Shown here in pieces: positions 1-64,000 of a stretch of DNA of 64,000 bases. Position 1 is the stretch's first letter; each line of letters begins with the position of its first letter. Location of the stretch: NCBI RefSeq assembly GCF_035920345.1, contig NZ_CP109149.1:6448001-6512000 (forward strand), written 5' to 3'. The position numbers were made by a program, and so were the translations under genes. Under the pieces are notes generated by a model. The model saw nothing but the letters and a program-made list of their open reading frames with translations. It had not been told where the DNA came from and ran no database searches. Source of the DNA: Nocardia vinacea (lineage in GTDB: Bacteria; Actinomycetota; Actinomycetes; Mycobacteriales; Mycobacteriaceae).

Positions 1-28
1 TGCGACCCTGTGACACAAGAGATCTATG

Positions 29-133
29 TCATGGACCGCAGCCAGTATCGGCCGAAATACTCTGGGGCAGAGCACTTTCCAAGGCAGCATCGAACAAGCG
101 CGCACGCCCCTCGGATTTCGCCTTGATGGTCAT
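29..133 (-). CDS. Possible 34-residue peptide gene
   Basis: This short reading frame starts with ATG behind a GGAAGG ribosome-binding site and ends in the residues ADTGCGP. Further upstream on the minus strand, TTGCGA and TACCTT are separated by 17 bases, which could be a -35/-10 pair. It lies downstream of, and in the same direction as, the asparagine-synthetase-like and cupin genes, with about 200 bases between. Enzymes of the asparagine-synthetase fold close some ribosomal peptides, for example lasso peptides, so a peptide substrate is conceivable. No known precursor motif is recognised, and chance is a real alternative. Confidence 0.3.
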   Translation of the reverse strand: MTIKAKSEGRARLFDAALESALPQSISADTGCGP

Positions 134-194
134 TGCCGGGCCCTTCCTTTGAACTTCGGTGTATCCAAGGTAAGCACGCCCCCGCACGATCGCA

Positions 195-227
195 ACCGAA
201 TTAAATCGGCAACTTACGCCCAAATCG
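195..227 (-). promoter_or_regulatory. Putative promoter and near-palindrome upstream of the short ORF
   Basis: On the minus strand a TTGCGA hexamer is followed 17 bases later by TACCTT, ahead of the 34-residue ORF. Next to it, CCGAATTAAATCGG at about 207-220 is palindromic in 12 of 14 bases and AT-rich against a GC-rich background. It could be an operator. Pattern evidence only. Confidence 0.25.
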
Positions 228-245
228 GCTGTCGCACACTGCATA

Positions 246-300
246 GTCACCTCGCATAGGTTGCACCATTTGCGAGCCGACCACTGGATTTGCGAGCGCT
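246..300 (+). repeat. Family B short intergenic repeat
   Basis: One of about five related intergenic stretches of roughly 50 bases. Shared words are a CTCGCA(C/T)A core and the ending CCACTGGATTTGCGAGCGCT. The other copies are at 5446, 45116, 50638 and 57547. It lies between the short ORF and the 3' end of the cupin gene. Confidence 0.5.
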
Positions 301-330
301 ACTCAGGTCTCCGACAGCGCACACGGTGAG

Positions 331-1062
331 CTACCCGAGCGATGTACAGGTGGCGGAATCCGGCAATTCCTCTGCGAGGAAGACGGTTTGGGCCATCATT
401 TTGAAGCCGGACATCTGTTCGCGGAAGACCTCGATGGACTCCTCCGGATGGACCGAGTCGATGACGGCGTGGGGGCCGATGGCATTGAACTGATGGCTCA
501 CGCCGCGGGGGATCTGCATATCGACGAAGGAGCAGGGCGGGACGATCAGGTTGTACCTGGTGCGATGCAGGCCAGGTGGGGTGTCGGGTAGGTCGTCCTC
601 GAATTGGTTGGGTGCGAAGGGCGTAACGCCTTCGACGTCGGTTACGCGGAACGGCGAGAGGCTGCTCACCCGGATGTGCGTGTCCGGACCGGTCATCATG
701 CGGACGAAGCGCAGGCCGGTGTGCAGATGCATGCGCGAGCAGATGCCGCGTTCCTCGGCATTGTAGAAATCCATGATGTAGCGGTCGGCGAAGAAGCCGT
801 CGAAGGGCGACTCGATCATGTAGACGTCGCCCTCTTCGAAGGTCTGTGAGCGGATGATGCCATCCGCGTCGGGGACGGTCGCGGCACGACTTGCCTTCGC
901 ATTCCGGACTATCTGAGCGAACGCCTGGACGACCACCGCGGCGACCTCGGGCGGGAATTGTGCTACGGGCGTAACGACATTGCGTCCAGCGTCGACGAAT
1001 TCGGCCAGGTTGTGGATCTCGTTCTCATCGTCCGCGTGGTGCTTTATTCGGGGATCGGACAT
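331..1062 (-). CDS. Cupin-fold protein of unknown function
   Basis: This 243-residue soluble protein has no signal peptide. The central part looks like a cupin barrel: MHLHTGLRF could supply metal-binding histidines, and a later RGVSHQFN could close the barrel. The ATG start is supported by AGGAG five bases upstream. It is the last clear gene of a minus-strand run beginning at 5379 and follows the asparagine-synthetase-like gene by 110 bases, which contain a family D repeat. A role in tailoring or metal-dependent oxidation of a small product would suit the context, but this is inference. No specific family name is recognised. Confidence 0.72.
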   Translation of the reverse strand: MSDPRIKHHADDENEIHNLAEFVDAGRNVVTPVAQFPPEVAAVVVQAFAQIVRNAKASRAATVPDADGIIRSQTFEEGDVYMIESPFDGFFADRYIMDFYNAEERGICSRMHLHTGLRFVRMMTGPDTHIRVSSLSPFRVTDVEGVTPFAPNQFEDDLPDTPPGLHRTRYNLIVPPCSFVDMQIPRGVSHQFNAIGPHAVIDSVHPEESIEVFREQMSGFKMMAQTVFLAEELPDSATCTSLG

Positions 1063-1087
1063 TCGGCTCCTACTTCAACATACGAAT

Positions 1088-1182
1088 GCGACTCACGGCT
1101 GCGCCTCCTGACGCTCGCCTCCGCCGTGCGCCGCGGTCGCGCTGTGTCCTTGGTTCACTCGCTGACGCTCGCTCACGGCCCG
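1088..1182 (-). repeat. Family D REP-like repeat, copy 1
   Basis: A roughly 90-base element between the asparagine-synthetase-like and cupin genes. It carries CTCACGG and GCTGCGCC near one end and a CTGACGCTCGCTCACGG block at the other, with a GCGCTGTGTC core. It aligns along most of its length with 16288-16375. The strand is arbitrary. Confidence 0.6.
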
Positions 1183-2894
1183 ACTTCGAAGGACCGCAAC
1201 CACAGCTCCAACGACAGCACCAGCCACAACTTGCCGCCCTGCCGCGGCAGCAGCGCACCGTCGCCGCGCAGCCACGAGCGGATGGTGTCCGCACGGAACA
1301 GGCCGCGCGCCCGGGCGGACGAACCGAGCAGCAGGTCGTGTCCGAGTTCGCGCAGCGGCCCGGAGAGCCACTGCTGCACCGGAACTCGCATACCGCTCTT
1401 CGGGCGGTCCACGATGGTCGCCGGAAGTAGGTCGCGCACGGCCTGTTTGAGAATCCACTTTTCGCTGGTACCGGCCAGTTTGAACCGGCCTGGGACGCGG
1501 AAGGCGTGGTCGATGACGGCGCGGTCGAACAACGGCGCTCGGCCCTCCAAACCGCTTGCGGCGGTGAGTCGTTCGACCTTGGTGAGAATGTGATGTGCGC
1601 CTTTGGTGCGCAGGTTGGTGTGCAGCAGTTGGTTCAGCAGGCTGGTCATCCGGCCTTGGCTCAGGTAGGGCGAGAGCAGATCGGTGAGTGGCGGTGCGTC
1701 TGCCAATGCGGTCAGGACGTCGGGGCTGAGCAACACCGGCAGGTCGCTGTAGCACTTGCGGTAGCTGTCCAGATAGGCCAGCGCCCTGGCGTCCGGAGAC
1801 GGGTCGTCGCGAGATAATTCGAAGATCAGCATCGGCAGATTCTTGGGGCCGCCGAAGACCGGATCGCCGCCCTCACCGTTGAGCACAACCCGAATACCTT
1901 CTGCGGCAACAGCTTCCGCGAGCAGCAGGTTGGGTACGGTGAGTGGGTCGCCGACCGGGCAGTCGAGTAGCGACACAGTCTCCGCCAATCGCGATGCGAC
2001 CGTTTCACCTGGCACGGTGAGCACTCGATGGTCGGTATTGCAATGTGTGGCAACGAGTCCGGAGTACGCGAGTTCGTTCGGCGTGGTCCCGCCGAAACTG
2101 ATGGAATACGAGCGCACACGCTGATCGTGCAGCTTGGCGGCGAGGGCGGTGACCAGACTGCTGTCGATGCCGCCGGAGAGCAGGACACCGACCGGCTCGC
2201 CCGCGGGCAGTCGTCGAGCGACCGCGTCCTGGAGCAGTTCGCGGAGTTCGAGTGCGTGCTCGGCGGCTGTTCGGTTGTCCTCGACTTCGATCGGCTCCCA
2301 GTAGGTTTCCTCGGTCATCGTGCCGTCGCCCTGCAGGCGTACGCAGCGTCCAGGCAGGACCTCATGGATGCCGCGCAACAGGGTTTCGGTTCCCGGCAGG
2401 TAGGCGAAGGTGAGGAAGGAACGCACCGCGGGCAGATGCAGACCGGTCCGCAGGGTGGGGCATCGGCGCAATGCGCGTAGCGATGTGGATGCGGCCCAGC
2501 CTTTGCCTGCGCGTGCGTGGAATAACGTGCGGGTGCCGACGTGATCGCGGATCAGTACCAGATCGCCGCGGTCGACGATGGCGAGTGCGAACATGCCGTC
2601 GGCGGCGGCGATTCCGTCGAGCCCGAAACGGGCGTAGCAGTGCAACAGCAGTTCACCGTCAGGGCAGTCCGGCGGTGCGTCCGTGCCGAGTCGGGCGCGC
2701 AGCTGTGCCGCATTGAACAGCGTGACCTCACCTATGGCAGTCAGCTCACCAACAGTGAAAGGACCTTCCGCAATGCCCGGACCATCGAGTAACCCCAGCG
2801 CATAACGGCCGGTCACCGACACCGGATGGCCGCCGACCGCCCGCACCTGCCCGGCCGGATCGTCCGGCGTCGAGAATGCACACCAACGAGACAT
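1173..2894 (-). CDS. Asparagine-synthetase-like amide-forming enzyme without Cys2
   Basis: The 573-residue protein has an N-terminal glutaminase-like (Ntn) domain and a C-terminal ATP-pyrophosphatase domain. The PP-loop is clear (LLSGGIDSS, around residue 245), followed by a GEGGDPVFGG block. Canonical AsnB exposes Cys at position 2 after Met removal. Here the protein begins MSRWCAF, so the usual glutaminase nucleophile is absent, as in beta-lactam synthetases and lasso-peptide cyclases of this superfamily. It may therefore activate a carboxylate for another amine or for ring closure. The ATG has a GAGGGA site upstream and lies 8 bases after the preceding gene. Plain ammonia-dependent asparagine synthesis remains possible. 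Confidence 0.82.
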   Translation of the reverse strand: MSRWCAFSTPDDPAGQVRAVGGHPVSVTGRYALGLLDGPGIAEGPFTVGELTAIGEVTLFNAAQLRARLGTDAPPDCPDGELLLHCYARFGLDGIAAADGMFALAIVDRGDLVLIRDHVGTRTLFHARAGKGWAASTSLRALRRCPTLRTGLHLPAVRSFLTFAYLPGTETLLRGIHEVLPGRCVRLQGDGTMTEETYWEPIEVEDNRTAAEHALELRELLQDAVARRLPAGEPVGVLLSGGIDSSLVTALAAKLHDQRVRSYSISFGGTTPNELAYSGLVATHCNTDHRVLTVPGETVASRLAETVSLLDCPVGDPLTVPNLLLAEAVAAEGIRVVLNGEGGDPVFGGPKNLPMLIFELSRDDPSPDARALAYLDSYRKCYSDLPVLLSPDVLTALADAPPLTDLLSPYLSQGRMTSLLNQLLHTNLRTKGAHHILTKVERLTAASGLEGRAPLFDRAVIDHAFRVPGRFKLAGTSEKWILKQAVRDLLPATIVDRPKSGMRVPVQQWLSGPLRELGHDLLLGSSARARGLFRADTIRSWLRGDGALLPRQGGKLWLVLSLELWLRSFEVGP

Positions 2895-2902
2895 CTTTTC
2901 CC

Positions 2903-3388
2903 TCAGCCGAAATCGCCGCCGTCGTCCCCGCCGTCATCGTCCCAACCGCCATAATCGCCGCCCCGGTCGCTGGAACGGGACGACTGCGCGGCCGCCTGGC
3001 GGCGCAACTCCTCCTCTTCCGCGGCACTCAGCGCACTCGGCGGCATGACCAGCGCGCCGAGCAGCGCACCGCCCGCCACCGCAGCCAGAATGCCGCCGAG
3101 CCGGCCACTGAACGAGGACCGATTGACGGTCAACGCTCCGTCACCCCAGAGCGTCCGCCCGAACCCCGCTTCCCTGCCGTAAACCACGGATCCGTTGTGG
3201 TACATGCGCTTCACGATCTTCGGCCCGAGCCCCTCATCGGTCCCCGAGTTACCCCGATCATCGCGCCAGGAGACCACCCCCTGTGCCCCACGCGTCCGCC
3301 ACTCCTGACGCCCATCGGCATACCGCCGATGCACAGACCCGTCAGCAAGCAACTCATCGGTATACGTAATCTGCCGATGCTCCGGCAC
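2903..3388 (-). CDS. Small membrane protein with Gly/Asp-rich tail
   Basis: A 161-residue protein of unknown function. The first 95 residues are polar, with repeated short strands such as DGSVHRRYADGRQEW that resemble beta-hairpin repeats. One hydrophobic segment (about 98-120) follows, then an EEEELRRQ stretch and a tail rich in Gly and Asp. Start is GTG, 12 bases after the preceding gene, with an AAGGGA site. The tight spacing on both sides puts it in the same transcript as the Spo11-like and asparagine-synthetase-like genes. No family is recognised. Confidence 0.65.
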   Translation of the reverse strand: MPEHRQITYTDELLADGSVHRRYADGRQEWRTRGAQGVVSWRDDRGNSGTDEGLGPKIVKRMYHNGSVVYGREAGFGRTLWGDGALTVNRSSFSGRLGGILAAVAGGALLGALVMPPSALSAAEEEELRRQAAAQSSRSSDRGGDYGGWDDDGGDDGGDFG

Positions 3389-3400
3389 AGCAATTCCCTT

Positions 3401-4372
3401 TCATGCGGCGGGCCAAGTCATGAAGCCCGTCGTTCGGGCGCGGCGCAGTTCGGGCAGGCCGGTGCGGGGTGGGCGAACCTCGCGGACGAGGCGGTGCACG
3501 GTGCGCAGTAGCGATGCCGGGCGCACCGCTTCGATTTCGACGAACCTGCCACGCCGTAGCCATGCGCGCTCCCATGAGTCCAACTGTGCTGCCTCAGCGC
3601 GCGGCACGTCGCGCGCACGCGAATCCACGTGCGTCGCCCGAGCACTCGAGGCCGAGTCGGGGCGCAGAACTTGGCGCTCGCTCGATTGGACCTGCGCCGT
3701 TTCAGCACTCGACGCTGAGCGGTGAGACGCTTCGCGCTCCCGCGGATCAACCTGCGCGGCAACGGCACTCAGCATCGGGCTGCGGAGGTGGGTAAGGTGC
3801 AGGGTGCCAGCTTGACGGGGGCGCAGGCCCAAAGGGAGTACTCGTACGCCCTCCGGAATCTCGGTCAGGTCTGCCAGCCGGGCTGGGAAGGTGAGGCCGT
3901 GGGGGCTTGCGTCGTGCAGGAGGTAGATGGTGCCGTCGACTCGGGCGAGCATTTCGGCGATGCCGGGGTCGAGCGGGAGTTCGGATGCGCTGAGGATCGG
4001 GCAGGCGGATTCCATGGGTAATCCGTTGGCGCGCAGCATTTGTGCGATTGAGTCGGACTCGCAGACGAGTAGGCGGGGTAGGCCGTAGTCGAAGAGGTCG
4101 GGTTCGGGGGTGTGGAGTCCGGCGCGGGTGGTTCGGGGTGAGGTGGGGGTCAGTAGGCCCGGAAACTCTTGGCGGTCGAGAGCGGTGCGGAATGTGGCGT
4201 AGCTCAGTGGCGCGGGGACCGTGAGGGCGAACCGGCGCGGCGCTCGATGCGTTGGTGTGAGTACGCGGCAGACCTCGTAATAGAGCTGACGCTCGGTGAA
4301 TCGGATTCCGATCGGGGCGGCGGCGCGGTCGGCCGCGATGCGGAGCAGCCGATCGAGCATGTGCTGCTTCAC
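3401..4372 (-). CDS. Protein with Spo11/TopoVI-A-like Tyr motif and Toprim-like segment
   Basis: About 323 residues from a GTG that overlaps the upstream stop in a GTGA. An ATG four codons later is the alternative start. Near the N-terminus, FTERQLYYEV fits the (S/T)xRxxYY pattern around the catalytic tyrosine of Spo11 and topoisomerase VI subunit A. Further on, LLVCESDS and then YLLHDASPHGL resemble the acidic Glu and DxDPxG motifs of their Toprim domain, but the second Asp is Ser. The C-terminal third holds four imperfect repeats of about 20 residues around AQVD/AQVQ/THVD/AQLD, and the protein ends in a TWPAA motif. The neighbouring upstream gene encodes a paralogue. The enzymatic assignment is inference from motifs. 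Confidence 0.6.
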   Translation of the reverse strand: MKQHMLDRLLRIAADRAAAPIGIRFTERQLYYEVCRVLTPTHRAPRRFALTVPAPLSYATFRTALDRQEFPGLLTPTSPRTTRAGLHTPEPDLFDYGLPRLLVCESDSIAQMLRANGLPMESACPILSASELPLDPGIAEMLARVDGTIYLLHDASPHGLTFPARLADLTEIPEGVRVLPLGLRPRQAGTLHLTHLRSPMLSAVAAQVDPREREASHRSASSAETAQVQSSERQVLRPDSASSARATHVDSRARDVPRAEAAQLDSWERAWLRRGRFVEIEAVRPASLLRTVHRLVREVRPPRTGLPELRRARTTGFMTWPAA

Positions 4373-5379
4373 CCGGTCGGCCACGTGAGGAAACCTACCT
4401 CGCGGGCGCGGCGGCGATCCGGATCGGCCGCATCCTCGATCCGCCCGACCGCTCGTTCGAGCACCATGAGCAGCTTCGCGGGTGGAATCGCGGCGATCGG
4501 GGACCACCAACCCGCGGCGAGCCATTCGATCTCCGCCGCCGATAACGGTTCACCATGCAGAAATGCGGTGTCCTGCGGCTTTGGCTCCTGCAACCGCAGC
4601 GCCGACGTATTGGCCAGTACCGTACGCGGGGACAGGCCGACCACCACGGCCCGGTTCCCGAGTGCGACGCGAGCCTTCCCAGCCAGCGCAATGCCGGGCA
4701 GGCTGGCATCGTGCAGCACGATCACCGGCACATCCAGCGGCAGTTGATCGATGCGGTCGGCCAGCGCCATGGCCCAGGTCTGCGACACATTGTTGGCCGC
4801 AAGGCAGGCGAGCACGCTGCGATCCGGGCACAACACCGCGAATCGAGGCCGGTCCACGGCCGGTGGCCGCACCAGCCCCTCGTCGACCGAGCCGGGCGGC
4901 GGGCCACCGTAAATCGGCGTCCACCGACCGACCACATCCCGGCGGAAGATGTCGTACGACACCGGCATTCGCACTGTGGCCCGGCTCAGGAACCACGGCC
5001 GCGCCGCGCCGATTCCGACGATGGCCAGCGCCAAAACCAGCGCGCCGAGCGGGAACACCACACCCGGCGGCGCCGCGCCGCTCACCATCAGGAAAAAGGC
5101 GACCACCACGATGGCCACCCCGAGTCCGATACGCACCCGCTTGAATACGCGCGCCGCATCCGGAACCTTCTTGCGTCCGGCCGCATACCAGAGCTGCACC
5201 AGCGTGTACCGCAGTCCGCGCCCGTCACCGAGCCGCTCGGCGAGCTTGCGGATCCGGATATCGTGCAGCCCGAGCGGACTTTCCTTCGGTTCGAGCGCGA
5301 ATTCCCGCTTGCACGTCGAACAGCGCCGACCGCCGCGCTTCTTGCGCAGCAGGTTGGCATTGCAATGCGGACAGATCAC
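4369..5379 (-). CDS. Zinc-ribbon membrane paralogue of the Spo11-like protein
   Basis: A 336-residue protein with GTG start. It opens with a four-cysteine zinc ribbon (CPHC and CSTC, residues 3-20), then YTLVQLWYAAGRK, which lines up with the tyrosine motif of the next gene but lacks its Arg. Two hydrophobic membrane segments follow at about 85-130. The second half has FAVLCPDRS and VIVLHDASLPG, parallel to the Toprim-like blocks of its partner, and the same ending (GFLTWPTG against GFMTWPAA). The two genes overlap by four bases. A diverged duplicate anchored to the membrane is the simplest reading. Function unknown. Confidence 0.65.
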   Translation of the reverse strand: MICPHCNANLLRKKRGGRRCSTCKREFALEPKESPLGLHDIRIRKLAERLGDGRGLRYTLVQLWYAAGRKKVPDAARVFKRVRIGLGVAIVVVAFFLMVSGAAPPGVVFPLGALVLALAIVGIGAARPWFLSRATVRMPVSYDIFRRDVVGRWTPIYGGPPPGSVDEGLVRPPAVDRPRFAVLCPDRSVLACLAANNVSQTWAMALADRIDQLPLDVPVIVLHDASLPGIALAGKARVALGNRAVVVGLSPRTVLANTSALRLQEPKPQDTAFLHGEPLSAAEIEWLAAGWWSPIAAIPPAKLLMVLERAVGRIEDAADPDRRRAREVGFLTWPTG

Positions 5380-5445
5380 GGTTCATGATCGCTGATTCCC
5401 CCACCCGTCCGCGACCCCCGAATTCGAATGTTCACCTGCCGCATA

Positions 5446-5506
5446 TCCAGTGGTACCTCGCACAAGCCTGCGTGGGGCACGCACCGGATTTGCGACATCG
5501 CGCTCG
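5446..5506 (+). repeat. Family B short intergenic repeat
   Basis: Upstream of the zinc-ribbon gene. It contains CCAGTGGTACCTCGCACAAG and ends CACCGGATTTGCGACA followed by TCGCGCTCG, closely matching the copy at 45116-45182. Confidence 0.55.
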
Positions 5507-5515
5507 CCGCCATAC

Positions 5516-5538
5516 TGAACATTTGGTGACGATGTTCA
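5516..5538. promoter_or_regulatory. Inverted repeat TGAACAT-N9-ATGTTCA
   Basis: Seven-base arms TGAACAT (5516-5522) and ATGTTCA (5532-5538) are separated by nine bases. A further ATGTTCA half-site lies at 5428-5434. The position, about 140 bases upstream of the zinc-ribbon gene start, suits a regulator binding site for the unknown operon. No regulator is identified. Confidence 0.35.
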
Positions 5539-5584
5539 CTGTCGACGGCGCTGAACCCGTCGAGCGGCCCCATAACCGCGAAAG

Positions 5585-5609
5585 GGCCGCGACCAAACCG
5601 GTCGCGGCC
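5585..5609 (-). terminator. Hairpin after hsaF
   Basis: A 10-bp perfect stem GGCCGCGACC with a 5-base loop, 14 bases past the hsaF stop. On the minus transcript it is followed by CTTT. It probably ends the hsa operon. Confidence 0.65.
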
Positions 5610-5623
5610 GTTTCGCAGAGGTA

Positions 5624-6658
5624 TCAGACAGAGACAGAAGCCTCACGCTGAAGTTCGAGCGCGATATCGATCAGCTGGTCTTCCTGCCCACCGACCAACT
5701 TGCGCTTACCCGCCCGAACCAGCATTTCGGCCGCCGAAACCCCATAGCGCTCGGCCTGACGCTCGGCATGCTTCAGGAAGCTGGAGTACACACCCGCATA
5801 GCCCATCATCAGCGACTGGCGGTCCAGCAGACATTCCTGCGGCATGACAGGCCGCACCACATCCTCGGCAGCGTCGGCGATAGCGAAGAAATCGATACCC
5901 GTCTTGATACCGAGCTTGTCGCAGACACCGACGAACGCCTCCACGGGTGTATTACCCGCACCAGCGCCGAATCGCCTTGCGCTGCCGTCGATTTGCTTCG
6001 CACCGGCACGAACCGCATAGATCGAGTTGGCAACCGCCAGATCCAGGTTCTCGTGGCCGTGGAAGCCGACCTGAGCGTCATCACCGAGTTCGGCAACCAG
6101 CGCCGCCACCCGGTCCGAAACCTGTTCGAGCACAAGCGCACCCGCGGAGTCCACCACGTAGACACACTGGCACCCGGCATCGGCCATGATGCGCGCCTGC
6201 TTGGCCAGCGCCTCCGGCGGCTGGGTGTGCGACATCATCAGGAAGCCGACGGTTTCCAGCCCCAACTCCCGCGCGAGACCGAAGTGCTGGATCGATACGT
6301 CCGCCTCGGTGCAGTGCGTGGCGATGCGGCAGATCGACGCACCGTTGTCCTGGGAAATCTTGATGTCCTCTTTGACGCCCACGCCGGGCAGCATGAGCAC
6401 CGCGATCTTGGCCTGCTTCGCCGTCTCCGCGGCAATCTTGACCAGCTCCTGCTCGGGAGTGTGCGAGAAGCCGTAGTTGAACGACGAGCCGCCGAGGCCG
6501 TCGCCGTGCGTCACCTCGATGACCGGCACACCGGCGCCGTCCAGCGCGGTCACGATGTTGCGCACATCGTCGGCGGTGAACTGGTGACGCTTGTGGTGCG
6601 AACCGTCACGCAGCGACGTGTCGGTGACGCGGATGTCGAGTTCTGCGGAATATGCCAT
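5624..6658 (-). CDS. hsaF: 4-hydroxy-2-oxovalerate aldolase
   Basis: This class II pyruvate aldolase cleaves 4-hydroxy-2-oxo acids, here 4-hydroxy-2-oxohexanoate from steroid rings A/B, into pyruvate and an aldehyde. The aldehyde is channelled to HsaG. The 344-residue protein shows the DmpG/HsaF signature: [15 protein letters not shown] near the N-terminus (metal and catalytic His region), [15 protein letters not shown] in the barrel, and the C-terminal communication domain ending in GGQEDQLID. The ATG is preceded by AAGGAG, which overlaps the end of hsaG. It is the last gene of the order KSTD-like, hsaE, hsaG, hsaF; Mtb Rv3534c-Rv3536c have the same order. Confidence 0.95.
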
Positions 6659-6670
6659 GGTTGAGCTCCT

Positions 6671-7585
6671 TTACACCCGGGCCGACAGAATCTGGGATGC
6701 CATGACCTCGCCGACCTGGGTGGCGGCCGCGGTCATGATGTCGAGGTTGCCCGCGTAGGGCGGCAGGAAATCGCCCGCACCCTCGACCTCCACGAAGACC
6801 GAAACCTTCGCCATCCCACCGGAAACCACCGACGGCGGGTCGAATTGCGGCTCGTTCAGCAGCCGGTAACCGGGCACGTACTTCTGGATATCGGCGACCA
6901 TCCGATGGACGGAATCCGCGATCGCATCGGTATCGGCATCCTCGGGAATCGCGCAGAAGATGGTGTCGCGCATGATCATCGGCGGTTCGGCCGGGTTCAG
7001 AATGATGATGGCCTTGCCGCGCTGCGCACCGCCGATGGTCTCCACACCACGCGAGGTGGTCTTGGTGAACTCATCGATATTGGCGCGGGTGCCCGGTCCG
7101 GCGGACACCGACGACACCGAGGCGACGATTTCGGCGTAGACCACCGGCACCACGCGCGATACCGCCGCGACGATCGGAATGGTGGCCTGACCACCGCAGG
7201 TGATCATATTGACGTTCGGCGCATCGAGATTCGCGCCGACCAGATTCACCGGCGGCACCACGGCGGGCCCGACCGCGGCGGGCGTGAGATCGACCGCGCG
7301 AATTCCGGCCTCGGCGTATTTCGGAGCGGCCGCCCGATGCACATATGCGGAGGTCGCCTCGAATACCAGATCCGGCAGTTCCGACTGCGCGAGCAACCAG
7401 TCCACGCCCTCGTGCGAGGTTTCCAGCCCGAGCCCGCGGGCGCGCTTCAAACCCTCGCTCTCCGGGTCGATTCCGATCATCCACTTCGGTTCCACCGTGG
7501 TGGAGCGCAGCAGTTTGTACAGCAGATCGGTGCTGATATTGCCGGATCCGACGATCGCGGCGGTGACGGTCCCCGTTTCGGACAC
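6671..7585 (-). CDS. hsaG: Acylating acetaldehyde/propionaldehyde dehydrogenase
   Basis: Oxidises the aldehyde released by HsaF to propionyl-CoA or acetyl-CoA with NAD and CoA. From the chosen GTG it has 304 residues, the usual length. An AGGAGG six bases before this GTG decides the start; longer upstream readings lack a site. Motifs seen: [12 protein letters not shown] (NAD-binding fold) and [14 protein letters not shown] with the catalytic Cys. It lies 10 bases after hsaE and 12 before hsaF, consistent with co-translation of the aldolase-dehydrogenase complex. Confidence 0.95.
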
Positions 7586-7595
7586 GGCAAGCCTC

Positions 7596-8381
7596 CTATT
7601 TGAATTGCAAACGGACAGAACCGAGTCCGGCGAACTCGGCGTGGAACGAATCGCCCGCGCGGGCATCGATGGCACGGGTGCAGGAACCGGGCAGCACAAT
7701 GTCGCCCGCCTTCAACCGCACCCCGAAACTGGCGACCTTGCGCGCCAACCAGGCCACCGCGATCACCGGATCGCCGAGCACCGCATCGCTGCGACCCTCC
7801 GCGACCACCTCACCATTTCGGGTTAGCACGGCGTCAATGGCCTTGATATCCAGTTCTTTCGGCGCAACCCGCGGCGCACCCAGCACGAAACCGGCCGAGG
7901 ACGCGTTATCGGAAATGGTGTCGGCCAGTCCGATCTTCCAGTCCTTGATCCGCGAATCGATCAGCTCGATAGACGGCGCGTAGGCGACCGTCGCGGCGAG
8001 CACATCGGCCTCGGTGCATTCTTCGCCGGGCAGATCCGCGCCGAGCACGAATCCGACCTCGACCTCGACTCGCGGAATCAGATAGCGCGAGGTCTCGACG
8101 GGAACGTCCTCGAAGACCTCCATATCCGCGAGCAGATGACCGTAATCGGGTTCGTCCACACCCATCATCTGCTGCATGGCCAGCGACGAAAGTCCGACCT
8201 TGTGCCCGACCACCTTCGCGCCGTTGTCGAGTTTGCGCCGGATATTGATCAGCTGGATCTCGTAGGCGTCGACGACATCGATATCGGGATGCCTGGCGAT
8301 GAGCGGGTCGATGCCGACCCGATCGCGTTCGGCGGCCTCGAGCTCATCGGCCAATTCGATTCGTACCGCGTCGGACAGCAC
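7596..8381 (-). CDS. hsaE: 2-hydroxypenta-2,4-dienoate hydratase
   Basis: Adds water to 2-hydroxyhexa-2,4-dienoate, the product of the meta-cleavage hydrolase step, to give the HsaF substrate. The 261-residue form starts at GTG one base after the stop of the KSTD-like gene. The sequence shows the fumarylacetoacetate-hydrolase-like hydratase fold: [20 protein letters not shown] with metal-ligand Glu residues, and [11 protein letters not shown]. Synteny with Mtb Rv3536c supports the assignment. Confidence 0.94.
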
Positions 8382-8382
8382 G

Positions 8383-10131
8383 CTAGTTTCCTTCCACTGT
8401 TGTCGCTTCGGGCACCGCTGCCCGCGAAAGCACTTCGGCGCCTGCCGCGAATCTGCCCGCACGCCGACCGGAGAAAATGCAGTCGGCCAGGGACAATCCA
8501 CTGACATAGGAGTCCGAGCAGATACCGACCGCCGTCCGGCCGGCCGCGTACAGGCCGGGAATATCGGTTCCTGCAGCGGATTTCACCGCCCCGGTGCCCT
8601 CATCGACGACGACTCCGCCGAGGGTGAGCATCGGGCACGGATTGACGACGCTCGGTTTGATACCCACATCCAGCAACCAGAACGGCCCGGCCCCCACAGT
8701 TTTGGTGAATTCGGCGGGCTTGCCGACCGGATCGGGCGCACCGTTCGCGATCGCGGCATTGTGCTCGGCGACGGTGGCGCGCAACCCGTCGGCATTGATA
8801 CCGGCCTTCGCCGCAACGGCATCCAGAGTTTCGCCACGCACGGCATTGCGCCGCATCGCCTCGAACTGTCCGCGCTGGAACCAGGCCGACTGCGTCCGAA
8901 TCTGTGAGATCGCGGTGCGCATGAGTCCGTCGTCGGCGAGCAGCCAACCCTTGCCGCCGTGTTCGGTGATCAGTGCGTGGCCGACCGCGGCACCGTAGCG
9001 GGTCTCATCGATGACCCGACGACCCTCCGCATCGACCAGGACCGAACCGGTAAAGGCACTGGGCGGCAAGATGAATCGCCACGCCGAGATATTGCCCATC
9101 CGATCCGTCGCCGCACCGACCCGCTCGGCCATCCGGATGCCGCTGCCGTCATCACCGGTGGTCCCGAGCGCGAGTCCGCTGCGGTATTGCGGCCCGTACT
9201 CCCGCAGCATCTCCCGATTCGCGATGAATCCGCCCGCGCTGAGCACCACACCGCGACGGGCCTGAATCCGAATTCTCGTGCGGTACCGGCGATCGAGCTT
9301 CGCGAGCTGACGCTCCATCGCCTTGCGCAGCGGCGGATAGTAAATGCCCGGCTTGGCAGCGATTTTCGCCATGCGGGCGTAGCGATCCCGGACCCGCCCG
9401 GGGGCGTCGCGCAGTGACTCACATTCGACGCCGATCACGGTGCCGTTGTCATCGGTGATCAATCGCGTTGCCTGCGTGAGGGTTTCCACCCGAATCCCGC
9501 GTCGCGACGCCGAGGCGGCGAGCGGACCGGTGAGCTTCTTGCCCGACGTGCCCTTGCCCTTGACCCGGTGTCCGCGCTGCGCTGGCGTCGCGACCTCGCG
9601 GCCGTAACCGGAGACCTCACTACCGGAGTAGTAGAGGTAGTAGCTGTCGTTCGGATACGACGTCTTGTACGGACACAGCGACGCCTCGAACGGCACACCG
9701 TGCCCCTTCAGCCACTCGATCAGCGCCGGACTCTCGTCCACAAACCGCCGCAGCGTCTCGGGCGTGACCGCCGTGCCGACCTCACGCTCGAGATATGCCA
9801 GCATCTGCTCCGGCGTATCGCGCACCCCGGCCTCGTGCTGCACCGAGGTGCCGCCGCCCGCGTAGATGATGCCGCCGGACAACGCCGACGCCCCGCCACC
9901 GGCGAAACGCTCCAGCACCAGCACCTGCGCACCCGCCTCGGTCGCTTCCAGCGCGGCCGCGGCCCCCGCTGCGCCGTAGCCGACGACGACTACGTCGGCG
10001 GTCAGGTCCCATTCGCCGCCGGCGATTGCTTGCAGGTCGCTCGACACAACGCCGCTAGCGACTGCTTGCAGGTCGCTCGACACAACGCCGCTAGCGACTG
10101 CTTGCAGGTCGCTCGACACAACACTGCCCAT
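8383..10131 (-). CDS. FAD-dependent 3-ketosteroid dehydrogenase-like protein
   Basis: Flavoprotein of the KSTD/fumarate-reductase superfamily. The Rossmann motif is VVVVGYGAAGAAAALEA, and the C-terminal cofactor region reads GLYAAGRTAVGIC then DSYVSGLSLADC. The Tyr-x-Ser there matches the catalytic YxS that I recall for 3-ketosteroid Delta4-(5alpha)-dehydrogenase of Rhodococcus jostii, so a 5alpha-steroid substrate is plausible. The translation start is uncertain. The ATG at 10131 includes a threefold 36-bp repeat; GTG codons at 10119, 10083 and 10047 are alternatives, one per copy, giving down to 554 residues. It heads the hsaE-hsaG-hsaF operon and is divergent from kstD. Confidence 0.85.
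   Translation of the reverse strand: MGSVVSSDLQAVASGVVSSDLQAVASGVVSSDLQAIAGGEWDLTADVVVVGYGAAGAAAALEATEAGAQVLVLERFAGGGASALSGGIIYAGGGTSVQHEAGVRDTPEQMLAYLEREVGTAVTPETLRRFVDESPALIEWLKGHGVPFEASLCPYKTSYPNDSYYLYYSGSEVSGYGREVATPAQRGHRVKGKGTSGKKLTGPLAASASRRGIRVETLTQATRLITDDNGTVIGVECESLRDAPGRVRDRYARMAKIAAKPGIYYPPLRKAMERQLAKLDRRYRTRIRIQARRGVVLSAGGFIANREMLREYGPQYRSGLALGTTGDDGSGIRMAERVGAATDRMGNISAWRFILPPSAFTGSVLVDAEGRRVIDETRYGAAVGHALITEHGGKGWLLADDGLMRTAISQIRTQSAWFQRGQFEAMRRNAVRGETLDAVAAKAGINADGLRATVAEHNAAIANGAPDPVGKPAEFTKTVGAGPFWLLDVGIKPSVVNPCPMLTLGGVVVDEGTGAVKSAAGTDIPGLYAAGRTAVGICSDSYVSGLSLADCIFSGRRAGRFAAGAEVLSRAAVPEATTVEGN
10022..10122 (-). repeat. 36-bp tandem repeat, 2.8 copies, at a gene start
   Basis: Copies begin at 10022, 10058 and 10094; the third is shortened to 29 bases. 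Each encodes VSSDLQA preceded by a GTG, so the start region of the KSTD-like gene is triplicated. The period is a multiple of three, so all copies are in frame. One base differs between copy 1 and the others, suggesting recent expansion. Confidence 0.9.
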
Positions 10132-10153
10132 GTACACCACTCCGGTCAGAAAC

Positions 10154-10167
10154 TGAAACAAGTTTTC
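10154..10167. promoter_or_regulatory. KstR-type box, one mismatch
   Basis: TGAAACAAGTTTTC fits TNNAACNNGTTNNA except for the last base. It lies 23 bases upstream of the ATG of the KSTD-like gene and probably controls the hsa operon. Confidence 0.6.
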
Positions 10168-10230
10168 TCGACGAATGGAACGTCGAGCGCGTCTTCTGCC
10201 ACTCAACATAGACCAAATGCGGTCCCATTC

Positions 10231-10244
10231 TATAACGTGTTCTA
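10231..10244. promoter_or_regulatory. KstR box at the kstD start
   Basis: TATAACGTGTTCTA is an exact match to the KstR consensus TNNAACNNGTTNNA. It ends one base before the kstD ATG. No ribosome-binding site is seen there, so the kstD message may be leaderless or nearly so, with KstR covering the transcription start. Confidence 0.85.
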
Positions 10245-10245
10245 C

Positions 10246-11946
10246 ATGACTGATCGGGAATACGATGTGGTGGTGGTCGGCAGCGGTGCCGCCGGGATGA
10301 CCGCCGCCCTCGCCGCTGCCCACCACGGGCTGAGCGCGGTGATCATTGAGAAAGCCGCGCACTACGGCGGGTCGACCGCACGCTCCGGGGGTGGCGTGTG
10401 GATCCCTGGCAACAAAGCGCTCAAAGCCTCCGGCCGTCCCGATGACCGAGAGGACGCCCGCACCTACCTGCACAGCATCGTCGGCGATGTGGTGCCGAAG
10501 GACCGGATCGACACGTACATCGACCGTGGTGCGGAGGCCTTCGACTTCGTCCTCGACCACACCCCACTGAAGATGAAGTGGGTGCCCGGCTACTCCGACT
10601 ACTACCCGGAGGCCCCCGGCGGCCTGGGCCAGGGCCGCTCGTGCGAGCCCGCGCCGTTCAATGCCAAGACCCTCGGCGAAGAGCGGTTCAACCTGGAGCC
10701 GCCGTATGCCAAGGCCCCGCTCAATGTCGTCGTCATGCAGGCCGACTTCGTCCGGCTCAACCTGATCCGTCGCCACCCGAAGGGCATCATGCGGGCCATG
10801 CGAGTCGGCGCGCGCACCTACTTCGCCAAGTGGACCGGTAAGCACATTCTCGGCATGGGGCAGGCGATTATCGCTGCCATGCGCAAGGGGCTCATCGACG
10901 CGAATGTGCCGCTGCTGCTGAACACTCCGCTGACCGAACTCATTGTGGAGAACGGCGTGGTCACCGGCGTCGAGGCCGAGCACAACGGCGAGACCGTGCG
11001 GTTCACCGCCAAATACGGTGTGGTGCTCGGCAGCGGTGGTTTCGAGCACAACGCCGAAATGCGCACCAAATACCAGCGCCAGCCCATCACCACCGAGTGG
11101 ACCACGGGTGCGGCCGCCAATACCGGCGACGGCATCAATGCGGGGATGGAAGTCGGCGGCGCGGTCGACTTCATGGAGGATTCCTGGTGGGGGCCGACCA
11201 TCTTCAAGGGCGGAAGGCCGTGGTTCGCGCTGGCCGAGCGGAATCTGCCCGGCACCATCATGGTCAACGCCGACGGTAAGCGATTCGGAAATGAGTCCGC
11301 TCCTTACGTCGAGGCTGTGCACACCATGTACGGCGGCGAATACGGGCAGGGTGAGGGTCCGGGCGAGAACATCCCCGCATGGTTGGTGTTCGACCAGCGC
11401 TACCGGAACCGCTACATCTTCGCCGGACTGCAGCCTGGTCAGCGGTTTCCGTCCCGCTGGATGGAAAACGACCTGATTGTCAAGGCCGACAGCCTCGCGG
11501 AGTTGGCTACCAAGATCGGCGTGCCCGCCGAGAATCTGACGTCGACCGTCGAGCGGTTCAACAAGTTCGCCGAGACCGGCAAGGATGAGGATTTCGGCCG
11601 CGGCAACAGCCACTACGACCGGTACTACGGCGATCCGACCGTGAAGCCGAACCCGTGCCTTGCCGGGCTCGTGCAGGGTCCGTTCTACGCGGCCAAGATC
11701 GTGCCGGGCGACCTCGGCACCAAGGGCGGCCTGGTCGCCGACACCGCCGGGCGGGTCCTGCGCGAGGACGGCACCGTGATCGAGGGTCTGTACGCCTCCG
11801 GCAATAGCGCGACCCCCGTGATGGGTCATACGTACGCGGGCCCCGGCGCAACCATCGGCCCCGCGATCACTTTCGGCTACCTGGCGGTGCTGGATATCGC
11901 CGAGCGCAAGAAGCAGCAGTCGGCCAAGGCCACCGCCGAGGCGTAG
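10246..11946 (+). CDS. kstD: 3-ketosteroid Delta1-dehydrogenase
   Basis: FAD enzyme that introduces the C1-C2 double bond into ring A of 3-ketosteroids, needed for later B-ring opening. The protein has 566 residues, close to the roughly 563 of Mtb KstD. Motifs seen: YDVVVVGSGAAGMTAA (FAD), ARSGGGVWIPG, and the C-terminal GNSATPVMGHTYAGPGATIGP, typical of KstD, containing the active-site Tyr. It is divergent from the hsaE operon and followed by a MaoC hydratase, as in Mtb Rv3537-Rv3538. A perfect KstR site abuts the start codon. Confidence 0.96.
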   Translation: MTDREYDVVVVGSGAAGMTAALAAAHHGLSAVIIEKAAHYGGSTARSGGGVWIPGNKALKASGRPDDREDARTYLHSIVGDVVPKDRIDTYIDRGAEAFDFVLDHTPLKMKWVPGYSDYYPEAPGGLGQGRSCEPAPFNAKTLGEERFNLEPPYAKAPLNVVVMQADFVRLNLIRRHPKGIMRAMRVGARTYFAKWTGKHILGMGQAIIAAMRKGLIDANVPLLLNTPLTELIVENGVVTGVEAEHNGETVRFTAKYGVVLGSGGFEHNAEMRTKYQRQPITTEWTTGAAANTGDGINAGMEVGGAVDFMEDSWWGPTIFKGGRPWFALAERNLPGTIMVNADGKRFGNESAPYVEAVHTMYGGEYGQGEGPGENIPAWLVFDQRYRNRYIFAGLQPGQRFPSRWMENDLIVKADSLAELATKIGVPAENLTSTVERFNKFAETGKDEDFGRGNSHYDRYYGDPTVKPNPCLAGLVQGPFYAAKIVPGDLGTKGGLVADTAGRVLREDGTVIEGLYASGNSATPVMGHTYAGPGATIGPAITFGYLAVLDIAERKKQQSAKATAEA

Positions 11947-12113
11947 GCGTGGCGTCTCACGCAGCGGACGCCACCTTGCCAGCCGCGGCGCGGCCGCCGC
12001 ACGATCGATCCGAAGCAGTTGCCACCGCGGCCTCGGATCGCTGGGATACGCCCACGACAGGTCGCCCGCATGCCTCGGGCGATCTGTCCACAAGCATTCA
12101 CAAGGAGAACTCG

Positions 12114-12974
12114 ATGCCCATCGACCCGAATATCGCGCTCGGCGCGGAGCTTCCAAGTGGGGAGTTCGCCTGGACACCGTCCGAAGTGCAGCTGTACCAC
12201 CTGGGTCTCGGGGCGGGCGGACGCTGGACGGATCCGGCCGAACTACGCTACGTCGACGACCGCGCCCCGCAGGTGCTGCCGACCTTCGCGACCGTGGCAC
12301 CCACCTTCCACGACACCGAGCCGCCGAAGGTGCAGTTCCCCGGCATCGATATCGATCTGGCCAAGGTCGTGCACGGCCACCAGGAGATCGAAGTGCACCG
12401 CCCGATTCCGGCCGCGGGCAAGGCCACCATCACCAGGCGCATCACCGAACTCTGGGATAAAGGCTCCGCCGCCGTCGTGGTGCAGGAGCATACGATCACC
12501 GGCTCCGACGGCGAACCGCTCTGGACCGCACGCTCATCCATTTTCGCCAAGGGTGAGGGCGGCTTCGGCGGCGAACGCGGCCCGAGCACCAAGGCCGAAC
12601 TCCCCGACCGCGCCCCGGATTTCGACGTCACCACACCCACCCTCCCGCAGCAGGCCCTGCTGTACCGCATGTGCGGCGACCGCAACCCGTTGCACTCGGA
12701 TCCCGAATTCGCCCGCGCCGCAGGCTTCCCCAACCCGATCCTGCACGGCCTGTGCACCTACGGCATCGTCTGCAAAACCGCCACCGACACCGTGCTCGAT
12801 TCGGACGCGAGCCGCGTCACCGGCTTCCGCGCCCGCTTCGCCGGTGTCCTCTACCCGGGCGAAACCATCCGCACCCGAATCTGGCGCACCGATGGCGAGC
12901 TCATCATCAGCGCCACCGTCGCCGACCGCGCCGACGCCCCCGTCCTCGCCGACGTCAGCCTGCGCTTCACCTGA
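12114..12974 (+). CDS. MaoC-type 2-enoyl-CoA hydratase (Rv3538-like)
   Basis: A 286-residue double hot-dog hydratase of the HSD4B family, expected to hydrate enoyl-CoA intermediates of the sterol side chain. The second half carries the hydratase-2 motif around YRMCGDRNPLHSDPEFA followed by GFPNPILHGLCTYG. The ATG has an AAGGAG site six bases upstream, which argues against a longer N-terminus. It follows kstD by 167 bases and probably shares its KstR-controlled promoter. Confidence 0.9.
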   Translation: MPIDPNIALGAELPSGEFAWTPSEVQLYHLGLGAGGRWTDPAELRYVDDRAPQVLPTFATVAPTFHDTEPPKVQFPGIDIDLAKVVHGHQEIEVHRPIPAAGKATITRRITELWDKGSAAVVVQEHTITGSDGEPLWTARSSIFAKGEGGFGGERGPSTKAELPDRAPDFDVTTPTLPQQALLYRMCGDRNPLHSDPEFARAAGFPNPILHGLCTYGIVCKTATDTVLDSDASRVTGFRARFAGVLYPGETIRTRIWRTDGELIISATVADRADAPVLADVSLRFT

Positions 12975-12999
12975 GCACCCGACGTCTGATCACCATGCG

Positions 13000-13341
13000 T
13001 TGGTGGAAGCAAAGGCGGGGCTCAGCCGAGGGCATCGGCGCATCGGCTACGCGATGCCGGCACATCCCGGGTTTCGACAGATGGCCGAAGGACGCCTGCG
13101 CAGCGTCACCGACGCCTGCGCGGCGGCCGGCCTCGACGCCCCCGACAACCTCGCGGTGATCGGAGCCGATGACATCCCCACCGCGCGGCTGTCGACGCCA
13201 CCGCTCACCACGGTCCACTTCGACCTGCATCAAGTCGGCAAGCAACACGCCCAGGCAGTCGTCGCCGGCTTGTCCGGCGACGACTCCCAGCCGACCTTCG
13301 TGCCGATCATCCCGCGGCTCGTTCAGCGTGCATCCACATGA
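13000..13341 (+). pseudogene. Remnant of a LacI-family regulator
   Basis: The frame reads LSRGHRRIGYAM, then MAEGRLRSVTDACAAAGL, then NLAVIGADDIPTARLSTPPL and a normal C-terminus. These are effector-domain pieces of a LacI/GalR repressor. The DNA-binding domain and hinge are missing. About 50-60 residues usually found between the second and third pieces are also missing, so it is truncated at the 5' end and internally deleted. No start codon or ribosome site is evident. Confidence 0.75.
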
Positions 13342-13368
13342 GAGTGGACCGGGATTGCGACCATGGCT

Positions 13369-13824
13369 TCAACTGGGCGCGGTCGCGGTCTCGTTGCTGC
13401 GTGCCCGTTTGATTGCGACGCCCTGGATTACCAGGGCGTACAGCAGGATCACCAGGATCGGGGCGGCGATCGGGACCCATGCCAAGCGCAATGGAAGCAG
13501 CGCCGCGCCCACAGCCACCGCAGAAAATGCCACCGCACCGGTGACGGAAGGCACCGTGGTCGGTACAACACCAACCGGCGCGGACACGGTCGCGGTATTC
13601 AGCAGATAAGCCGTAGCCACCAAACCTGCTGCGGCAGCGGCCAGTACGCCCGTGTCCGCTACGGCAAGCACTCCGATCGCGAGGAGCACCGCGCCGACCG
13701 CGGGCAGCCGGAACCACCAGCCCGCTACCACCAGCGCCACCGCCGGAATCCCGGCCCATGGCGTCATCAGCGTCACCGAGGTCACCAGTAGGACCCCGGA
13801 CAGAATGGCGAGGAATCGAATCAT
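13369..13824 (-). CDS. Small integral membrane protein
   Basis: About 151 residues with four to five hydrophobic segments across almost the whole length, ending in KRARSNETATAPS. Its ATG overlaps the stop of the DUF58 gene by four bases, so the two are translationally coupled. It is the last gene of the MoxR/DUF58 cluster. Function unknown; an accessory role for the cluster is inferred from position. Confidence 0.8.
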   Translation of the reverse strand: MIRFLAILSGVLLVTSVTLMTPWAGIPAVALVVAGWWFRLPAVGAVLLAIGVLAVADTGVLAAAAAGLVATAYLLNTATVSAPVGVVPTTVPSVTGAVAFSAVAVGAALLPLRLAWVPIAAPILVILLYALVIQGVAIKRARSNETATAPS

Positions 13825-15203
13825 CGGCGCACCCTTACGGTTCGGCGATGGTCGGGGATCAATCGCATGACCTGATCCAGTCGGGCGTCTTCGGTCCAGG
13901 CCACGATATCGACGCCGACGGTTCCCATATCCCGATACATCGAGGCGCGCTCCAGATTCCACATCCGCGCCAGGGTCGGATCGAGATGTTCGTGGAAGGG
14001 GGTGCCGCGCAAGACATCCACGACCACCACTACGTGTCCGCGCTTGCGCAGATCGATCAGCGCGAGCGCGAACTGGGTGTCCAGCAGTGTGGAGAAGGCG
14101 ACGATGATCGCACCGAGTGGCACGGCCGCATGCGGCGCCAAGGTGCCGGTGGTCGGAATGTGCTCATCGCCGACGTCCAGCACGGTATCCACGATCCGAT
14201 AGAACTGCCGCCGCCCGATATCGGGGCGCAGCCAGCGCGGTGACTGGCCGAGGCAGACCACCGCGGTGCGGTCACCGGCCTGCAGCGTCGACTGCACCAC
14301 CTGTGCCGCACCGCGCACCGACAGCTCGAGCGAATCGGTGGCCGGACCCGGCGCCTGCTGCGAAGTATCCACCAGCACAACCACATCCGCGGATCGGTTC
14401 GTCAGCCGCTCGGTGACATATAGTCGCCCGCGCCGCGCACTCACCGGCCAGTTCACGATGCGAAGCTGATCACCGGGCGCGTAGGCGCGGATATCGGCGT
14501 ACTCCACTCCGGGACCGTGCTTGCGGGTGAGGTGGGTGCCGAGCCGTTCGGGAAGTTCGGTGCGCGGCAACTTCATTCGCTGAGGGTCGGTGATCGGGTA
14601 GACGAACAGTTGCCCCGCGGGCAGCACCGCGGAGGCCACGGACAGTCCCGCCGGGCTCTGCGCGGTGACCCGCACCGACAGCGGATAGCGACCCCAGCGG
14701 TCCGCCGTCAGAGCCAGCCGCAGCCCGGCGGGCGCCGTCCCGGAATCGCTCGCCTCCTCGATGTCGATCCCGAGTCCCGCGAACTTCTCCGGTTTCAACC
14801 GAAGCAACGCGTGACCCGATTCTACGAAGGCACCGATCGTCATCACGACCTCCTCCGTCTCGAAACACCGCAGCGTGCCGCCACCGTCCACCTGGATCCG
14901 GGTCTTCGACTGCTGCCACGGCGCGGTGGCGAGCACACCGAGCAGCGGAGCCGCGAATACGACCAACTGCCAGCGGCCGAGCACCACCGCGAGTAGCAGC
15001 GCCACGGCCGCGGCCACCGCCAGCATGAACACCAAGGGCGCTGGACGCCAGCGCAATTCGGCCTCGACGGCGGCGCTCATATCCCGATGCCGCGCCCCAC
15101 CCGCCATCGGCTCGTCCCGGGTCGGTGGTCGCGCCGCTGCGGCATTGGCCGCCGCGATCCCCTGGATGACGGGTGCGGCGGCGGTGGTATCCGGCTGGGT
15201 CAT
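13821..15203 (-). CDS. DUF58 domain protein
   Basis: About 460 residues. Two adjacent membrane segments (about 55-90) are followed by a beta-rich domain and a DUF58/von Willebrand-like domain (VEYADIRAYAPGDQLRIVNWPVSARRGRLYVTE, split over residues 245-280; VVVLVDTSQQ is MIDAS-like). DUF58 proteins are regularly paired with MoxR ATPases and are thought to act in folding or inserting envelope complexes. The ATG was chosen over a GTG four codons upstream because GGAAAGG precedes it. It lies 16 bases downstream of the MoxR gene. Confidence 0.88.
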   Translation of the reverse strand: MTQPDTTAAAPVIQGIAAANAAAARPPTRDEPMAGGARHRDMSAAVEAELRWRPAPLVFMLAVAAAVALLLAVVLGRWQLVVFAAPLLGVLATAPWQQSKTRIQVDGGGTLRCFETEEVVMTIGAFVESGHALLRLKPEKFAGLGIDIEEASDSGTAPAGLRLALTADRWGRYPLSVRVTAQSPAGLSVASAVLPAGQLFVYPITDPQRMKLPRTELPERLGTHLTRKHGPGVEYADIRAYAPGDQLRIVNWPVSARRGRLYVTERLTNRSADVVVLVDTSQQAPGPATDSLELSVRGAAQVVQSTLQAGDRTAVVCLGQSPRWLRPDIGRRQFYRIVDTVLDVGDEHIPTTGTLAPHAAVPLGAIIVAFSTLLDTQFALALIDLRKRGHVVVVVDVLRGTPFHEHLDPTLARMWNLERASMYRDMGTVGVDIVAWTEDARLDQVMRLIPDHRRTVRVRR

Positions 15204-15219
15204 GCCCTTTCCCACCGGG

Positions 15220-16182
15220 TCATGTCACCGACGCGCGCGGAACCGGCAGACGGCGCAGCAATTCGGTGATCACGTCCTCGCCGCGGATCCGGCGCACCCA
15301 CATCTCGGGCCGCAAGGTGATCCGGTGCGCCATGGCCGGAACGGCGAGCGCCTTGACGTCTTCCGGAATCACATAGTCGCGCCCGAGCAGCAGCGCACGG
15401 GCCCGCGACATCTGCACCAGATCCAGTTCGGCGCGTGGACTCGCACCCACCTCGACCTGCGCATGCGCACGCGTCGCACCCGCCAGCGCGACCACATAGC
15501 TGACCACATCCGGATGCACCGTGACGAATTCGACGGACTGCCGCATCTCCAACAGGCCGTTCGCATCCACCACCTGAACCACCTGTGGTGTCGCCGAACC
15601 GCGCTCCAAGCGGCGGCGGATCATCTGGCGTTCGTCGTTCTCGGACAGATAGCCCAGCCGCAGTTGCATGGCGAACCGGTCCAGCTGCGCCTCCGGCAGC
15701 GGATAGGTGCCCTCGTATTCGATCGGGTTATCGGTGGCGAGCACGACGAAAGGCTGGGGCAGTTGGAAGGTTTCGCCGTCGATGCTGACCTGGCCCTCGG
15801 CCATCGCCTCCAGCAGCGCGGCCTGGGTCTTCGGTGGGGTGCGGTTGATCTCGTCGGCCAGCAGCACATTGGTGAAGACCGGTCCGCGCCGGAAATTGAA
15901 CCGGCCCGTGGACATGTCGTAGATGGTGGAGCCGAGCAGGTCGGCGGGGAGCAGGTCGGGCGTGAATTGCACGCGGGTGAAGTCCAGGCCGAGCGCGGCG
16001 GCGAAGGACCTGGCGATGAGCGTCTTGCCGAGGCCGGGCAGATCCTCGATCAGGATGTGACCGCCGGCAAGTACGGCGATCATGATCAGCTGCAACTCAT
16101 CCCGCTTGCCGACGATCACCCGGGACAGTTCCCGGAGCACCGCCTCGCTGCGCTGGATGGTCGTGTCCATCGGCATCGTCAT
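15220..16182 (-). CDS. MoxR-family AAA+ ATPase
   Basis: A 320-residue MoxR ATPase, the usual length. Walker A is EDLPGLGKTLIA, Walker B is VLLADEINRTPPKTQAALLEAM, and sensor 1 is VLATDNPIEYEGTYPLPEAQLDRF, all typical of MoxR/RavA-like chaperones. It is expected to act with the DUF58 partner encoded next. An ATG at 16173 is an equally possible start. Confidence 0.93.
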   Translation of the reverse strand: MTMPMDTTIQRSEAVLRELSRVIVGKRDELQLIMIAVLAGGHILIEDLPGLGKTLIARSFAAALGLDFTRVQFTPDLLPADLLGSTIYDMSTGRFNFRRGPVFTNVLLADEINRTPPKTQAALLEAMAEGQVSIDGETFQLPQPFVVLATDNPIEYEGTYPLPEAQLDRFAMQLRLGYLSENDERQMIRRRLERGSATPQVVQVVDANGLLEMRQSVEFVTVHPDVVSYVVALAGATRAHAQVEVGASPRAELDLVQMSRARALLLGRDYVIPEDVKALAVPAMAHRITLRPEMWVRRIRGEDVITELLRRLPVPRASVT

Positions 16183-16254
16183 ATGTCTACTCGCACTTGC
16201 CTCAAACCCATTCTCCTAAGGCCGTATTCAATTTGGCATGATCGGGGCCCTACA

Positions 16255-16375
16255 TGGTTACGCAAGCTGCCTCCTCCGGGCCTGACCGCTCATGCCTGCG
16301 CCTCGCTGGCGCTCGGCTCCGGCATGCGCGTTGCGCGCTGTGTCATGATTCGCTCACTGCGTTCGCTCATGCCGG
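16255..16375 (-). repeat. Family D REP-like repeat, copy 2
   Basis: Fills the gap between the two halves of the MoxR cluster. The 16288-16375 part aligns with 1088-1182 (CTCA, CTGCGCCTC, GCGCGCTGTGTC and TCGCTCA blocks). The leader TGGTTACGC plus GCTGCCTCCTCCGGGC (16255-16281) reappears inside fadE34 at 25951. Confidence 0.6.
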
Positions 16376-16380
16376 GTCAG

Positions 16381-16875
16381 TTACATCTTCTGCAAGCAGC
16401 GCAGGATTTCGTCCAGCGCCGCCCGCCCCGGTGCGGGAGTCGTCTGATCCCGCAGTGCCGAGTTGGCCGGATCGACCCAGCGCCACAGCTCCGGGCCGAA
16501 CTGCAAAATTCCGGCGGCCTCGGTCGCCTTGCGGTTCTTCGCGACCCGCAGGCCGGTGGACAACTCGAACTCCTTGGCCAGCAGCGGACGCAGATGCCGA
16601 TCCCAGTCGGCCCTGGTGCCGTCCGCGCGATCGGCGAGCATCTCCGCTCTGGCATGCCAGTGCCGCAGCATCTCGGCGGGACCGTTGTCGATATCGTCGG
16701 ATCCGGCATCGGTTTTGATGGCCGAACGGCCGGTCAACGACCAGATGAGCTGAATCATGGCCAGCGCCACCGGAACTCCGGCGGCGATGAGCAATGCGCC
16801 GCGGGCCTTGCCGAGGGTGATGAGCTCGATCAGCACGATGAGGATCAGCGCACCGATCACGATCGCGCGGTTCAT
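16381..16875 (-). CDS. Membrane protein of the MoxR cluster
   Basis: A 164-residue protein with two N-terminal membrane segments (about 4-20 and 27-48) and a soluble domain of roughly 110 residues rich in Arg and Glu. The ATG overlaps the stop of the DUF4129 gene by four bases. Genes of this type recur beside MoxR, DUF58 and DUF4129 in actinobacteria. No catalytic motif is seen. Confidence 0.75.
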   Translation of the reverse strand: MNRAIVIGALILIVLIELITLGKARGALLIAAGVPVALAMIQLIWSLTGRSAIKTDAGSDDIDNGPAEMLRHWHARAEMLADRADGTRADWDRHLRPLLAKEFELSTGLRVAKNRKATEAAGILQFGPELWRWVDPANSALRDQTTPAPGRAALDEILRCLQKM

Positions 16876-17819
16876 ACCATCTCCCCTTGCAGATCGGCCA
16901 GCACGATACGCAGTAGTTGTTCGGCCCGCATGCGCTGCCACGCCAGCATCGAATGCGGACTGAACCTGGCCTCCTCGAAGAGCGCGACCAATTCCCTGGC
17001 CGACGCGTCGTGCAGTGCGCCGCGCTCGAAGGCGCGGGCCAGCACCTCCATAGGGGTATCCGAAGCAAGTGGGGCGGCGGCGCGATCGAAGGACAGCCCG
17101 TGTTCCATCGCGACGTAACAGGCGATGATGGCCTCGCGCGGATCCTGACCGGGCACATTCATGGCGGCCAGACCCATCTCGGCCGCCCTGGCCAGCGAAC
17201 CCGCGACCGTCGGCGCAGCCGGCGGCGCCGGGACCGGCACCACACGCGGCTTGCGCTGCCCCGCCACCGCGACCACGATCAGCCCGATCAATGCCCCGCC
17301 GACCAGCACGGAGGCGGCGACAATGGCCACCAGTAGCGCTGTCCCGGTGAGGTGCTGCGTAGGCGCGCTGTCGGGTGTCGCGGGGGCGGTGACCGCCTCC
17401 TGCGGGGTGCGGCTGGTGGTACCGCGCGGCCCCGATGACGGCGCCGGCTCACCCTCGCGACCGAATCCGACGAAGAAGACTGCCGACGCCGCCGCGACGA
17501 TCAAGGAAACGACCGCCAGCGCGGCCAGCACCAGTAGGCCGGTACGGCCGAGCAGTCCATGTCTGCGCTCGGAATCACGATCCACCTCCGGCATGGCCAG
17601 CGGCAGTCGATGCTGGCTGGCTATCACCCCGGCGATCAGGATCACCACCGATACCGTGAGCAGTACCGGCATCAGTACCACCGAAATAGCAGATGGCACC
17701 GCGCGGTGATCGCCGGAATCATGGGCCCCGGGAATGTGGCCGCGCAGCGCGATCGCGGCACACGCCAGTAGCGTGATCAGCACGATCACGCGCCATATCG
17801 GCGCTCCCGCCCTGGCCAC
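16872..17819 (-). CDS. DUF4129 domain membrane protein
   Basis: A 315-residue protein with four hydrophobic segments (about 8-25, 45-65, 95-120, 165-190) and a C-terminal DUF4129 domain. That domain is recognisable by DPREAIIACYVAMEHGL, then ASDTPMEVLARAFE and LVALFEEARFSPHSM, starting near residue 225. The family commonly sits with MoxR and DUF58. Start is GTG. It heads the minus-strand cluster, 138 bases from zapE. Confidence 0.86.
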   Translation of the reverse strand: MARAGAPIWRVIVLITLLACAAIALRGHIPGAHDSGDHRAVPSAISVVLMPVLLTVSVVILIAGVIASQHRLPLAMPEVDRDSERRHGLLGRTGLLVLAALAVVSLIVAAASAVFFVGFGREGEPAPSSGPRGTTSRTPQEAVTAPATPDSAPTQHLTGTALLVAIVAASVLVGGALIGLIVVAVAGQRKPRVVPVPAPPAAPTVAGSLARAAEMGLAAMNVPGQDPREAIIACYVAMEHGLSFDRAAAPLASDTPMEVLARAFERGALHDASARELVALFEEARFSPHSMLAWQRMRAEQLLRIVLADLQGEMV

Positions 17820-17957
17820 TTGCTACCACCACATCTGAGTACAGCTCTGAACAGGCACATAGTTACATGCCGAGTGGTCCGCTCGGGAGTGAATCGAATA
17901 CTTAGGATCGCCTCCTTTTTATCCGTAACCGGCCGTACATTTTTGCGGGTAGCGCAG

Positions 17958-18911
17958 CTAGCGGAGCACGGCGGATTCGGGCTGACGGAGTTCACTCAGG
18001 CGGCTTGCGGTCCGTGCCAGGTCGGGGACGGCGGGGACGTCGGCCACCAGGTCAGCGAGTGCGGTGCGAGCCTCGAGCGTGAGTTCGAGATCCGCGTCGT
18101 AGAGCACGTCGACCAGATTGACGAAGCGCATGGCCCAGTCGGGCGGGACCTCGCGCAGAGGTGGGACGTCGCGCAAGGTCCATCGGCGAAAGCGGTGTGC
18201 GAGTTCGACGTAGTCCGAGGCGGCGGTGGCGGTGCCGCACAGGGCGGCGAAGTCGAAAGTGATGGCGGAGCCGTCGACAGCGCTGGCATGGATCTCTCGG
18301 GCACCCGAGACAACAATTTCCGAGGTGTCGACGTCTCTCGCGTCGTCGATGCGGTAACAGCCGGAGGCGAAGCCCGTGCCGCTGTGTGCGGCGCGGGTGC
18401 GGTAGTCGAGTGGACCGTCGACCGAGACGATATCCAGATGCGCCAGGATGCGCGCGATGGTCGGTAGGAAGCGGTCGTGGAACAGCGGGTTGGGCAGCAG
18501 CTGCTCCGGCGGGTAATTCGAGGTCACCACCAGGACGATGCGGCGGGCGAACAGGGCGTCGAGCATGCGGGCGATCAGCATGGCATCGCCGATATCGTGC
18601 ACGTGGAATTCGTCGAAGCAGACCAGTTCGGCATGGCCGAGCAAGTTGTCGATGGCCTTGTCGATGGAGCCCGATTCGTGTGCCGCGGTGTGCAATCGGG
18701 CGAAGAAATTGTGGAAGTGGAAGCGGCGCTTGCGGTGAGACGCTATGCCTGCGAAGAAGTCGTCCATCAGCATGGTTTTGCCGCGACCGGGTCTGCCGTG
18801 CAGGTAGATGCCACGATGCCGCTTCATCGGCCTGCCGTGCCGGTCGAGCAGTTCGAGCAGGCGCGCGCGAGCCCGGAGCTGGTCGGCATCCAGCGTGACG
18901 TTGTCTTCCAT
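17958..18911 (-). CDS. zapE: AFG1/ZapE-like ATPase
   Basis: A 317-residue P-loop ATPase of the AFG1/ZapE family, linked to cell-division control in Gram-negatives and to mitochondrial protein quality control. Motifs: YLHGRPGRGKTMLMDDFF (Walker A), LVCFDEFHVHDIGDAM (Walker B and family signature), VVTSNYPPEQL (sensor). The start lies seven bases from a perfect 34-bp palindrome shared with the divergent TetR gene, which implies repression by that regulator. Confidence 0.9.
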   Translation of the reverse strand: MEDNVTLDADQLRARARLLELLDRHGRPMKRHRGIYLHGRPGRGKTMLMDDFFAGIASHRKRRFHFHNFFARLHTAAHESGSIDKAIDNLLGHAELVCFDEFHVHDIGDAMLIARMLDALFARRIVLVVTSNYPPEQLLPNPLFHDRFLPTIARILAHLDIVSVDGPLDYRTRAAHSGTGFASGCYRIDDARDVDTSEIVVSGAREIHASAVDGSAITFDFAALCGTATAASDYVELAHRFRRWTLRDVPPLREVPPDWAMRFVNLVDVLYDADLELTLEARTALADLVADVPAVPDLARTASRLSELRQPESAVLR

Positions 18912-18917
18912 GACACC

Positions 18918-18951
18918 CTCCTGATCCTCTACAGTTGTAGAGGATCAGGAG
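18918..18951. promoter_or_regulatory. Perfect 34-bp palindrome between zapE and tetR
   Basis: Arms CTCCTGATCCTCTACA and TGTAGAGGATCAGGAG (16 bases each) flank a GT. It fills almost the whole 64-base divergent gap and touches a possible ATG at 18952. Such a site is expected for a TetR dimer controlling both directions. Confidence 0.85.
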
Positions 18952-18975
18952 ATGCGGCCGCCAGAGAAGGTGATG

Positions 18976-19566
18976 ATGTCCACAACCGACCGACGCGCGG
19001 CACTCGTCGACGCCGCCATCGATGTGATTGCCACCCAGGGCATTCGAGCGCTCACCCACCGCGCCCTCGATACCGCCCTCGAGCTGCCCGGCGGGTCGGC
19101 CTCCTATTACTTCCGCACCAAACGCGCGCTCATCGAGGCGATCGCGGACCGGATCACCACCCGCTCCCGCGACGACTTCGCCGCCGCAGAACTCGCCTCG
19201 TCGCCATCCCTCGACCCCGATGACATCGCGAAGGCCATAGCCAGTTGGCTCGACCGCCTACTCGTCGATCGTCGCCATCACCTGATCGTCCGGCATGCGC
19301 TGATCATCGATCTGCTCGGCGATCCGGAACTGCACCGACGGCTCACGCACAGCCTGTTCTCGACCGAGCGAGCGCGAGAACTATTCCACGCCTTGGATTT
19401 TCTCGATCCCGATGCGGCCGCCGCCGACTTCATCGCGGTGGTCGAAGGTGCGGTCTTCGATAGATTCGCGGGCGCGCGGGCGCACATTCCGGCAGGTACC
19501 CGGGGCAGCACCGACCAACTCGCGGCCGTGCTGTCCCGCTATCTCACCCAGCCCCACTCGCTATAA
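18976..19566 (+). CDS. TetR-family regulator
   Basis: About 196 residues. The N-terminal helix-turn-helix reads AAIDVIATQGIRALTHRALDTA and then GGSASYYFRTKRALIEA. The C-terminal ligand domain is unassigned. The start at 18976 follows an AGAAGG site; in-frame ATGs at 18952 and 18973 are alternatives. It is divergent from zapE across the perfect palindrome, so autorepression and control of zapE are likely. The 3' end overlaps the convergent NUDIX gene by 28 bases. Confidence 0.9.
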   Translation: MSTTDRRAALVDAAIDVIATQGIRALTHRALDTALELPGGSASYYFRTKRALIEAIADRITTRSRDDFAAAELASSPSLDPDDIAKAIASWLDRLLVDRRHHLIVRHALIIDLLGDPELHRRLTHSLFSTERARELFHALDFLDPDAAAADFIAVVEGAVFDRFAGARAHIPAGTRGSTDQLAAVLSRYLTQPHSL

Positions 19567-19979
19567 GGCGTGCCGGTCGTGAACCCACGGATTCCGGCAG
19601 CGGAATAGCGGATCAGCGACTCTTCCGGCAGCGTGTCGAGCGAAAACCATTGCAGCCCATAGCTTTTATCCGGCTCCCGATTCATCGGCTCACCCGCCCA
19701 GCGCAGTGCATGGAAGAACAGCCCGAGCCGGGCTTCCCGCCCGGAGCCGATCACGTGCGCGGTATGAATCAGCCGCAGATCCGCCGGGTCGATGACAACC
19801 CCGATCTCCTCCCCCGCCTCACGCGCGGCAGCAGCGGTCGCGGACTCGCCGGACTCCAGCTTTCCCGCAGGCAGATGCCACAGCCCATCGAACTCGTCCG
19901 CACTGCGCCGCTTGCTGAGCAACAGCTCACCGTCGCGCACGAGCAAGATGTGCACGTCGACAAGATGTCGCTCGGCCAT
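19539..19979 (-). CDS. NUDIX hydrolase
   Basis: A 146-residue NUDIX protein. The box GxxxxxExxxxxAAxREAGEEIG is visible as GKLESGESATAAAAREAGEEIG (residues about 43-64). Substrates are probably nucleoside diphosphates linked to another moiety, but specificity cannot be read from the sequence. GGAGGAGT precedes the chosen ATG; a longer reading from 20009 lacks support. It ends tail to tail with the TetR gene. Confidence 0.88.
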   Translation of the reverse strand: MAERHLVDVHILLVRDGELLLSKRRSADEFDGLWHLPAGKLESGESATAAAAREAGEEIGVVIDPADLRLIHTAHVIGSGREARLGLFFHALRWAGEPMNREPDKSYGLQWFSLDTLPEESLIRYSAAGIRGFTTGTPYSEWGWVR

Positions 19980-20024
19980 CGGACTCCTCCCACTCCTGCG
20001 CCGCTCCAACCTACGCCGAAGTCG

Positions 20025-21215
20025 TCAGTTCGCGCTGAGCACCAGCCCCGAGGTCGGGACTCCCGTGCCCGCGGTAACCAGGATGTTCTCGAGGTTCGCC
20101 ACCGGGTTTACGGAGGTGCCGCGGATCTGCCGGACCGCCTCGGCAATCCCGTTCATGCCGTGGATATAGGCCTCGCCCAGCTGTCCGCCGTGGGTATTGA
20201 GCGGCAGGCGGCCACCGACTTCGATCGCGCCGTCGGCAATGAAATCCTTTGCCTCGCCGCGTCCGCAGAAACCGAGTTCCTCCAATTGCATGAGGACGAA
20301 CGGAGTGAAGTGGTCGTAGAGGATGGCGGCCTGCATATCCTCCGGACGCAGACCACTCTGCTCCCAGAGCTGATCACCGACCAGACCCATCTCCGGCAGA
20401 CCGGTGAGGGCATCGCGGTAGTAGCTCGTCATTACATATTGGTCCGCACCGGAACCCTGTGCGGCAGCGGCGATTACGGCCGAACGCTGCGGCAGATCCC
20501 GGGCCCGCTCGGCGCTGGTGACCACGATCGCGACACCGCCGTCGGACTCCTGGCAGCAGTCGAGCAGATGCAGCGGTTCGGCGATCCAGCGCGAATTCTG
20601 GTGATCTTCCAGGGTGATCGGCTTGCCGTAGAAGAAGGCGGCCGGATTCACCGCGGCATGTTTGCGGTCGGCGACGGCGACGCGGCCGAAGTCCGCGCTC
20701 GTCGCGCCGTAGACGTGCATATACCTGCGGGCGACCATGGCCACCTGCGCGGCCGGTGTCCCCAACCCCTGTGGATAGGACCAGCCCGCATCGATGCCCG
20801 AGGAGGTCGGCGCGGTGGCCAGCGCGGTGGAGAACTGGCCGAAGCGCGATACCGAACGCTCGTTGAAGGCGCGATAGGCGACAACCACATCGGCGACGCC
20901 GGTGGCGACCGCCATGGCGGCCTGTTGAATGGTGGCGCAGGCCGCACCGCCGCCATATCCGATGTGGCTGAAGAACTTCAGCTGCGAGATACCGACAGCG
21001 CGTGCCACGGCCGCCTGGGTATTGGTATCCATGGTGAAGGTGGTCAGGCCGTCCACATCGGCGGGTGTGAGGCCCGCGTCGGCGAGCGCTGCGGTGACCG
21101 CCTCGGCGGCCAAGCGCAATTCGCTGCGGCCGGAGTCCTTGGAGAAGTCGGTGGCGCCGATGCCGACAATGGCGGCGCGGCCGGAAATCCCGGTGGTGCT
21201 GTCAGCGGTCATCAT
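20025..21215 (-). CDS. ltp2: Thiolase-like retro-aldolase of cholesterol side-chain degradation
   Basis: SCP-x thiolase-fold protein of 396 residues, matching Mtb Ltp2 (Rv3540c). There it removes the last side-chain unit from 17-hydroxy-3-oxo-4-pregnene-20-carboxyl-CoA, releasing propionyl-CoA and androstenedione, in complex with the DUF35 part of ChsH2. Visible blocks: AAIVGIGATDFSKDSGRSE, GYGGGAACATIQQAAMAVATG, and LPLNTHGGQLGEAYIHGMNG. The start is ATGATG overlapping the chsH1 stop. It is last in the fadE34-to-ltp2 run. Confidence 0.93.
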   Translation of the reverse strand: MMTADSTTGISGRAAIVGIGATDFSKDSGRSELRLAAEAVTAALADAGLTPADVDGLTTFTMDTNTQAAVARAVGISQLKFFSHIGYGGGAACATIQQAAMAVATGVADVVVAYRAFNERSVSRFGQFSTALATAPTSSGIDAGWSYPQGLGTPAAQVAMVARRYMHVYGATSADFGRVAVADRKHAAVNPAAFFYGKPITLEDHQNSRWIAEPLHLLDCCQESDGGVAIVVTSAERARDLPQRSAVIAAAAQGSGADQYVMTSYYRDALTGLPEMGLVGDQLWEQSGLRPEDMQAAILYDHFTPFVLMQLEELGFCGRGEAKDFIADGAIEVGGRLPLNTHGGQLGEAYIHGMNGIAEAVRQIRGTSVNPVANLENILVTAGTGVPTSGLVLSAN

Positions 21216-21622
21216 GGCCTCCGCAGTGCGATAACGGCTTTCGCCGTGATGTGGTCACCGAGGCTGTCGCGGCCGACGACATCGATATGGATGTCGTCGC
21301 CGTGGATCGCGGAGACGGTGCCGGAAAGTGTCAGGGTGTCACCGGCATACAGCGGTACGCCCAGGCGCAGCGCGACCGATTTGACGATAGCGCGTGGTCC
21401 GGCCCAGTCGGTGACGTAGCGCTGCACCAGCCCGGTATCGGTGAGGATATTTACGAAGATGTCCTTGGAACCGCGGGCGACCGCCTTGTCCCTGTCGTGG
21501 TGCACATCCTGAAAGTCCCTGGTGGCCAAGGCCGTACTGATCACGAAGGTCGGATCGGCGGTAATGACCAACTCGGGCAGCGCGGTGCCGACCTCGATCG
21601 TGGCCGGTTCGACGTAGGTCAT
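21212..21622 (-). CDS. chsH1: Enoyl-CoA hydratase small subunit ChsH1
   Basis: A 136-residue single hot-dog (MaoC) protein, similar in length to Mtb Rv3541c. With the N-terminal part of ChsH2 it forms the heteromeric hydratase acting on the 3-carbon steroid side chain. Visible motif: DFQDVHHDRDKAVARGSKDIFVN, holding the hydratase Asp/His region. Four-base overlaps with chsH2 and ltp2 show translational coupling. Confidence 0.92.
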   Translation of the reverse strand: MTYVEPATIEVGTALPELVITADPTFVISTALATRDFQDVHHDRDKAVARGSKDIFVNILTDTGLVQRYVTDWAGPRAIVKSVALRLGVPLYAGDTLTLSGTVSAIHGDDIHIDVVGRDSLGDHITAKAVIALRRP

Positions 21623-22557
21623 GCGATCACCCGCCAAACCGGCAGCACGGCTTCGTCGTCGAGCTTCTCGAACTCGACCTGCACCGGCAGGCCGATCTTC
21701 ACCTCGGCCGGATCGACGCCGCGCAATTCACCGAGCATGCGCACACCCTCTTCCAATTCGACCAGCGCTACCACGAAAGGCAGTTGCCGCCCAGGCACTT
21801 TCGGCGCGTGATGTACGACGTAACTGAACACTTCACCGCGCCCGGAGGCGACGACATAGTCGGTCTGCTCCGACTTGTCCTGCCACAGTGCCGGAATCGG
21901 CGGATGCCGCAGTGTGCCGTCCGGCAGCCGCTGGATCCGCAGCTCCCCGACCTTGGTGCCCTCCCAGAAGAATTCGGTATCCCAGGAAACCAGCGGTTTG
22001 ACCCGGTCGCCCGTGGGCGCTTTCGGGGCGGTGCCGGTACCGGGCGCGAATTTCAGCATCCGCCAGAGCATTTCGGCGACCACCTCGTCGCCCACCTGCC
22101 AACTGATCTGGAAGGTGATGAACCACCCTTCACCGAGCGCGGTCCGCTTCGGGCCGCGGATATCGCACAGCCTGCTGGTCACCGCCACTTGCTCACCGAC
22201 ATTCAGGTATCGGTGGTAGGTCTGCTGACAGTCGGTCGCGACCACCGAGGTGAAGCCCGCGCTGTCCAACAGCTCGATGACCTGGTTCGTAGGATCGTCC
22301 GCCGCGCGGGAACCATTGAGCCCGAGCATGGTCCAGACCTGGATCATGGCGGGCGGCGCCACGGTGCCGGGATGTCCGGCGGCACGCGCGGCATCCTCGT
22401 CGACGTAGATCGGATTCCGATCCCCGAGCGCCTCCACCCAGTTGTTGATCATCGGCTGGTTCACCGGGTCACGCCCGAGGCGTGGCGCGCAATCACCCGC
22501 CGCGATGATCTTCTCGGCGGCTTCGGTAATCGCTTCCGGAGTCATGGTTTCCGGCAC
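21619..22557 (-). CDS. chsH2: Enoyl-CoA hydratase / DUF35 subunit ChsH2
   Basis: A 312-residue fusion of an N-terminal MaoC-like domain (NWVEALGDRNPIYVDEDAA, GTVAPPAMIQVWTM) and a C-terminal DUF35 OB-fold domain (from about residue 185, including SYVVHHAPKVPG). In Mtb the DUF35 part partners with Ltp2. The GTG at 22557 was chosen because AAGGAG lies six bases upstream; an ATG eleven codons earlier lacks a site. The length equals Rv3542c within a residue or two. Confidence 0.92.
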   Translation of the reverse strand: MPETMTPEAITEAAEKIIAAGDCAPRLGRDPVNQPMINNWVEALGDRNPIYVDEDAARAAGHPGTVAPPAMIQVWTMLGLNGSRAADDPTNQVIELLDSAGFTSVVATDCQQTYHRYLNVGEQVAVTSRLCDIRGPKRTALGEGWFITFQISWQVGDEVVAEMLWRMLKFAPGTGTAPKAPTGDRVKPLVSWDTEFFWEGTKVGELRIQRLPDGTLRHPPIPALWQDKSEQTDYVVASGRGEVFSYVVHHAPKVPGRQLPFVVALVELEEGVRMLGELRGVDPAEVKIGLPVQVEFEKLDDEAVLPVWRVIA

Positions 22558-22600
22558 GCGCGGCTCCTTGTTGTCGTCCGTACCGCGCATCGGCGCGGAT

Positions 22601-23761
22601 TCATCGAGGTACCCGAGGCAGTTTCAGCCCGGAGGAGGCGACCAGTTCGCGCATCACCTCATTGACGCCGCCGCCGAAGGTCACCACCAGATTCTGTTTG
22701 GTTCTGCGGTCCAGCCAGGTCAGCAGTTCGGCGGTGTCCGGATCGGCCGGATCGCCGTAATGCCCGACGGTCTCCTCGGCCAACCGACCCGCCTCCTGCA
22801 GCGATTCGGTGGAATACACCTTGGTTGCCGAGGCATCGGCGATGACGGTGGCCTGGTCACCGTCGACGGTCGCCGCGACCTGCCAGTTCAACAGTTCGTT
22901 GAGCCGAGCGATGGCGTGGATGCGACCGAGCGAGCGGCGCACATCGGCCTCGGCGAGCACACCCCGCGACTGGGCCCATTCGTGCACCCGGTCGTAGAGC
23001 TGTTCGATCTTGCCGGACGGGCCGAGGCTCACCCGCTCGTGATTGAGCTGGGTGGTGATCAGTCGCCATCCCTTGTTCTCCTCGCCCACCAGCATGTTGG
23101 CGGGCACCCGGACATTGTCGAAATACGTGGCGTTGGTGTGGTGCGCACCATCGCAGGTGATGATCGGCGTCCAGGAATAGCCGGGATCCTTGGTATCCAC
23201 GATCAGGATCGTGATGCCCCGGTGCCGTGACTCGACCGAGCCGGTGCGGCAGGCCAGCCAGACATAGTCGGCCTCATGCGCACCGGTGGTGAAGATCTTC
23301 TGCCCGTTGATGATCCAATCGCCGGATTCGTCGCGCACGGCACTCGTGCGCAGCGAGGCGAGGTCGGTGCCCGCCTCCGGTTCGGAGTAGCCGATTGCGA
23401 AATGAACATCGCCGGAAAGGATTCCGGGCAGGAACTTCGCCTTCTGCTCGTCGGTGCCGAAGCTCTGCAGCGTCGGCCCGACCGTCAACAAGGTGACCAG
23501 CGGCAGCGGAACATCCGCGCGCACCGCCTCATTGAAGAAGATCTGCTGTTCCATCGGCCCGAAACCCTGGCCGCCGAACTCCTTCGGCCAACCGACCCCG
23601 AGCCAACCGTCCGCACCCATCCGGCGCACCACCGCACGGTAGGCGTCACCGTGGCGGTTGATCGCCATCTCGGCCTCCTCCTCGGGAGTCACGAGATCGG
23701 CGAAGTACGCGCGCAATTCATCGCGCAGCTTGCGTTGCTCCGCGGTCAGGTCGATGAACAT
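22601..23761 (-). CDS. fadE29: Acyl-CoA dehydrogenase subunit ChsE2 (FadE29)
   Basis: A 386-residue acyl-CoA dehydrogenase subunit, equivalent to Mtb FadE29 (387). With FadE28 it forms the alpha2beta2 ChsE1-ChsE2 enzyme that desaturates the 3-carbon side chain of the pregnene-carboxyl-CoA intermediate. Motifs: GWLGVGWPKEFGGQG, AIGYSEPEAGTDLASLRT and NGQKIFTTGAHEADYVWL. The ATG at 23761 overlaps the end of fadE28 by 16 bases; a longer reading would run deep into fadE28. Confidence 0.93.
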   Translation of the reverse strand: MFIDLTAEQRKLRDELRAYFADLVTPEEEAEMAINRHGDAYRAVVRRMGADGWLGVGWPKEFGGQGFGPMEQQIFFNEAVRADVPLPLVTLLTVGPTLQSFGTDEQKAKFLPGILSGDVHFAIGYSEPEAGTDLASLRTSAVRDESGDWIINGQKIFTTGAHEADYVWLACRTGSVESRHRGITILIVDTKDPGYSWTPIITCDGAHHTNATYFDNVRVPANMLVGEENKGWRLITTQLNHERVSLGPSGKIEQLYDRVHEWAQSRGVLAEADVRRSLGRIHAIARLNELLNWQVAATVDGDQATVIADASATKVYSTESLQEAGRLAEETVGHYGDPADPDTAELLTWLDRRTKQNLVVTFGGGVNEVMRELVASSGLKLPRVPR

Positions 23762-24810
23762 CTGGCCCCCAATCGATCGAGTCGGAACGATTCGCCGCCG
23801 AGCCAGCGGGCGATGTCCTTGGCCTGCGAGTAGTAGCGGTGCATCGGATGGGTCACATCGACCCCGAGGCCACCGTGCAAGTGATGGCATTTCTGCATGG
23901 CGGCGGGCAGTTCCGACGCCACGGTGTAGGCGAGCACATCGAGGTCGTCATCGATGCGCTCTTGATGCGGCGGCGTCGAATCGGACTGTGCCAGTGCCCA
24001 GCTCGCCGAAACCGCGGCGGCGTGCAGGGTCCGCGAGACGACGTACACATCGGCGATCTGCTGTGCGACGGCTTGGAATTCGGCGAGCGGCCGATTGAAC
24101 TGCCGTCGGGTCCGCAAATGCTCGGCGGTGAGCACGAGCGCACCTTTGAGCAGTCCGTCCGCGGTCGCGCCGATCGATGCGATGGCCAACCGGTGCAGTT
24201 CACCGATGCCGCCGGGCAGCAATTGCTCGGCCGGAATCTCGACCTGGTCCAGGCGCACCGAACATTCCGGAATCCCGCCGGAAACCGGTGACGGCGTCAG
24301 GGTGAGCCCCATCGAATCCGAATCAACCAGTGCGATACCGGAATTCGTCGGAACCAAGAGCCAACGCGCCTGCTCCGCATACGGCACCGCCACCTTGCGA
24401 CCGGTGATTCGCACCGTGTCACCATCGGAAACCGCGGTGGTCTCCGGCTTGACCACGAACGGATTCGCGCGCTCGCTGAGCGCGGCGGTGAGCACCGCGC
24501 CCTTGGCGACCTCCGGATAGACCCGCTCGGCGACGCTGGCCGGCAATCCGGACAGCAGCGGCAGCAGGCCGAAGCCGAGGGTCGGCAAGGCGGGCACCGC
24601 CACCGCATCGGCGGCCAGTTCGGTCAACAGGACCGAGACCTCCGGCAAGCCCATACCGTCACCGCCGAACCGCTCCGGCAGCGCGAGCGAGAGCAGTCCG
24701 GTCTCGATCAGACTCGGCCACAGCTCGATATCGCGTGCGGGTTCACGCTCCAGCAAACTCACGACGACCTCGGCCACGGCGTCCTGGCCCTCGTCCCGGG
24801 TGAAGTCCAC
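23746..24810 (-). CDS. fadE28: Acyl-CoA dehydrogenase subunit ChsE1 (FadE28)
   Basis: A 354-residue partner subunit of FadE29, homologous to Mtb Rv3544c. It is shorter than typical acyl-CoA dehydrogenases and has weaker core motifs, as expected for a heteromeric subunit. The C-terminus carries HHLHGGLGVDVTHPMHRYYS, a region conserved in the family. Start is GTG, 25 bases after the fadE34 stop. In Mtb the next gene upstream would be cyp125; here it is fadE34. Confidence 0.92.
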   Translation of the reverse strand: MDFTRDEGQDAVAEVVVSLLEREPARDIELWPSLIETGLLSLALPERFGGDGMGLPEVSVLLTELAADAVAVPALPTLGFGLLPLLSGLPASVAERVYPEVAKGAVLTAALSERANPFVVKPETTAVSDGDTVRITGRKVAVPYAEQARWLLVPTNSGIALVDSDSMGLTLTPSPVSGGIPECSVRLDQVEIPAEQLLPGGIGELHRLAIASIGATADGLLKGALVLTAEHLRTRRQFNRPLAEFQAVAQQIADVYVVSRTLHAAAVSASWALAQSDSTPPHQERIDDDLDVLAYTVASELPAAMQKCHHLHGGLGVDVTHPMHRYYSQAKDIARWLGGESFRLDRLGARCSST

Positions 24811-24835
24811 GCTTTACTCCCAGTTGGTTGGTCGA

Positions 24836-27064
24836 CTAGCTGTCTGCATCGCGAGGTAGTCCGAGGATTCGCTCACCGGCCACGGTCAACAGAATCTGCT
24901 CGGTTCCACCAGCAATCGACAAACAGCGCGTGAGCAGGAACTCTTTTACCACCTCTGAGTCCTGCGCACCGGTTGGACCTGCCGTTTCCACCGCGAATTC
25001 GGCAACCGCCTGGCGGTGCCGGACACCGACGAGCTTGCGCACGCTACTCTGTGCTCCCGGATCACCGCCCGCCAGCATCCGAACCGCGGCACGCTGTTCC
25101 AGCAACAGTCCAGCGATCGCATCGGCGACGAAGCCGCCGAGCCGATCGTTCAATAGCTCCGCCCCCGGCCCGGTGGCGGGCAGTTTGGCGATGAGCTCCT
25201 CCAGCACCGGCCCGATCCCGTTGCCGCCCATGGCGACTCGTTCGGTCGACAGGGTCGAGCGGGCGATCTTCCAGCCGTTGTTCAGCGCGCCGACCAGACC
25301 GTCGTCAGGCACGAACACATCGTCGAGGAAGACCTCGCTGAAGCGCGCCTCCCCGGTGATCTGCACCAGCGGCCGCACCTCGAGTCCGGCGCTGCGCATA
25401 TCGACGAGGAAGTAGCTGATACCACGGTGCTTCGGTGCGTCCGGATCGGTGCGGGCCAGGCAGATCGCCCAATTCGCGCGATCACCCAGCGACGTCCACA
25501 CCTTCTGTCCGCGCAGCAGCCAACCGCCGTCGACCTTCTTGGCGGTGGTGCGCAGCGCGGCCAGATCCGAACCGGCCTCCGGCTCACTGAACAGCTGGCA
25601 CCAGACCACCTCGCCGCGCAGCGTCGGCCATGCGAACCGGTCGATCTGCTCCTGGGTGCCGTGCTGCAGCAAGGTCGGGATGGCCCAGCCGCCGATCGTC
25701 AGATCCGGCGACTCCAGGCCCGCGCGCCGCAGTTCCTCCGAAATCACCAGGCCCGTCATGGGATTCGCGCCACGCCCGTACGGTGCGGGCCAATGCGGCA
25801 TGGCGAGCCCGGCGTCGACCAGCGCATCGCGCCGCTGATCGACCGGCAGCGCGGCGATCGCGGCCACCTCGGCGGCCAGCTCGTTCGCATTGCTGTCGTC
25901 GACCTCGACACCAGCTGTGTTCGATTCGCGGCGCTCCCGGGCCCCTCCGTGGTTACGCTCCGCTGCCTCCTCCGGGCTCGTCGCTCGCGCCGCAGAGGCG
26001 AACACCCGGTCCGCACCGGTGGTCCGGCGATCGCCGGCCCGGGTCAGCTCGGTGACCCTGGCCCGCCAGCGCGCCGATCCACCGAGCAGCTGCCGCAGTG
26101 CGGTGGCCCGACGCAGGTAGAAGTGCGCGTCGTGCTCCCAGGTGAAACCGATGCCACCGAGCACCTGAATGCAGTCCTTGGCGGTCTCGACCGCGGCGTC
26201 CAGCGATATCGCGGCGGCGATGGCGGCCGCGATGGGCAGTTCCGCACCGCCCTCGTCGACCGCGGCCGCGGCATCGGCCGCGACGGAACGGATCAGCTCG
26301 GCCCGGCAGAGCATCCACGCGCAAATGTGTTTGAGCGCTTGGAAAGAGCCGATCTTGCGCCCGAATTGCTCACGCACCTTGGCGTATTCGACGGCGGTCT
26401 CCAAGCACCAGCCCGCCACACCGGCGAGTTCGGCCGAAACCAATACCGCTAGTAGATCTTCCACCGCATGCGGGGACTCGAACACCCGGTCCGCAGGCAC
26501 TCGTACCTCGGCGCAGTGCACACGCGCCAGTGGCGTACTCAGGTCAGCAGGTGCCAGCGCCTCGATGCGCAGACCCTCGGCTTCGGGTCCGATCACGCAC
26601 CAGCGCAACCCATCCGGCGTCCGCACCGGCAACAGCACCGAGGTGCCCGGCGCGGCGCCGAGTACCGATTCCCAGACACCCGTGAGCAACAACTCCTCGG
26701 ATGCGGCCGGTATGTTCTCCACGTCCCCGACAACGAAGTCGAGTGCGACTCCGCACGGCATATCCTCGGCGAGCGCGCCCGCGGTGACCAGGTTCGCCAA
26801 TGCGGTGGACAGCACCGGCCCACCGACCAGATCGTGTGCCGCCTGCTCGACCAATACCGCGAGGTCGGCGACCGATCCACCGTGGCCACCGGCCGCTTCG
26901 GCAATGGCGACCCGGAAAATTCCGAAGTCCGCCAACCCCGGCCAATAAGCGCGCCAGAAGTCCGTCGGCTCGTCCCGCATTGTTGCAATAGGACGTACCG
27001 ATCCGGCCCATCCGCGCATCGACTCCTGAACGGCTTTATGCTCGTCAGTGGTGGCGATGGTCAC
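24836..27064 (-). CDS. fadE34: Fused acyl-CoA dehydrogenase FadE34 (ChsE3)
   Basis: A 742-residue protein made of two acyl-CoA dehydrogenase-like halves. The N-terminal half (about 1-340) is the degenerate partner. The C-terminal half has LPHWPAPYGRGANPMTG-type blocks, QLFSEPEAGSDLAALRT and GQKVWTSLGDRANWA, and ends in GGTEQILL. Mtb FadE34 (Rv3573c, about 711 residues) oxidises a sterol side-chain acyl-CoA as a homodimer. The linker here (about 345-395) is Arg/Glu-rich and contains DNA shared with a family D repeat, which may explain the greater length. A KstR site lies 36 bases upstream. Confidence 0.93.
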   Translation of the reverse strand: MTIATTDEHKAVQESMRGWAGSVRPIATMRDEPTDFWRAYWPGLADFGIFRVAIAEAAGGHGGSVADLAVLVEQAAHDLVGGPVLSTALANLVTAGALAEDMPCGVALDFVVGDVENIPAASEELLLTGVWESVLGAAPGTSVLLPVRTPDGLRWCVIGPEAEGLRIEALAPADLSTPLARVHCAEVRVPADRVFESPHAVEDLLAVLVSAELAGVAGWCLETAVEYAKVREQFGRKIGSFQALKHICAWMLCRAELIRSVAADAAAAVDEGGAELPIAAAIAAAISLDAAVETAKDCIQVLGGIGFTWEHDAHFYLRRATALRQLLGGSARWRARVTELTRAGDRRTTGADRVFASAARATSPEEAAERNHGGARERRESNTAGVEVDDSNANELAAEVAAIAALPVDQRRDALVDAGLAMPHWPAPYGRGANPMTGLVISEELRRAGLESPDLTIGGWAIPTLLQHGTQEQIDRFAWPTLRGEVVWCQLFSEPEAGSDLAALRTTAKKVDGGWLLRGQKVWTSLGDRANWAICLARTDPDAPKHRGISYFLVDMRSAGLEVRPLVQITGEARFSEVFLDDVFVPDDGLVGALNNGWKIARSTLSTERVAMGGNGIGPVLEELIAKLPATGPGAELLNDRLGGFVADAIAGLLLEQRAAVRMLAGGDPGAQSSVRKLVGVRHRQAVAEFAVETAGPTGAQDSEVVKEFLLTRCLSIAGGTEQILLTVAGERILGLPRDADS
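25951..25977 (-). repeat. Family D fragment inside the fadE34 linker
   Basis: TGGTTACGC, three differing bases, then GCTGCCTCCTCCGGG match 16255-16280 in an intergenic region. In fadE34 it encodes part of the PEEAAERNHGG stretch without breaking the frame. Confidence 0.6.
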
Positions 27065-27099
27065 AGTCCGTACCGCCTTTCCGGCGTGACTCCCACACC

Positions 27100-27113
27100 T
27101 AGAACATGTTCTA
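27100..27113. promoter_or_regulatory. KstR box between fadE34 and kstR
   Basis: TAGAACATGTTCTA is a fully palindromic, exact match to TNNAACNNGTTNNA. It sits 36 bases from the fadE34 ATG and 72 from the kstR ATG. It should mediate repression of the fadE34-ltp2 run and autoregulation of kstR. Confidence 0.9.
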
Positions 27114-27184
27114 ATATCCTAGCTGGGCGGAAGTCAAGAGACGACCGATGCCCGTTGCCGGAATGCAGGAAAGGACTCTCATCA

Positions 27185-27853
27185 ATGGCCAGTCCCTCCC
27201 GATCGCAGCCAGCCGATTCGAATGCGGCCGGGCAAGCATCGGCCACCGCGACGGTCACGACGCTGAGCGAGGACGAGCTCAGCTCGGCCGCGCAGCGGGA
27301 ACGGCGTAAGCGAATTCTGGATGCGACGCTCGCACTGGCCTCCAAGGGTGGTTACGACGCGGTGCAGATGCGCGCGGTGGCCGAACGCGCCGATGTCGCG
27401 GTCGGCACGCTGTACCGGTATTTCCCGTCCAAGGTGCATCTGCTCGTTTCCGCGCTCTCACGGGAATTCGAGCAGATCGAGGGCAAACGCAAACCGCTCG
27501 CCGGCCAGACGCCGAACGAGCGCATGCATCTGCTGCTGACCCAGATCACCCGAATGATGCAGCGCGACCCCTTGCTCACCGAGGCGATGACGCGCGCGTT
27601 CATGTTCGCCGACGCCTCGGCCGCCGCGGAGGTCGACCGGGTCGGCAAGGTGATGGACCGAGTATTCGCCAGGGCCATGAACGACGGCGAGCCCACCGAA
27701 CGCCAGTTGGCGATCGCGCGGGTGATAAGCGATGTCTGGCTGTCGAATCTGGTCGCCTGGCTGACCAGACGCGCCTCGGCCACCGATGTGACCGAGCGAC
27801 TGGAACTCACCGTGGATCTACTGCTCGGCGATAATGGCGCCGGTAGCCGCTAG
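27185..27853 (+). CDS. kstR: Cholesterol-catabolism repressor KstR
   Basis: TetR-family repressor of the sterol regulon, released in mycobacteria by cholesterol-derived CoA thioesters. The stretch from SAAQRERRKRILDATLALAS through ADVAVGTLYRYFPSKVHLLV is almost identical to Mtb Rv3574, as are MQRDPLLTEAMTRAFMFADA and ARVISDVWLSNLVAWLTRRA. The protein has 222 residues against 199 in Mtb; the difference is an N-terminal extension rich in Ser, Ala and Thr, so a later start is possible. Divergent from fadE34 as in Mtb. Confidence 0.96.
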   Translation: MASPSRSQPADSNAAGQASATATVTTLSEDELSSAAQRERRKRILDATLALASKGGYDAVQMRAVAERADVAVGTLYRYFPSKVHLLVSALSREFEQIEGKRKPLAGQTPNERMHLLLTQITRMMQRDPLLTEAMTRAFMFADASAAAEVDRVGKVMDRVFARAMNDGEPTERQLAIARVISDVWLSNLVAWLTRRASATDVTERLELTVDLLLGDNGAGSR

Positions 27854-27940
27854 CAACCGAGCAGTTGAACAATCGACACATGCGCCCATACGGCCCAGCG
27901 GCCAGCCGTAATTTCAGTCACATCCACCGCTGACGCAACC

Positions 27941-28360
27941 CCGACGGAGCGAGTCTTACGAGCGACCGTTCGCGGCCCGTCTCGCGTCCGAGCCGTCGAA
28001 GCGCATGCGCCGCACGTGTAGGACTCGACCATCCGGCGCGTGCGCATCGGCGGCCGAACGATCCGCCGTCGGTGCCCCCAACGGAGTGAGTCGTACGAGC
28101 GACCCGTCCGCGGCCCGTCTCGTGTCGGAGTCGTCGAAGTGCCTGCGCTGCACGTGTAGGACTCGACCATCCGGCGCGTGCGCATCGGCGGCCGAACGAT
28201 CCACCACATCAACGACCCCAACGGAGCGAGTCTTACGAGCGACCCGTTCGCGGCCCGTCTCGCGTCCGAGTCGTCGAAGCGCATGCGACGCAGGCGCGAG
28301 TCTCGACGACTCGGACGCGAGACAGAAGGGGCCGCGAACACGCAGCGCCGCAGGCGCTGC
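27941..28360 (+). repeat. Family A repeat cluster, three units plus terminal hairpin
   Basis: This fills the 614-base gap between kstR and the trehalose enzyme gene. Three units start near 27946, 28083 and 28234 (spacing 137 and about 150), each opening with GGAG(C/T)GAGTC. The last unit ends in a hairpin with perfect 21-base arms (28257-28277 and 28303-28323, 25-base loop) and a second small stem at 28342-28360. The same layout recurs at 42235-42657. It is almost free of stop codons on both strands, so reading frames through it are not evidence of genes. Confidence 0.85.
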
Positions 28361-28467
28361 AAATCCAACACTGCGCACGCCACGCGGCGCGCTTCGGTGC
28401 GGCAAATTCAACAAAGTATTGTCACGCGTGCCCCGGAAAAAACTCCTCCGATCACTAGGTTGGATGC

Positions 28468-31038
28468 GTGAGCGCACAGGATCTGCCACTGGAACTTCGC
28501 CGTGCACTGTCGACGGTCGCGCGCGTGCCACGGCTTTTGGTCGCATCGGACTACGACGGGACGATCGCACCCATCGTGTCCGACCCGGCAAAAGCTTTTC
28601 CGCATCGGGAATCGGTAAGCGCGCTACGAGCGCTTGCCGGTCTCACCGGAACGACCGCCGCCGTGATCTCCGGCCGTGCCCTGCGAGATCTCGCGGCATT
28701 GTCGCGACTTCCGGTCGAGGTGCAACTTATCGGTAGTCATGGTTCGGAATTCGATGTGGGTTTCGTGCACGCCATCGACAATGACGCCAAACAACTGCTG
28801 GTCGAGGTCCAGACCAGCCTGACGCAGATCGCTTCGGAGAATCCCGGCGCCAGCGTCGAGATCAAACCGGCCAGCGTCGCGCTGCATGTGCGCAATGCGA
28901 GTCCGGAAATCGGGCTGCGCGCACTCAAGGCGGTGCGCCAGGGTGCGGCCTGCTGGGTCGGCGTGCAGGTGACCGAGGGTAAATCGGTTATCGAGCTCGC
29001 GGTGATCCAGACAGATAAGGGCGTCGCGCTCGATACCGTCCGGCATCAGGAGGGCGCTTCGGCCGCGGTGTTCTTCGGCGACGATGTCACCGATGAGAAG
29101 GCCTTCCGGATGCTCTCGGGCCCCGACGTCGGCATCAAGGTCGGCGACGGCGAGAGCCTGGCCAAATACCGGGTGGACACCACCGAGGCGGTGTCCTGGG
29201 CGCTGGCCTACCTGCTCGAGGAACGGCGCACCTGGTTGGCGGGCGCGAGCGCGCCGCGCATCGAGCGGCTGAGCATGCTGGCCAGTCCGCGCTCGGTGGC
29301 GCTGCTCACACCCGACGCGACTGTCACCTGGTTCTGCCACCCCGAACCCGATTCGGCCGCGGTCTTCGCCCATCTGCTCGGCGGACCGCAGGCCGGACAC
29401 TTCACCATCGAACCGGAACGTCCCGGGCTGCCGCTGTCGCAGCGCTACGTCGACGGCACGATGACCGTCGAAACCCGCTGGGCCAAACTGCAAGTGGTGG
29501 ACTACCTGCCGCACGATGTGGCGCCCACCCGCACCGACCTGACCCGAGTGATCACCGGCGATGCCAAGGCGGTCGTAACCTTCGCGCCCCGACCGGAATT
29601 CGGTCAGGTACCGGTCAGCATCGAAATCGAATCGAACGGACTGCGCGTGGTCGGCACCAATGACCCGATGGTGCTGCGCTCGCCCGGTGTGCACTGGCAG
29701 ATCCACTCCGACGGTATGCACAGCTCCGCGCGCGCCGTCGTCGATCCGTCCCGTGGCCCGATCGTGCTGGAAATGCGCTGCGGCACCCAGGATCTCGCGC
29801 CCGCCATGGTCAGCGAACCGGAGCGGCGCAGGGATGCCGAGGACTACTGGTCCAAGTGGGCGGCCAAATTGCAACTGCCGCCGCTGAAGCCGGATCTGAT
29901 GAAGCGTTCGGCACTCACGCTGCGCGGGCTGGTGCACGCGCCGTCGGGTTCCATCCTGGCAGCCGCCACCACCTCGCTGCCGGAAGATATTGGTGGCGTA
30001 CGCAACTGGGACTACCGCTACTGCTGGCTGCGTGATGCCTCGCTCACCGCACAGGCACTGGTGTCACTCGGGTCGCTGACCGAGGCCGAGGAATTCCTCG
30101 GCTGGGTGCATGGGGTCCTGGAGACGCTGCCCGGGCCGGAGCGCCTGCACCCGCTGTACACGCTCTACGGCGAAACCCTGCCGCCCGAAGCATCGATCGA
30201 TCAGCTGCCCGGCTATGCGGGTTCGCGTCCGGTCCGCGTCGGCAATGCCGCGAATATGCAAGTGCAGCTCGATGTTTTCGGTCCGATCGTCGATCTCATC
30301 GCATCACTGGCGCACGGCCGCGAGGCGAAGGGGCTGACCGATCCGGCCAAGGCACTGCCCGACGCCGACTGGGAACTGGTGCACGCCATGGTCTCCGCGG
30401 TGCAGCGGCGCTGGCAGGAACCCGACCACGGCATCTGGGAGATCCGCGGCAACCCGCGCCACCACGTGTACTCGAAGGTGATGGGCTGGCTGACCGTGGA
30501 CCGGGCGATCACACTCGCGCAGCGGTTCCAGCGTCAGATCGATCCGCTCTGGATCACGTTGCGCGACACCATCGCCGACGAGGTGAAGTCCAAGGGCTGG
30601 AACGACGACGTCCAGTCCTACACCGCCGCCTACGACGGCACCGATCTGGACGCGGCCACCCTGCACATCGGCCTCAGCGGACTGATCGACCCGTCGGATC
30701 CACGCTTCGCGGCGACGGTCGTCGCCACCGAGGCGGAGCTGCGCAGCGGCTCGACGGTGTACCGGTACCACCACGACGACGGACTGCCCGGCGGCGAGGG
30801 CGGCTTCCACCTGTGCGCGGCCTGGTTGGTCGAGGCGTATCTGCTGATCGGTAAGCGCTCGGATGCCGAGGCGCTGTTCGCGCAGCTGGTCGATGTCGCC
30901 GGACCGACTGGTCTGCTCAGCGAGGAGTACGACCCGGTCGCCGAGCGCTCACTCGGCAACCATCCACAGGCATACAGCCATCTCGGCCTGCTGCGCTGTG
31001 CACAGCTGTTGGGTAAGCCGGTGGAAGCGTTCGTCTGA
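28468..31038 (+). CDS. Trehalose-6-phosphate phosphatase / GH15 fusion
   Basis: An 856-residue two-domain protein. Residues about 15-250 are an OtsB-type HAD phosphatase with all motifs: DYDGTIAP, VISGRA, GSHGSE, TDKGVALD and FFGDDVTDE. From about 260 a GH15 domain follows, with RNWDYRYCWLRDAS, GWNDDVQSYTAAYDG, HHDDGLPGGEG and GLLSEEYDP, resembling actinobacterial GH15 trehalases. Together the domains could turn trehalose-6-phosphate into trehalose and then glucose. GH15 also includes glucoamylases, so the second activity is less certain. The ATG lies just after a family A cluster. Confidence 0.85.
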   Translation: MSAQDLPLELRRALSTVARVPRLLVASDYDGTIAPIVSDPAKAFPHRESVSALRALAGLTGTTAAVISGRALRDLAALSRLPVEVQLIGSHGSEFDVGFVHAIDNDAKQLLVEVQTSLTQIASENPGASVEIKPASVALHVRNASPEIGLRALKAVRQGAACWVGVQVTEGKSVIELAVIQTDKGVALDTVRHQEGASAAVFFGDDVTDEKAFRMLSGPDVGIKVGDGESLAKYRVDTTEAVSWALAYLLEERRTWLAGASAPRIERLSMLASPRSVALLTPDATVTWFCHPEPDSAAVFAHLLGGPQAGHFTIEPERPGLPLSQRYVDGTMTVETRWAKLQVVDYLPHDVAPTRTDLTRVITGDAKAVVTFAPRPEFGQVPVSIEIESNGLRVVGTNDPMVLRSPGVHWQIHSDGMHSSARAVVDPSRGPIVLEMRCGTQDLAPAMVSEPERRRDAEDYWSKWAAKLQLPPLKPDLMKRSALTLRGLVHAPSGSILAAATTSLPEDIGGVRNWDYRYCWLRDASLTAQALVSLGSLTEAEEFLGWVHGVLETLPGPERLHPLYTLYGETLPPEASIDQLPGYAGSRPVRVGNAANMQVQLDVFGPIVDLIASLAHGREAKGLTDPAKALPDADWELVHAMVSAVQRRWQEPDHGIWEIRGNPRHHVYSKVMGWLTVDRAITLAQRFQRQIDPLWITLRDTIADEVKSKGWNDDVQSYTAAYDGTDLDAATLHIGLSGLIDPSDPRFAATVVATEAELRSGSTVYRYHHDDGLPGGEGGFHLCAAWLVEAYLLIGKRSDAEALFAQLVDVAGPTGLLSEEYDPVAERSLGNHPQAYSHLGLLRCAQLLGKPVEAFV

Positions 31039-31056
31039 GCCGACCGCCATACAGTT

Positions 31057-31090
31057 CCGGGCCCGCGAACCGATCGGTTCGCGGGCCCGG
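31057..31090 (+). terminator. 34-base perfect palindrome after the trehalose gene
   Basis: CCGGGCCCGCGAACC and its reverse complement flank GATC, 18 bases past the stop codon. The very strong stem lacks a T run but suits an actinobacterial terminator. Confidence 0.7.
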
Positions 31091-31162
31091 CCCGTATCCA
31101 CCCACGAAGTGATGCGGCAAACATCGACTCGTGCTGAACAGGGCCTCCTGCTACAGTTCAAT

Positions 31163-31177
31163 TGGTAACGATTTCCA
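31163..31177. promoter_or_regulatory. Zur-like box upstream of the zinc transporter
   Basis: TGGTAACGATTTCCA reads TGGAAATCGTTACCA on the other strand. That agrees at 12 of 15 positions with the actinobacterial Zur-type sequence TGAAAATCATTATCA as I recall it, with matching half-sites. It lies 53 bases before the lipoprotein start. Confidence 0.55.
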
Positions 31178-31229
31178 TTATGATCTAGAGCACGCTCAGA
31201 TCTGCCGTACTGCCAGGAGTACCCCGCGC

Positions 31230-32111
31230 GTGAGCACACGGATTGCCATCAAATTCGCCGGTATCGCCGTGGGGGTGGCCACCGCACTGGCCCTCACCGC
31301 ATGCGGTAGTTCGAAGGATTCGGATAAGCCGAACGTCGTCGCATCCACCAATGTCTGGGGCAATATCGCGGCAACCATCGCGGGCCCGGATGCCTCCGTG
31401 ACCGCGCTGATCACCGATCCCGCCGCCGATCCGCATTCGCACGAGACCTCGGCCGTGGAATCGGCCAAGATCAGCGATGCCGATCTGGTCGTCTTCAATG
31501 GCGGCGGCTATGACGAGTTCATCGAGAAGGCGATCCAGGGCAAGGACAAGCGCACCGTCGACGCATTCGAATCCCGCGCCGACAAGAGCGACGAGAACGA
31601 GCACGTCTTCTACGACATCGGCACGGTGAGCACGGTCGCCGACCGGATCGCGAGCACCCTCGGCGAAATCGACTCAGCCCATGCCGCCGCCTACACCGAC
31701 CGCGCCGCCGCGTTCAAGAGCCAGTTGACCGCGATCACCGCCATCGCCACCAAGATCGCGGGCGAGCACCCCAAGACCCCGGTGCTGCAGACCGAACCGC
31801 TGGCACACTACCTGCTGGTCGCCGCCGGAACCCAGGATCTGACCCCGCACGAATTCCAGGAGGCGATCGAGCAGGAGACCGATCCGGCTCCCGCGGCCGT
31901 CGCCGCCACGCAGGATCTGCTGACCGGTAAGAAGGTTCGCGCGCTGATCTACAACATCCAGACCGAGGACAAGATCACCAAGGATTTGCGGGCGCTCGCG
32001 CAGTCGAATGGCCTACCCATTGTCGAAGTTACCGAAACGCTGCCTGACGGCGTGGATTACATTCAGTGGCAGACCAAGAACGCCCAGGCCTTGGCCGCGG
32101 CGCTGGCCTGA
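31230..32111 (+). CDS. Zinc/manganese ABC transporter, solute-binding lipoprotein
   Basis: A 293-residue lipoprotein of the ZnuA/TroA type. The N-terminus is a signal peptide with lipobox LTACGSS (Cys near residue 25). The mature part has ASTNVWGNIAATIAG, DPAADPHSHETS with metal-ligand histidines, and QTEPLAHYLL, but no long His-rich loop. The GTG was chosen because it places the signal peptide correctly and follows an AGGAG. Zinc is the likely metal given the Zur-like box. Confidence 0.9.
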   Translation: MSTRIAIKFAGIAVGVATALALTACGSSKDSDKPNVVASTNVWGNIAATIAGPDASVTALITDPAADPHSHETSAVESAKISDADLVVFNGGGYDEFIEKAIQGKDKRTVDAFESRADKSDENEHVFYDIGTVSTVADRIASTLGEIDSAHAAAYTDRAAAFKSQLTAITAIATKIAGEHPKTPVLQTEPLAHYLLVAAGTQDLTPHEFQEAIEQETDPAPAAVAATQDLLTGKKVRALIYNIQTEDKITKDLRALAQSNGLPIVEVTETLPDGVDYIQWQTKNAQALAAALA

Positions 32112-32116
32112 TCTTT

Positions 32117-33082
32117 ATGACAGCATCGCATAGCGATTCCGTGAGGGGTGGTGGCCAGGTGACGGGTGGGCCAATGGGAGCCGCGCTGACCACCGAAGAT
32201 ATCGACAAGGTGGAGCGGCGGTCCGATACCCGCTCAGCCGCCGTAAAACTCGATTCCGCCAGCTTGTCATTCGGCGAACGTGCGCTCTGGCAAGGGCTGG
32301 ACCTGGAGATCGCGCCCGGTGAATTCGTCGCGGTTCTCGGGCCGAACGGATCCGGTAAAACCTCGCTGCTGAAGGTGCTGCTCGGGCAGCTCGCACTCAG
32401 CTCCGGCACGGCCGATATCGCGGGTGGGCTCGCACGGGCCGGCAATCCCGATATCGGCTATGTGCCGCAGCAGAAGACGATCGATGCCGGTGTGCAGCTG
32501 CGCGGGGTCGATCTGGTCGGACTCGGCGTCGACGGGCACCGCTGGGGCCTCGGACTGCGGCGTCGCGCCGAGCGCAAGCGCAAGGTCCGCGCGGCCATCG
32601 CCGATGTCGGCGCGGAGAAATTCGCTTATGCGCCACTGGAATCCATGTCCGGCGGCGAACAGCAGCGGCTGCGGGTCGCACAGGCGTTGGTCGGCGATCC
32701 CAAGGTGCTGCTCTGCGATGAACCGCTGCTGAGCCTCGATCTGGCCAATCAGCGGTTGGTTTCGGAACTGATCGATCGACGCAGGCGAACCCATGACACC
32801 GCAGTGCTTTTCGTGACGCACGAGATCAATCCCATTCTGCCGCTGGTGGATCGGGTGCTGTATCTGGTCGACGGGAAGTTCCGGATCGGCACGCCGGACG
32901 AGGTGATGACCTCGGCAGTGCTCTCGGAGCTGTACCAGACCGAGGTCGATGTGCTGCGGGTGCGCGGGCGGCTGGTCGTCGTCGGCACCGGCGACACCAT
33001 GGACGCGCTCGGTGCGGCCGGTGCCCAACACTGCGCAACGCTTTCCGACGAGCTGCCCGAATCGGCTGGGGTTCGTTCGTGA
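32117..33082 (+). CDS. Zinc-type ABC transporter ATPase
   Basis: A 321-residue ATPase of the ZnuC type: Walker A LGPNGSGKTSLLK, signature SGGEQQRLRVAQAL, Walker B VLLCDEPLLSLD and the H-loop FVTHEINP. An N-terminal extension of about 40 residues precedes the domain; a start at MGAALTT (32174) is possible. It lies 5 bases after the lipoprotein and overlaps the permease by four bases. Confidence 0.92.
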   Translation: MTASHSDSVRGGGQVTGGPMGAALTTEDIDKVERRSDTRSAAVKLDSASLSFGERALWQGLDLEIAPGEFVAVLGPNGSGKTSLLKVLLGQLALSSGTADIAGGLARAGNPDIGYVPQQKTIDAGVQLRGVDLVGLGVDGHRWGLGLRRRAERKRKVRAAIADVGAEKFAYAPLESMSGGEQQRLRVAQALVGDPKVLLCDEPLLSLDLANQRLVSELIDRRRRTHDTAVLFVTHEINPILPLVDRVLYLVDGKFRIGTPDEVMTSAVLSELYQTEVDVLRVRGRLVVVGTGDTMDALGAAGAQHCATLSDELPESAGVRS

Positions 33083-33948
33083 ACGACAAGCTGTCCGATG
33101 TCGTCTCGAAGATGTTCGACTTCACCACCACCGCGGACCTGCTCTCGTATTCCTTCGTCCAGCAGGCGGTATTCGCGGCCGCGCTGCTCGGACTGCTGGC
33201 CGGTGTGATCGGGCCACTGATCATCAGCAGGCAGATGTCGTTCGCGGTACACGGCACCAGCGAACTCTCGTTGACCGGCGCGGCCGCCGCGCTGCTCGCC
33301 GGAATCGGAGTCGGGCTGGGCGCGATCGTCGGCTCGGTGGTGGCGGCGGTGCTGTTCGGTCTGCTCGGAACCAAAGCCAGGGAACGCGATTCGGTGATCG
33401 CGGTGGTGCTGTCGTTCGGACTCGGACTCTCGGTGCTCTTCCTGTGGCTCGGTCCCGAACGCGCCGGATCGAAATTCTCGCTGCTGACGGGTCAGGTGGT
33501 CAGCGTCGGCTACAACGGGTTGACACTGCTGCTGACCTGCACCGTTTTGGTACTCGCCGTACTTGCGGTGGTGTACCGGCCGCTACTTTTCGCGAGTTCG
33601 GATCCCGAAGTCGCACTCGCACGCGGGGTTCCGGTGCGGACACTTTCGGTGGTGTTCGCGGTCATGCTCGGTATTACCGCGGCCTTCGGTGTGCAGATCG
33701 TCGGCGCGCTGCTGGTGCTCGCGCTGCTCATCACGCCCGCGGCCGCCGCGGCGCAGCTGACCGCGAATCCGGTGCGCGCCACGGTATTGGCGGTGGTGTT
33801 CGCGGAAACGGCGGCGGTGGGCGGCATCCTGTTGTCGCTCGCGCCGGGCGTCCCGGTCTCCACCTTTGTCACCACCATCTCCTTCCTGATCTACCTGGTC
33901 TGCCGAGTCATCGGTCCCCGACGCCGTCAGGCCGCCCGTGCCCGCTGA
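33079..33948 (+). CDS. Zinc-type ABC transporter permease
   Basis: A 289-residue ZnuB-type (ABC-3 family) permease with about eight hydrophobic segments. Typical blocks: GPLIISRQMSFAVHGTSELS and LALLITPAAAAAQL. GTG start, overlapping the ATPase gene. The three genes form a complete importer operon under one putative Zur site. Confidence 0.92.
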   Translation: MNDKLSDVVSKMFDFTTTADLLSYSFVQQAVFAAALLGLLAGVIGPLIISRQMSFAVHGTSELSLTGAAAALLAGIGVGLGAIVGSVVAAVLFGLLGTKARERDSVIAVVLSFGLGLSVLFLWLGPERAGSKFSLLTGQVVSVGYNGLTLLLTCTVLVLAVLAVVYRPLLFASSDPEVALARGVPVRTLSVVFAVMLGITAAFGVQIVGALLVLALLITPAAAAAQLTANPVRATVLAVVFAETAAVGGILLSLAPGVPVSTFVTTISFLIYLVCRVIGPRRRQAARAR

Positions 33949-33964
33949 CAAACCGCGTGGATGC

Positions 33965-34290
33965 CGCGTACCTGTTTGCCCACAAGGCACGAAATAGCCG
34001 GCAACCCCATGTGTGAAGCGCAAATATTTGCGCGGCGCTCCCAGATAGGCCCAGTACGCATCCGGACTACGGGGCACAGCGCGCCCTGGGCGGGACCATG
34101 GTGGGCCGTGCGGATGACAGCGCGCGCCCGCCGATTGCCGCGCGGGCATTTGCCCGCCCCGCACGAAATAGTCGGTAATCCATGCGTGGCGCGCCAACAT
34201 ATGCGTAGCACCGCTCCCCGATCGGTCCCAGCGCGTACCGGTTGCCGGGCGCACCCCGTGCGGGACCATGGCGCACCCCGTGCGGGACCA
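33965..34290 (+). repeat. Diverged tandem duplication of about 180 bases
   Basis: This occupies the 417-base gap after the zinc transporter. Copy 1 (about 33975-34120) and copy 2 (about 34150-34290) share TTTGCCC, GCACGAAATAG(C/T)CGG(C/T)AA(C/T)C, a GCGCTCCC/CGCTCCCC block, CCCAG and GCGGGACCATGG. Identity is roughly 70 per cent by eye. No gene is supported here. Confidence 0.6.
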
Positions 34291-34320
34291 TGGCGCACCC
34301 CGTGCGGGACCATGGCGCAC
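34249..34320 (+). repeat. 22-bp tandem repeat, 3.3 copies
   Basis: Exact copies at 34249, 34271 and 34293 begin GCGCACCCCGTGCGGGACCA; the last partial copy is GCGCAC. It seems to have grown out of the end of the neighbouring duplicated unit. Confidence 0.92.
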
Positions 34321-34355
34321 AGGCCAGGTGCTCGCGCTGGGCGAGCACCTGGCCT
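34321..34355 (-). terminator. 15-bp perfect hairpin
   Basis: Arms AGGCCAGGTGCTCGC and GCGAGCACCTGGCCT around GCTGG, 10 bases past the stop of the minus-strand membrane protein. Likely its terminator. Confidence 0.7.
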
Positions 34356-34365
34356 GTGCGGTGGA

Positions 34366-34887
34366 TCAGGCCGTGAACAGGGCGATCAGGACCACGATCG
34401 AACCACCGAAGACGATGACGTGGCGCAGGTTCTGGAGATACGGGGTCACCCAGCGGGGGAAGGCGGCTCCGGCCACGTCGAGGAGGTTCCGGACGTCGAT
34501 GCGGGCCAGTTCCGGGTCGCCCTTGCGGGCGAAGGCGGCCTGGACGCTCTTGGCGGCCGTCAGGTTGCTGTACAGGATCGCGACATTGCCGAGCAGAACC
34601 AGCACCTGGAAGACCAACGACAGCGTCCGGCCCCAGTCGTTGCCCGCCAGATTCAGCACGGCCATCGCGGTCATCACCAGCGCGATCCCGACCGGGGCCC
34701 AAGTCTCATGGCCACCGGCGTCGAACCGCATACCGTTCTCCGCGAGGACCCCGGGGCGCACATCCTGACGGGCCAATTCGGCATCGGCGGCGGTCTGGGC
34801 GGCGGCCCCGTAGCGGTGGCGTACCAGCGGGATGCTGACGAAGGCGAGAGCGATCAGCAGCTGGGCGACGGCGGCGACGGTCATCAT
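34366..34887 (-). CDS. Conserved membrane protein of unknown function
   Basis: A 173-residue protein with about four hydrophobic segments (3-22, 65-85, 92-110, 152-170). A polar loop follows the first. No catalytic motif is recognised. The start is ATG-ATG. Flanked by a terminator hairpin and by the divergent acyl-CoA dehydrogenase gene, it is probably a single-gene unit. Confidence 0.75.
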   Translation of the reverse strand: MMTVAAVAQLLIALAFVSIPLVRHRYGAAAQTAADAELARQDVRPGVLAENGMRFDAGGHETWAPVGIALVMTAMAVLNLAGNDWGRTLSLVFQVLVLLGNVAILYSNLTAAKSVQAAFARKGDPELARIDVRNLLDVAGAAFPRWVTPYLQNLRHVIVFGGSIVVLIALFTA

Positions 34888-35120
34888 GGCGATTTCTCCT
34901 CATCGAGTTGTTCGTCGAGTGGGCTCCTCGAATGACCGAACGATCTCCCGCCGCGCTGACAGCGCGCTGACACCTGGTCGGCCCGCGCTGACATCAGGAA
35001 TCAGCGCAGGTAAACAGGGACATAGCGGCCGATTACCTTGTTTGATGGCAGTCGCCTTCAGTCGCACTGCCTCGGTTTCGTATGCTCGACCCACGCGCCC
35101 CATCGAACGAATGGTGACCA

Positions 35121-36290
35121 ATGATCGACTTCACGATTCCCGCCGAACTCGCCGCCGAACGCGACCGGGTCCGACAGTTCGTCATCGACAAGATCGTCCC
35201 CTTCGAGCGCGATCCGCGACTCACCTCGCACGGCCCCACCGACGAACTGCGCCAGGAACTCGTCGAGCTGGCCCGCGCGGAGAAACTGCTGACCGTGCAG
35301 GCCCCCGAGGCCCTCGGCGGGCGCGGCCTCACCCATATCGAGCAGGCCGTGATCTACGAGGCGGCGGGCTGGTCCACCCTCGGCCCGGTCGCCATGAACT
35401 GCGCCGCGCCCGACGAGGGCAATATGTTCCTGCTCTCCAAGATCGCCAACCCGGAACAGGTCGAGCGCCACCTCGCACCCGCCGTCGCCGGACACCGGCG
35501 CACCGTCTTCGCCATGACCGAACCGGACGGCGCGGGTTCGGATCCGAATCAGCTGGCCACCGAGGCCGTCTTCGACGGCGAGAACTTCACCATCAACGGC
35601 CGCAAATGGCTCATCACCGGCGCGGACGGCGCGAAGACCTGGATCATCATGGCACGGGTCGCACCGAACCCCCATGTGCCCGACGGCCCGACGCTGTTCC
35701 TGACCGAGGGCGACCAGCCCGGCATCGTCATCGAACGCACCATGAACACCATGGACCGCAATTACGTCGGCGGTCACGGCGTGGTGCGCTTCGAAAATCT
35801 GGTGCTGCCCAAGGACGCGCTGCTCGGCGAGACCGGTAAGGCGCTGCGCTACGCCCAGCTGCGACTGGCCCCGGCCCGGCTCACCCACTGCATGCGCTGG
35901 CTCGGTGCGGCCGAACGCGCACAGTCCATCGCCGTCGAATACGCCAGGACCCGCACCGCCTTCGGCAAACCGATCGGCGACCACGAAGGCGTGTCGTTCA
36001 TGCTGGCCGATAACGAGATCGCACTGCATCAGTGCCGCCTCACCATCTGGCACGCCTGCTGGCTGATGGACCAGGGCGAGAAGGCCAGGCACGAGAGCTC
36101 GATCGCGAAGGCATACGTCTCCGAGGAGCTGTTCAAGGTCGCCGACCGCTGCGTCCAGGTGCTCGGTGGCATCGGCATCAGCGATGAGACGGTCGTCGAA
36201 ATGATCTTTCGCGACATGCGCGCCTTCCGTCTTTACGACGGCCCCACCGAGGTACACAAATACGCCATCGGCCGCCATGTGCTGGGTTGA
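35121..36290 (+). CDS. Acyl-CoA dehydrogenase
   Basis: A 389-residue full-length acyl-CoA dehydrogenase. Visible: AMTEPDGAGSDPNQLAT (FAD/substrate loop), INGRKWLITGADGA, RTAFGKPIGDHEGVSFMLAD, VLGGIGISDETVVE, and a C-terminus DGPTEVHKYAIGRHVLG with the family catalytic Glu region. The substrate is unknown. It is separated by a family A repeat from an enoyl-CoA hydratase in the same direction, so the two may act in one beta-oxidation route. No KstR box is seen upstream. Confidence 0.93.
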   Translation: MIDFTIPAELAAERDRVRQFVIDKIVPFERDPRLTSHGPTDELRQELVELARAEKLLTVQAPEALGGRGLTHIEQAVIYEAAGWSTLGPVAMNCAAPDEGNMFLLSKIANPEQVERHLAPAVAGHRRTVFAMTEPDGAGSDPNQLATEAVFDGENFTINGRKWLITGADGAKTWIIMARVAPNPHVPDGPTLFLTEGDQPGIVIERTMNTMDRNYVGGHGVVRFENLVLPKDALLGETGKALRYAQLRLAPARLTHCMRWLGAAERAQSIAVEYARTRTAFGKPIGDHEGVSFMLADNEIALHQCRLTIWHACWLMDQGEKARHESSIAKAYVSEELFKVADRCVQVLGGIGISDETVVEMIFRDMRAFRLYDGPTEVHKYAIGRHVLG

Positions 36291-36294
36291 ATGG

Positions 36295-36472
36295 CAGCGC
36301 CTTCGGCGCTGCGTGTTCGCGGCCCCTGGTGTCTCGCGTCCGAGCCGTCGAGACTCGCGACTTCGTCGCATGCGCTTCGACGACTCGGCTGTGTTCGATG
36401 GCCGCGCCTTCGGCGCGGACGCGAGACGGGCCGCGAACGTCGCTCGTAAGACTCGCTCCGTGGGGGTGATCA
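36295..36472 (-). repeat. Family A repeat, single unit, reverse orientation
   Basis: The small stem (GCAGCGCC), the hairpin arm GTCTCGCGTCCGAGCCGTCG and the unit head ending in CTCGTAAGACTCGCTCCG appear in reverse order relative to 27941-28360. One hairpin arm is split by about 27 inserted bases that contain their own GCCGCGCC/GGCGCGG stem. Confidence 0.8.
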
Positions 36473-36535
36473 GTGCTTGAACGGCCTTCGTCGGGACGGG
36501 CACGCAGCCGCGCGGGTCGACTACCATCCAGTGAC

Positions 36536-37345
36536 ATGAGTTCGGAACTGCTCGTCGATGTCTCCGCGGGCATCGCCGTCCTCACGCTCAATAGACCCGC
36601 ACAGCAGAATGCCGTCACGCCGGCCATGGCCGCCGAATTGAGTGCGGCACTACAGCGATGCGATGTCGAGGATGCAATTCGCGCGGTCATCATTACCGGC
36701 ACGGCGCCCGCGTTCTGCGCGGGCGCGGATCTGTCCAACCGGGTCGGCGAGGTCAGCGCGACCATCGAACCGGCGCCGTGGCGGGTGCGCAAACCGGTGA
36801 TCGCGGCGGTGAACGGGCATGCGGTCGGTATCGGACTCGCGCTGGCCCTGCAATGCGATCTGCGGTACATGGCACAGGACGCCGTCTACGGACTCAATCA
36901 GGTGCGTCGCGGGGTACTCGCCGACGGCTACGCGCACTGGACGCTGCCGCGGCTGGTCGGCATGGCCAATGCCGCCGACATCATGCTGACCGGTCGCACC
37001 TTCGATGGCGACGAGGCCAAGGCCATGGGCCTGGCCAATGGCTGCCTGCCCGCGGGCGAGGTGCTGCCGACGGCACTCGCCATCGCCCACGACATCGCGA
37101 ATGGGGCGGCGCCGCTGCCGGTGGCACTGTCGAAGCGGCTGCTATGGGAGAGCCTCGGCATGAGCCCGGCCATGGTCGGTCAACTGGAGACCGATCTGAA
37201 CGAGCACGTCGGCAAGAGCATCGACGGTGGTGAGGCGATGGCGGCCTTCCGGGATCGCCGTCAGCCCAATTGGACCGGCAGAATCAGCGAGGAATGGCCG
37301 GCCTGGGACAGCAAGGGCGAAAACCAACGGCCCAGCCTGGATTGA
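36536..37345 (+). CDS. Enoyl-CoA hydratase/isomerase family protein
   Basis: A 269-residue crotonase-fold protein. AFCAGADLSNRVG forms the first oxyanion-hole region, and KPVIAAVNGHAVGIGLALALQCDLRYMA the second. The usual catalytic Glu region around LNQVRRGVLADG differs from classical hydratases, so it may be an isomerase or have another activity. The ATG follows a GT-rich stretch; longer readings run back into the family A repeat. Confidence 0.88.
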   Translation: MSSELLVDVSAGIAVLTLNRPAQQNAVTPAMAAELSAALQRCDVEDAIRAVIITGTAPAFCAGADLSNRVGEVSATIEPAPWRVRKPVIAAVNGHAVGIGLALALQCDLRYMAQDAVYGLNQVRRGVLADGYAHWTLPRLVGMANAADIMLTGRTFDGDEAKAMGLANGCLPAGEVLPTALAIAHDIANGAAPLPVALSKRLLWESLGMSPAMVGQLETDLNEHVGKSIDGGEAMAAFRDRRQPNWTGRISEEWPAWDSKGENQRPSLD

Positions 37346-37354
37346 CTCGCTTGC

Positions 37355-37633
37355 TTACGCGCGGCCGCCGATCAGGATGAGCAGAAAAACGATCGCCATG
37401 CAGACCATGAGGATCGTGCCGACAACGCCGAGGACGTAGCCGACCAGCACCTGGGCGCGGCCGCCGTAACCGCCGTGGGATTCCTCGATCTGGTCGAGCG
37501 CGCGTCTGCCGAGCGCCCACGCCACCGGTCCCAGCACACCGCAGCAGAACACACTCGCCGCACCGAGCGCCAGCACGGCCGTCGCATGCGGATGCTCGAT
37601 CGTCTCCTTGGGAGCCTGGTTCGGGATGACCAC
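37355..37633 (-). CDS. Small DUF4190-type membrane protein
   Basis: A 92-residue protein with two hydrophobic segments (about 17-40 and 62-88). Between them is GRRALDQIEESHGGYGGRAQVLVGYVLGVVGT, typical of DUF4190 proteins. Function unknown. It is convergent with the enoyl-CoA hydratase gene, 9 bases apart. Confidence 0.82.
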   Translation of the reverse strand: MVIPNQAPKETIEHPHATAVLALGAASVFCCGVLGPVAWALGRRALDQIEESHGGYGGRAQVLVGYVLGVVGTILMVCMAIVFLLILIGGRA

Positions 37634-37780
37634 GAGTCGAATTCTACGGGGCCGGAGTCGATTTGCGGTTCAACCCCGGCAGCCGATTCGTCCGATCGAC
37701 CGCGATCGCTGACTTGCGGTCCGCCCGTTGCGGTTCGAACCCGTCGCCGATTCGCCGGCGAGCCAGCCGGCTTCCGGGGC

Positions 37781-38758
37781 TCAGGCCCGGCGCTGACGCG
37801 CGATCTCGGAGAGTACGACGCCGGCCGCCACGGAAGCGTTCAACGATTCCACCGGACCCGCCATCGGGATGCCGAGGATCGAATCACAGGTCTCGCGAAC
37901 CAGCCGGGACAGGCCCTTGCCCTCCGAACCGACCACGATCACGGTGGGAATGCTGCCGTCGAAATCATCGAGAATGGTGTCACCGCCCGCGTCCATACCG
38001 ACGATCTGGAACCCCCGCGAAGCCCAATCCTTCAGTGTGCGAGTGAGATTTGTCGCGCGAGCGACCGGAAGCCGGGCGGCGGCACCGGCACTGGTCCGCC
38101 AGGCCACCGCGGTCACGCTCGCGCTGCGCCGCTGCGGAATCAACACACCCTGGCCACCGAAGGCGGCCACCGAACGGATCACCGCGCCGAGATTGCGCGG
38201 ATCGGAAATATTGTCCAGCGCCACCAGCAGCGCGGGTTCGGCCGAATCCTGGACCCGCGCAACCAGATCATCCGGATGGGCGTACCGATAGGGCGGCACC
38301 TGCAGCGCAACACCCTGATGCAGTCCGTTGGCGCTCAGCCGATCCAGGTCGGTGCGCGGCACCTCGAGGATCGAAATTCCCGCATCTGCGGCAATCTTCA
38401 CACTTTCGGTGAGCCGGTCGTCGTTCTCGGTGCCAACCGCGACGTACAGCGCGGTCGCGGGCACACCCGCACGCAGACATTCGACGACCGGATTGCGGCC
38501 GAGCACCATCTCCGGACCGTCGTCGCTCTTGCGTCCGGCCGGGCGCGTGCCACCGCGCGGCCCCGGCCTGCCTTGCGCGGCGGCCTTCGCCTTTGCCGCC
38601 GCACGCTTGGCGGCGGGATGTTTGGTGCGCGCCTCGGCGGGCGGGGTCGCACCGCGCGGTTCCAGACCGCGCCGACGCTGTCCACCCGAGCCGACGACCG
38701 CGCCCTTCTTGCTGCTGCCCTTACGAATCGCGCCTCGACGCTGCGAATTACCTGCCAT
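37781..38758 (-). CDS. rlmB: SpoU-family rRNA 2'-O-methyltransferase (RlmB-like)
   Basis: About 325 residues. The N-terminal 80 are basic and Ala/Arg/Lys/Gly-rich. The SpoU substrate-binding domain ([16 protein letters not shown]) and SPOUT catalytic domain follow, with motifs [29 protein letters not shown] and [16 protein letters not shown]. It is expected to methylate a 23S rRNA guanosine. The ATG shares a base with the cysS stop; this cysS-rlmB order is common in actinobacteria. Confidence 0.93.
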
Positions 38759-40185
38759 CAGTTCGCCTTTCCACGCTGTACCGCGCCCGGCGAATGCTGT
38801 GCCGCGCCCAGCGACCATTCCGGACCCTGTGCGGTATCTGTCACTTCGATTCCGGCGGCCTGCAACCGGTCCCGCGCCGCATCGGCGCTGGCCCAGTCCT
38901 TCGCGGCGCGCGCCTGCTGGCGGCGGTCGAGTTCGGCACGCACCAGGACGTCCAGGGCATCCAGCGCCACGGAATTGTCCTGTGGGGTGTACCACTGAGG
39001 GTCGAACGGGCAGACGCCGAGGATATTGAGCATGGCCCGGACCTGCCCGGCCAATTCGACCGCCTCATCGATCGCGCCCGACTCCAGCGCCTTATTGCCC
39101 TCGTGCACAACACGGTGCACCTCGGCCAGGGCCCGCGGAATCGCAAGATCGTCGTCGAGCGCCTCGGCGAACGCATCGGTCCACTTGCCGACCGCGATCT
39201 CACCGGCCCGCTCGGCCACCCGATGTACGAACGCCTCGATGCGCTGATACGAGGCCGCGGCATCGGAGAGCGCCTTATCCGAGTACTCCAGCATCGAGCG
39301 GTAGTGCGCGCTGCCCAGGTAGAACCGAAGTTCAACGGCCCGAACCTTTTTCAGCACATTAGGCACCGAGAGCACATTGCCGAGCGATTTGGACATCTTC
39401 TCGCCGCCCATGGTCACCCAGCCGTTGTGCAGCCAGTACTGCGCGAAACCGGCACCGGCCGCCTTGGACTGGGCGATCTCGTTCTCGTGGTGCGGGAAGA
39501 CCAGATCCATTCCGCCGCAATGGATATCGAATTCGGAGCCGAGGTAGAACTCGGCCATCGCGGAGCATTCCAGATGCCAGCCGGGCCGACCGGGACCCCA
39601 CGGCGACGGCCAGGTCGGCTCGCCGGGTTTGGCGGCCTTCCACAGCGTGAAGTCGCGCGGATCGCGCTTGCCCGCACCGGCGCTCTCACCCTGGTGCACG
39701 TCATCGAGTTTGTGCCCGGAGAGGCTGCCGTATTCCGGATAGCTGACCACGTCGAAGTAGACGTTGCCCTCCGAGGCATAGGCGTGCCCGCGTTCGATCA
39801 GCCGCTGCATCAGATCGATCATCTGGGTGATATGGCCGGTCGCGCGTGGCTCTACCGAAGGCGGCAGTACGCCGAGGGTTTGGTAGGCGTTGTCGAAGGC
39901 GCGCTCGTAGGTGGAGGCCCATTCCCACCAGGGCCGACCCGCTTCGGCGGCCTTGGTCAGGATCTTGTCCTCGATATCGGTGACATTGCGGATGAACCAC
40001 ACGTCGTAATCGTGTGCGAGTAGCCAGCGCCGTAGTACGTCGAATGCGACTCCGCTGCGCACATGGCCGATATGTGGTTCCCCCTGCACGGTGGCGCCAC
40101 AGAGGTACACCGAGGCACGGCCGGGGACCAGTGGCGCGAAATCGCGCATGGTCCGCGTGTCGGTGTCAAAAAGGCGCAGAGTCAC
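38758..40185 (-). CDS. cysS: Cysteinyl-tRNA synthetase
   Basis: Charges tRNA-Cys with cysteine. The 475-residue class I synthetase has the HIGH motif in [15 protein letters not shown] in [11 protein letters not shown], and zinc ligands in [17 protein letters not shown] and [10 protein letters not shown]. The GTG start gives the usual N-terminus TLRLFDT. Part of the conserved block ispD-ispF-cysS-rlmB. Confidence 0.97.
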
Positions 40186-40249
40186 GGAAGTCGATCCTAG
40201 CTGGTAGATAAGGCCGTTCACGGAGCGGCTCAGGTCGGCGGGAGCTGGA

Positions 40250-40723
40250 TCAGCGACACTCTTGTAGCAGGGCGGTAGCCACTGCCGCAATGCCCTCGCC
40301 GCGACCGGTCAGCCCGAGGCCGTCGGTTGTGGTGCCCGACACCGAGATCGGGGCGCCGAGCAGCTCGCCGAGCACCTCTTGGGCCTCGGCACGACGCGGT
40401 CCGATCTTCGGCCGATTGCCGATCACCTGGACCGCCGCGTTGACTATTTCGAAGTCCGCCTCGTCAAGGAGCCTTCGCACTTCTTTGAGCATGGCCGCGC
40501 CGGAAACGCCTGCCCATTCCGGCCGTCCGGTGCCGAAAACCGCGCCGACATCGCCGAGTCCGGCCGCGGAAAGCAGCGCATCGCACAGTGCGTGCGCGGC
40601 GACATCGCCGTCGGAATGTCCGGCGCAGCCGTCGTCGCCGTCGAAGAGGAGACCCGCCATCCAGCACGGCCTGCCCGCTTCGATGGGATGGACATCGCTG
40701 CCGATGCCGACGCGCATACTCAT
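40250..40723 (-). CDS. ispF: 2-C-methyl-D-erythritol 2,4-cyclodiphosphate synthase
   Basis: Fifth enzyme of the MEP isoprenoid pathway. The 157-residue protein shows GIGSDVHP with the metal-binding Asp and His, [17 protein letters not shown] with the third metal ligand, and C-terminal [17 protein letters not shown]. The ATG overlaps the ispD stop by four bases. Confidence 0.97.
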
Positions 40724-41424
40724 GACCGGCCCGCCATCCGCGCACCGTCCAGCACGGCATTTGCCAGCAGCAGATCGAGCCGGGTGGTGATCTTGAAAGC
40801 CATGGGGTCGCCCGGAATGGTGCGGACCCGGGTGCCGAGCAGTTCGACCAGCCCGGCGTCATCGGTGGCCTGCAGGCGCTCATCGGCATAGGCCGCGCGC
40901 AGCAAGTCGGCGGCGAAACCCTGCGGAGTCTGAATGGCGCGCAGACCGGCGCGGTCGGGCGTACCGGTGACCTCACCGCGCGCGTCGACGGATTTGATGG
41001 TGTCGACCACCGGCAATGCGGGCACCACGGCTTCGGCACCGGCGCGCAGTTCCGCGACGACCCGGGCGATCAGCTCGGGCGGGGTCAATGCGCGGGCGGC
41101 GTCGTGCACGAGGAAGTGGGCGGCATGGGGGGCGGCGGCGATACCGCAGCGCACCGAATCGGTGCGCTCGGCGCCGCCGATGACCACGCGCACCGACTCC
41201 GAGGGCGGCAGCAGGGCAACGGCGCTCTCGACGAGTTCGGTGGGGACCATCACGATGATCCGGTCGACCGCCCCGGAGGCGATCAGGCCGTCGACGGCCA
41301 GCCGGACCATAGGTGTGCCGCCGACCGTGACGAACGCCTTGGGTGTCGATTCACCCAGACGAACGCCACGGCCGGCGGCAGGCACCAACGCAACGACGGA
41401 TCCGTCGTTGTTAGAAACGTTCAC
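40720..41424 (-). CDS. ispD: 2-C-methyl-D-erythritol 4-phosphate cytidylyltransferase
   Basis: Third enzyme of the MEP pathway, attaching CMP to methylerythritol phosphate. 234 residues, with [23 protein letters not shown] (nucleotide-binding loop), [19 protein letters not shown] and [13 protein letters not shown] start two bases after the carD stop; carD, ispD and ispF look like one transcript. Confidence 0.96.
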
Positions 41425-41426
41425 GG

Positions 41427-42234
<808 letters not shown>

Positions 42235-42657
42235 GCCACCACGGAGCGAGTCTTACGAGCGACCCGTTCGCGACCCGTCTCGCGTCCGAGCCGTCGAAGC
42301 GCGTGCGCCGCACGTGTAGGACTCGACCATCGGGCGCGTGCGCATCGGTGGCCGAACGATCCACCATCAGTGACTCCAACGGAGCGAGTCTTACGAGCGA
42401 CCCGTTCGCGACCCGTCTCGCGTCCGAGTCGCTGAAGTGCCTGCGCTGCACGTGTAGGACTCGACCATCCGGCCCGTGCGCATCGGCGGCCGAACGATCC
42501 ACCATCAACGACCCCAACGGAGCGAGTCTTACGAGCGACCCGTTCGCGGCCCGTCTCGCGTCCGAGCCGTCGAAGCGCATGCGCCGCAGGCGCAAGTCTC
42601 GACGGCTCGGACGCGAGACACCAGGGGCCGCGAACACGCAGCGCCGCAGGCGCTGCA
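42235..42657 (+). repeat. Family A repeat cluster, three units plus terminal hairpin
   Basis: Units open near 42243, 42381 and 42519, a regular 138-base period (46 codons, so frames are preserved). The final hairpin has perfect 21-base arms at 42553-42573 and 42599-42619 with a 25-base loop, then the GCAGCGCC stem. Sequence and order match 27941-28360 closely. Confidence 0.9.
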
Positions 42658-42760
42658 ATTAGACAGAGCCCGCGCGCCCGCGCTGCGGAGGCTACTACTA
42701 CGCTGCCTAGTTACTACTCTCCCTAGCGGAGTGAGCCCGGTCGACATGGAGGGACAACCC

Positions 42761-43489
42761 GTGACTGCCCTGAAAGCTGTGACCGCCTCGACAGGGGCGC
42801 GTCGTCGCATGGTTTCGGTTGCCGTGCTCGCCGCCGGAGCGGCGCTCGTGCTGTCCGGCTGTAGTGCAGGCCAGATCTCGCAGACCGCGACCCAGGTCGC
42901 CGCGGTCAACGGCAATCACGCCGACATCGACCGGATCTCGCTGCGCAATGTGCACATCGTCTTCCCGGCCACGGGCACCGACTACACCAACGACAAGGGC
43001 GGCAAGGCGATCGTCGCGCTGTCGGTTGTCAACAACGGCGAGACCGTCACCGACGAGCTGACCAGCATCACCACCGACCTGGGCACCGTGAAGATCACCC
43101 CGCCCGCAGGCGCCTCGGCCTTCCGGATCGCCCCGCAGCAGACCATCGTCGCGGCGACCTCCCCCACCACCGCGACCGCCGCCAAGTCCGATGAGCACGG
43201 TGCGACGCCGAGCAGCTCCGCCGCGCCGACCACCAGCGCCGCGCCCGGCTCGCACGGCGCCGGCCCGGCCGACGACAAGACCGCCGTCGATCCGGAGAAG
43301 AAGCCGGGTCTGATCGAGATCACCGGTCTGACCAAGGACATCATCCCCGGCCTCACCTACCCGGTGACGTTCAACTTCAAGCAGAACGGCACCGTGACCG
43401 TGCAGGTCCCGGTCGACGCCGGTGCGGTCACCGAACGGCATGAGGGCCAGACCGCCGCGACCGAGGGCGAGCACAAGGGCGGCCACTGA
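42761..43489 (+). CDS. lpqE: LpqE-like lipoprotein
   Basis: A 242-residue secreted lipoprotein. Signal peptide with lipobox ALVLSGCSAG (Cys near 31), a beta-rich domain (IDRISLRNVHIVFPATG), and a low-complexity Ser/Ala/Thr/Pro linker (about 145-175) before LIEITGLTKDIIPGLTYPV. GTG at 42761 is preferred because GGAGGG lies seven bases upstream; an in-frame ATG five codons earlier lacks a site. The place between carD and radA matches Mtb Rv3584. Function unknown. Confidence 0.88.
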   Translation: MTALKAVTASTGARRRMVSVAVLAAGAALVLSGCSAGQISQTATQVAAVNGNHADIDRISLRNVHIVFPATGTDYTNDKGGKAIVALSVVNNGETVTDELTSITTDLGTVKITPPAGASAFRIAPQQTIVAATSPTTATAAKSDEHGATPSSSAAPTTSAAPGSHGAGPADDKTAVDPEKKPGLIEITGLTKDIIPGLTYPVTFNFKQNGTVTVQVPVDAGAVTERHEGQTAATEGEHKGGH

Positions 43490-43520
43490 TCAGATCTCCT
43501 GAGGGAGACTGCGCAGTAGG

Positions 43521-43579
43521 ATTGCCGACGCAACAACTGATCTCGTAAAGACATGGGTAACTCGTCGGGCACACCCAGC
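43521..43579 (-). repeat. Family C short repeat, copy 1
   Basis: Read on the minus strand it contains GTGCCCGACGAGTTACCCAT, then TTACGAGATCAG. It aligns at about 70 per cent with 52823-52880 in the opposite orientation. It lies between lpqE and radA. Confidence 0.5.
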
Positions 43580-43669
43580 ACTGTTCGAATGCCCGACCGC
43601 CGGTCCGGGTCATGACTTTCGAGGCACTCACGACCGGCAAAAGATTCGGAGAGGCGGGGGAGCGCGCCT

Positions 43670-45076
43670 GTGGCCAAGACCAAGTCGATCTTCCGATGCT
43701 CCGAATGCCGGTACGAGGTCGCCAAGTGGGTGGGCAAATGCCCGGATTGCGGCGCATGGGGCACCGTCGACGAGGTAGCTGGATCGGCGGCGACCGCGGC
43801 ATCACTGGTCGGGCGCAAGGCCATGCTGCCGAGCACCGCCGCCGCGCCCATCTCGCATATCGATTCGAACATCACCAAGGCCAGGCCGACCGGGGTCGAG
43901 GAACTCGACCGGGTGCTCGGCGGGGGCATCGTGCCCGGATCGGTCGTACTGCTCTCCGGTGAGCCCGGTGTCGGCAAGTCGACGCTGCTGTTGGAGGTCG
44001 CTCATCGTTGGGCCGCTCAGCGCGATGAGAAGTCGCTGTATGTCACCGCGGAGGAATCGGCCGGACAGGTTCGGCTGCGCGCCGACCGGACCAATGCTGT
44101 GCACGAAAGGGTCTATCTCGCAGCGGAATCGGATCTGTCGATCGTGCTCGGCCATGTCGAACAGGTGCGCCCGACGCTGCTGGTGGTCGACTCGGTGCAG
44201 ACCATGCTCGTACCGGAGGTGGACGGCACCATCGGCGGCGTCACCCAGGTGCGCGCGGTGGCGGCGGCGCTCACGTCACTGGCCAAGGCAAGCGGCATTG
44301 CGGTGCTGTTGGTCGGACATGTCACAAAGGACGGCAATGTCGCGGGCCCGCGCACGCTCGAACATCTGGTGGATGTGGTGCTGCAGTTCGAGGGCGACAA
44401 GAACTCCACACTGCGTATGGTGCGCGGCATCAAGAACCGCTTCGGCAGCTCCGACGAGGTCGGCTGTTTCGAATTGCACGATGACGGAATCTCCTGCGTC
44501 ACCGATCCGTCCGGGCTGTTTCTGCACCACCGCACCGATTCGGTATCGGGTACGGCGGTCACGGTCGCGATGGACGGTAAGCGGCCGCTGGTCGCCGAGG
44601 TACAGGGCCTGACCGTGCACACCGAGATCCCGAATCCGCGGCGGGCGGTGAGCGGGCTGGACTACAACCGGGTCGCGATGGTGCTCGCCGTACTGCAGAG
44701 CCGCGGGCGGGTGTTCCTCGGCAAACACGATGTGTACGCCGCGACCGTCGGCGGTATGCGCCTGCTGGAACCCGCGGCGGATCTCGCTGTGGCACTTGCC
44801 ATTGCGAGTGCCGAGCGCGATCAGGCGCTGCCGGTCGGCTGGGTCATCCTCGGTGAGGTCGGGCTGGCGGGCGAGGTGCGCCGGGTCACCGGCCTGGAGC
44901 GCAGACTCGTCGAGGCCGAACGCCTCGGCTTCACCACCGCGCTGGTCCCTCCCGGTTTGGCACGCACCAAGAGCGGCATGAAGATCCACGAGGTGACCGA
45001 CGTCAAGACGGCCATCCGCCTCGCGGGCCTGCGCAAACAGCGCGCAGCAACCACCGAAACCGCCCCAGACTTCTGA
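43670..45076 (+). CDS. radA: DNA repair protein RadA
   Basis: RecA-like helicase that aids branch migration in recombinational repair. 468 residues: C4 zinc finger (FRCSECRYEVAKWVGKCPDC), Walker A GEPGVGKSTLLLE, the RadA-specific KNRFG motif in GIKNRFGSSDEVG, and a C-terminal Lon-protease-like domain (from about 290). GTG start after a purine-rich site. In Mtb disA follows directly; here it does not. Confidence 0.96.
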   Translation: MAKTKSIFRCSECRYEVAKWVGKCPDCGAWGTVDEVAGSAATAASLVGRKAMLPSTAAAPISHIDSNITKARPTGVEELDRVLGGGIVPGSVVLLSGEPGVGKSTLLLEVAHRWAAQRDEKSLYVTAEESAGQVRLRADRTNAVHERVYLAAESDLSIVLGHVEQVRPTLLVVDSVQTMLVPEVDGTIGGVTQVRAVAAALTSLAKASGIAVLLVGHVTKDGNVAGPRTLEHLVDVVLQFEGDKNSTLRMVRGIKNRFGSSDEVGCFELHDDGISCVTDPSGLFLHHRTDSVSGTAVTVAMDGKRPLVAEVQGLTVHTEIPNPRRAVSGLDYNRVAMVLAVLQSRGRVFLGKHDVYAATVGGMRLLEPAADLAVALAIASAERDQALPVGWVILGEVGLAGEVRRVTGLERRLVEAERLGFTTALVPPGLARTKSGMKIHEVTDVKTAIRLAGLRKQRAATTETAPDF

Positions 45077-45115
45077 GCCGGCAATAGCTGTCAGACAACC
45101 TGAGTGATCACGCAC

Positions 45116-45182
45116 AGCCAGTGGTTATCACGCACAAGCCAGAGCCTATGCGCGATGACCACTGGATATGCGACAGCGCTCG
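45116..45182 (+). repeat. Family B short intergenic repeat
   Basis: The clearest copy: GCCAGTGGTTATC, ACGCACAAGCC, GCGCGATG, then ACCACTGGATATGCGACAGC. The CCAGTGGT and ACCACTGG segments are inverted repeats, so it can fold. It fills the 109-base gap where disA would be expected. Confidence 0.6.
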
Positions 45183-45185
45183 AGG

Positions 45186-45866
45186 TCAGGCGATATTGAA
45201 GGGTTCGGCGGCACTGCGGAGTGAGCCCAGTTGGGCGACAACGGCGTATGCGCCTGGCGGGACCTGGACGCGGTCGCCCGCACAATTGGGTTGAGAGGTC
45301 GAGCCGGACCAGGTGACCATGAAGGCCGCCTGTTCGCCGCGGTTCAGGGTGCGGATGTCGGGGGCGCCGTCCGGGTAGCAGTCGGTGCTCGACCAGAGGC
45401 GGCGCTGGCCGTCGAGGCTGGTCACCGAGACCTGCTGCAGTCCGGAGCCGACATCGCGCGAACAGGCCGTGGACGAGATATTGGTGATCACGATGCCGAA
45501 TACCGGATTCTCACCGGCCTTGTAGGTCGGCTGCTCGACGGTCACCTTCACCGCCAGCGACTGATCCGGGCAGATACCCGCGGCGACCTGGCTGCCGCTC
45601 GCAGCCGCGGCGGTAGTGCCGGAGGGCTTCGCGCTGGATTCGCCGGTGGTCGGCGGCGGCGTCGAGGAGGATGCGCCCGCGGGCTTATTCGTCGCCGCCG
45701 CGGAACTGGTCGCGGCCGCCTTTGTCGTACCGGGCGAATCGCCGCCGCGCGTAACCGTCAATACCAACCAGATCACCAGTGCGAGCGCCACGACCAGAAC
45801 ACCTACGGCGAGCGCGCGGCGTCGCCAATAGATCTCCGGAGGCAGCGGTCCATTCGGTTCCAGCAC
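45186..45866 (-). CDS. Rv3587c-like membrane-anchored protein
   Basis: A 226-residue protein with one N-terminal membrane segment (ALAVGVLVVALALVIWLVLTV, about 17-38), a Ser/Ala/Thr linker (about 45-90) and an extracellular beta-rich domain ending in QVPPGAYAVVAQLGS. Four Cys in the outer domain may form disulfides. Position between radA and the carbonic anhydrase matches Mtb Rv3587c. Function unknown. Confidence 0.85.
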   Translation of the reverse strand: MLEPNGPLPPEIYWRRRALAVGVLVVALALVIWLVLTVTRGGDSPGTTKAAATSSAAATNKPAGASSSTPPPTTGESSAKPSGTTAAAASGSQVAAGICPDQSLAVKVTVEQPTYKAGENPVFGIVITNISSTACSRDVGSGLQQVSVTSLDGQRRLWSSTDCYPDGAPDIRTLNRGEQAAFMVTWSGSTSQPNCAGDRVQVPPGAYAVVAQLGSLRSAAEPFNIA

Positions 45867-45987
45867 GGAGTCAACGGTAAGGGCACGATCCGGTGCAGCG
45901 ACTCAGGACCCCGGCGTGTCGGATCGGAAAACCCGCGCGCGGCAGGTAAATTCCGCTCCCACCGTTGGATGTCTCGGATCGGCCGTA

Positions 45988-46611
45988 TCAGACCAGCTCA
46001 CCGATATTGCCGACGACCCGCTGCAACTTGACTTCGCCCTCGGCCAGTTTGTATGTGACGCAGGCGATCGCGCATTCACCCGTCGCGACGCGCTGCGAAA
46101 TGATCATCGAGCGCTGCATGAGCAGTCGGCTGGTCTCCACCACATGCCTGGCCTCCATCTCGTCGACGGTGGACAGCCCCTCCCGGCGCCCGATCAGAAT
46201 CGACGGCGTGACTCGCTCGACGACACTGCGGATGAATCCGCCGGGCACCTCGCCGCCGTCCAGCGCGTCGATGGTGGCTTTCACCGCGCCGCAGCTGTCG
46301 TGGCCCAGCACCACGATCAGCGGCACGTTCAACACCTGCACCCCGTACTCGATCGAGCCGAGCACCGAACTGTCCACCACATGGCCCGCGGTGCGCACGA
46401 CGAACATATCGCCGAGGCCCTGGTCGAAAATCAGCTCGGCGGCAACGCGGGAGTCACCGCAGCCGAAGAGGATCGCGTGTGGGTGCTGGCCGCTGACGAG
46501 CTTGGCCCGGTCGGCCGCTCCCTGACTAGGATGCAGCAGGTTGCCGTTCACGAAGCGTGCATTGCCCTCGCGAAGGGATTTCCAGGCACTGATCGGGTTG
46601 GAATCCGGCAT
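45988..46611 (-). CDS. canB: Beta-class carbonic anhydrase
   Basis: Interconverts CO2 and bicarbonate. 207 residues, the same length as Mtb Rv3588c. Zinc ligands and dyad appear in FGCGDSRVAAE and VLGHDSCGAV. Start MPDSNP was chosen by comparison with Mtb; an ATG three codons upstream is possible. Divergent from mutY. Confidence 0.95.
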   Translation of the reverse strand: MPDSNPISAWKSLREGNARFVNGNLLHPSQGAADRAKLVSGQHPHAILFGCGDSRVAAELIFDQGLGDMFVVRTAGHVVDSSVLGSIEYGVQVLNVPLIVVLGHDSCGAVKATIDALDGGEVPGGFIRSVVERVTPSILIGRREGLSTVDEMEARHVVETSRLLMQRSMIISQRVATGECAIACVTYKLAEGEVKLQRVVGNIGELV

Positions 46612-46701
46612 ACCGACCATTGTGCACATCGCAGTGGTTACCAGCGAGTCCGTTTCGTTACGGCTCGGCAAATATCGACCAGCCGCAGGACAATAGGAAC
46701 G

Positions 46702-47643
46702 GTGAGGGCAGTGTCGGAGGGCGGCGCAGCGCAACAGCGTGCAGGCGGAAAACCCAAGATCACGATGGGTACCAACCGGGTGGATGCCGAATCGTTGCTG
46801 GACTGGTACCGGGAGACCGCGCGGGATCTGCCGTGGCGACGCAAGGACGTCACCGCCTGGCAGATCCTGATGAGCGAAATCATGCTCCAGCAGACGCCGG
46901 TGGTGCGGGTCGAGCCGATCTGGCGGGAGTGGGTCGCGCGCTGGCCGGTCCCGTCGGCCATGGCGGCCTCGTCGCAGGCCGAGGTGCTGCGCGCCTGGGG
47001 CAAGCTCGGATATCCGCGGCGGGCGCTGCGACTGCACGAATGCGCGAAGGTGCTCGCCGAGGAACACGGTGACGAGGTGCCGACCGATGTCGATGTGCTA
47101 CTCGGTCTGCCGGGTATCGGCGCGTATACCGCACGGGCGGTGGCCTGTTTCGCCTACGGGCAGCGAGTTCCGGTGGTGGACACCAATGTTCGTCGGGTGG
47201 TGGCGCGTGCCGTGCACGGGCGCGCGGAGGCCGGTAATCCGTCGTCGCGTGATCTGCCCGAGACCGAAGCGCTGCTGCCGCGCCGAATCGACCATGCCGC
47301 AATGTTTTCCGCCGCGCTGATGGAACTCGGCGCGACGGTGTGCACGGCACGCACGCCCGACTGCTCGCGTTGCCCGCTGCCGCAATGCGCGTGGGTTTCG
47401 GCGGGCAGGCCGGTCTCCGATGTGGTGCGCAAGACGCAGAAGTACGAGGGCACCGATCGCCAGGCGCGCGGTCGGCTGCTCGACGTGTTGCGCGACGCGA
47501 CCGGTCCGGTCGAGCGAATCCGGTTGGATCTGGCCTGGACTCGCGATCCCGGCCAGCGCGACCGAGCTCTGGACTCCCTGCTCGTCGACGGCCTCATCGA
47601 ACAAACCCCTGACGGGTTGTTCGCGCTCGCCGGTGAGGGCTAG
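46702..47643 (+). CDS. mutY: A/G-specific adenine glycosylase
   Basis: Removes adenine mispaired with 8-oxoguanine. About 313 residues: SEIMLQQTPVVRV with the catalytic Glu, helix-hairpin-helix LGLPGIGAYTARAVACFAYG, catalytic Asp in VPVVDTNVRRVV, and the four-Cys iron-sulfur cluster in CTARTPDCSRCPLPQC. The C-terminal 8-oxoG-recognition domain is short, as in mycobacteria. Start is uncertain: GTG at 46702, 46711 or ATG at 46765. Confidence 0.95.
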   Translation: MRAVSEGGAAQQRAGGKPKITMGTNRVDAESLLDWYRETARDLPWRRKDVTAWQILMSEIMLQQTPVVRVEPIWREWVARWPVPSAMAASSQAEVLRAWGKLGYPRRALRLHECAKVLAEEHGDEVPTDVDVLLGLPGIGAYTARAVACFAYGQRVPVVDTNVRRVVARAVHGRAEAGNPSSRDLPETEALLPRRIDHAAMFSAALMELGATVCTARTPDCSRCPLPQCAWVSAGRPVSDVVRKTQKYEGTDRQARGRLLDVLRDATGPVERIRLDLAWTRDPGQRDRALDSLLVDGLIEQTPDGLFALAGEG

Positions 47644-47650
47644 CACAACC

Positions 47651-48403
47651 TCATGCGGGAAGGTTCAGGACTTTCCGGAGGAATGCTTCGACCTCGGTGC
47701 GGTAGCGCTCCGGTTGGTCGTCGTGCACCAGGTGGCCCGCGTTCGGGATGCGGACGTAGGCGGCGTCCGGGTGGACGTCGGCCATCTGCCGCATCTGGCC
47801 CTCGGGGGTGATGGTGAATTCGCCTTCGAGCAAGAGCACGGGCGCTTCGACCGCGCGCCATTGCGCCCAGAAGTCGCGGGTGCCCCACTCCTCGGAGATA
47901 TCGCGGAAGGTGGCGACCGAACCGTGCAGGCGGTAGCCGTCGGGGCCGTGCTCGAAGGAGTCGAGAAAGTAGCGACCGGCGACCGGGCCGAAGAAATCCA
48001 GCACCGCGTCCGCATCCGGAAACGGCTGCGGCCACGCCTCGATCATGGCCGCCCAGTTCGCGGCGGTGCGGCCGCGGAAGTCGGGGGCGATATCCTCGAC
48101 CACCAGCGCGCGCACCCGCTCCGGATACCGCGCCGCGAAAACCCAGCCGTGCAGCCCGCCCATCGAATGTCCGATGACCACCATGGGTTCGGAAATTTCG
48201 GCGGTGGCCGCGGCGAGGTCGTCGATGAAGGCCTCGGTGGTCAGTTCCACGGGCGCGGGACGACCGTGACCGGCGGCGTCGAAGGTGTAGACGTGGCCGA
48301 ACTCCCGCAGCCAGGACAGGTGATCGCGCCAAGTGCGGGCACTGCCCATCAGTCCGTGCAGCAGCAGGATCGGCACCCCCGCGCCGCCTTCGTCATACAA
48401 CAC
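47651..48403 (-). CDS. Alpha/beta hydrolase (Rv3591c-like)
   Basis: About 250 residues with LLLHGLMGSARTW, DAAGHGRPAP, nucleophile elbow VIGHSMGGLHG, acid in LLEGEFTITPEG and final His in NAGHLVHDDQP. Substrate unknown. The GTG at 48403 is the best start: the frame is open further upstream, but that part is translated from a decayed family A repeat. Convergent with mutY, 7 bases apart. Confidence 0.88.
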   Translation of the reverse strand: MLYDEGGAGVPILLLHGLMGSARTWRDHLSWLREFGHVYTFDAAGHGRPAPVELTTEAFIDDLAAATAEISEPMVVIGHSMGGLHGWVFAARYPERVRALVVEDIAPDFRGRTAANWAAMIEAWPQPFPDADAVLDFFGPVAGRYFLDSFEHGPDGYRLHGSVATFRDISEEWGTRDFWAQWRAVEAPVLLLEGEFTITPEGQMRQMADVHPDAAYVRIPNAGHLVHDDQPERYRTEVEAFLRKVLNLPA

Positions 48404-48420
48404 TGTGCCATTTTGCAGTA

Positions 48421-48545
48421 TTTTTGGCCGCGGCTCCGCCGCGGCGTGTTCGCGGCCCCCTTCTGTCTCGCTCGTAAGACTCGCTCCGAAGTTGGAGAGT
48501 CTCGCAGTCAACTCGACTCCGATGGACTACGTCGCATGCGCTGCG
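48421..48545 (-). repeat. Family A repeat, degenerate copy
   Basis: GCCGCGGC stem, GTGTTCGCGGCCCC, TGTCTCGCTCGTAAGACTCG and GTCGCATGCGCT are recognisable family A words in the reversed order, with the middle lost. It lies between the alpha/beta hydrolase and mhuD. Confidence 0.6.
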
Positions 48546-48580
48546 GGGTGTCCGGTTGGCGCGGACGTATCGTCGGAGCC

Positions 48581-48895
48581 ATGGCTGTTGTGAAGATCAA
48601 TGCGATCGAGGTTCCGGAGGGCGCGGGCCCCGAGTTGGAGAAGCGATTCGCCCATCGCGCGCACGCGGTCGAGGGCTCGCCGGGCTTCCTCGGCTTCCAG
48701 TTGCTGCGGCCGGTGGCCGGGGAGAACCGGTACTTCGTTGTCACCCAGTGGGATTCGGAGGAATCGTTCGCGGCGTGGCGGGACGGACCCGCACGCGAGG
48801 CGCACGCAGGCGAGCGGCAGAAGCCGGTTTCGACGGGTGCCTCACTGCTGGAATTCGAGGTCGTACTGGACGTTGCGGCCAAGTCCGCTTCCTGA
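48581..48895 (+). CDS. mhuD: MhuD-type heme-degrading monooxygenase
   Basis: A 104-residue ABM-fold protein nearly collinear with Mtb MhuD (Rv3592), which opens heme to mycobilin and frees iron without CO release. The key residues fall at the same numbers: Asn7, Trp66 and His75. VKINAIEVPEGAGPELEKRF and PGFLGFQLLRP are close to identical. No Fur-type box is obvious upstream. Confidence 0.93.
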   Translation: MAVVKINAIEVPEGAGPELEKRFAHRAHAVEGSPGFLGFQLLRPVAGENRYFVVTQWDSEESFAAWRDGPAREAHAGERQKPVSTGASLLEFEVVLDVAAKSAS

Positions 48896-48989
48896 AATCG
48901 CTGGACAGACGCGGCGCGCGACTCGCCCATCCCGGCCTGGGCAAGTCGCGGGCTGTGTTGACGCCGAGTACGACCGGATGTCACAGTTC

Positions 48990-49105
48990 GAAGGACAAAC
49001 GCGAGGGTGACGCGGTAATTCGGTGAAATTTCGAAGCGGTCGCGCCACTGTGTTCTTGCACCGAGTCCTCGGTGCCGGAAAGCCAGACACCGGCACCTTC
49101 GCACC
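48990..49105 (+). ncRNA. Cobalamin riboswitch
   Basis: The leader of cbtBA contains the B12-box core GCCACTG at 49044-49050 within GCGGTCGCGCCACTGTG. It is preceded by GGTAATTCGGTGAAAT and followed by a CACCGAG/CTCGGTG hairpin and AAGCCAGACACC. The order and spacing match the adenosylcobalamin riboswitch. Cobalt uptake would be shut when B12 is plentiful. Ends are approximate. Confidence 0.85.
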
Positions 49106-49143
49106 GAACAACTCACGGGACGCGCATCCCTAGGAGGACTCGA

Positions 49144-49338
49144 ATGGCTATCGCGCATTCACCGAGTCGGGCAACTGATTCACTCGGCACACTGCTCATC
49201 GCAGTGGGCGTCGTTCTTCTCGCATTGCTCACGCTGTACCTGGTCGGCTTCGACCAGGGCGTCATCTCGCGCAGCGGGATGTACCTGCATGAGCTCATGC
49301 ACGACGGACGTCACCTGCTCGGTGTGCCGTGCCATTGA
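49144..49338 (+). CDS. cbtB: Cobalt transporter subunit CbtB
   Basis: A 64-residue protein with one membrane segment (about 15-35) and the CbtB signature at the C-terminus, HELMHDGRHLLGVPCH, a likely metal-binding tail. A strong AGGAGG precedes the ATG. First gene after the cobalamin riboswitch; overlaps cbtA by ten bases. Confidence 0.9.
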   Translation: MAIAHSPSRATDSLGTLLIAVGVVLLALLTLYLVGFDQGVISRSGMYLHELMHDGRHLLGVPCH

Positions 49339-50111
49339 TCGGATCGCTAAAGACCCTGCTGCTCCGTGGCCTGCTGGCCGGCCTCATCGCCGGTCTGCTG
49401 GCCGCGACAGTGGGCTATTTCGTCGGCGAACCCAAGATCGACGCCGCCATCTCCATCGAAGAGGCCGATACCGCAAAGTCCGCCGAGCACGCCCAGGAAC
49501 CAGCTGGGCATACGCACGGTGACGAGGAAGAACCGCTGGTCAGTCGGTCCGGGCAGAAGTTCGGGCAGTTCCTTGCGCTCGGACTCGCCGGGCTCGCGCT
49601 CGGGGCGATCTTCGCTTCGATCGCGCATTTCGCACGCCGGTACACCGCCTTGTCGGGGCCGAAGCTCGCGCTCGGATTGGCATTGGCCGGTTGGACCGCG
49701 ATCGTGGCGGTGCCGTTCTTCAAGTACCCGGCCAATCCGCCCGCCGTGGGTGAACCGGACACCATCAACCAGCGCACGCTGCTGTGGTTGGCGGCGGTGC
49801 TACTCGGACTGGCTGCCGTCGGTGTCGGGCTGTACGTCTACAAACTGCTTGCCGCGCAACTCGATACGGTCCGGCTGATCGCCGGGGTCGCGGCATTCGT
49901 GCTCATCGTCGTACTCGGGTACATCCTGTTGCCCGGTGTGAACGAGGTGAAGGACGACTTCCCGGCCGTACTGCTGTGGCAGTTCCGTGCGACATCGCTC
50001 GGCGAGACGGCCACCCTGTGGGCCTGCCTCGGCCTCGGTTTCGCGGCGCTCACCGAATTCGCCACGCGCGATAGCACTCCGGTACGAGAAACAGCCGCTA
50101 CCCCAGGCTGA
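49329..50111 (+). CDS. cbtA: Cobalt transporter subunit CbtA
   Basis: A 260-residue membrane protein with about six hydrophobic segments and an acidic, His-containing loop near residue 60 (GHTHGDEEE). It is the predicted partner of CbtB in B12-regulated cobalt uptake. GTG start. Confidence 0.88.
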   Translation: MPLIGSLKTLLLRGLLAGLIAGLLAATVGYFVGEPKIDAAISIEEADTAKSAEHAQEPAGHTHGDEEEPLVSRSGQKFGQFLALGLAGLALGAIFASIAHFARRYTALSGPKLALGLALAGWTAIVAVPFFKYPANPPAVGEPDTINQRTLLWLAAVLLGLAAVGVGLYVYKLLAAQLDTVRLIAGVAAFVLIVVLGYILLPGVNEVKDDFPAVLLWQFRATSLGETATLWACLGLGFAALTEFATRDSTPVRETAATPG

Positions 50112-50147
50112 TCCGGAGTTCGGACCGCGAAGGGCAGTGTCGGTTGT

Positions 50148-50633
50148 ATGACCGGCACTGCCTTTTCCGTACGGCCACGAACCGACCCGCCACGCTCGGT
50201 TTCCGTAGCATTCACCGCGCTCGTCATCGCGCTGCTTTGCGGTGTCGGCGAGGCCATCACCTACACCGCCGTCCAATTGGACCGCCCGAATGCCGATATC
50301 GGCTCGCTCGCAACAGGTCTGGCTATTCGCGGCGGCATCTACCTGGTGGTTCTCGGCGTTGCGGTCCAGATGGCGCGCGGTGCCCGCTGGGCCAGGATGG
50401 TGCTCACCGTCGGCATCGGCGTAGTCGGCCTGGCCTCGCTGATCATCGAACCACTGGCAGCCACGTTGTCCGCCAAGCAAATCGGCGACCTGTTCGACAA
50501 CCTCACCGCATCCGCAGTGATCACCGGAACCTTCCGCACCGGGCACATCCTGGCCGTCTTGGTTGCCATCCCCGCCATGTACCATCCGACCGCCCGCCGC
50601 TACTTCGCGAGGGAATCGGCGGCGCGAAGGTAG
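50148..50633 (+). CDS. Membrane protein of unknown function
   Basis: A 161-residue protein with four hydrophobic segments (about 20-42, 58-76, 84-105, 128-145). It follows cbtA by 36 bases and might be in the same transcript, but nothing ties it to cobalt. No family is recognised. Confidence 0.72.
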   Translation: MTGTAFSVRPRTDPPRSVSVAFTALVIALLCGVGEAITYTAVQLDRPNADIGSLATGLAIRGGIYLVVLGVAVQMARGARWARMVLTVGIGVVGLASLIIEPLAATLSAKQIGDLFDNLTASAVITGTFRTGHILAVLVAIPAMYHPTARRYFARESAARR

Positions 50634-50637
50634 CGGC

Positions 50638-50692
50638 TACTCGCACAGGCTATTTGATATGCGCGGTAGTCACCTGTTGTGCGACAGCGTTA
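50638..50692 (+). repeat. Family B short intergenic repeat
   Basis: CTCGCACAGGCTATTTGATA, then TGCGCGGTAGTCACC and TTGTGCGACAGCG follow the family B order. It sits between the convergent ends of the membrane protein gene and the response regulator gene. Confidence 0.5.
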
Positions 50693-51382
50693 TTGCCAGC
50701 CGGGGCGGACCAGGCCGGATTCGTAGGCCATGACCACGAGTTGGGTGCGGTCTCGGGCGTCCAGTTTCATGAGGATGCGGCTGACATGGGTGCGGGCGGT
50801 GGCGGGGCTCATGAAGAGCCGTTCGCCGATTTCGGCATTGGTGAGGCCCTCGGCCACCAGGGTCATGACCTCACGCTCGCGGTCGGTGAGTTCGGTGAAG
50901 GCGGCGGGCGGGGGTTGTTTGGCGTGGGCGGAGAATTCGGCGATGAGGCGGCGGGTGACACCGGGTGAGAGCAGGGCGTCACCCGCGGCGACGACTCGGA
51001 TCGCGCGGACGAGGTCGGCGGGTTCGGTGTGTTTGACCAGGAACCCCGTCGCGCCCGCGCGCATTGCTTCGAAGACGTATTCGTCGAGTTCGAAGGTGGT
51101 AAGCACGACCACCTTCACGTCGGCGAGTTTCGGATCTTCGGCGATCATTCTGGTGGCGGCAAGGCCGTCCAGGACCGGCATTCTGATATCCATCAGGACC
51201 ACGTCGGGGGTCAGGCTGCGGGTCATGCGGACGGCCTGTTCGCCATTATCGGCCTCGCCCACCACCTCGATGCCGTCCTGCGCGTCGAGCAGCGCGACGA
51301 AACCGCCGCGCACCAGGGCTTGATCGTCGGCAACCAATACCCGGACGGGCCCGCCCGCGTCCCTCGAATTGCCGCCATTCAT
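50690..51382 (-). CDS. NarL/LuxR-type response regulator
   Basis: A 230-residue regulator: receiver domain with phosphoacceptor Asp in VVLMDIRMPVLDG and Lys in FLVKHTEP, then a LuxR helix-turn-helix (LTDREREVMTLVAEGLTNAEIGERLFMSPATARTHV region, from about 165). Its start overlaps the end of the kinase gene by four bases. Target genes unknown; the divergent ABC exporter is a candidate. Confidence 0.93.
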   Translation of the reverse strand: MNGGNSRDAGGPVRVLVADDQALVRGGFVALLDAQDGIEVVGEADNGEQAVRMTRSLTPDVVLMDIRMPVLDGLAATRMIAEDPKLADVKVVVLTTFELDEYVFEAMRAGATGFLVKHTEPADLVRAIRVVAAGDALLSPGVTRRLIAEFSAHAKQPPPAAFTELTDREREVMTLVAEGLTNAEIGERLFMSPATARTHVSRILMKLDARDRTQLVVMAYESGLVRPGWQ

Positions 51383-52683
51383 CGCGCCTCCTCCTGAGCC
51401 CCTACCTCGGACGGTAGCCGGGCCACCACGCGGAATCCGCCACTGGGCCGCGGACCCGCGATGAGCTGACCGCCGAGGGCGTGTGCGCGCTCGCGCATGC
51501 CGAGAATGCCGTTGCCGCCGCTCGGTCCGGACTTCGATTGTGTGCCGGTGGCGCGAGCGTTGTCGATGGTGATCTCGACCGAATCGGCGGCATAGCGGAT
51601 GGTCACCGCGGCCGGTGCGCCGGGCGCGTGGCGGACCACATTGGTCAGCGATTCCTGGATGATGCGGGCCGCCGCCACATCGACGACGCTGGGCAGTTTG
51701 TGTGCAGTGCCGATTATGCGGGTGTCGACCGTGAGGCCGGCGGCGCGGGTGCGCTGCAGCAATGCGTCCAGGTCCTCGATGCTCGGGGCCGGGCTCCGCG
51801 GGGCGGGCGGCCGGGCCTCGACGCTGTGGGCAACCGAATTATCTTGGGCCCGTTCGGATTCGCGGCGCGCGAGTGCCGATTCCGGCTCGACATCCGATTC
51901 ATCCACTTCGGCCGCGCCGGGTGTCGGGCTGCCGCTGCGGATCGCGTGCAGCAACGTATGCACCTCGGCCAACGCATCCTTACTCGCCGTTTTGATCGCC
52001 GCGAGAGCCGATTCGGCCTGTTCCGGCTTCTTGTCGAAGAGCTCCAGCGCCACCGAGGACTGGACATTGATCAGCGAAAGGCTATGTGCCAGCACATCGT
52101 GCAGCTCGCGGGCAATGGCGAGCCGTTCCTCGCTGGCCCGTCGCTCACGCTGCGCCTCCTCATCGCGGCGCGCCGCCTCGGCCCGCTGCCTGCGCGCCAC
52201 CAGCACCGCCTGGCGCTGACGGATCCCCTCCGCGATCGCGACCAGCACACCCAGCCAGGCGATCATGCCGAATGCCAACCACGGGTCGGCCGGATGTCCG
52301 ACCAGCGCGGGCAGCGGCCAGAGCAGCGCGAGATAGCCGATCGGCGCGAGCGGATATGTCCACCAGCGCGATCCGACGATCGCGGCGCTGATGAATGCGA
52401 TCACGAGCGAGACGAAGATCGGGCCGTAGCCGTAGCCGCGCAGCAGGTACACCGCGCAGGACGCGATCGTCACGAGCAGCGCGGGCAGCGGGTAGGAACG
52501 GCGTAGCAATAACGCCACCGGTCCGATGAGCAACAACACATAGCCGAATGCGTCGAGCGAGTGCACTCCGGTCTGGCGCAGGTTGGCATTGCGTCCCCCG
52601 ACGACCTGGATCGCCGCGACGACGAGCGCGAGCACCCAGTCCTGCACGACCGGGCCACGTTTCGATTCCCCTGGCGCTGTCAC
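51379..52683 (-). CDS. Sensor histidine kinase, HisKA_3 type
   Basis: A 434-residue kinase with five to six membrane segments in the first 155 residues. A coiled coil follows, then the dimerisation box with the phospho-His (LAIARELHDVLAHSLSLI) and an ATPase domain with NGILGMRERAHALGG. A non-conserved Glu/Ser/Pro-rich insertion (about 255-305) lies between the last two parts. GTG start. Pairs with the downstream response regulator. Confidence 0.92.
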   Translation of the reverse strand: MTAPGESKRGPVVQDWVLALVVAAIQVVGGRNANLRQTGVHSLDAFGYVLLLIGPVALLLRRSYPLPALLVTIASCAVYLLRGYGYGPIFVSLVIAFISAAIVGSRWWTYPLAPIGYLALLWPLPALVGHPADPWLAFGMIAWLGVLVAIAEGIRQRQAVLVARRQRAEAARRDEEAQRERRASEERLAIARELHDVLAHSLSLINVQSSVALELFDKKPEQAESALAAIKTASKDALAEVHTLLHAIRSGSPTPGAAEVDESDVEPESALARRESERAQDNSVAHSVEARPPAPRSPAPSIEDLDALLQRTRAAGLTVDTRIIGTAHKLPSVVDVAAARIIQESLTNVVRHAPGAPAAVTIRYAADSVEITIDNARATGTQSKSGPSGGNGILGMRERAHALGGQLIAGPRPSGGFRVVARLPSEVGAQEEAR

Positions 52684-52822
52684 ACTTGCAGCCTATTAGC
52701 CCGGACGCGCCACGACGTCCGCCGCGCTACGTATGCTCCCCCGCCTCCCCGAATATTTTGCCGGCCGCTGGTGTCCCAACGGTCACGTCGCGGGCCATCG
52801 GTCGAGGTGACAGCCAGGTTTT

Positions 52823-52880
52823 GGGCGTTCCCGACGGGTTACCCGTGTGCCTGCGAAATCGGTCGTCGTGTCCGCTGTCA
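52823..52880 (+). repeat. Family C short repeat, copy 2
   Basis: GGGCGTTCCCGACGGGTTAC, then CCGTGTGCCTGCGAAATCGG and TCGTCGTGTC resemble the inverse of 43521-43579. It lies in the 282-base divergent gap between the kinase and the ABC exporter; no other element is seen there. Confidence 0.5.
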
Positions 52881-52965
52881 CCGTGCTTCGTAGGCCGCCG
52901 TACGTACGTCGAGCATCGCCGCGCGACGGATGTGTCACCCCTGGTCGGGGGCGGATTCTCGGTGC

Positions 52966-53868
52966 ATGACAGATTCCGTCGTGGTCACCGCAGGGCTGAC
53001 CAAACGCTACGGCCCCCACGCCGCCGTCGACCGCGTGCATATGAATGTCGCGCCCGGTGAGATCTACGGCTTCCTCGGTCCGAACGGCGCGGGCAAGACG
53101 ACCACGCTGCGAATGCTGGTCGGATTGATCCGTCCCACCGACGGCACCGCCACCGTGCTCGGACATACCCCCGGCGATCCTGCCGTGGTCCGCCGCATCG
53201 GCGTCCTCATCGAGGGCCCCGGCTTCTACCCCTACCTAACCGGCCGCGACAACCTGCGGGTACTCGCGAAATACCGCGGCCTCGAGCGTGCCGATGTGGA
53301 GGACGCACTCGACCGCGTCGGCCTCGTCAATCGCGCCGACGATAAATTCCGCACCTACTCCCTCGGCATGAAGCAGCGCCTCGGCGTCGGCGCGGCTCTG
53401 CTCGACCGCCCCGATCTGCTGATCCTGGACGAGCCGACCAATGGCCTCGACCCCCAGGGCATGGCCGAAATGCGGGAGCTCATCACGACTCTCGCCGGTG
53501 ACGGTCATACCGTGCTGCTGTCCAGCCACATGCTCAGCGAGGTCCAGGAGATCTGCGATCGCGTCGGTGTGATCTCCGGCGGGCAACTGCTCACCGAATC
53601 CACGGTCGCCGAATTGCGCGGCGCCTCTTCGCTTTTGCTACGTGCCGAACCGTTGGAGGTGGCATTTCCCGCAGTGCGCCGGGTGGTCGGCGAACGCTCG
53701 GCCATGTTGACCGCGGGCGGTATTCGAATCGAGGCCGGTGCGGACAGCGCGCCGGTGGTCGCGCGTGCGGTCGTCGAATCCGGCGCGGATCTGCTGGAAC
53801 TGCGGTCCGATGAAAAGTCCCTGGAAGAAGTGTTCTTCGAAATGACCCAATTGGAGCCGGCGAAATGA
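52966..53868 (+). CDS. ABC-2 type exporter ATPase
   Basis: A 300-residue ATPase of the DrrA/antibiotic-export type: Walker A FLGPNGAGKTTTLRM, signature YSLGMKQRLGVGAALL, Walker B LLILDEPTNGLDP and H-loop LLSSHMLSEVQ. The C-terminal 85 residues are the extension usual in this group. It overlaps the permease gene by four bases. Confidence 0.93.
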   Translation: MTDSVVVTAGLTKRYGPHAAVDRVHMNVAPGEIYGFLGPNGAGKTTTLRMLVGLIRPTDGTATVLGHTPGDPAVVRRIGVLIEGPGFYPYLTGRDNLRVLAKYRGLERADVEDALDRVGLVNRADDKFRTYSLGMKQRLGVGAALLDRPDLLILDEPTNGLDPQGMAEMRELITTLAGDGHTVLLSSHMLSEVQEICDRVGVISGGQLLTESTVAELRGASSLLLRAEPLEVAFPAVRRVVGERSAMLTAGGIRIEAGADSAPVVARAVVESGADLLELRSDEKSLEEVFFEMTQLEPAK

Positions 53869-54725
53869 ACGGGACAATGAAAGACCTGATGGCGAGTACG
53901 AAAGCGGAAATGCTGCGACTGCGTAAGTGGCCCGCATTCTGGATTATTCTCGGCACCTGGATTCTGCTGAATCTCACCTTCTCCTACCTCTTCAACTACC
54001 TCGCCTACTCCTCCGGCGATATGAAGACGATGTCGAACGGCGTGCCCAAAGACGTACTGCTGCATCAGATGCTGCCCGCCGCGGTGCCGGAGGTTTTCAC
54101 CCAGGGCATGGCGATGTTCGGTGGCGCGCTGATGCTCATCCTCGGCGCATTGACCATCGGTAGCGGATACGGCTGGGGCACTTGGAAAACCGTGCTGACC
54201 CAAGGTCCGTCGCGGACCAATGCCATCGGCGGAGCGCTGATCAGCCTGGCGATCACGGTTATCGGGCTGGTGTGCGTCGCATTCGTGGCGGATATCGGGG
54301 TCGCCTCGATTATCGCGACGACCCGATCACAGTCGCTCGCACTGCCCGGCCTGGGTCAGGCGGTTAACGGAATCATCACCGGCACAGCGATTCTCGGCAT
54401 GTGGACGCTGGCGGGCGCACTGATCGGGGCGATCGCGCGCGGTCCCGCATTGGCCGTCGGACTCGGGCTGGTATGGGTGCTGGTTGTGGAGAATCTGCTG
54501 CGCGGTGTCGCAGCGATCTTCAGCCCGATCAAGGTGCTCACCGATCATCTGCCCGGTACGGCAGCGGGTTCGATGGCCGGTGCGATGCGGACCGTCGAGG
54601 GACCGTCGACGCCGGGTGTGCTCGACATCCTGTCGCGGACTCAGTCGCTCATCGCGCTGGTGGTGTACGTGGCGCTCTTCGCGGTGGGCACGATGTGGCT
54701 GGTGCAGCGGCGCGATATGGCCTGA
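53865..54725 (+). CDS. ABC-2 type exporter permease
   Basis: A 286-residue permease with six hydrophobic segments, two before and four after a polar loop at about 45-75. No substrate can be read from it. Encoded immediately after its ATPase; the pair may respond to the divergent two-component system. Confidence 0.88.
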   Translation: MNGTMKDLMASTKAEMLRLRKWPAFWIILGTWILLNLTFSYLFNYLAYSSGDMKTMSNGVPKDVLLHQMLPAAVPEVFTQGMAMFGGALMLILGALTIGSGYGWGTWKTVLTQGPSRTNAIGGALISLAITVIGLVCVAFVADIGVASIIATTRSQSLALPGLGQAVNGIITGTAILGMWTLAGALIGAIARGPALAVGLGLVWVLVVENLLRGVAAIFSPIKVLTDHLPGTAAGSMAGAMRTVEGPSTPGVLDILSRTQSLIALVVYVALFAVGTMWLVQRRDMA

Positions 54726-54781
54726 TTCCTGAGGCACCGAAAACCGTTGGCGGACAACAGTTCGTCAGCGGTTCGGTGCAT

Positions 54782-55387
54782 TCAGGGCTCGGACAGCACG
54801 GAATGGGCCAGTTCGGCCAGCGCCGCCGCGATCTGCGCGGAAGTGAGACCCCGTGCCCGCTGATGCCGGTAGACCTCGGCGGCCAACGGCGCGAGCAGCG
54901 AATCGGCCATGGCGTCCGGTTCCGCGGCGCCGTCGGCCACCAACAGCGACCGGACGTGCAGGAACCAGAAGCCGTACGCACCAGTGGCGAACCGCGCGCC
55001 GCCGGTTTCCGCGCCGAGCACCAAATCCGCGTGCCCGTCCAATAATTCGACCATGGCGGCGTAGAAGGCGGCGAGCCGTTCGGCGGGTGGTGCGCCGGGA
55101 CCGAGCGGTGGTTCACCGCGCAACAGCTGCTCCTGCAGTGCGCGTTCATGTTCGTCGAGCAGTGCGACGGCGATCGAATTCTTATCCGGATAGCGGCGAT
55201 ACAGCGTGCCACGACCGACCCCCGCCGCCTTGGCGATGTCATCCATCGTGACAGTGCGCGGATCCCGCGTTGCGAACAGTTCGGCGGCCGCGGCGAGCAC
55301 TTTGGCTCGGTTGCGGGCCGCGTCCGCGCGCTCGGTCGGTACTGCGGGCTCCGGATGCCCGCTGAGCAGATCCATATCACTGTTCAT
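54782..55387 (-). CDS. TetR-family regulator of azoR
   Basis: A 201-residue TetR regulator: helix-turn-helix in VTMDDIAKAAGVGRGTLYRRYPDKNSIAVALL, with an unassigned ligand domain behind. The ATG at 55387 gives a 20-residue leader. Divergent from azoR with two operators between, so it likely represses the azoR-SMR pair and itself, responding to an electrophile or dye-like compound. Confidence 0.9.
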   Translation of the reverse strand: MNSDMDLLSGHPEPAVPTERADAARNRAKVLAAAAELFATRDPRTVTMDDIAKAAGVGRGTLYRRYPDKNSIAVALLDEHERALQEQLLRGEPPLGPGAPPAERLAAFYAAMVELLDGHADLVLGAETGGARFATGAYGFWFLHVRSLLVADGAAEPDAMADSLLAPLAAEVYRHQRARGLTSAQIAAALAELAHSVLSEP

Positions 55388-55415
55388 CGCCCCGACTGTA
55401 CTCGACTTTCCGGTC

Positions 55416-55436
55416 AACTGGACACACTGTCCGGTT
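55416..55436. promoter_or_regulatory. TetR operator 1 (azoR region)
   Basis: AACTGGACACACTGTCCGGT is built on TGGACA-N3-TGTCCG inverted half-sites. A second, closely similar site starts 36 bases further on. Confidence 0.7.
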
Positions 55437-55451
55437 ATCGGTATCGTACCA

Positions 55452-55471
55452 AACGGACATAGTGTCCAGTT
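55452..55471. promoter_or_regulatory. TetR operator 2 (azoR region)
   Basis: AACGGACATAGTGTCCAGTT shares GGACA-N3-TGTCC with operator 1. It ends 18 bases before the azoR start, where it would block translation-proximal transcription. Confidence 0.7.
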
Positions 55472-55489
55472 ATATTCGCGGGAGAGATC

Positions 55490-56173
55490 ATGAGCACGTT
55501 GTTGCACCTCGATGCCAGCGCCCGGCGTCGCTCCATCAGCCGGGAACTGAGCGCGGCATTCGCCGAGGCGTGGCGCGCCGAGAATCCGGAGAGCGGCTAC
55601 ATCTATCGCGACCTGGCGGCCGAGCCAGTGCCCTTCATCGACGAGGCATGGACCGAACTATGCGATGCCGTCCTCGCCCAACCCGGCACCGATCTGAACC
55701 GCCTCGCCGAACTGGTCCGCACACCGGAACAGGCCGCCGCCTGGGCGATAGTGCAGCCGCTGCTGACCGAGGTGCTGGCCGCCGATGTGATTCTGATCGG
55801 CACCCCGATGTACAACTACTCGATCCCGGCAGCACTCAAGGCCTGGCTCGATCAGGTGACCTTTCCGCGAATGTCATTGGGCGACAGGCGATTCGTCGTC
55901 GTTTCCGCACGCGGCGGATCGTACGCACCCGGCGCCCCCAAGGCCGCCTTCGACTATCAGGAGCGCTACCTTCGCGATTTCTTCGCGGGCCATTTCGCCG
56001 TCACCGACACGGTTTTCGTCAATGCGGAACTCGCCAACTCGAGGCAGGACCCGGCACTCGCACATCTGCGCGGCAAGCATGACGAATCCTATTCGGCTGC
56101 AATGGAATACGCGCGCGATCTGGCCGGCCGCCAGCGACTGCTCGCAGGTCGCTCGAAAGGATCGGAGGACTGA
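55490..56173 (+). CDS. azoR: FMN-dependent NADH azoreductase (AzoR family)
   Basis: A 227-residue flavodoxin-like quinone/azo reductase. [17 protein letters not shown] binds the FMN phosphate; [20 protein letters not shown] and [12 protein letters not shown] are the other cofactor loops. It probably detoxifies quinones or electrophiles. The ATG follows GGGAGAGA. Shares a base with the SMR gene, so the two are one operon under TetR control. Confidence 0.93.
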
Positions 56174-56493
56174 TGAACTGGATCATTCTCGGCATCGCCG
56201 GACTGGTGGAGATCATCTGGTCGCAGAGCATCAAGCCGACCGAGAACTTCACGCGCCTCGTCCCGACCGTCATCTGCTTCGTACTCGGCGCGGTCGCGGT
56301 GTACCTGCTGTCGCGGGCCATGCAGACGCTGCCGGTCGGCACGGCCTATGCGGTCTTCACCGGAATCGGCGCGATCGGCGCGATCAGCCTCGGCGTCGTG
56401 ATCAACAAGGATCCGATGAGCGCCGGACGGCTGCTGGCACTGTCGCTGATTCTCGGGGGCATCGTGCTGGCGCGCGTCACCAATCCGGAGTGA
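56173..56493 (+). CDS. Small multidrug resistance (SMR) transporter
   Basis: A 106-residue four-helix protein with the conserved membrane Glu at position 13 ([11 protein letters not shown]) and SMR signatures [18 protein letters not shown]. The [11 protein letters not shown] stretch is closest to the SugE/Gdx branch, which exports guanidinium-type cations. Pairing with azoR under a TetR regulator suggests defence against small toxic compounds. Confidence 0.92.
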
Positions 56494-56519
56494 CCAGGTC
56501 CGGCGGTACAGTCCGAAGC

Positions 56520-56972
56520 ATGATCGAACCAGTGCGGGTACCCGATCTGTCGTCGCGACCCTATGGGCTCGAAGTCGAGCGCACGATGACGGCGCCGCCA
56601 CCGGCGCTGTACCGAGCCTGGACCGAGCGGTTCGACCACTGGTTCGCGACCCCTGGCTCGGTCCTCATGCGACCGGCCGTGAACGAGCCGTTCTTCTTCG
56701 AGACCGAATATCAGGGCATGCGCAGCCCGCACCACGGACGCTTCCTCCGCCTGGTTCCGGATCAGATCGTCGAGCTGACCTGGGTGACCGGGGCGGGCGG
56801 CACCGATGGCGCGGAAACCGTTGTGACGGTCGAGCTTGTACCGACCGACACCGGCACCCGACTTCGCTTGGCGCACGCGGGATTTGCCGATGAAGCTGCC
56901 CGCGACCGGCATTCGCAGGCCTGGCCGATGGTGCTCGAACAGCTCGATCGGCGCACGGCCGAGCCCGCCTGA
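56520..56972 (+). CDS. SRPBCC/AHSA1-domain protein
   Basis: A 150-residue START-like protein: [20 protein letters not shown], then [21 protein letters not shown] and a C-terminal helix ending in [11 protein letters not shown]. Such domains bind small hydrophobic ligands; the role is unknown. It follows the SMR gene by 26 bases and may be in that operon. Confidence 0.85.
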
Positions 56973-57084
56973 CCGTCACCCACTGCGGCACTCGATTCCG
57001 GCTGCCGCCTTCGCACGCGTCGCCGGGGCGGCGGGGGTAGGTTCGACTGCGAATTGTGATTCACACATCTTCGAAAGGATCGTG

Positions 57085-57525
57085 ATGCCCACACGTACCG
57101 CGCGCACCGCTTGGACCGGTGGCCTCCAGGACGGCTCCGGCCAAGTCGAGCTGGCCAGTTCCGGTGTCGGCAAGTACGACGTCTCCTTCCCCAAGCGTGC
57201 CGCCGACGACGCCGACGGCACCACCAGCCCCGAGGAACTGATCGCCGCGGCGCACTCCTCCTGCTTCGCCATGGCCCTCTCGGCCCAGATCGGCAATGCC
57301 GGCGGCACGCCTGAGAGCCTGGACGTCACCGCCGATGTGACCCTCGGCCCGGATCCGGACGGCGGCTTCCGCATCAACGCCATCAAACTCACCGTCCGCG
57401 GCCGGGTCTCCGGCCTGGACGCCGACGGCTTCGCCGCCGCGGCGGCCGCCGCCAAGGCGGGCTGCCCGGTCAGCAAGGCCCTCGCCGGGGTGGACAACAT
57501 CACCCTCGACGCCGCCCTCGCCTGA
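57085..57525 (+). CDS. osmC: OsmC/Ohr-family peroxidase
   Basis: A 146-residue OsmC-type protein with both redox cysteines, in AAAHSSCFAMALS and AKAGCPVSKAL. It reduces organic hydroperoxides through a thiol. The ATG has a GAAAGGA site. Followed by a strong hairpin terminator. Confidence 0.93.
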   Translation: MPTRTARTAWTGGLQDGSGQVELASSGVGKYDVSFPKRAADDADGTTSPEELIAAAHSSCFAMALSAQIGNAGGTPESLDVTADVTLGPDPDGGFRINAIKLTVRGRVSGLDADGFAAAAAAAKAGCPVSKALAGVDNITLDAALA

Positions 57526-57531
57526 CTTCCC

Positions 57532-57560
57532 GGCTCCTCGCACCCCGTGTGCGAGGAGCC
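57532..57560 (+). terminator. 12-bp hairpin after osmC
   Basis: Arms GGCTCCTCGCAC and GTGCGAGGAGCC around CCCGT, just past the osmC stop. Perfect stem, no T run. Confidence 0.7.
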
Positions 57561-57580
57561 CAGTGGTTATGCGAGGCCGG
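57547..57580 (-). repeat. Family B partial copy
   Basis: GTGTGCGAGGAGCCCAGTGG and TTATGCGAGG share family B words (compare CCACTGGATATGCGA). It overlaps the osmC terminator. Weakest of the five copies. Confidence 0.3.
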
Positions 57581-57676
57581 CCGCCCGCCGACCGAACCGT
57601 ATACGCGCACAGGCGTAGGGCGACTATCGCTGACAGGCCGATGTCAGGGTGGGGGCCTCGGGCGCAGGGTTGGGGC

Positions 57677-57964
57677 ATGAACATTTTCAACCAACCCGAG
57701 GCCATGACCTTTTTGGCCGATCACTATGACGGCGGGTGGCATCCCTGGCCGTTCTTCTGGATCTTTCCGCTGCTGTTCTGGGTCACCTTCATTGTCATCG
57801 TCGTCTTTGCGCGGCGGCGGTTCTGGGGACACCAGAGTGGAATCGGCGCGCTGCGTACCGCATTCGCGCGCGGCGAGATCACCGAGGACCAATATCGGAG
57901 TCGGCTGGCGGTGCTGCGCGAACGTGGCGGCAAACCGCGCGGTGGCGAAACTCCCACCACTTGA
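57677..57964 (+). CDS. Small membrane protein with SHOCT domain
   Basis: A 95-residue protein: one membrane segment (FFWIFPLLFWVTFIVIVVF, about 26-45) and a C-terminal SHOCT helix pair (IGALRTAFARGEITEDQYRSRLAVL). SHOCT segments occur at the ends of many short envelope proteins with unclear roles. Confidence 0.85.
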   Translation: MNIFNQPEAMTFLADHYDGGWHPWPFFWIFPLLFWVTFIVIVVFARRRFWGHQSGIGALRTAFARGEITEDQYRSRLAVLRERGGKPRGGETPTT

Positions 57965-58086
57965 GCCATTCGGCAAAGACTGTGCCCGCCGCACCGGCCC
58001 CATGAGCGGCGGGCACCGCAACGAATATCGCCGGCACACGGCCGCACACCGACCCAATCATCATCCGCATCACGGGAGACCACACC

Positions 58087-58893
58087 ATGAGCATGACTTT
58101 CGGCATCGTCATCACACCGCGTTCCGGCGCCGAATGGGCCCGCGCGGCACAGAGTGCCGAGCAGCAGGGCTACCGGACGATCCTGCTTCCGGACACACTG
58201 AACACCCCTTCACCCTTCCCGACGCTCGCGGCCGCCGCGGCGGTGACCACCACGGTCCGGCTGCGCCCGAACGTATTGGCCGCTCCCTTGCGCAACCCCG
58301 CCACCACGGTGCGGGAAACCGCCGCACTGCAACTGCTTTCGGACGGACGATTCGAACTCGGTATCGGGTCGGGGCGTCCCGATGCGAGCGCGGAGGCCGA
58401 GCGACTCGGAATGCCGTGGGGTTCGGCGGCCCAGCGTCGCGAGCAACTCATCGCCACCGTGCATGCCGTTCGCGAACAGGTCGATCCGGCGCCGCCGATC
58501 GTCGTCGCCGCAAATGGACCTCGAATGCTCACTGTCGCAGCAGGTTTCGCCGATCGGGTACTACTGGCCGCCGGGCCGGACGCGACCGAGGCCGATCTCG
58601 CCGAGATGGTCCGAATCGTGCGCGACAATACCGATCGCGATGTGCGCTTCACCCATCAACTGGTCGGCATCGGCGACGAACTGCCGTTCTGGTTGAGCAA
58701 GCGGCTCGGACTCACCGCGGACGGACTGCGCGCGGCCGGATCGGCGGGTGTGCTCGACGGCGATCCGGCCACCGTCACCGAGGTGCTCGAATACCGCAGG
58801 GAGAAGTACGGCATCGATGAACTGATCGTCCCCGGCGAGCTGGCCCAAGCCTTCGTCCCAGCCCTCGCCCGGTTCACGAACCCCACTGCCTAA
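58087..58893 (+). CDS. LLM-class flavin-dependent oxidoreductase
   Basis: A 268-residue luciferase-like TIM-barrel enzyme: GYRTILLPDTLNTPSPFP, VRLRPNVLAAPLRNPATTVRE and LGIGSGRPDASAEAERLG are typical of the F420/FMN-using LLM group. Substrate unknown. The ATG has a GGGAGA site. Ends before a strong hairpin. Confidence 0.9.
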   Translation: MSMTFGIVITPRSGAEWARAAQSAEQQGYRTILLPDTLNTPSPFPTLAAAAAVTTTVRLRPNVLAAPLRNPATTVRETAALQLLSDGRFELGIGSGRPDASAEAERLGMPWGSAAQRREQLIATVHAVREQVDPAPPIVVAANGPRMLTVAAGFADRVLLAAGPDATEADLAEMVRIVRDNTDRDVRFTHQLVGIGDELPFWLSKRLGLTADGLRAAGSAGVLDGDPATVTEVLEYRREKYGIDELIVPGELAQAFVPALARFTNPTA

Positions 58894-58935
58894 CCACCCC
58901 TCGGCGCGGAATGCCCACATGAACCCGCCCCGCCA

Positions 58936-58972
58936 CAACGCCGCGGTCGCAATCCTCGCGACCGCGGCGTTG
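58936..58972 (+). terminator. 15-bp hairpin after the LLM gene
   Basis: CAACGCCGCGGTCGC and its exact reverse complement flank a 7-base loop, 43 bases past the stop codon. Confidence 0.7.
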
Positions 58973-58984
58973 CGCTGATCAGCC

Positions 58985-59113
58985 CCGGAACTCTCGGCCC
59001 GTCGGTGCGCACCTCGACAATCAGCGTGCGCGGCCGCTCGTAATCGGAACGGCAGCGAGTTCGGTGTAGCCCGTCCCTAGAGCGCGGTACCGCCGCACGA
59101 CTCAGCGGCGGCA
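58985..59113 (-). pseudogene. Decayed partial copy of the vWA gene
   Basis: The DNA aligns with about 59440-59590 inside the neighbouring vWA gene. Shared blocks are CCCGTCGGT, CGGCCGCTCGT, GCGAGTTCGGTG, GCGCGGTACC(A/G)CCGC and CTCAGCGGCGGCAC. Between blocks there are point changes, and about 30 bases are lost. No open frame remains. It sits directly downstream of the parent gene. Confidence 0.7.
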
Positions 59114-59136
59114 CGCACCACCACCGGCCTGCGAAA

Positions 59137-59784
59137 CTACTGCCCGTCCGGATTCGCCGCCCGCCGTTCGGCATCGGTGAAACCATCCACAGCCTGGCCG
59201 GGCGCGGCCATACTGCGCCGCGCCGAATACGCCGCCGCCGAGGCGAATACTCCGGCCGCACCCGCCGGTGTCGCGCCGTAGGTGAGCGAGCGACGGGGAT
59301 CGAAGCCCAGCTCGGAGCCGACCGCCACCGCATCCATATTCGCGCCGAGGAATACGAAGTCCCAGGAGTACACCTCCTGCTGCTGGGTGATCAACGCCCG
59401 CACCGCGGCATGCGTCCACTCCCGACTGGAATTCTCGTGCCCGTCGGTCAGCACCACGACGATCACCGTGCCCGGCCGCTCGTGCTCGGGACGGGCCGCG
59501 AGTTCGGTGCCGACATCGCTGACCAGCCGCCCTAACGCGTCGTACAGCGCGGTACCACCGCGCGGCTGCAAGCTCAGCGGCGGCACCTCGGCGATCGGCC
59601 GATTCGCATAGACCAGTTCGTATTCGGTATCGAACTGAGCCAGCGTCACCAGCGTCGTCTTCGGCACCTTCCGCTGTTCTTCGATGTAGGCATCGAAGCC
59701 GCCCTCGGTATCGGTTTTGATCGCCTGCATGGAACCCGACCGATCCAGCAGAACCGCGATCAATGTCAGATCTGAATTTGTCAC
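59137..59784 (-). CDS. von Willebrand factor A domain protein
   Basis: A 215-residue soluble vWA protein. The MIDAS motif DRSGSMQAIK is at about 14-23, with further metal-site residues in TALYDALG and VLTDGHENSS. Stand-alone vWA proteins of this kind, similar to those in tellurite or phage-shock gene sets, scaffold other proteins; no partner is encoded nearby. GTG start. Confidence 0.88.
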   Translation of the reverse strand: MTNSDLTLIAVLLDRSGSMQAIKTDTEGGFDAYIEEQRKVPKTTLVTLAQFDTEYELVYANRPIAEVPPLSLQPRGGTALYDALGRLVSDVGTELAARPEHERPGTVIVVVLTDGHENSSREWTHAAVRALITQQQEVYSWDFVFLGANMDAVAVGSELGFDPRRSLTYGATPAGAAGVFASAAAYSARRSMAAPGQAVDGFTDAERRAANPDGQ

Positions 59785-59857
59785 CTAGCACCCCCGTGAT
59801 AGTTGTCCTAATGACCGCTCCCCACGGTACGCCGCTGCTCGAGCGTGCGAATTCCAG

Positions 59858-59895
59858 AAAAAAATGCCGCCCACCGGAAATCCGGTGGGCGGCAT
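59858..59895 (-). terminator. Canonical rho-independent terminator of clpC1
   Basis: Perfect 14-bp stem (ATGCCGCCCACCGG) with a four-base loop, followed on the minus strand by a run of seven T. It starts 16 bases past the clpC1 stop. The only terminator in the window with a clear T tract. Confidence 0.92.
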
Positions 59896-59911
59896 CTCCA
59901 GCCGTTGCGAC

Positions 59912-62473
<2,562 letters not shown>

Positions 62474-62676
62474 CGCTCCCTCACTCTCCTGCTCCGACAT
62501 TCTGGCGTCCGACGCTTCTGTGGCGTCAGCCTGCCATGAAGCCCGGGGGTTGCGGCCCCGGCCTCCACTCTAGTTGGCAGGGGATTACGCCGCCTCCAGT
62601 CCACCCTATTGGGGACCGGCGACAGCACGGTCATTCACTCATAACGTGCTAGTTGCGGGATACGTTTCCGCTCAGG

Positions 62677-62693
62677 TTTTGCCCTCAGCGAAA
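62677..62693. promoter_or_regulatory. Possible ClgR-like site upstream of clpC1
   Basis: On the minus strand, TTTCGCTGAGGGCAAAA resembles the ClgR half-site pattern TTCGC-N5-GCG with one mismatch. It lies about 205 bases upstream of the clpC1 start. ClgR activates clpC1 in mycobacteria. Weak evidence. Confidence 0.25.
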
Positions 62694-62721
62694 TCGCCGG
62701 TCACCGTTCCCAGGCGTGGTG

Positions 62722-63660
62722 TTAGCCAGTGAACGGTGGGACGAACTCGCACGGCACCTCGCGCGCATGCGCCGGATCGAGGGCGTTGAGCACGAAGCGG
62801 GCGGTGCGGGGACTGCCCGCGATTGCCAGATGTTCGGAGAAGTCGGTCGCGCAGCCGTCCTGGACGACGATACTCGTCGCGTTCGGCCCGGGCACGAATC
62901 CCGAGTCGTAGGGGACGACGATCTCGTCGAGGCCGGCCATGATGTTGGTGTAGGTGATGCTGGGAACGTAGACGCCGTCGCTGTTGAGATCCCGCAGGAA
63001 CACCGAATCGCGCAACAGCTGGGTGCAGGCCTGGCACAGCGAACCCGCCGCCGCCTGGAAGTAGGGCCCGGCGCCGAGCCGCTCGGCGAATGCGGCCACA
63101 TCCGCCCCGCCGCCCGCATTGGTACCGCGCCAGGCCGGTGCGATCGATACATATTTATCGATCTTGTCCGCACCGCCGAGCCGCTTGGCGTAGTAGTTCG
63201 GCATCACCGTGCCCTGCGAATGCCCGACCACATCCACCCTGCTCGCCCCGGTCGCCGCGAGCACCCGATCCACGAACGCACCGAACTGCACCGCACTCTG
63301 CTCGATCGGCAGCATCCCGCCCACCGCGGAGATCGGCCACGGCAGATCGTAGGCGCCGTAGGTCAACGAGAAGACGCAGTAACCTTCGTTCGCGAGCAGC
63401 GGCGCGTACAACCCCCAATTCGTCTGCGCCCCACCACCCGTACCGTGCGCGAGCACCACCGGATTCGGATGCGCCGCACTGGGTCGACACCCCCAATCAT
63501 TCGAACCCGGCAGCGAGCCACCATGATTCACCAGCTCATTCGGAATTCCGGCAAAGAAGTTGTAGTCCACCGGATATTCGGCCTGCGCACTACCACCCGC
63601 ACCAACCCACAGCACGGCCAGCACGGAAACAACGAGCGCGGACCCGGAAACACGCCGCAT
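62722..63660 (-). CDS. Secreted alpha/beta-fold lipase/esterase
   Basis: A 312-residue exported lipase. Signal peptide of about 27 residues (SALVVSVLAVLWVGAGGSAQA), oxyanion region VVLAHGTGGG, nucleophile elbow VVGHSQGTVMPNYY, and a late His in FSEHLAIAG. Four Cys in CQACTQL, DWGC and VPCEF may form disulfides. GGAGG five bases before the ATG fixes the start. A perfect KstR box 16 bases upstream suggests induction by sterols, so steryl esters or related lipids are plausible substrates. Confidence 0.9.
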   Translation of the reverse strand: MRRVSGSALVVSVLAVLWVGAGGSAQAEYPVDYNFFAGIPNELVNHGGSLPGSNDWGCRPSAAHPNPVVLAHGTGGGAQTNWGLYAPLLANEGYCVFSLTYGAYDLPWPISAVGGMLPIEQSAVQFGAFVDRVLAATGASRVDVVGHSQGTVMPNYYAKRLGGADKIDKYVSIAPAWRGTNAGGGADVAAFAERLGAGPYFQAAAGSLCQACTQLLRDSVFLRDLNSDGVYVPSITYTNIMAGLDEIVVPYDSGFVPGPNATSIVVQDGCATDFSEHLAIAGSPRTARFVLNALDPAHAREVPCEFVPPFTG

Positions 63661-64000
63661 GGAGACCTCCACAATCTGAAACGTGTTCCAGAACGTAGCG
63701 CAACTTATAACCGCCATGGAGCAGTTCAGCGAAGTCTCCGCACGAATCATCGCGGCCCTCAGCCGAGGCGGCCGCCCATTACTCGAGGCGCATAAGTCCC
63801 CGTTTCGACGGTGTTCAGATGGCATGAGCTACCGACTTCGATTCGGGGGCTGCTCCTCCTGTCTCGATTTCGGAACGCGCGGCCATAGAAGCTCGACCGG
63901 CCGTGGTTCGGGACTATCGTGAGCCGCCGGCGACGCTCCGACCGGATCTCGATGCGCGCGTGCGGCTTCCACAGCGGGTGGGTGCCCACCAGTTCCATTC
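63661..64000. other. Right-edge region without a supported gene
   Basis: Apart from the KstR box at 63677-63690, I see no convincing gene. A plus-strand frame beginning after about 63827 stays open to the window edge (it reads RPAVVRDYREPPATLRPD) and could be the start of a gene continuing outside, but it has no clear start codon or ribosome site. Short frames on both strands conflict. Confidence 0.4.
63677..63690. promoter_or_regulatory. KstR box upstream of the lipase
   Basis: TGAAACGTGTTCCA matches TNNAACNNGTTNNA exactly and lies in a longer palindrome (TCTG/CAGA outer arms). It is 16 bases from the lipase start codon. Confidence 0.8.

Follow-up and report, generated by a model that had tools for sequence, protein, structure and literature searches.

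Five neighbouring minus-strand genes of Nocardia vinacea form a conserved module. In the 64-kb stretch of DNA analysed (the window), they encode a zinc-ribbon protein with two hydrophobic segments and a Toprim-like domain (P0005, 4369..5379), a protein with a Spo11/topoisomerase VI-A-like predicted fold (P0004, 3401..4372), a Gly/Asp-tail protein (P0003, 2903..3388), an asparagine-synthetase-fold ligase without Cys2 (P0002, 1173..2894), and a cupin-type protein (P0001, 331..1062). Together, the ligase and the nearly fixed end of the tail protein suggest that a group is attached to a protein tail by a route not yet described.

Gene layout and conservation

All five open reading frames were verified at the coordinates given in the earlier note, with gaps of 110, 8, and 12 bases and one overlap of 4 bases. 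The overlap, between P0004 and P0005, was counted from the GTG start at 4372; several database homologues of P0004 start four codons upstream (MADRVKQ...), and with the alternative GTG start at 4384 the overlap would be 16 bases. In all five frames GC content was highest at codon position 3 and lowest at position 2, a pattern that supports coding for each of them.

Conserved co-occurrence, which the earlier note had named as a check on the grouping, was found. Of the 19 longer loci examined, 18 show the order zinc-ribbon/transmembrane protein, Spo11-like protein, Gly/Asp-tail protein, and Asn-synthetase-like protein; the exception (L039) lacks any core gene. The Streptomyces plasmid L097 has this order too. 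The grouping is thus more than chance. In the resulting 19 core loci (18 ordered longer loci plus the plasmid), tail protein and ligase are linked without exception, and a cupin gene is present in 18; the cupins are of two types whose mutual similarity is not significant. No flanking gene recurs in at least four loci except an MFS-like transporter family, found near 5 of 18 core loci as well as in L039 and in the left flank of the window. Kept order and scarce recurring neighbours support the earlier suggestion of one functional unit. An aldehyde dehydrogenase (ALDH) gene occurred in 2 of 20 loci searched, both from Streptomyces. Within Nocardia the module is patchy (33 of 147 genomes), and one genome may have an empty site.

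The inverted repeat TGAACAT-N9-ATGTTCA is present at 5516..5538 (0.08 expected). In a comparison of seven loci, among them the two nearest relatives, the region upstream of the homologous gene contained no such repeat, and this leaves the operator role once suggested for it unsupported. A hairpin with 10-bp arms at 5585..5609, between an aldolase-like neighbour gene and P0005, is a plausible module boundary; the terminator scan gave no terminator-like site and did not score this hairpin as a terminator.

The encoded proteins

P0003 consists of a nine-strand beta domain (residues 5-89), a hydrophobic segment that is present in 120 of 121 family members, and a Gly/Asp tail. The tail is predicted to be disordered and therefore accessible. 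Its description in the earlier note as a Gly/Asp-tail protein was correct, and the tail ends in a near-invariant Asp-Phe-Gly-COOH (DFG, codons at 2906..2914, minus strand), found in 119 of 120 homologues among the matches listed (226 found). Among representatives at 70% identity, DFG was present in 25 of 25 and the next position was kept in 14 of 25; the residues directly preceding DFG vary, which gives a sharp boundary. No P0003 homologue was matched in phages or viral contigs.

P0002 matched Pfam Asn_synthase with an E value of 6.3e-77. The synthetase motifs are nearly invariant across its family, and the SGG[IV]DS PP-loop (SGGIDSS in P0002, 2157..2177, minus strand) is present in 19 of 19 rows. 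The N-terminal catalytic Cys2 is absent from P0002 and from all 18 readable N-termini of the family (L038 was unreadable), in agreement with the proposed amide-forming enzyme without Cys2. On sequence grounds, the family has likely lost its glutamine-derived ammonia supply. The loss is not proven, because Cys5, present in P0002 and in 17 of the 18 readable rows (Val in L022), is a possible glutaminase nucleophile if the first four residues are removed. The best NCBIfam match was TIGR03104 (N-acetylglutaminylglutamine amidotransferase) at 274.8 bits against a cut-off of 570.1, followed by scores of 245.8 and 243.5 bits; the former belongs to the XrtA/PEP-CTERM amidotransferase model, whose cut-off is 816.9. 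The lasso peptide cyclase model NF033535 gave 119.7 bits (cut-off 525).

For P0001 no Pfam or NCBIfam profile match was obtained, so the cupin label, already used in the earlier note, rests on the HxH and PxGxxH motifs (HLHTGLRFV at 703-729 and PRGVSHQFN at 484-510, minus strand). Both metal motifs are present in 15 of 16 cupin rows; the remaining row, L041, was read in the wrong frame, and the L041 cupin matches at 81%. The Glu that follows HxH in the second cupin type (HAHGGEHFV) is missing in P0001. For the second type the Cupin_2 score is weak, 23.1 bits at best against 27.2. The recurrence of cupins together with the two ALDH genes points to chemistry on a substrate.

P0004 and P0005 are paralogues: hhalign aligned most of the two proteins with an E value of 1.4e-21 across 243 columns. 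P0005 carries a zinc ribbon with cysteines C3, C6, C20, and C23, an HDAS motif, and a C-terminal GFLTWP. Two hydrophobic segments are present in 113 of 121 members of its family, and among the homologues listed GF[LM][TS]WP was found in 113 of 120 and HDAS in 97 of 120. P0004 contains a variable low-complexity insert and the motifs FTERQLYY, VCESD, HDAS, VEIEAV, and a C-terminal GFMTWP. FTERQLYY, near-invariant in the family though not invariant, resembles what we take to be the winged-helix catalytic-Tyr motif. The predicted model of P0004 resembles the Toprim-type fold of the Spo11/topoisomerase VI-A A subunit: the first eight VIA rows were topoisomerase VI-A, JetD, or Spo11, with topoisomerase VI-A matches beginning at model residue 75 or later, and Foldseek alone gave no E value below 0.001. 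At the profile level no significant link to topoisomerase VI-A, Spo11, or JetD was detected (JetD, PF09983: hhalign E 0.47, 0.026 against 7 actinobacterial JetD proteins). The Toprim Glu is present in 92 and missing in 22 of 114 scorable P0004 homologues (120 listed of 606 found), and DxD reads mostly D-A-S, the HDAS form accounting for 85 of 120 among the matches listed. This erosion makes action of the pair on nucleic acid doubtful. The Spo11-like, possibly nucleic-acid-acting pair of the earlier note thus stands as regards paralogy and predicted fold, and its nucleic-acid part is in doubt.

A cyanobacterial plasmid encodes a single zinc-ribbon protein resembling both P0004 and P0005, near a ligase of the same type as P0002. 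The ligase lacks Cys2, carries the P0002 signature NGEGGDPVFGGPKNLPM (1830..1880, minus strand) in nearly identical form, and has as its top-scoring model that of ordinary asparagine synthase, not TIGR03104. In this one instance the zinc-ribbon protein has SFG as its last three residues.

Possible loading of the P0003 tail and its alternatives

We tentatively propose, with less than even confidence, that P0003 is a carrier or tagged substrate on whose DFG end P0002 forms an amide. P0002 would bind the acidic tail and use ATP to turn one of the DFG carboxylates, either the alpha-carboxylate of the terminal Gly or that of the Asp side chain, into an acyl-adenylate. It would then couple this to an amine of another molecule in place of glutamine-derived ammonia. 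The attached group would serve as substrate for the cupin, and perhaps also for the aldehyde dehydrogenase of two Streptomyces loci, and would either be released from P0003 or stay there. The Toprim-like pair, anchored at the membrane via the zinc-ribbon protein, would recognise or assemble the complex instead of cutting DNA. The part played by P0003 would then match that of amino-group carrier proteins or scaffold peptides, in a system made of unrelated components. We infer a reaction of P0002 on the tail from the sharp DFG boundary, the linkage to the ligase, the missing Cys2, the disordered tail, and the presence of cupin and ALDH; by analogy, TIGR03104 as the best P0002 model and the LysW precedent would also favour loading. 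Against it, the hydrophobic segment of P0003 could mean that the tail is extracellular and out of reach of the ligase. Nothing in the net charge of P0002 hints at where an acidic tail might bind, and the role of the Toprim-like pair lacks explanation. The cyanobacterial locus, moreover, has ligase and zinc-ribbon protein, whereas P0003 was not found there and both cupin types are absent from the 19.5 kb read. The complete picture, in which an ammonia-independent ligase charges the DFG of a membrane-associated carrier, a cupin acts on the cargo, and a Toprim/Spo11-fold pair has been repurposed from DNA chemistry, is rather unlikely to hold in all its parts.

The main rival, to which we give slightly less probability, is a small-molecule pathway in which P0002 joins two small metabolites in the manner of beta-lactam synthetase or CarA, and the product is further modified by the cupin and additional enzymes. 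Here DFG would be a docking peptide rather than a substrate, with P0003 and the Toprim-like pair serving as a scaffold or sensor at the membrane. Such a pathway agrees with the solved-structure relatives of P0002, which include beta-lactam synthetase, CarA, and a hydroxyamidotransferase, with the MFS-like transporters and the Streptomyces ALDH genes, and with the cyanobacterial ligase gene, which adjoins genes for a decarboxylase of the LysA type and for another AsnB-like protein in the gene run that includes the zinc-ribbon gene. A P0001-type cupin also heads a plasmid operon of Rhodococcus opacus with AMP-binding, TauD/TfdA, and aminotransferase genes. However, this reading leaves the fixation of exactly the last three P0003 residues without a reason, and the recurring unit is very small, with only the MFS-like family recurring around it in at least four loci.

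Conjugation similar to that of Pup, with P0002 attaching the DFG end to lysines of target proteins, would account for a disordered acidic tail with a fixed Gly-ended C-terminus and for a ligase probably devoid of an ammonia source; it is improbable, since P0003 has a folded domain and a hydrophobic segment, the cupin has no obvious place, and no protease, chaperone, or deconjugase recurs in at least four loci. Little probability is likewise given to a membrane stress or envelope module, where DFG would be a degradation or sorting signal and P0002 would make a cell-envelope amide: two membrane-predicted proteins (P0003 and P0005) and the below-cut-off XrtA/PEP-CTERM score fit, but no exosortase or polysaccharide gene recurs in at least four loci. 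Of the two roles offered by the earlier note, biosynthetic and defence, the findings agree better with biosynthesis, or else with modification of a protein tail. A module for defence or DNA handling with the pair acting on nucleic acid, the speculation of that note, is less likely and in our estimate very doubtful, because despite the predicted fold of P0004 and the patchy spread with a possible empty site, PADLOC matched 0 of the 5 proteins, the catalytic Toprim acids are unconserved, and phages and viral contigs gave no P0003 match.

Comparison with known systems

The proposed tail loading finds its closest parallels in carrier proteins and scaffold peptides. LysW holds its substrate on the last residue of an acidic C-terminal EDWGE (PMC10433800). 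In LysW/ArgW with LysX/ArgX, as in the module, a small protein whose C-terminus carries a conserved acidic motif adjoins an ATP-dependent amide-forming enzyme. In contrast, P0003 is larger, lacks the LysW-type zinc cysteines, and ends in DFG, the EDWGE end with its terminal Glu being absent; P0002 has the asparagine-synthetase fold and is not of the LysX type, and loading of P0003 is a proposal only. The proposed route would resemble PEARL biosynthesis in using the C-terminal end of a ribosomally made protein as its building site; the five proteins differ in matching no PEARL/lanthipeptide-dehydratase-type family. AsnO, of the TIGR03104 family and so of the best P0002 match, amidates the second glutamine of a dipeptide (PMC8070244). 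P0002 differs in its score below the cut-off and its missing Cys2, and the other four proteins are unlike the partners of AsnO in its trio.

The asparagine-synthetase fold is common to P0002 and to beta-lactam synthetase, CarA, and lasso peptide cyclase, although the lasso cyclase score was far below its cut-off. These enzymes form amides independently of a glutaminase. To our knowledge, they close rings within one molecule, and the reaction proposed for P0002 differs in this respect. From topoisomerase VI-A, Spo11, and JetD the pair is set apart by the absence of a significant profile link, by the eroded Toprim acids, and by the lack of an ATPase or SMC partner recurring in at least four loci. 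The literature and databases searched gave no described counterpart to the combination of ligase, fixed three-residue tail, and Spo11 fold. If the tail is loaded, the module would represent new carrier-protein chemistry with a ligase type of its own and a Toprim/Spo11 fold employed outside DNA cutting.

Gene layout and linkage

The five minus-strand genes of the earlier note were recovered at the coordinates proposed there; adjacent genes are separated by 110, 8 and 12 bases or, in one case, overlap by 4 bases. They encode a zinc-ribbon/TM/Toprim-like protein (P0005, 4369..5379), its Spo11-like paralogue (P0004, 3401..4372), a Gly/Asp-tail protein (P0003, 2903..3388), an Asn-synthetase-like ligase (P0002, 1173..2894) and a cupin-type protein (P0001, 331..1062). 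Coding of all five was supported by codon-position base composition. A P0004 start at GTG 4384, favored by the annotations of several homologues, gives an overlap of 16 bases instead of 4. The genome containing the window has 10.36 Mb, and the closest named relatives of P0005 are from Nocardia (best N. vinacea, 97%). A low-complexity insert in P0004 (window 3587-3760) and its homologues resembles degenerate protein-level repeats and varies greatly in length across Nocardia, with proteins of, for example, 271 and 441 amino acids.

The co-occurrence of P0002 with the P0004/P0005 region, for which the earlier note had suggested a neighborhood search, was borne out. The four core genes P0005, P0004, P0003 and P0002 were all present, in the same order and on the same strand, in 18 of 19 longer loci, namely seven of eight found (L018-L024; L025, at a contig end, was left out) and 12 stretches from further genomes. 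Short loci with partial gene sets (L001-L017) lay outside this comparison. The loci were retrieved via P0005 or P0003, so the linkage test rests on the remaining genes. Locus L039 lacked the core genes, and its P0003 match was weak and partial. A Streptomyces plasmid (L097) provided a nineteenth core locus. In L023 and L024, a cupin and an additional P0005-like gene lie between P0005 and P0004. The number of paralogues thus varies, with further P0005-like copies in the Streptomyces loci L023 (9893-10450), L024 (9873-10508) and L097 (5045-6232). In N. crassostreae (L021), the ligase gene is split into two frames (6807-8593), apparently by a frameshift that may be either assembly error or decay. 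In two Streptomyces loci, the ligase gene is followed directly by an aldehyde dehydrogenase gene (L023 13798-15216, L097 9664-11091).

Distribution and genomic location

P0005 was found in 12 of 60 related genomes, all of the same genus, and P0003 in 33 of 147 genomes of the genus, 7 of 397 across the order and 3 of 396 of the phylum (one weak, single-sequence query). The P0005 profile matched in 6 of 396 phylum genomes, three of them weakly; all these counts include the own genome and are probably lower bounds, as few first-look candidates were scored. One genome of the phylum outside the class had a P0005 match followed by a P0004 match and then the contig end.

L018, L019 and L043 carry the module at the same site as the window, flanked by what we take to be steroid-degradation genes of the hsaB and hsaF type. 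In the window, the module is placed between two such hsa-type genes (window 5624-6658 and L064 8503-9198). The stretches compared from the remaining nine Nocardia loci did not show these flanks. In a related genome with no P0005 (G012), the hsaB- and hsaF-like genes adjoin each other (L086). Among 30 loci of the hsaF-like gene, this arrangement occurred once, module genes three times and neither in 26, so the gene mostly has other neighbors. This pattern suggests, short of proof, that the module was gained or lost as a block.

Cupins and distant relatives

Of 18 loci, 14 had the P0001-type cupin; in L037 it adjoins P0005 and is encoded on the opposite strand. A different, second type occurred in L022, L023, L024 and L097, with a weak Cupin_2 match in all three tested of these four. 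Profile comparison of the two types yielded no significant similarity; a Glu following HxH is present in the second type and missing from P0001. L038 was the only core locus with neither type. The inclusion of a cupin in the proposed operon therefore held up, some cupin being present in 18 of 19 core loci, and the presence of a second type at a different place in the locus argues that the module requires a cupin function.

Among non-actinobacterial ligases in the plasmid collection, the closest one found is on a plasmid of the cyanobacterium Gloeothece verrucosa (41%) and also lacks Cys2. It adjoins a 429-residue protein that matches the profiles of both P0005 (E 2.3e-18) and P0004 (E 8.4e-17), so P0004 and P0005 may share one ancestor. 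This zinc-ribbon/Toprim-like protein has an SFG end, which is suggestive but a single case. The run of genes (L095 7775-15657) further includes a LysA-type decarboxylase and another AsnB-like protein, which like the first lacks Cys2. P0003 and both cupin types were looked for at this locus and not found; the cyanobacterial version is thus reduced or different. On a Rhodococcus opacus plasmid (L096 8998-18711), a P0001-type cupin gene opens an operon that also contains AMP-binding, TauD/TfdA and aminotransferase genes, possibly a small natural-product cluster, and an isoleucine-tRNA ligase gene lies nearby. A P0003 match was absent from this plasmid, and core genes were absent within 9 kb.

Ligase, tail protein and proposed reaction

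P0002 is an asparagine-synthetase-fold protein by Pfam; all NCBIfam models scored under cut-off. The earlier description of an amide-forming enzyme without Cys2 was upheld, with Cys at position 2 in none of 18 readable N-termini (that of L038 is apparently shorter). The Pfam glutaminase domains do not align before residue 44 or 51, which leaves their first 29 or 23 positions unmatched. All 19 rows keep SGG[IV]DS and NGEGGDPVFGG, and only the shortened L021 piece does not show RPKSGMRVPVQ (18 of 19). Ammonia supply from glutamine appears unlikely from the sequence, and a different amine would therefore be expected.

P0003 had 226 homologues at E < 0.001. The 120 listed came from Nocardia, Gordonia, Streptomyces, Saccharomonospora, Actinokineospora and others, and 119 of them end in DFG; most of the tail is missing from the remaining one, P0110, whose last residues are GLG. 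All 25 representatives at 70% identity have the DFG end, with one residue shared by 14 at the fourth position from the end and by 15 at the fifth. The predicted model has a confident beta domain, for which searches returned no convincing match, followed by a hydrophobic stretch that is poorly predicted and by a disordered tail. A single strong hydrophobic segment is present in 120 of 121 family members.

An amide would be made on the C-terminal DFG of P0003. This reading best fits the pieces, that is, the demonstrated gene content, linkage, motifs and predicted folds of the module; all of the reaction steps, what the cupin acts on and what the Toprim-like pair does are our inference. Two objections weigh most: the topology of P0003, as its hydrophobic segment may put the tail outside, and Cys5 of P0002 (residues 1-5, window 2880-2894), which is conserved in 17 of 18 readable rows and, freed by N-terminal processing, could conceivably be a nucleophile. 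A small-molecule pathway is the strongest rival reading, favored by the cyanobacterial and Rhodococcus gene neighborhoods and by an MFS-like transporter close to some loci. The transporter, so labeled from our reading of its sequence, was the only flanking family recurring in at least four loci (6 of 19, including the core-less L039); the family being common, its linkage may be due to chance. Counting core loci only, 5 of 18 have an MFS-like transporter nearby, and the window has one in its left flank (e.g. L024 13855-15246, L064 9247-10728).

P0003, P0004 and P0005 had no Pfam or NCBIfam matches above cut-off, and none of the open-access papers listed by the searches described the five-gene set, judged by titles and abstract openings. 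For amide formation on the P0003 tail, the nearest precedent is LysW, whose acidic EDWGE end bears the substrate on its last residue (PMC10433800). AsnO, a member of the NCBIfam family best matching P0002, acts on a dipeptide (PMC8070244), and scaffold-peptide pathways are described as building on a peptide end. If it does work in a carrier-like way, the module would be functionally related to carrier systems already known.
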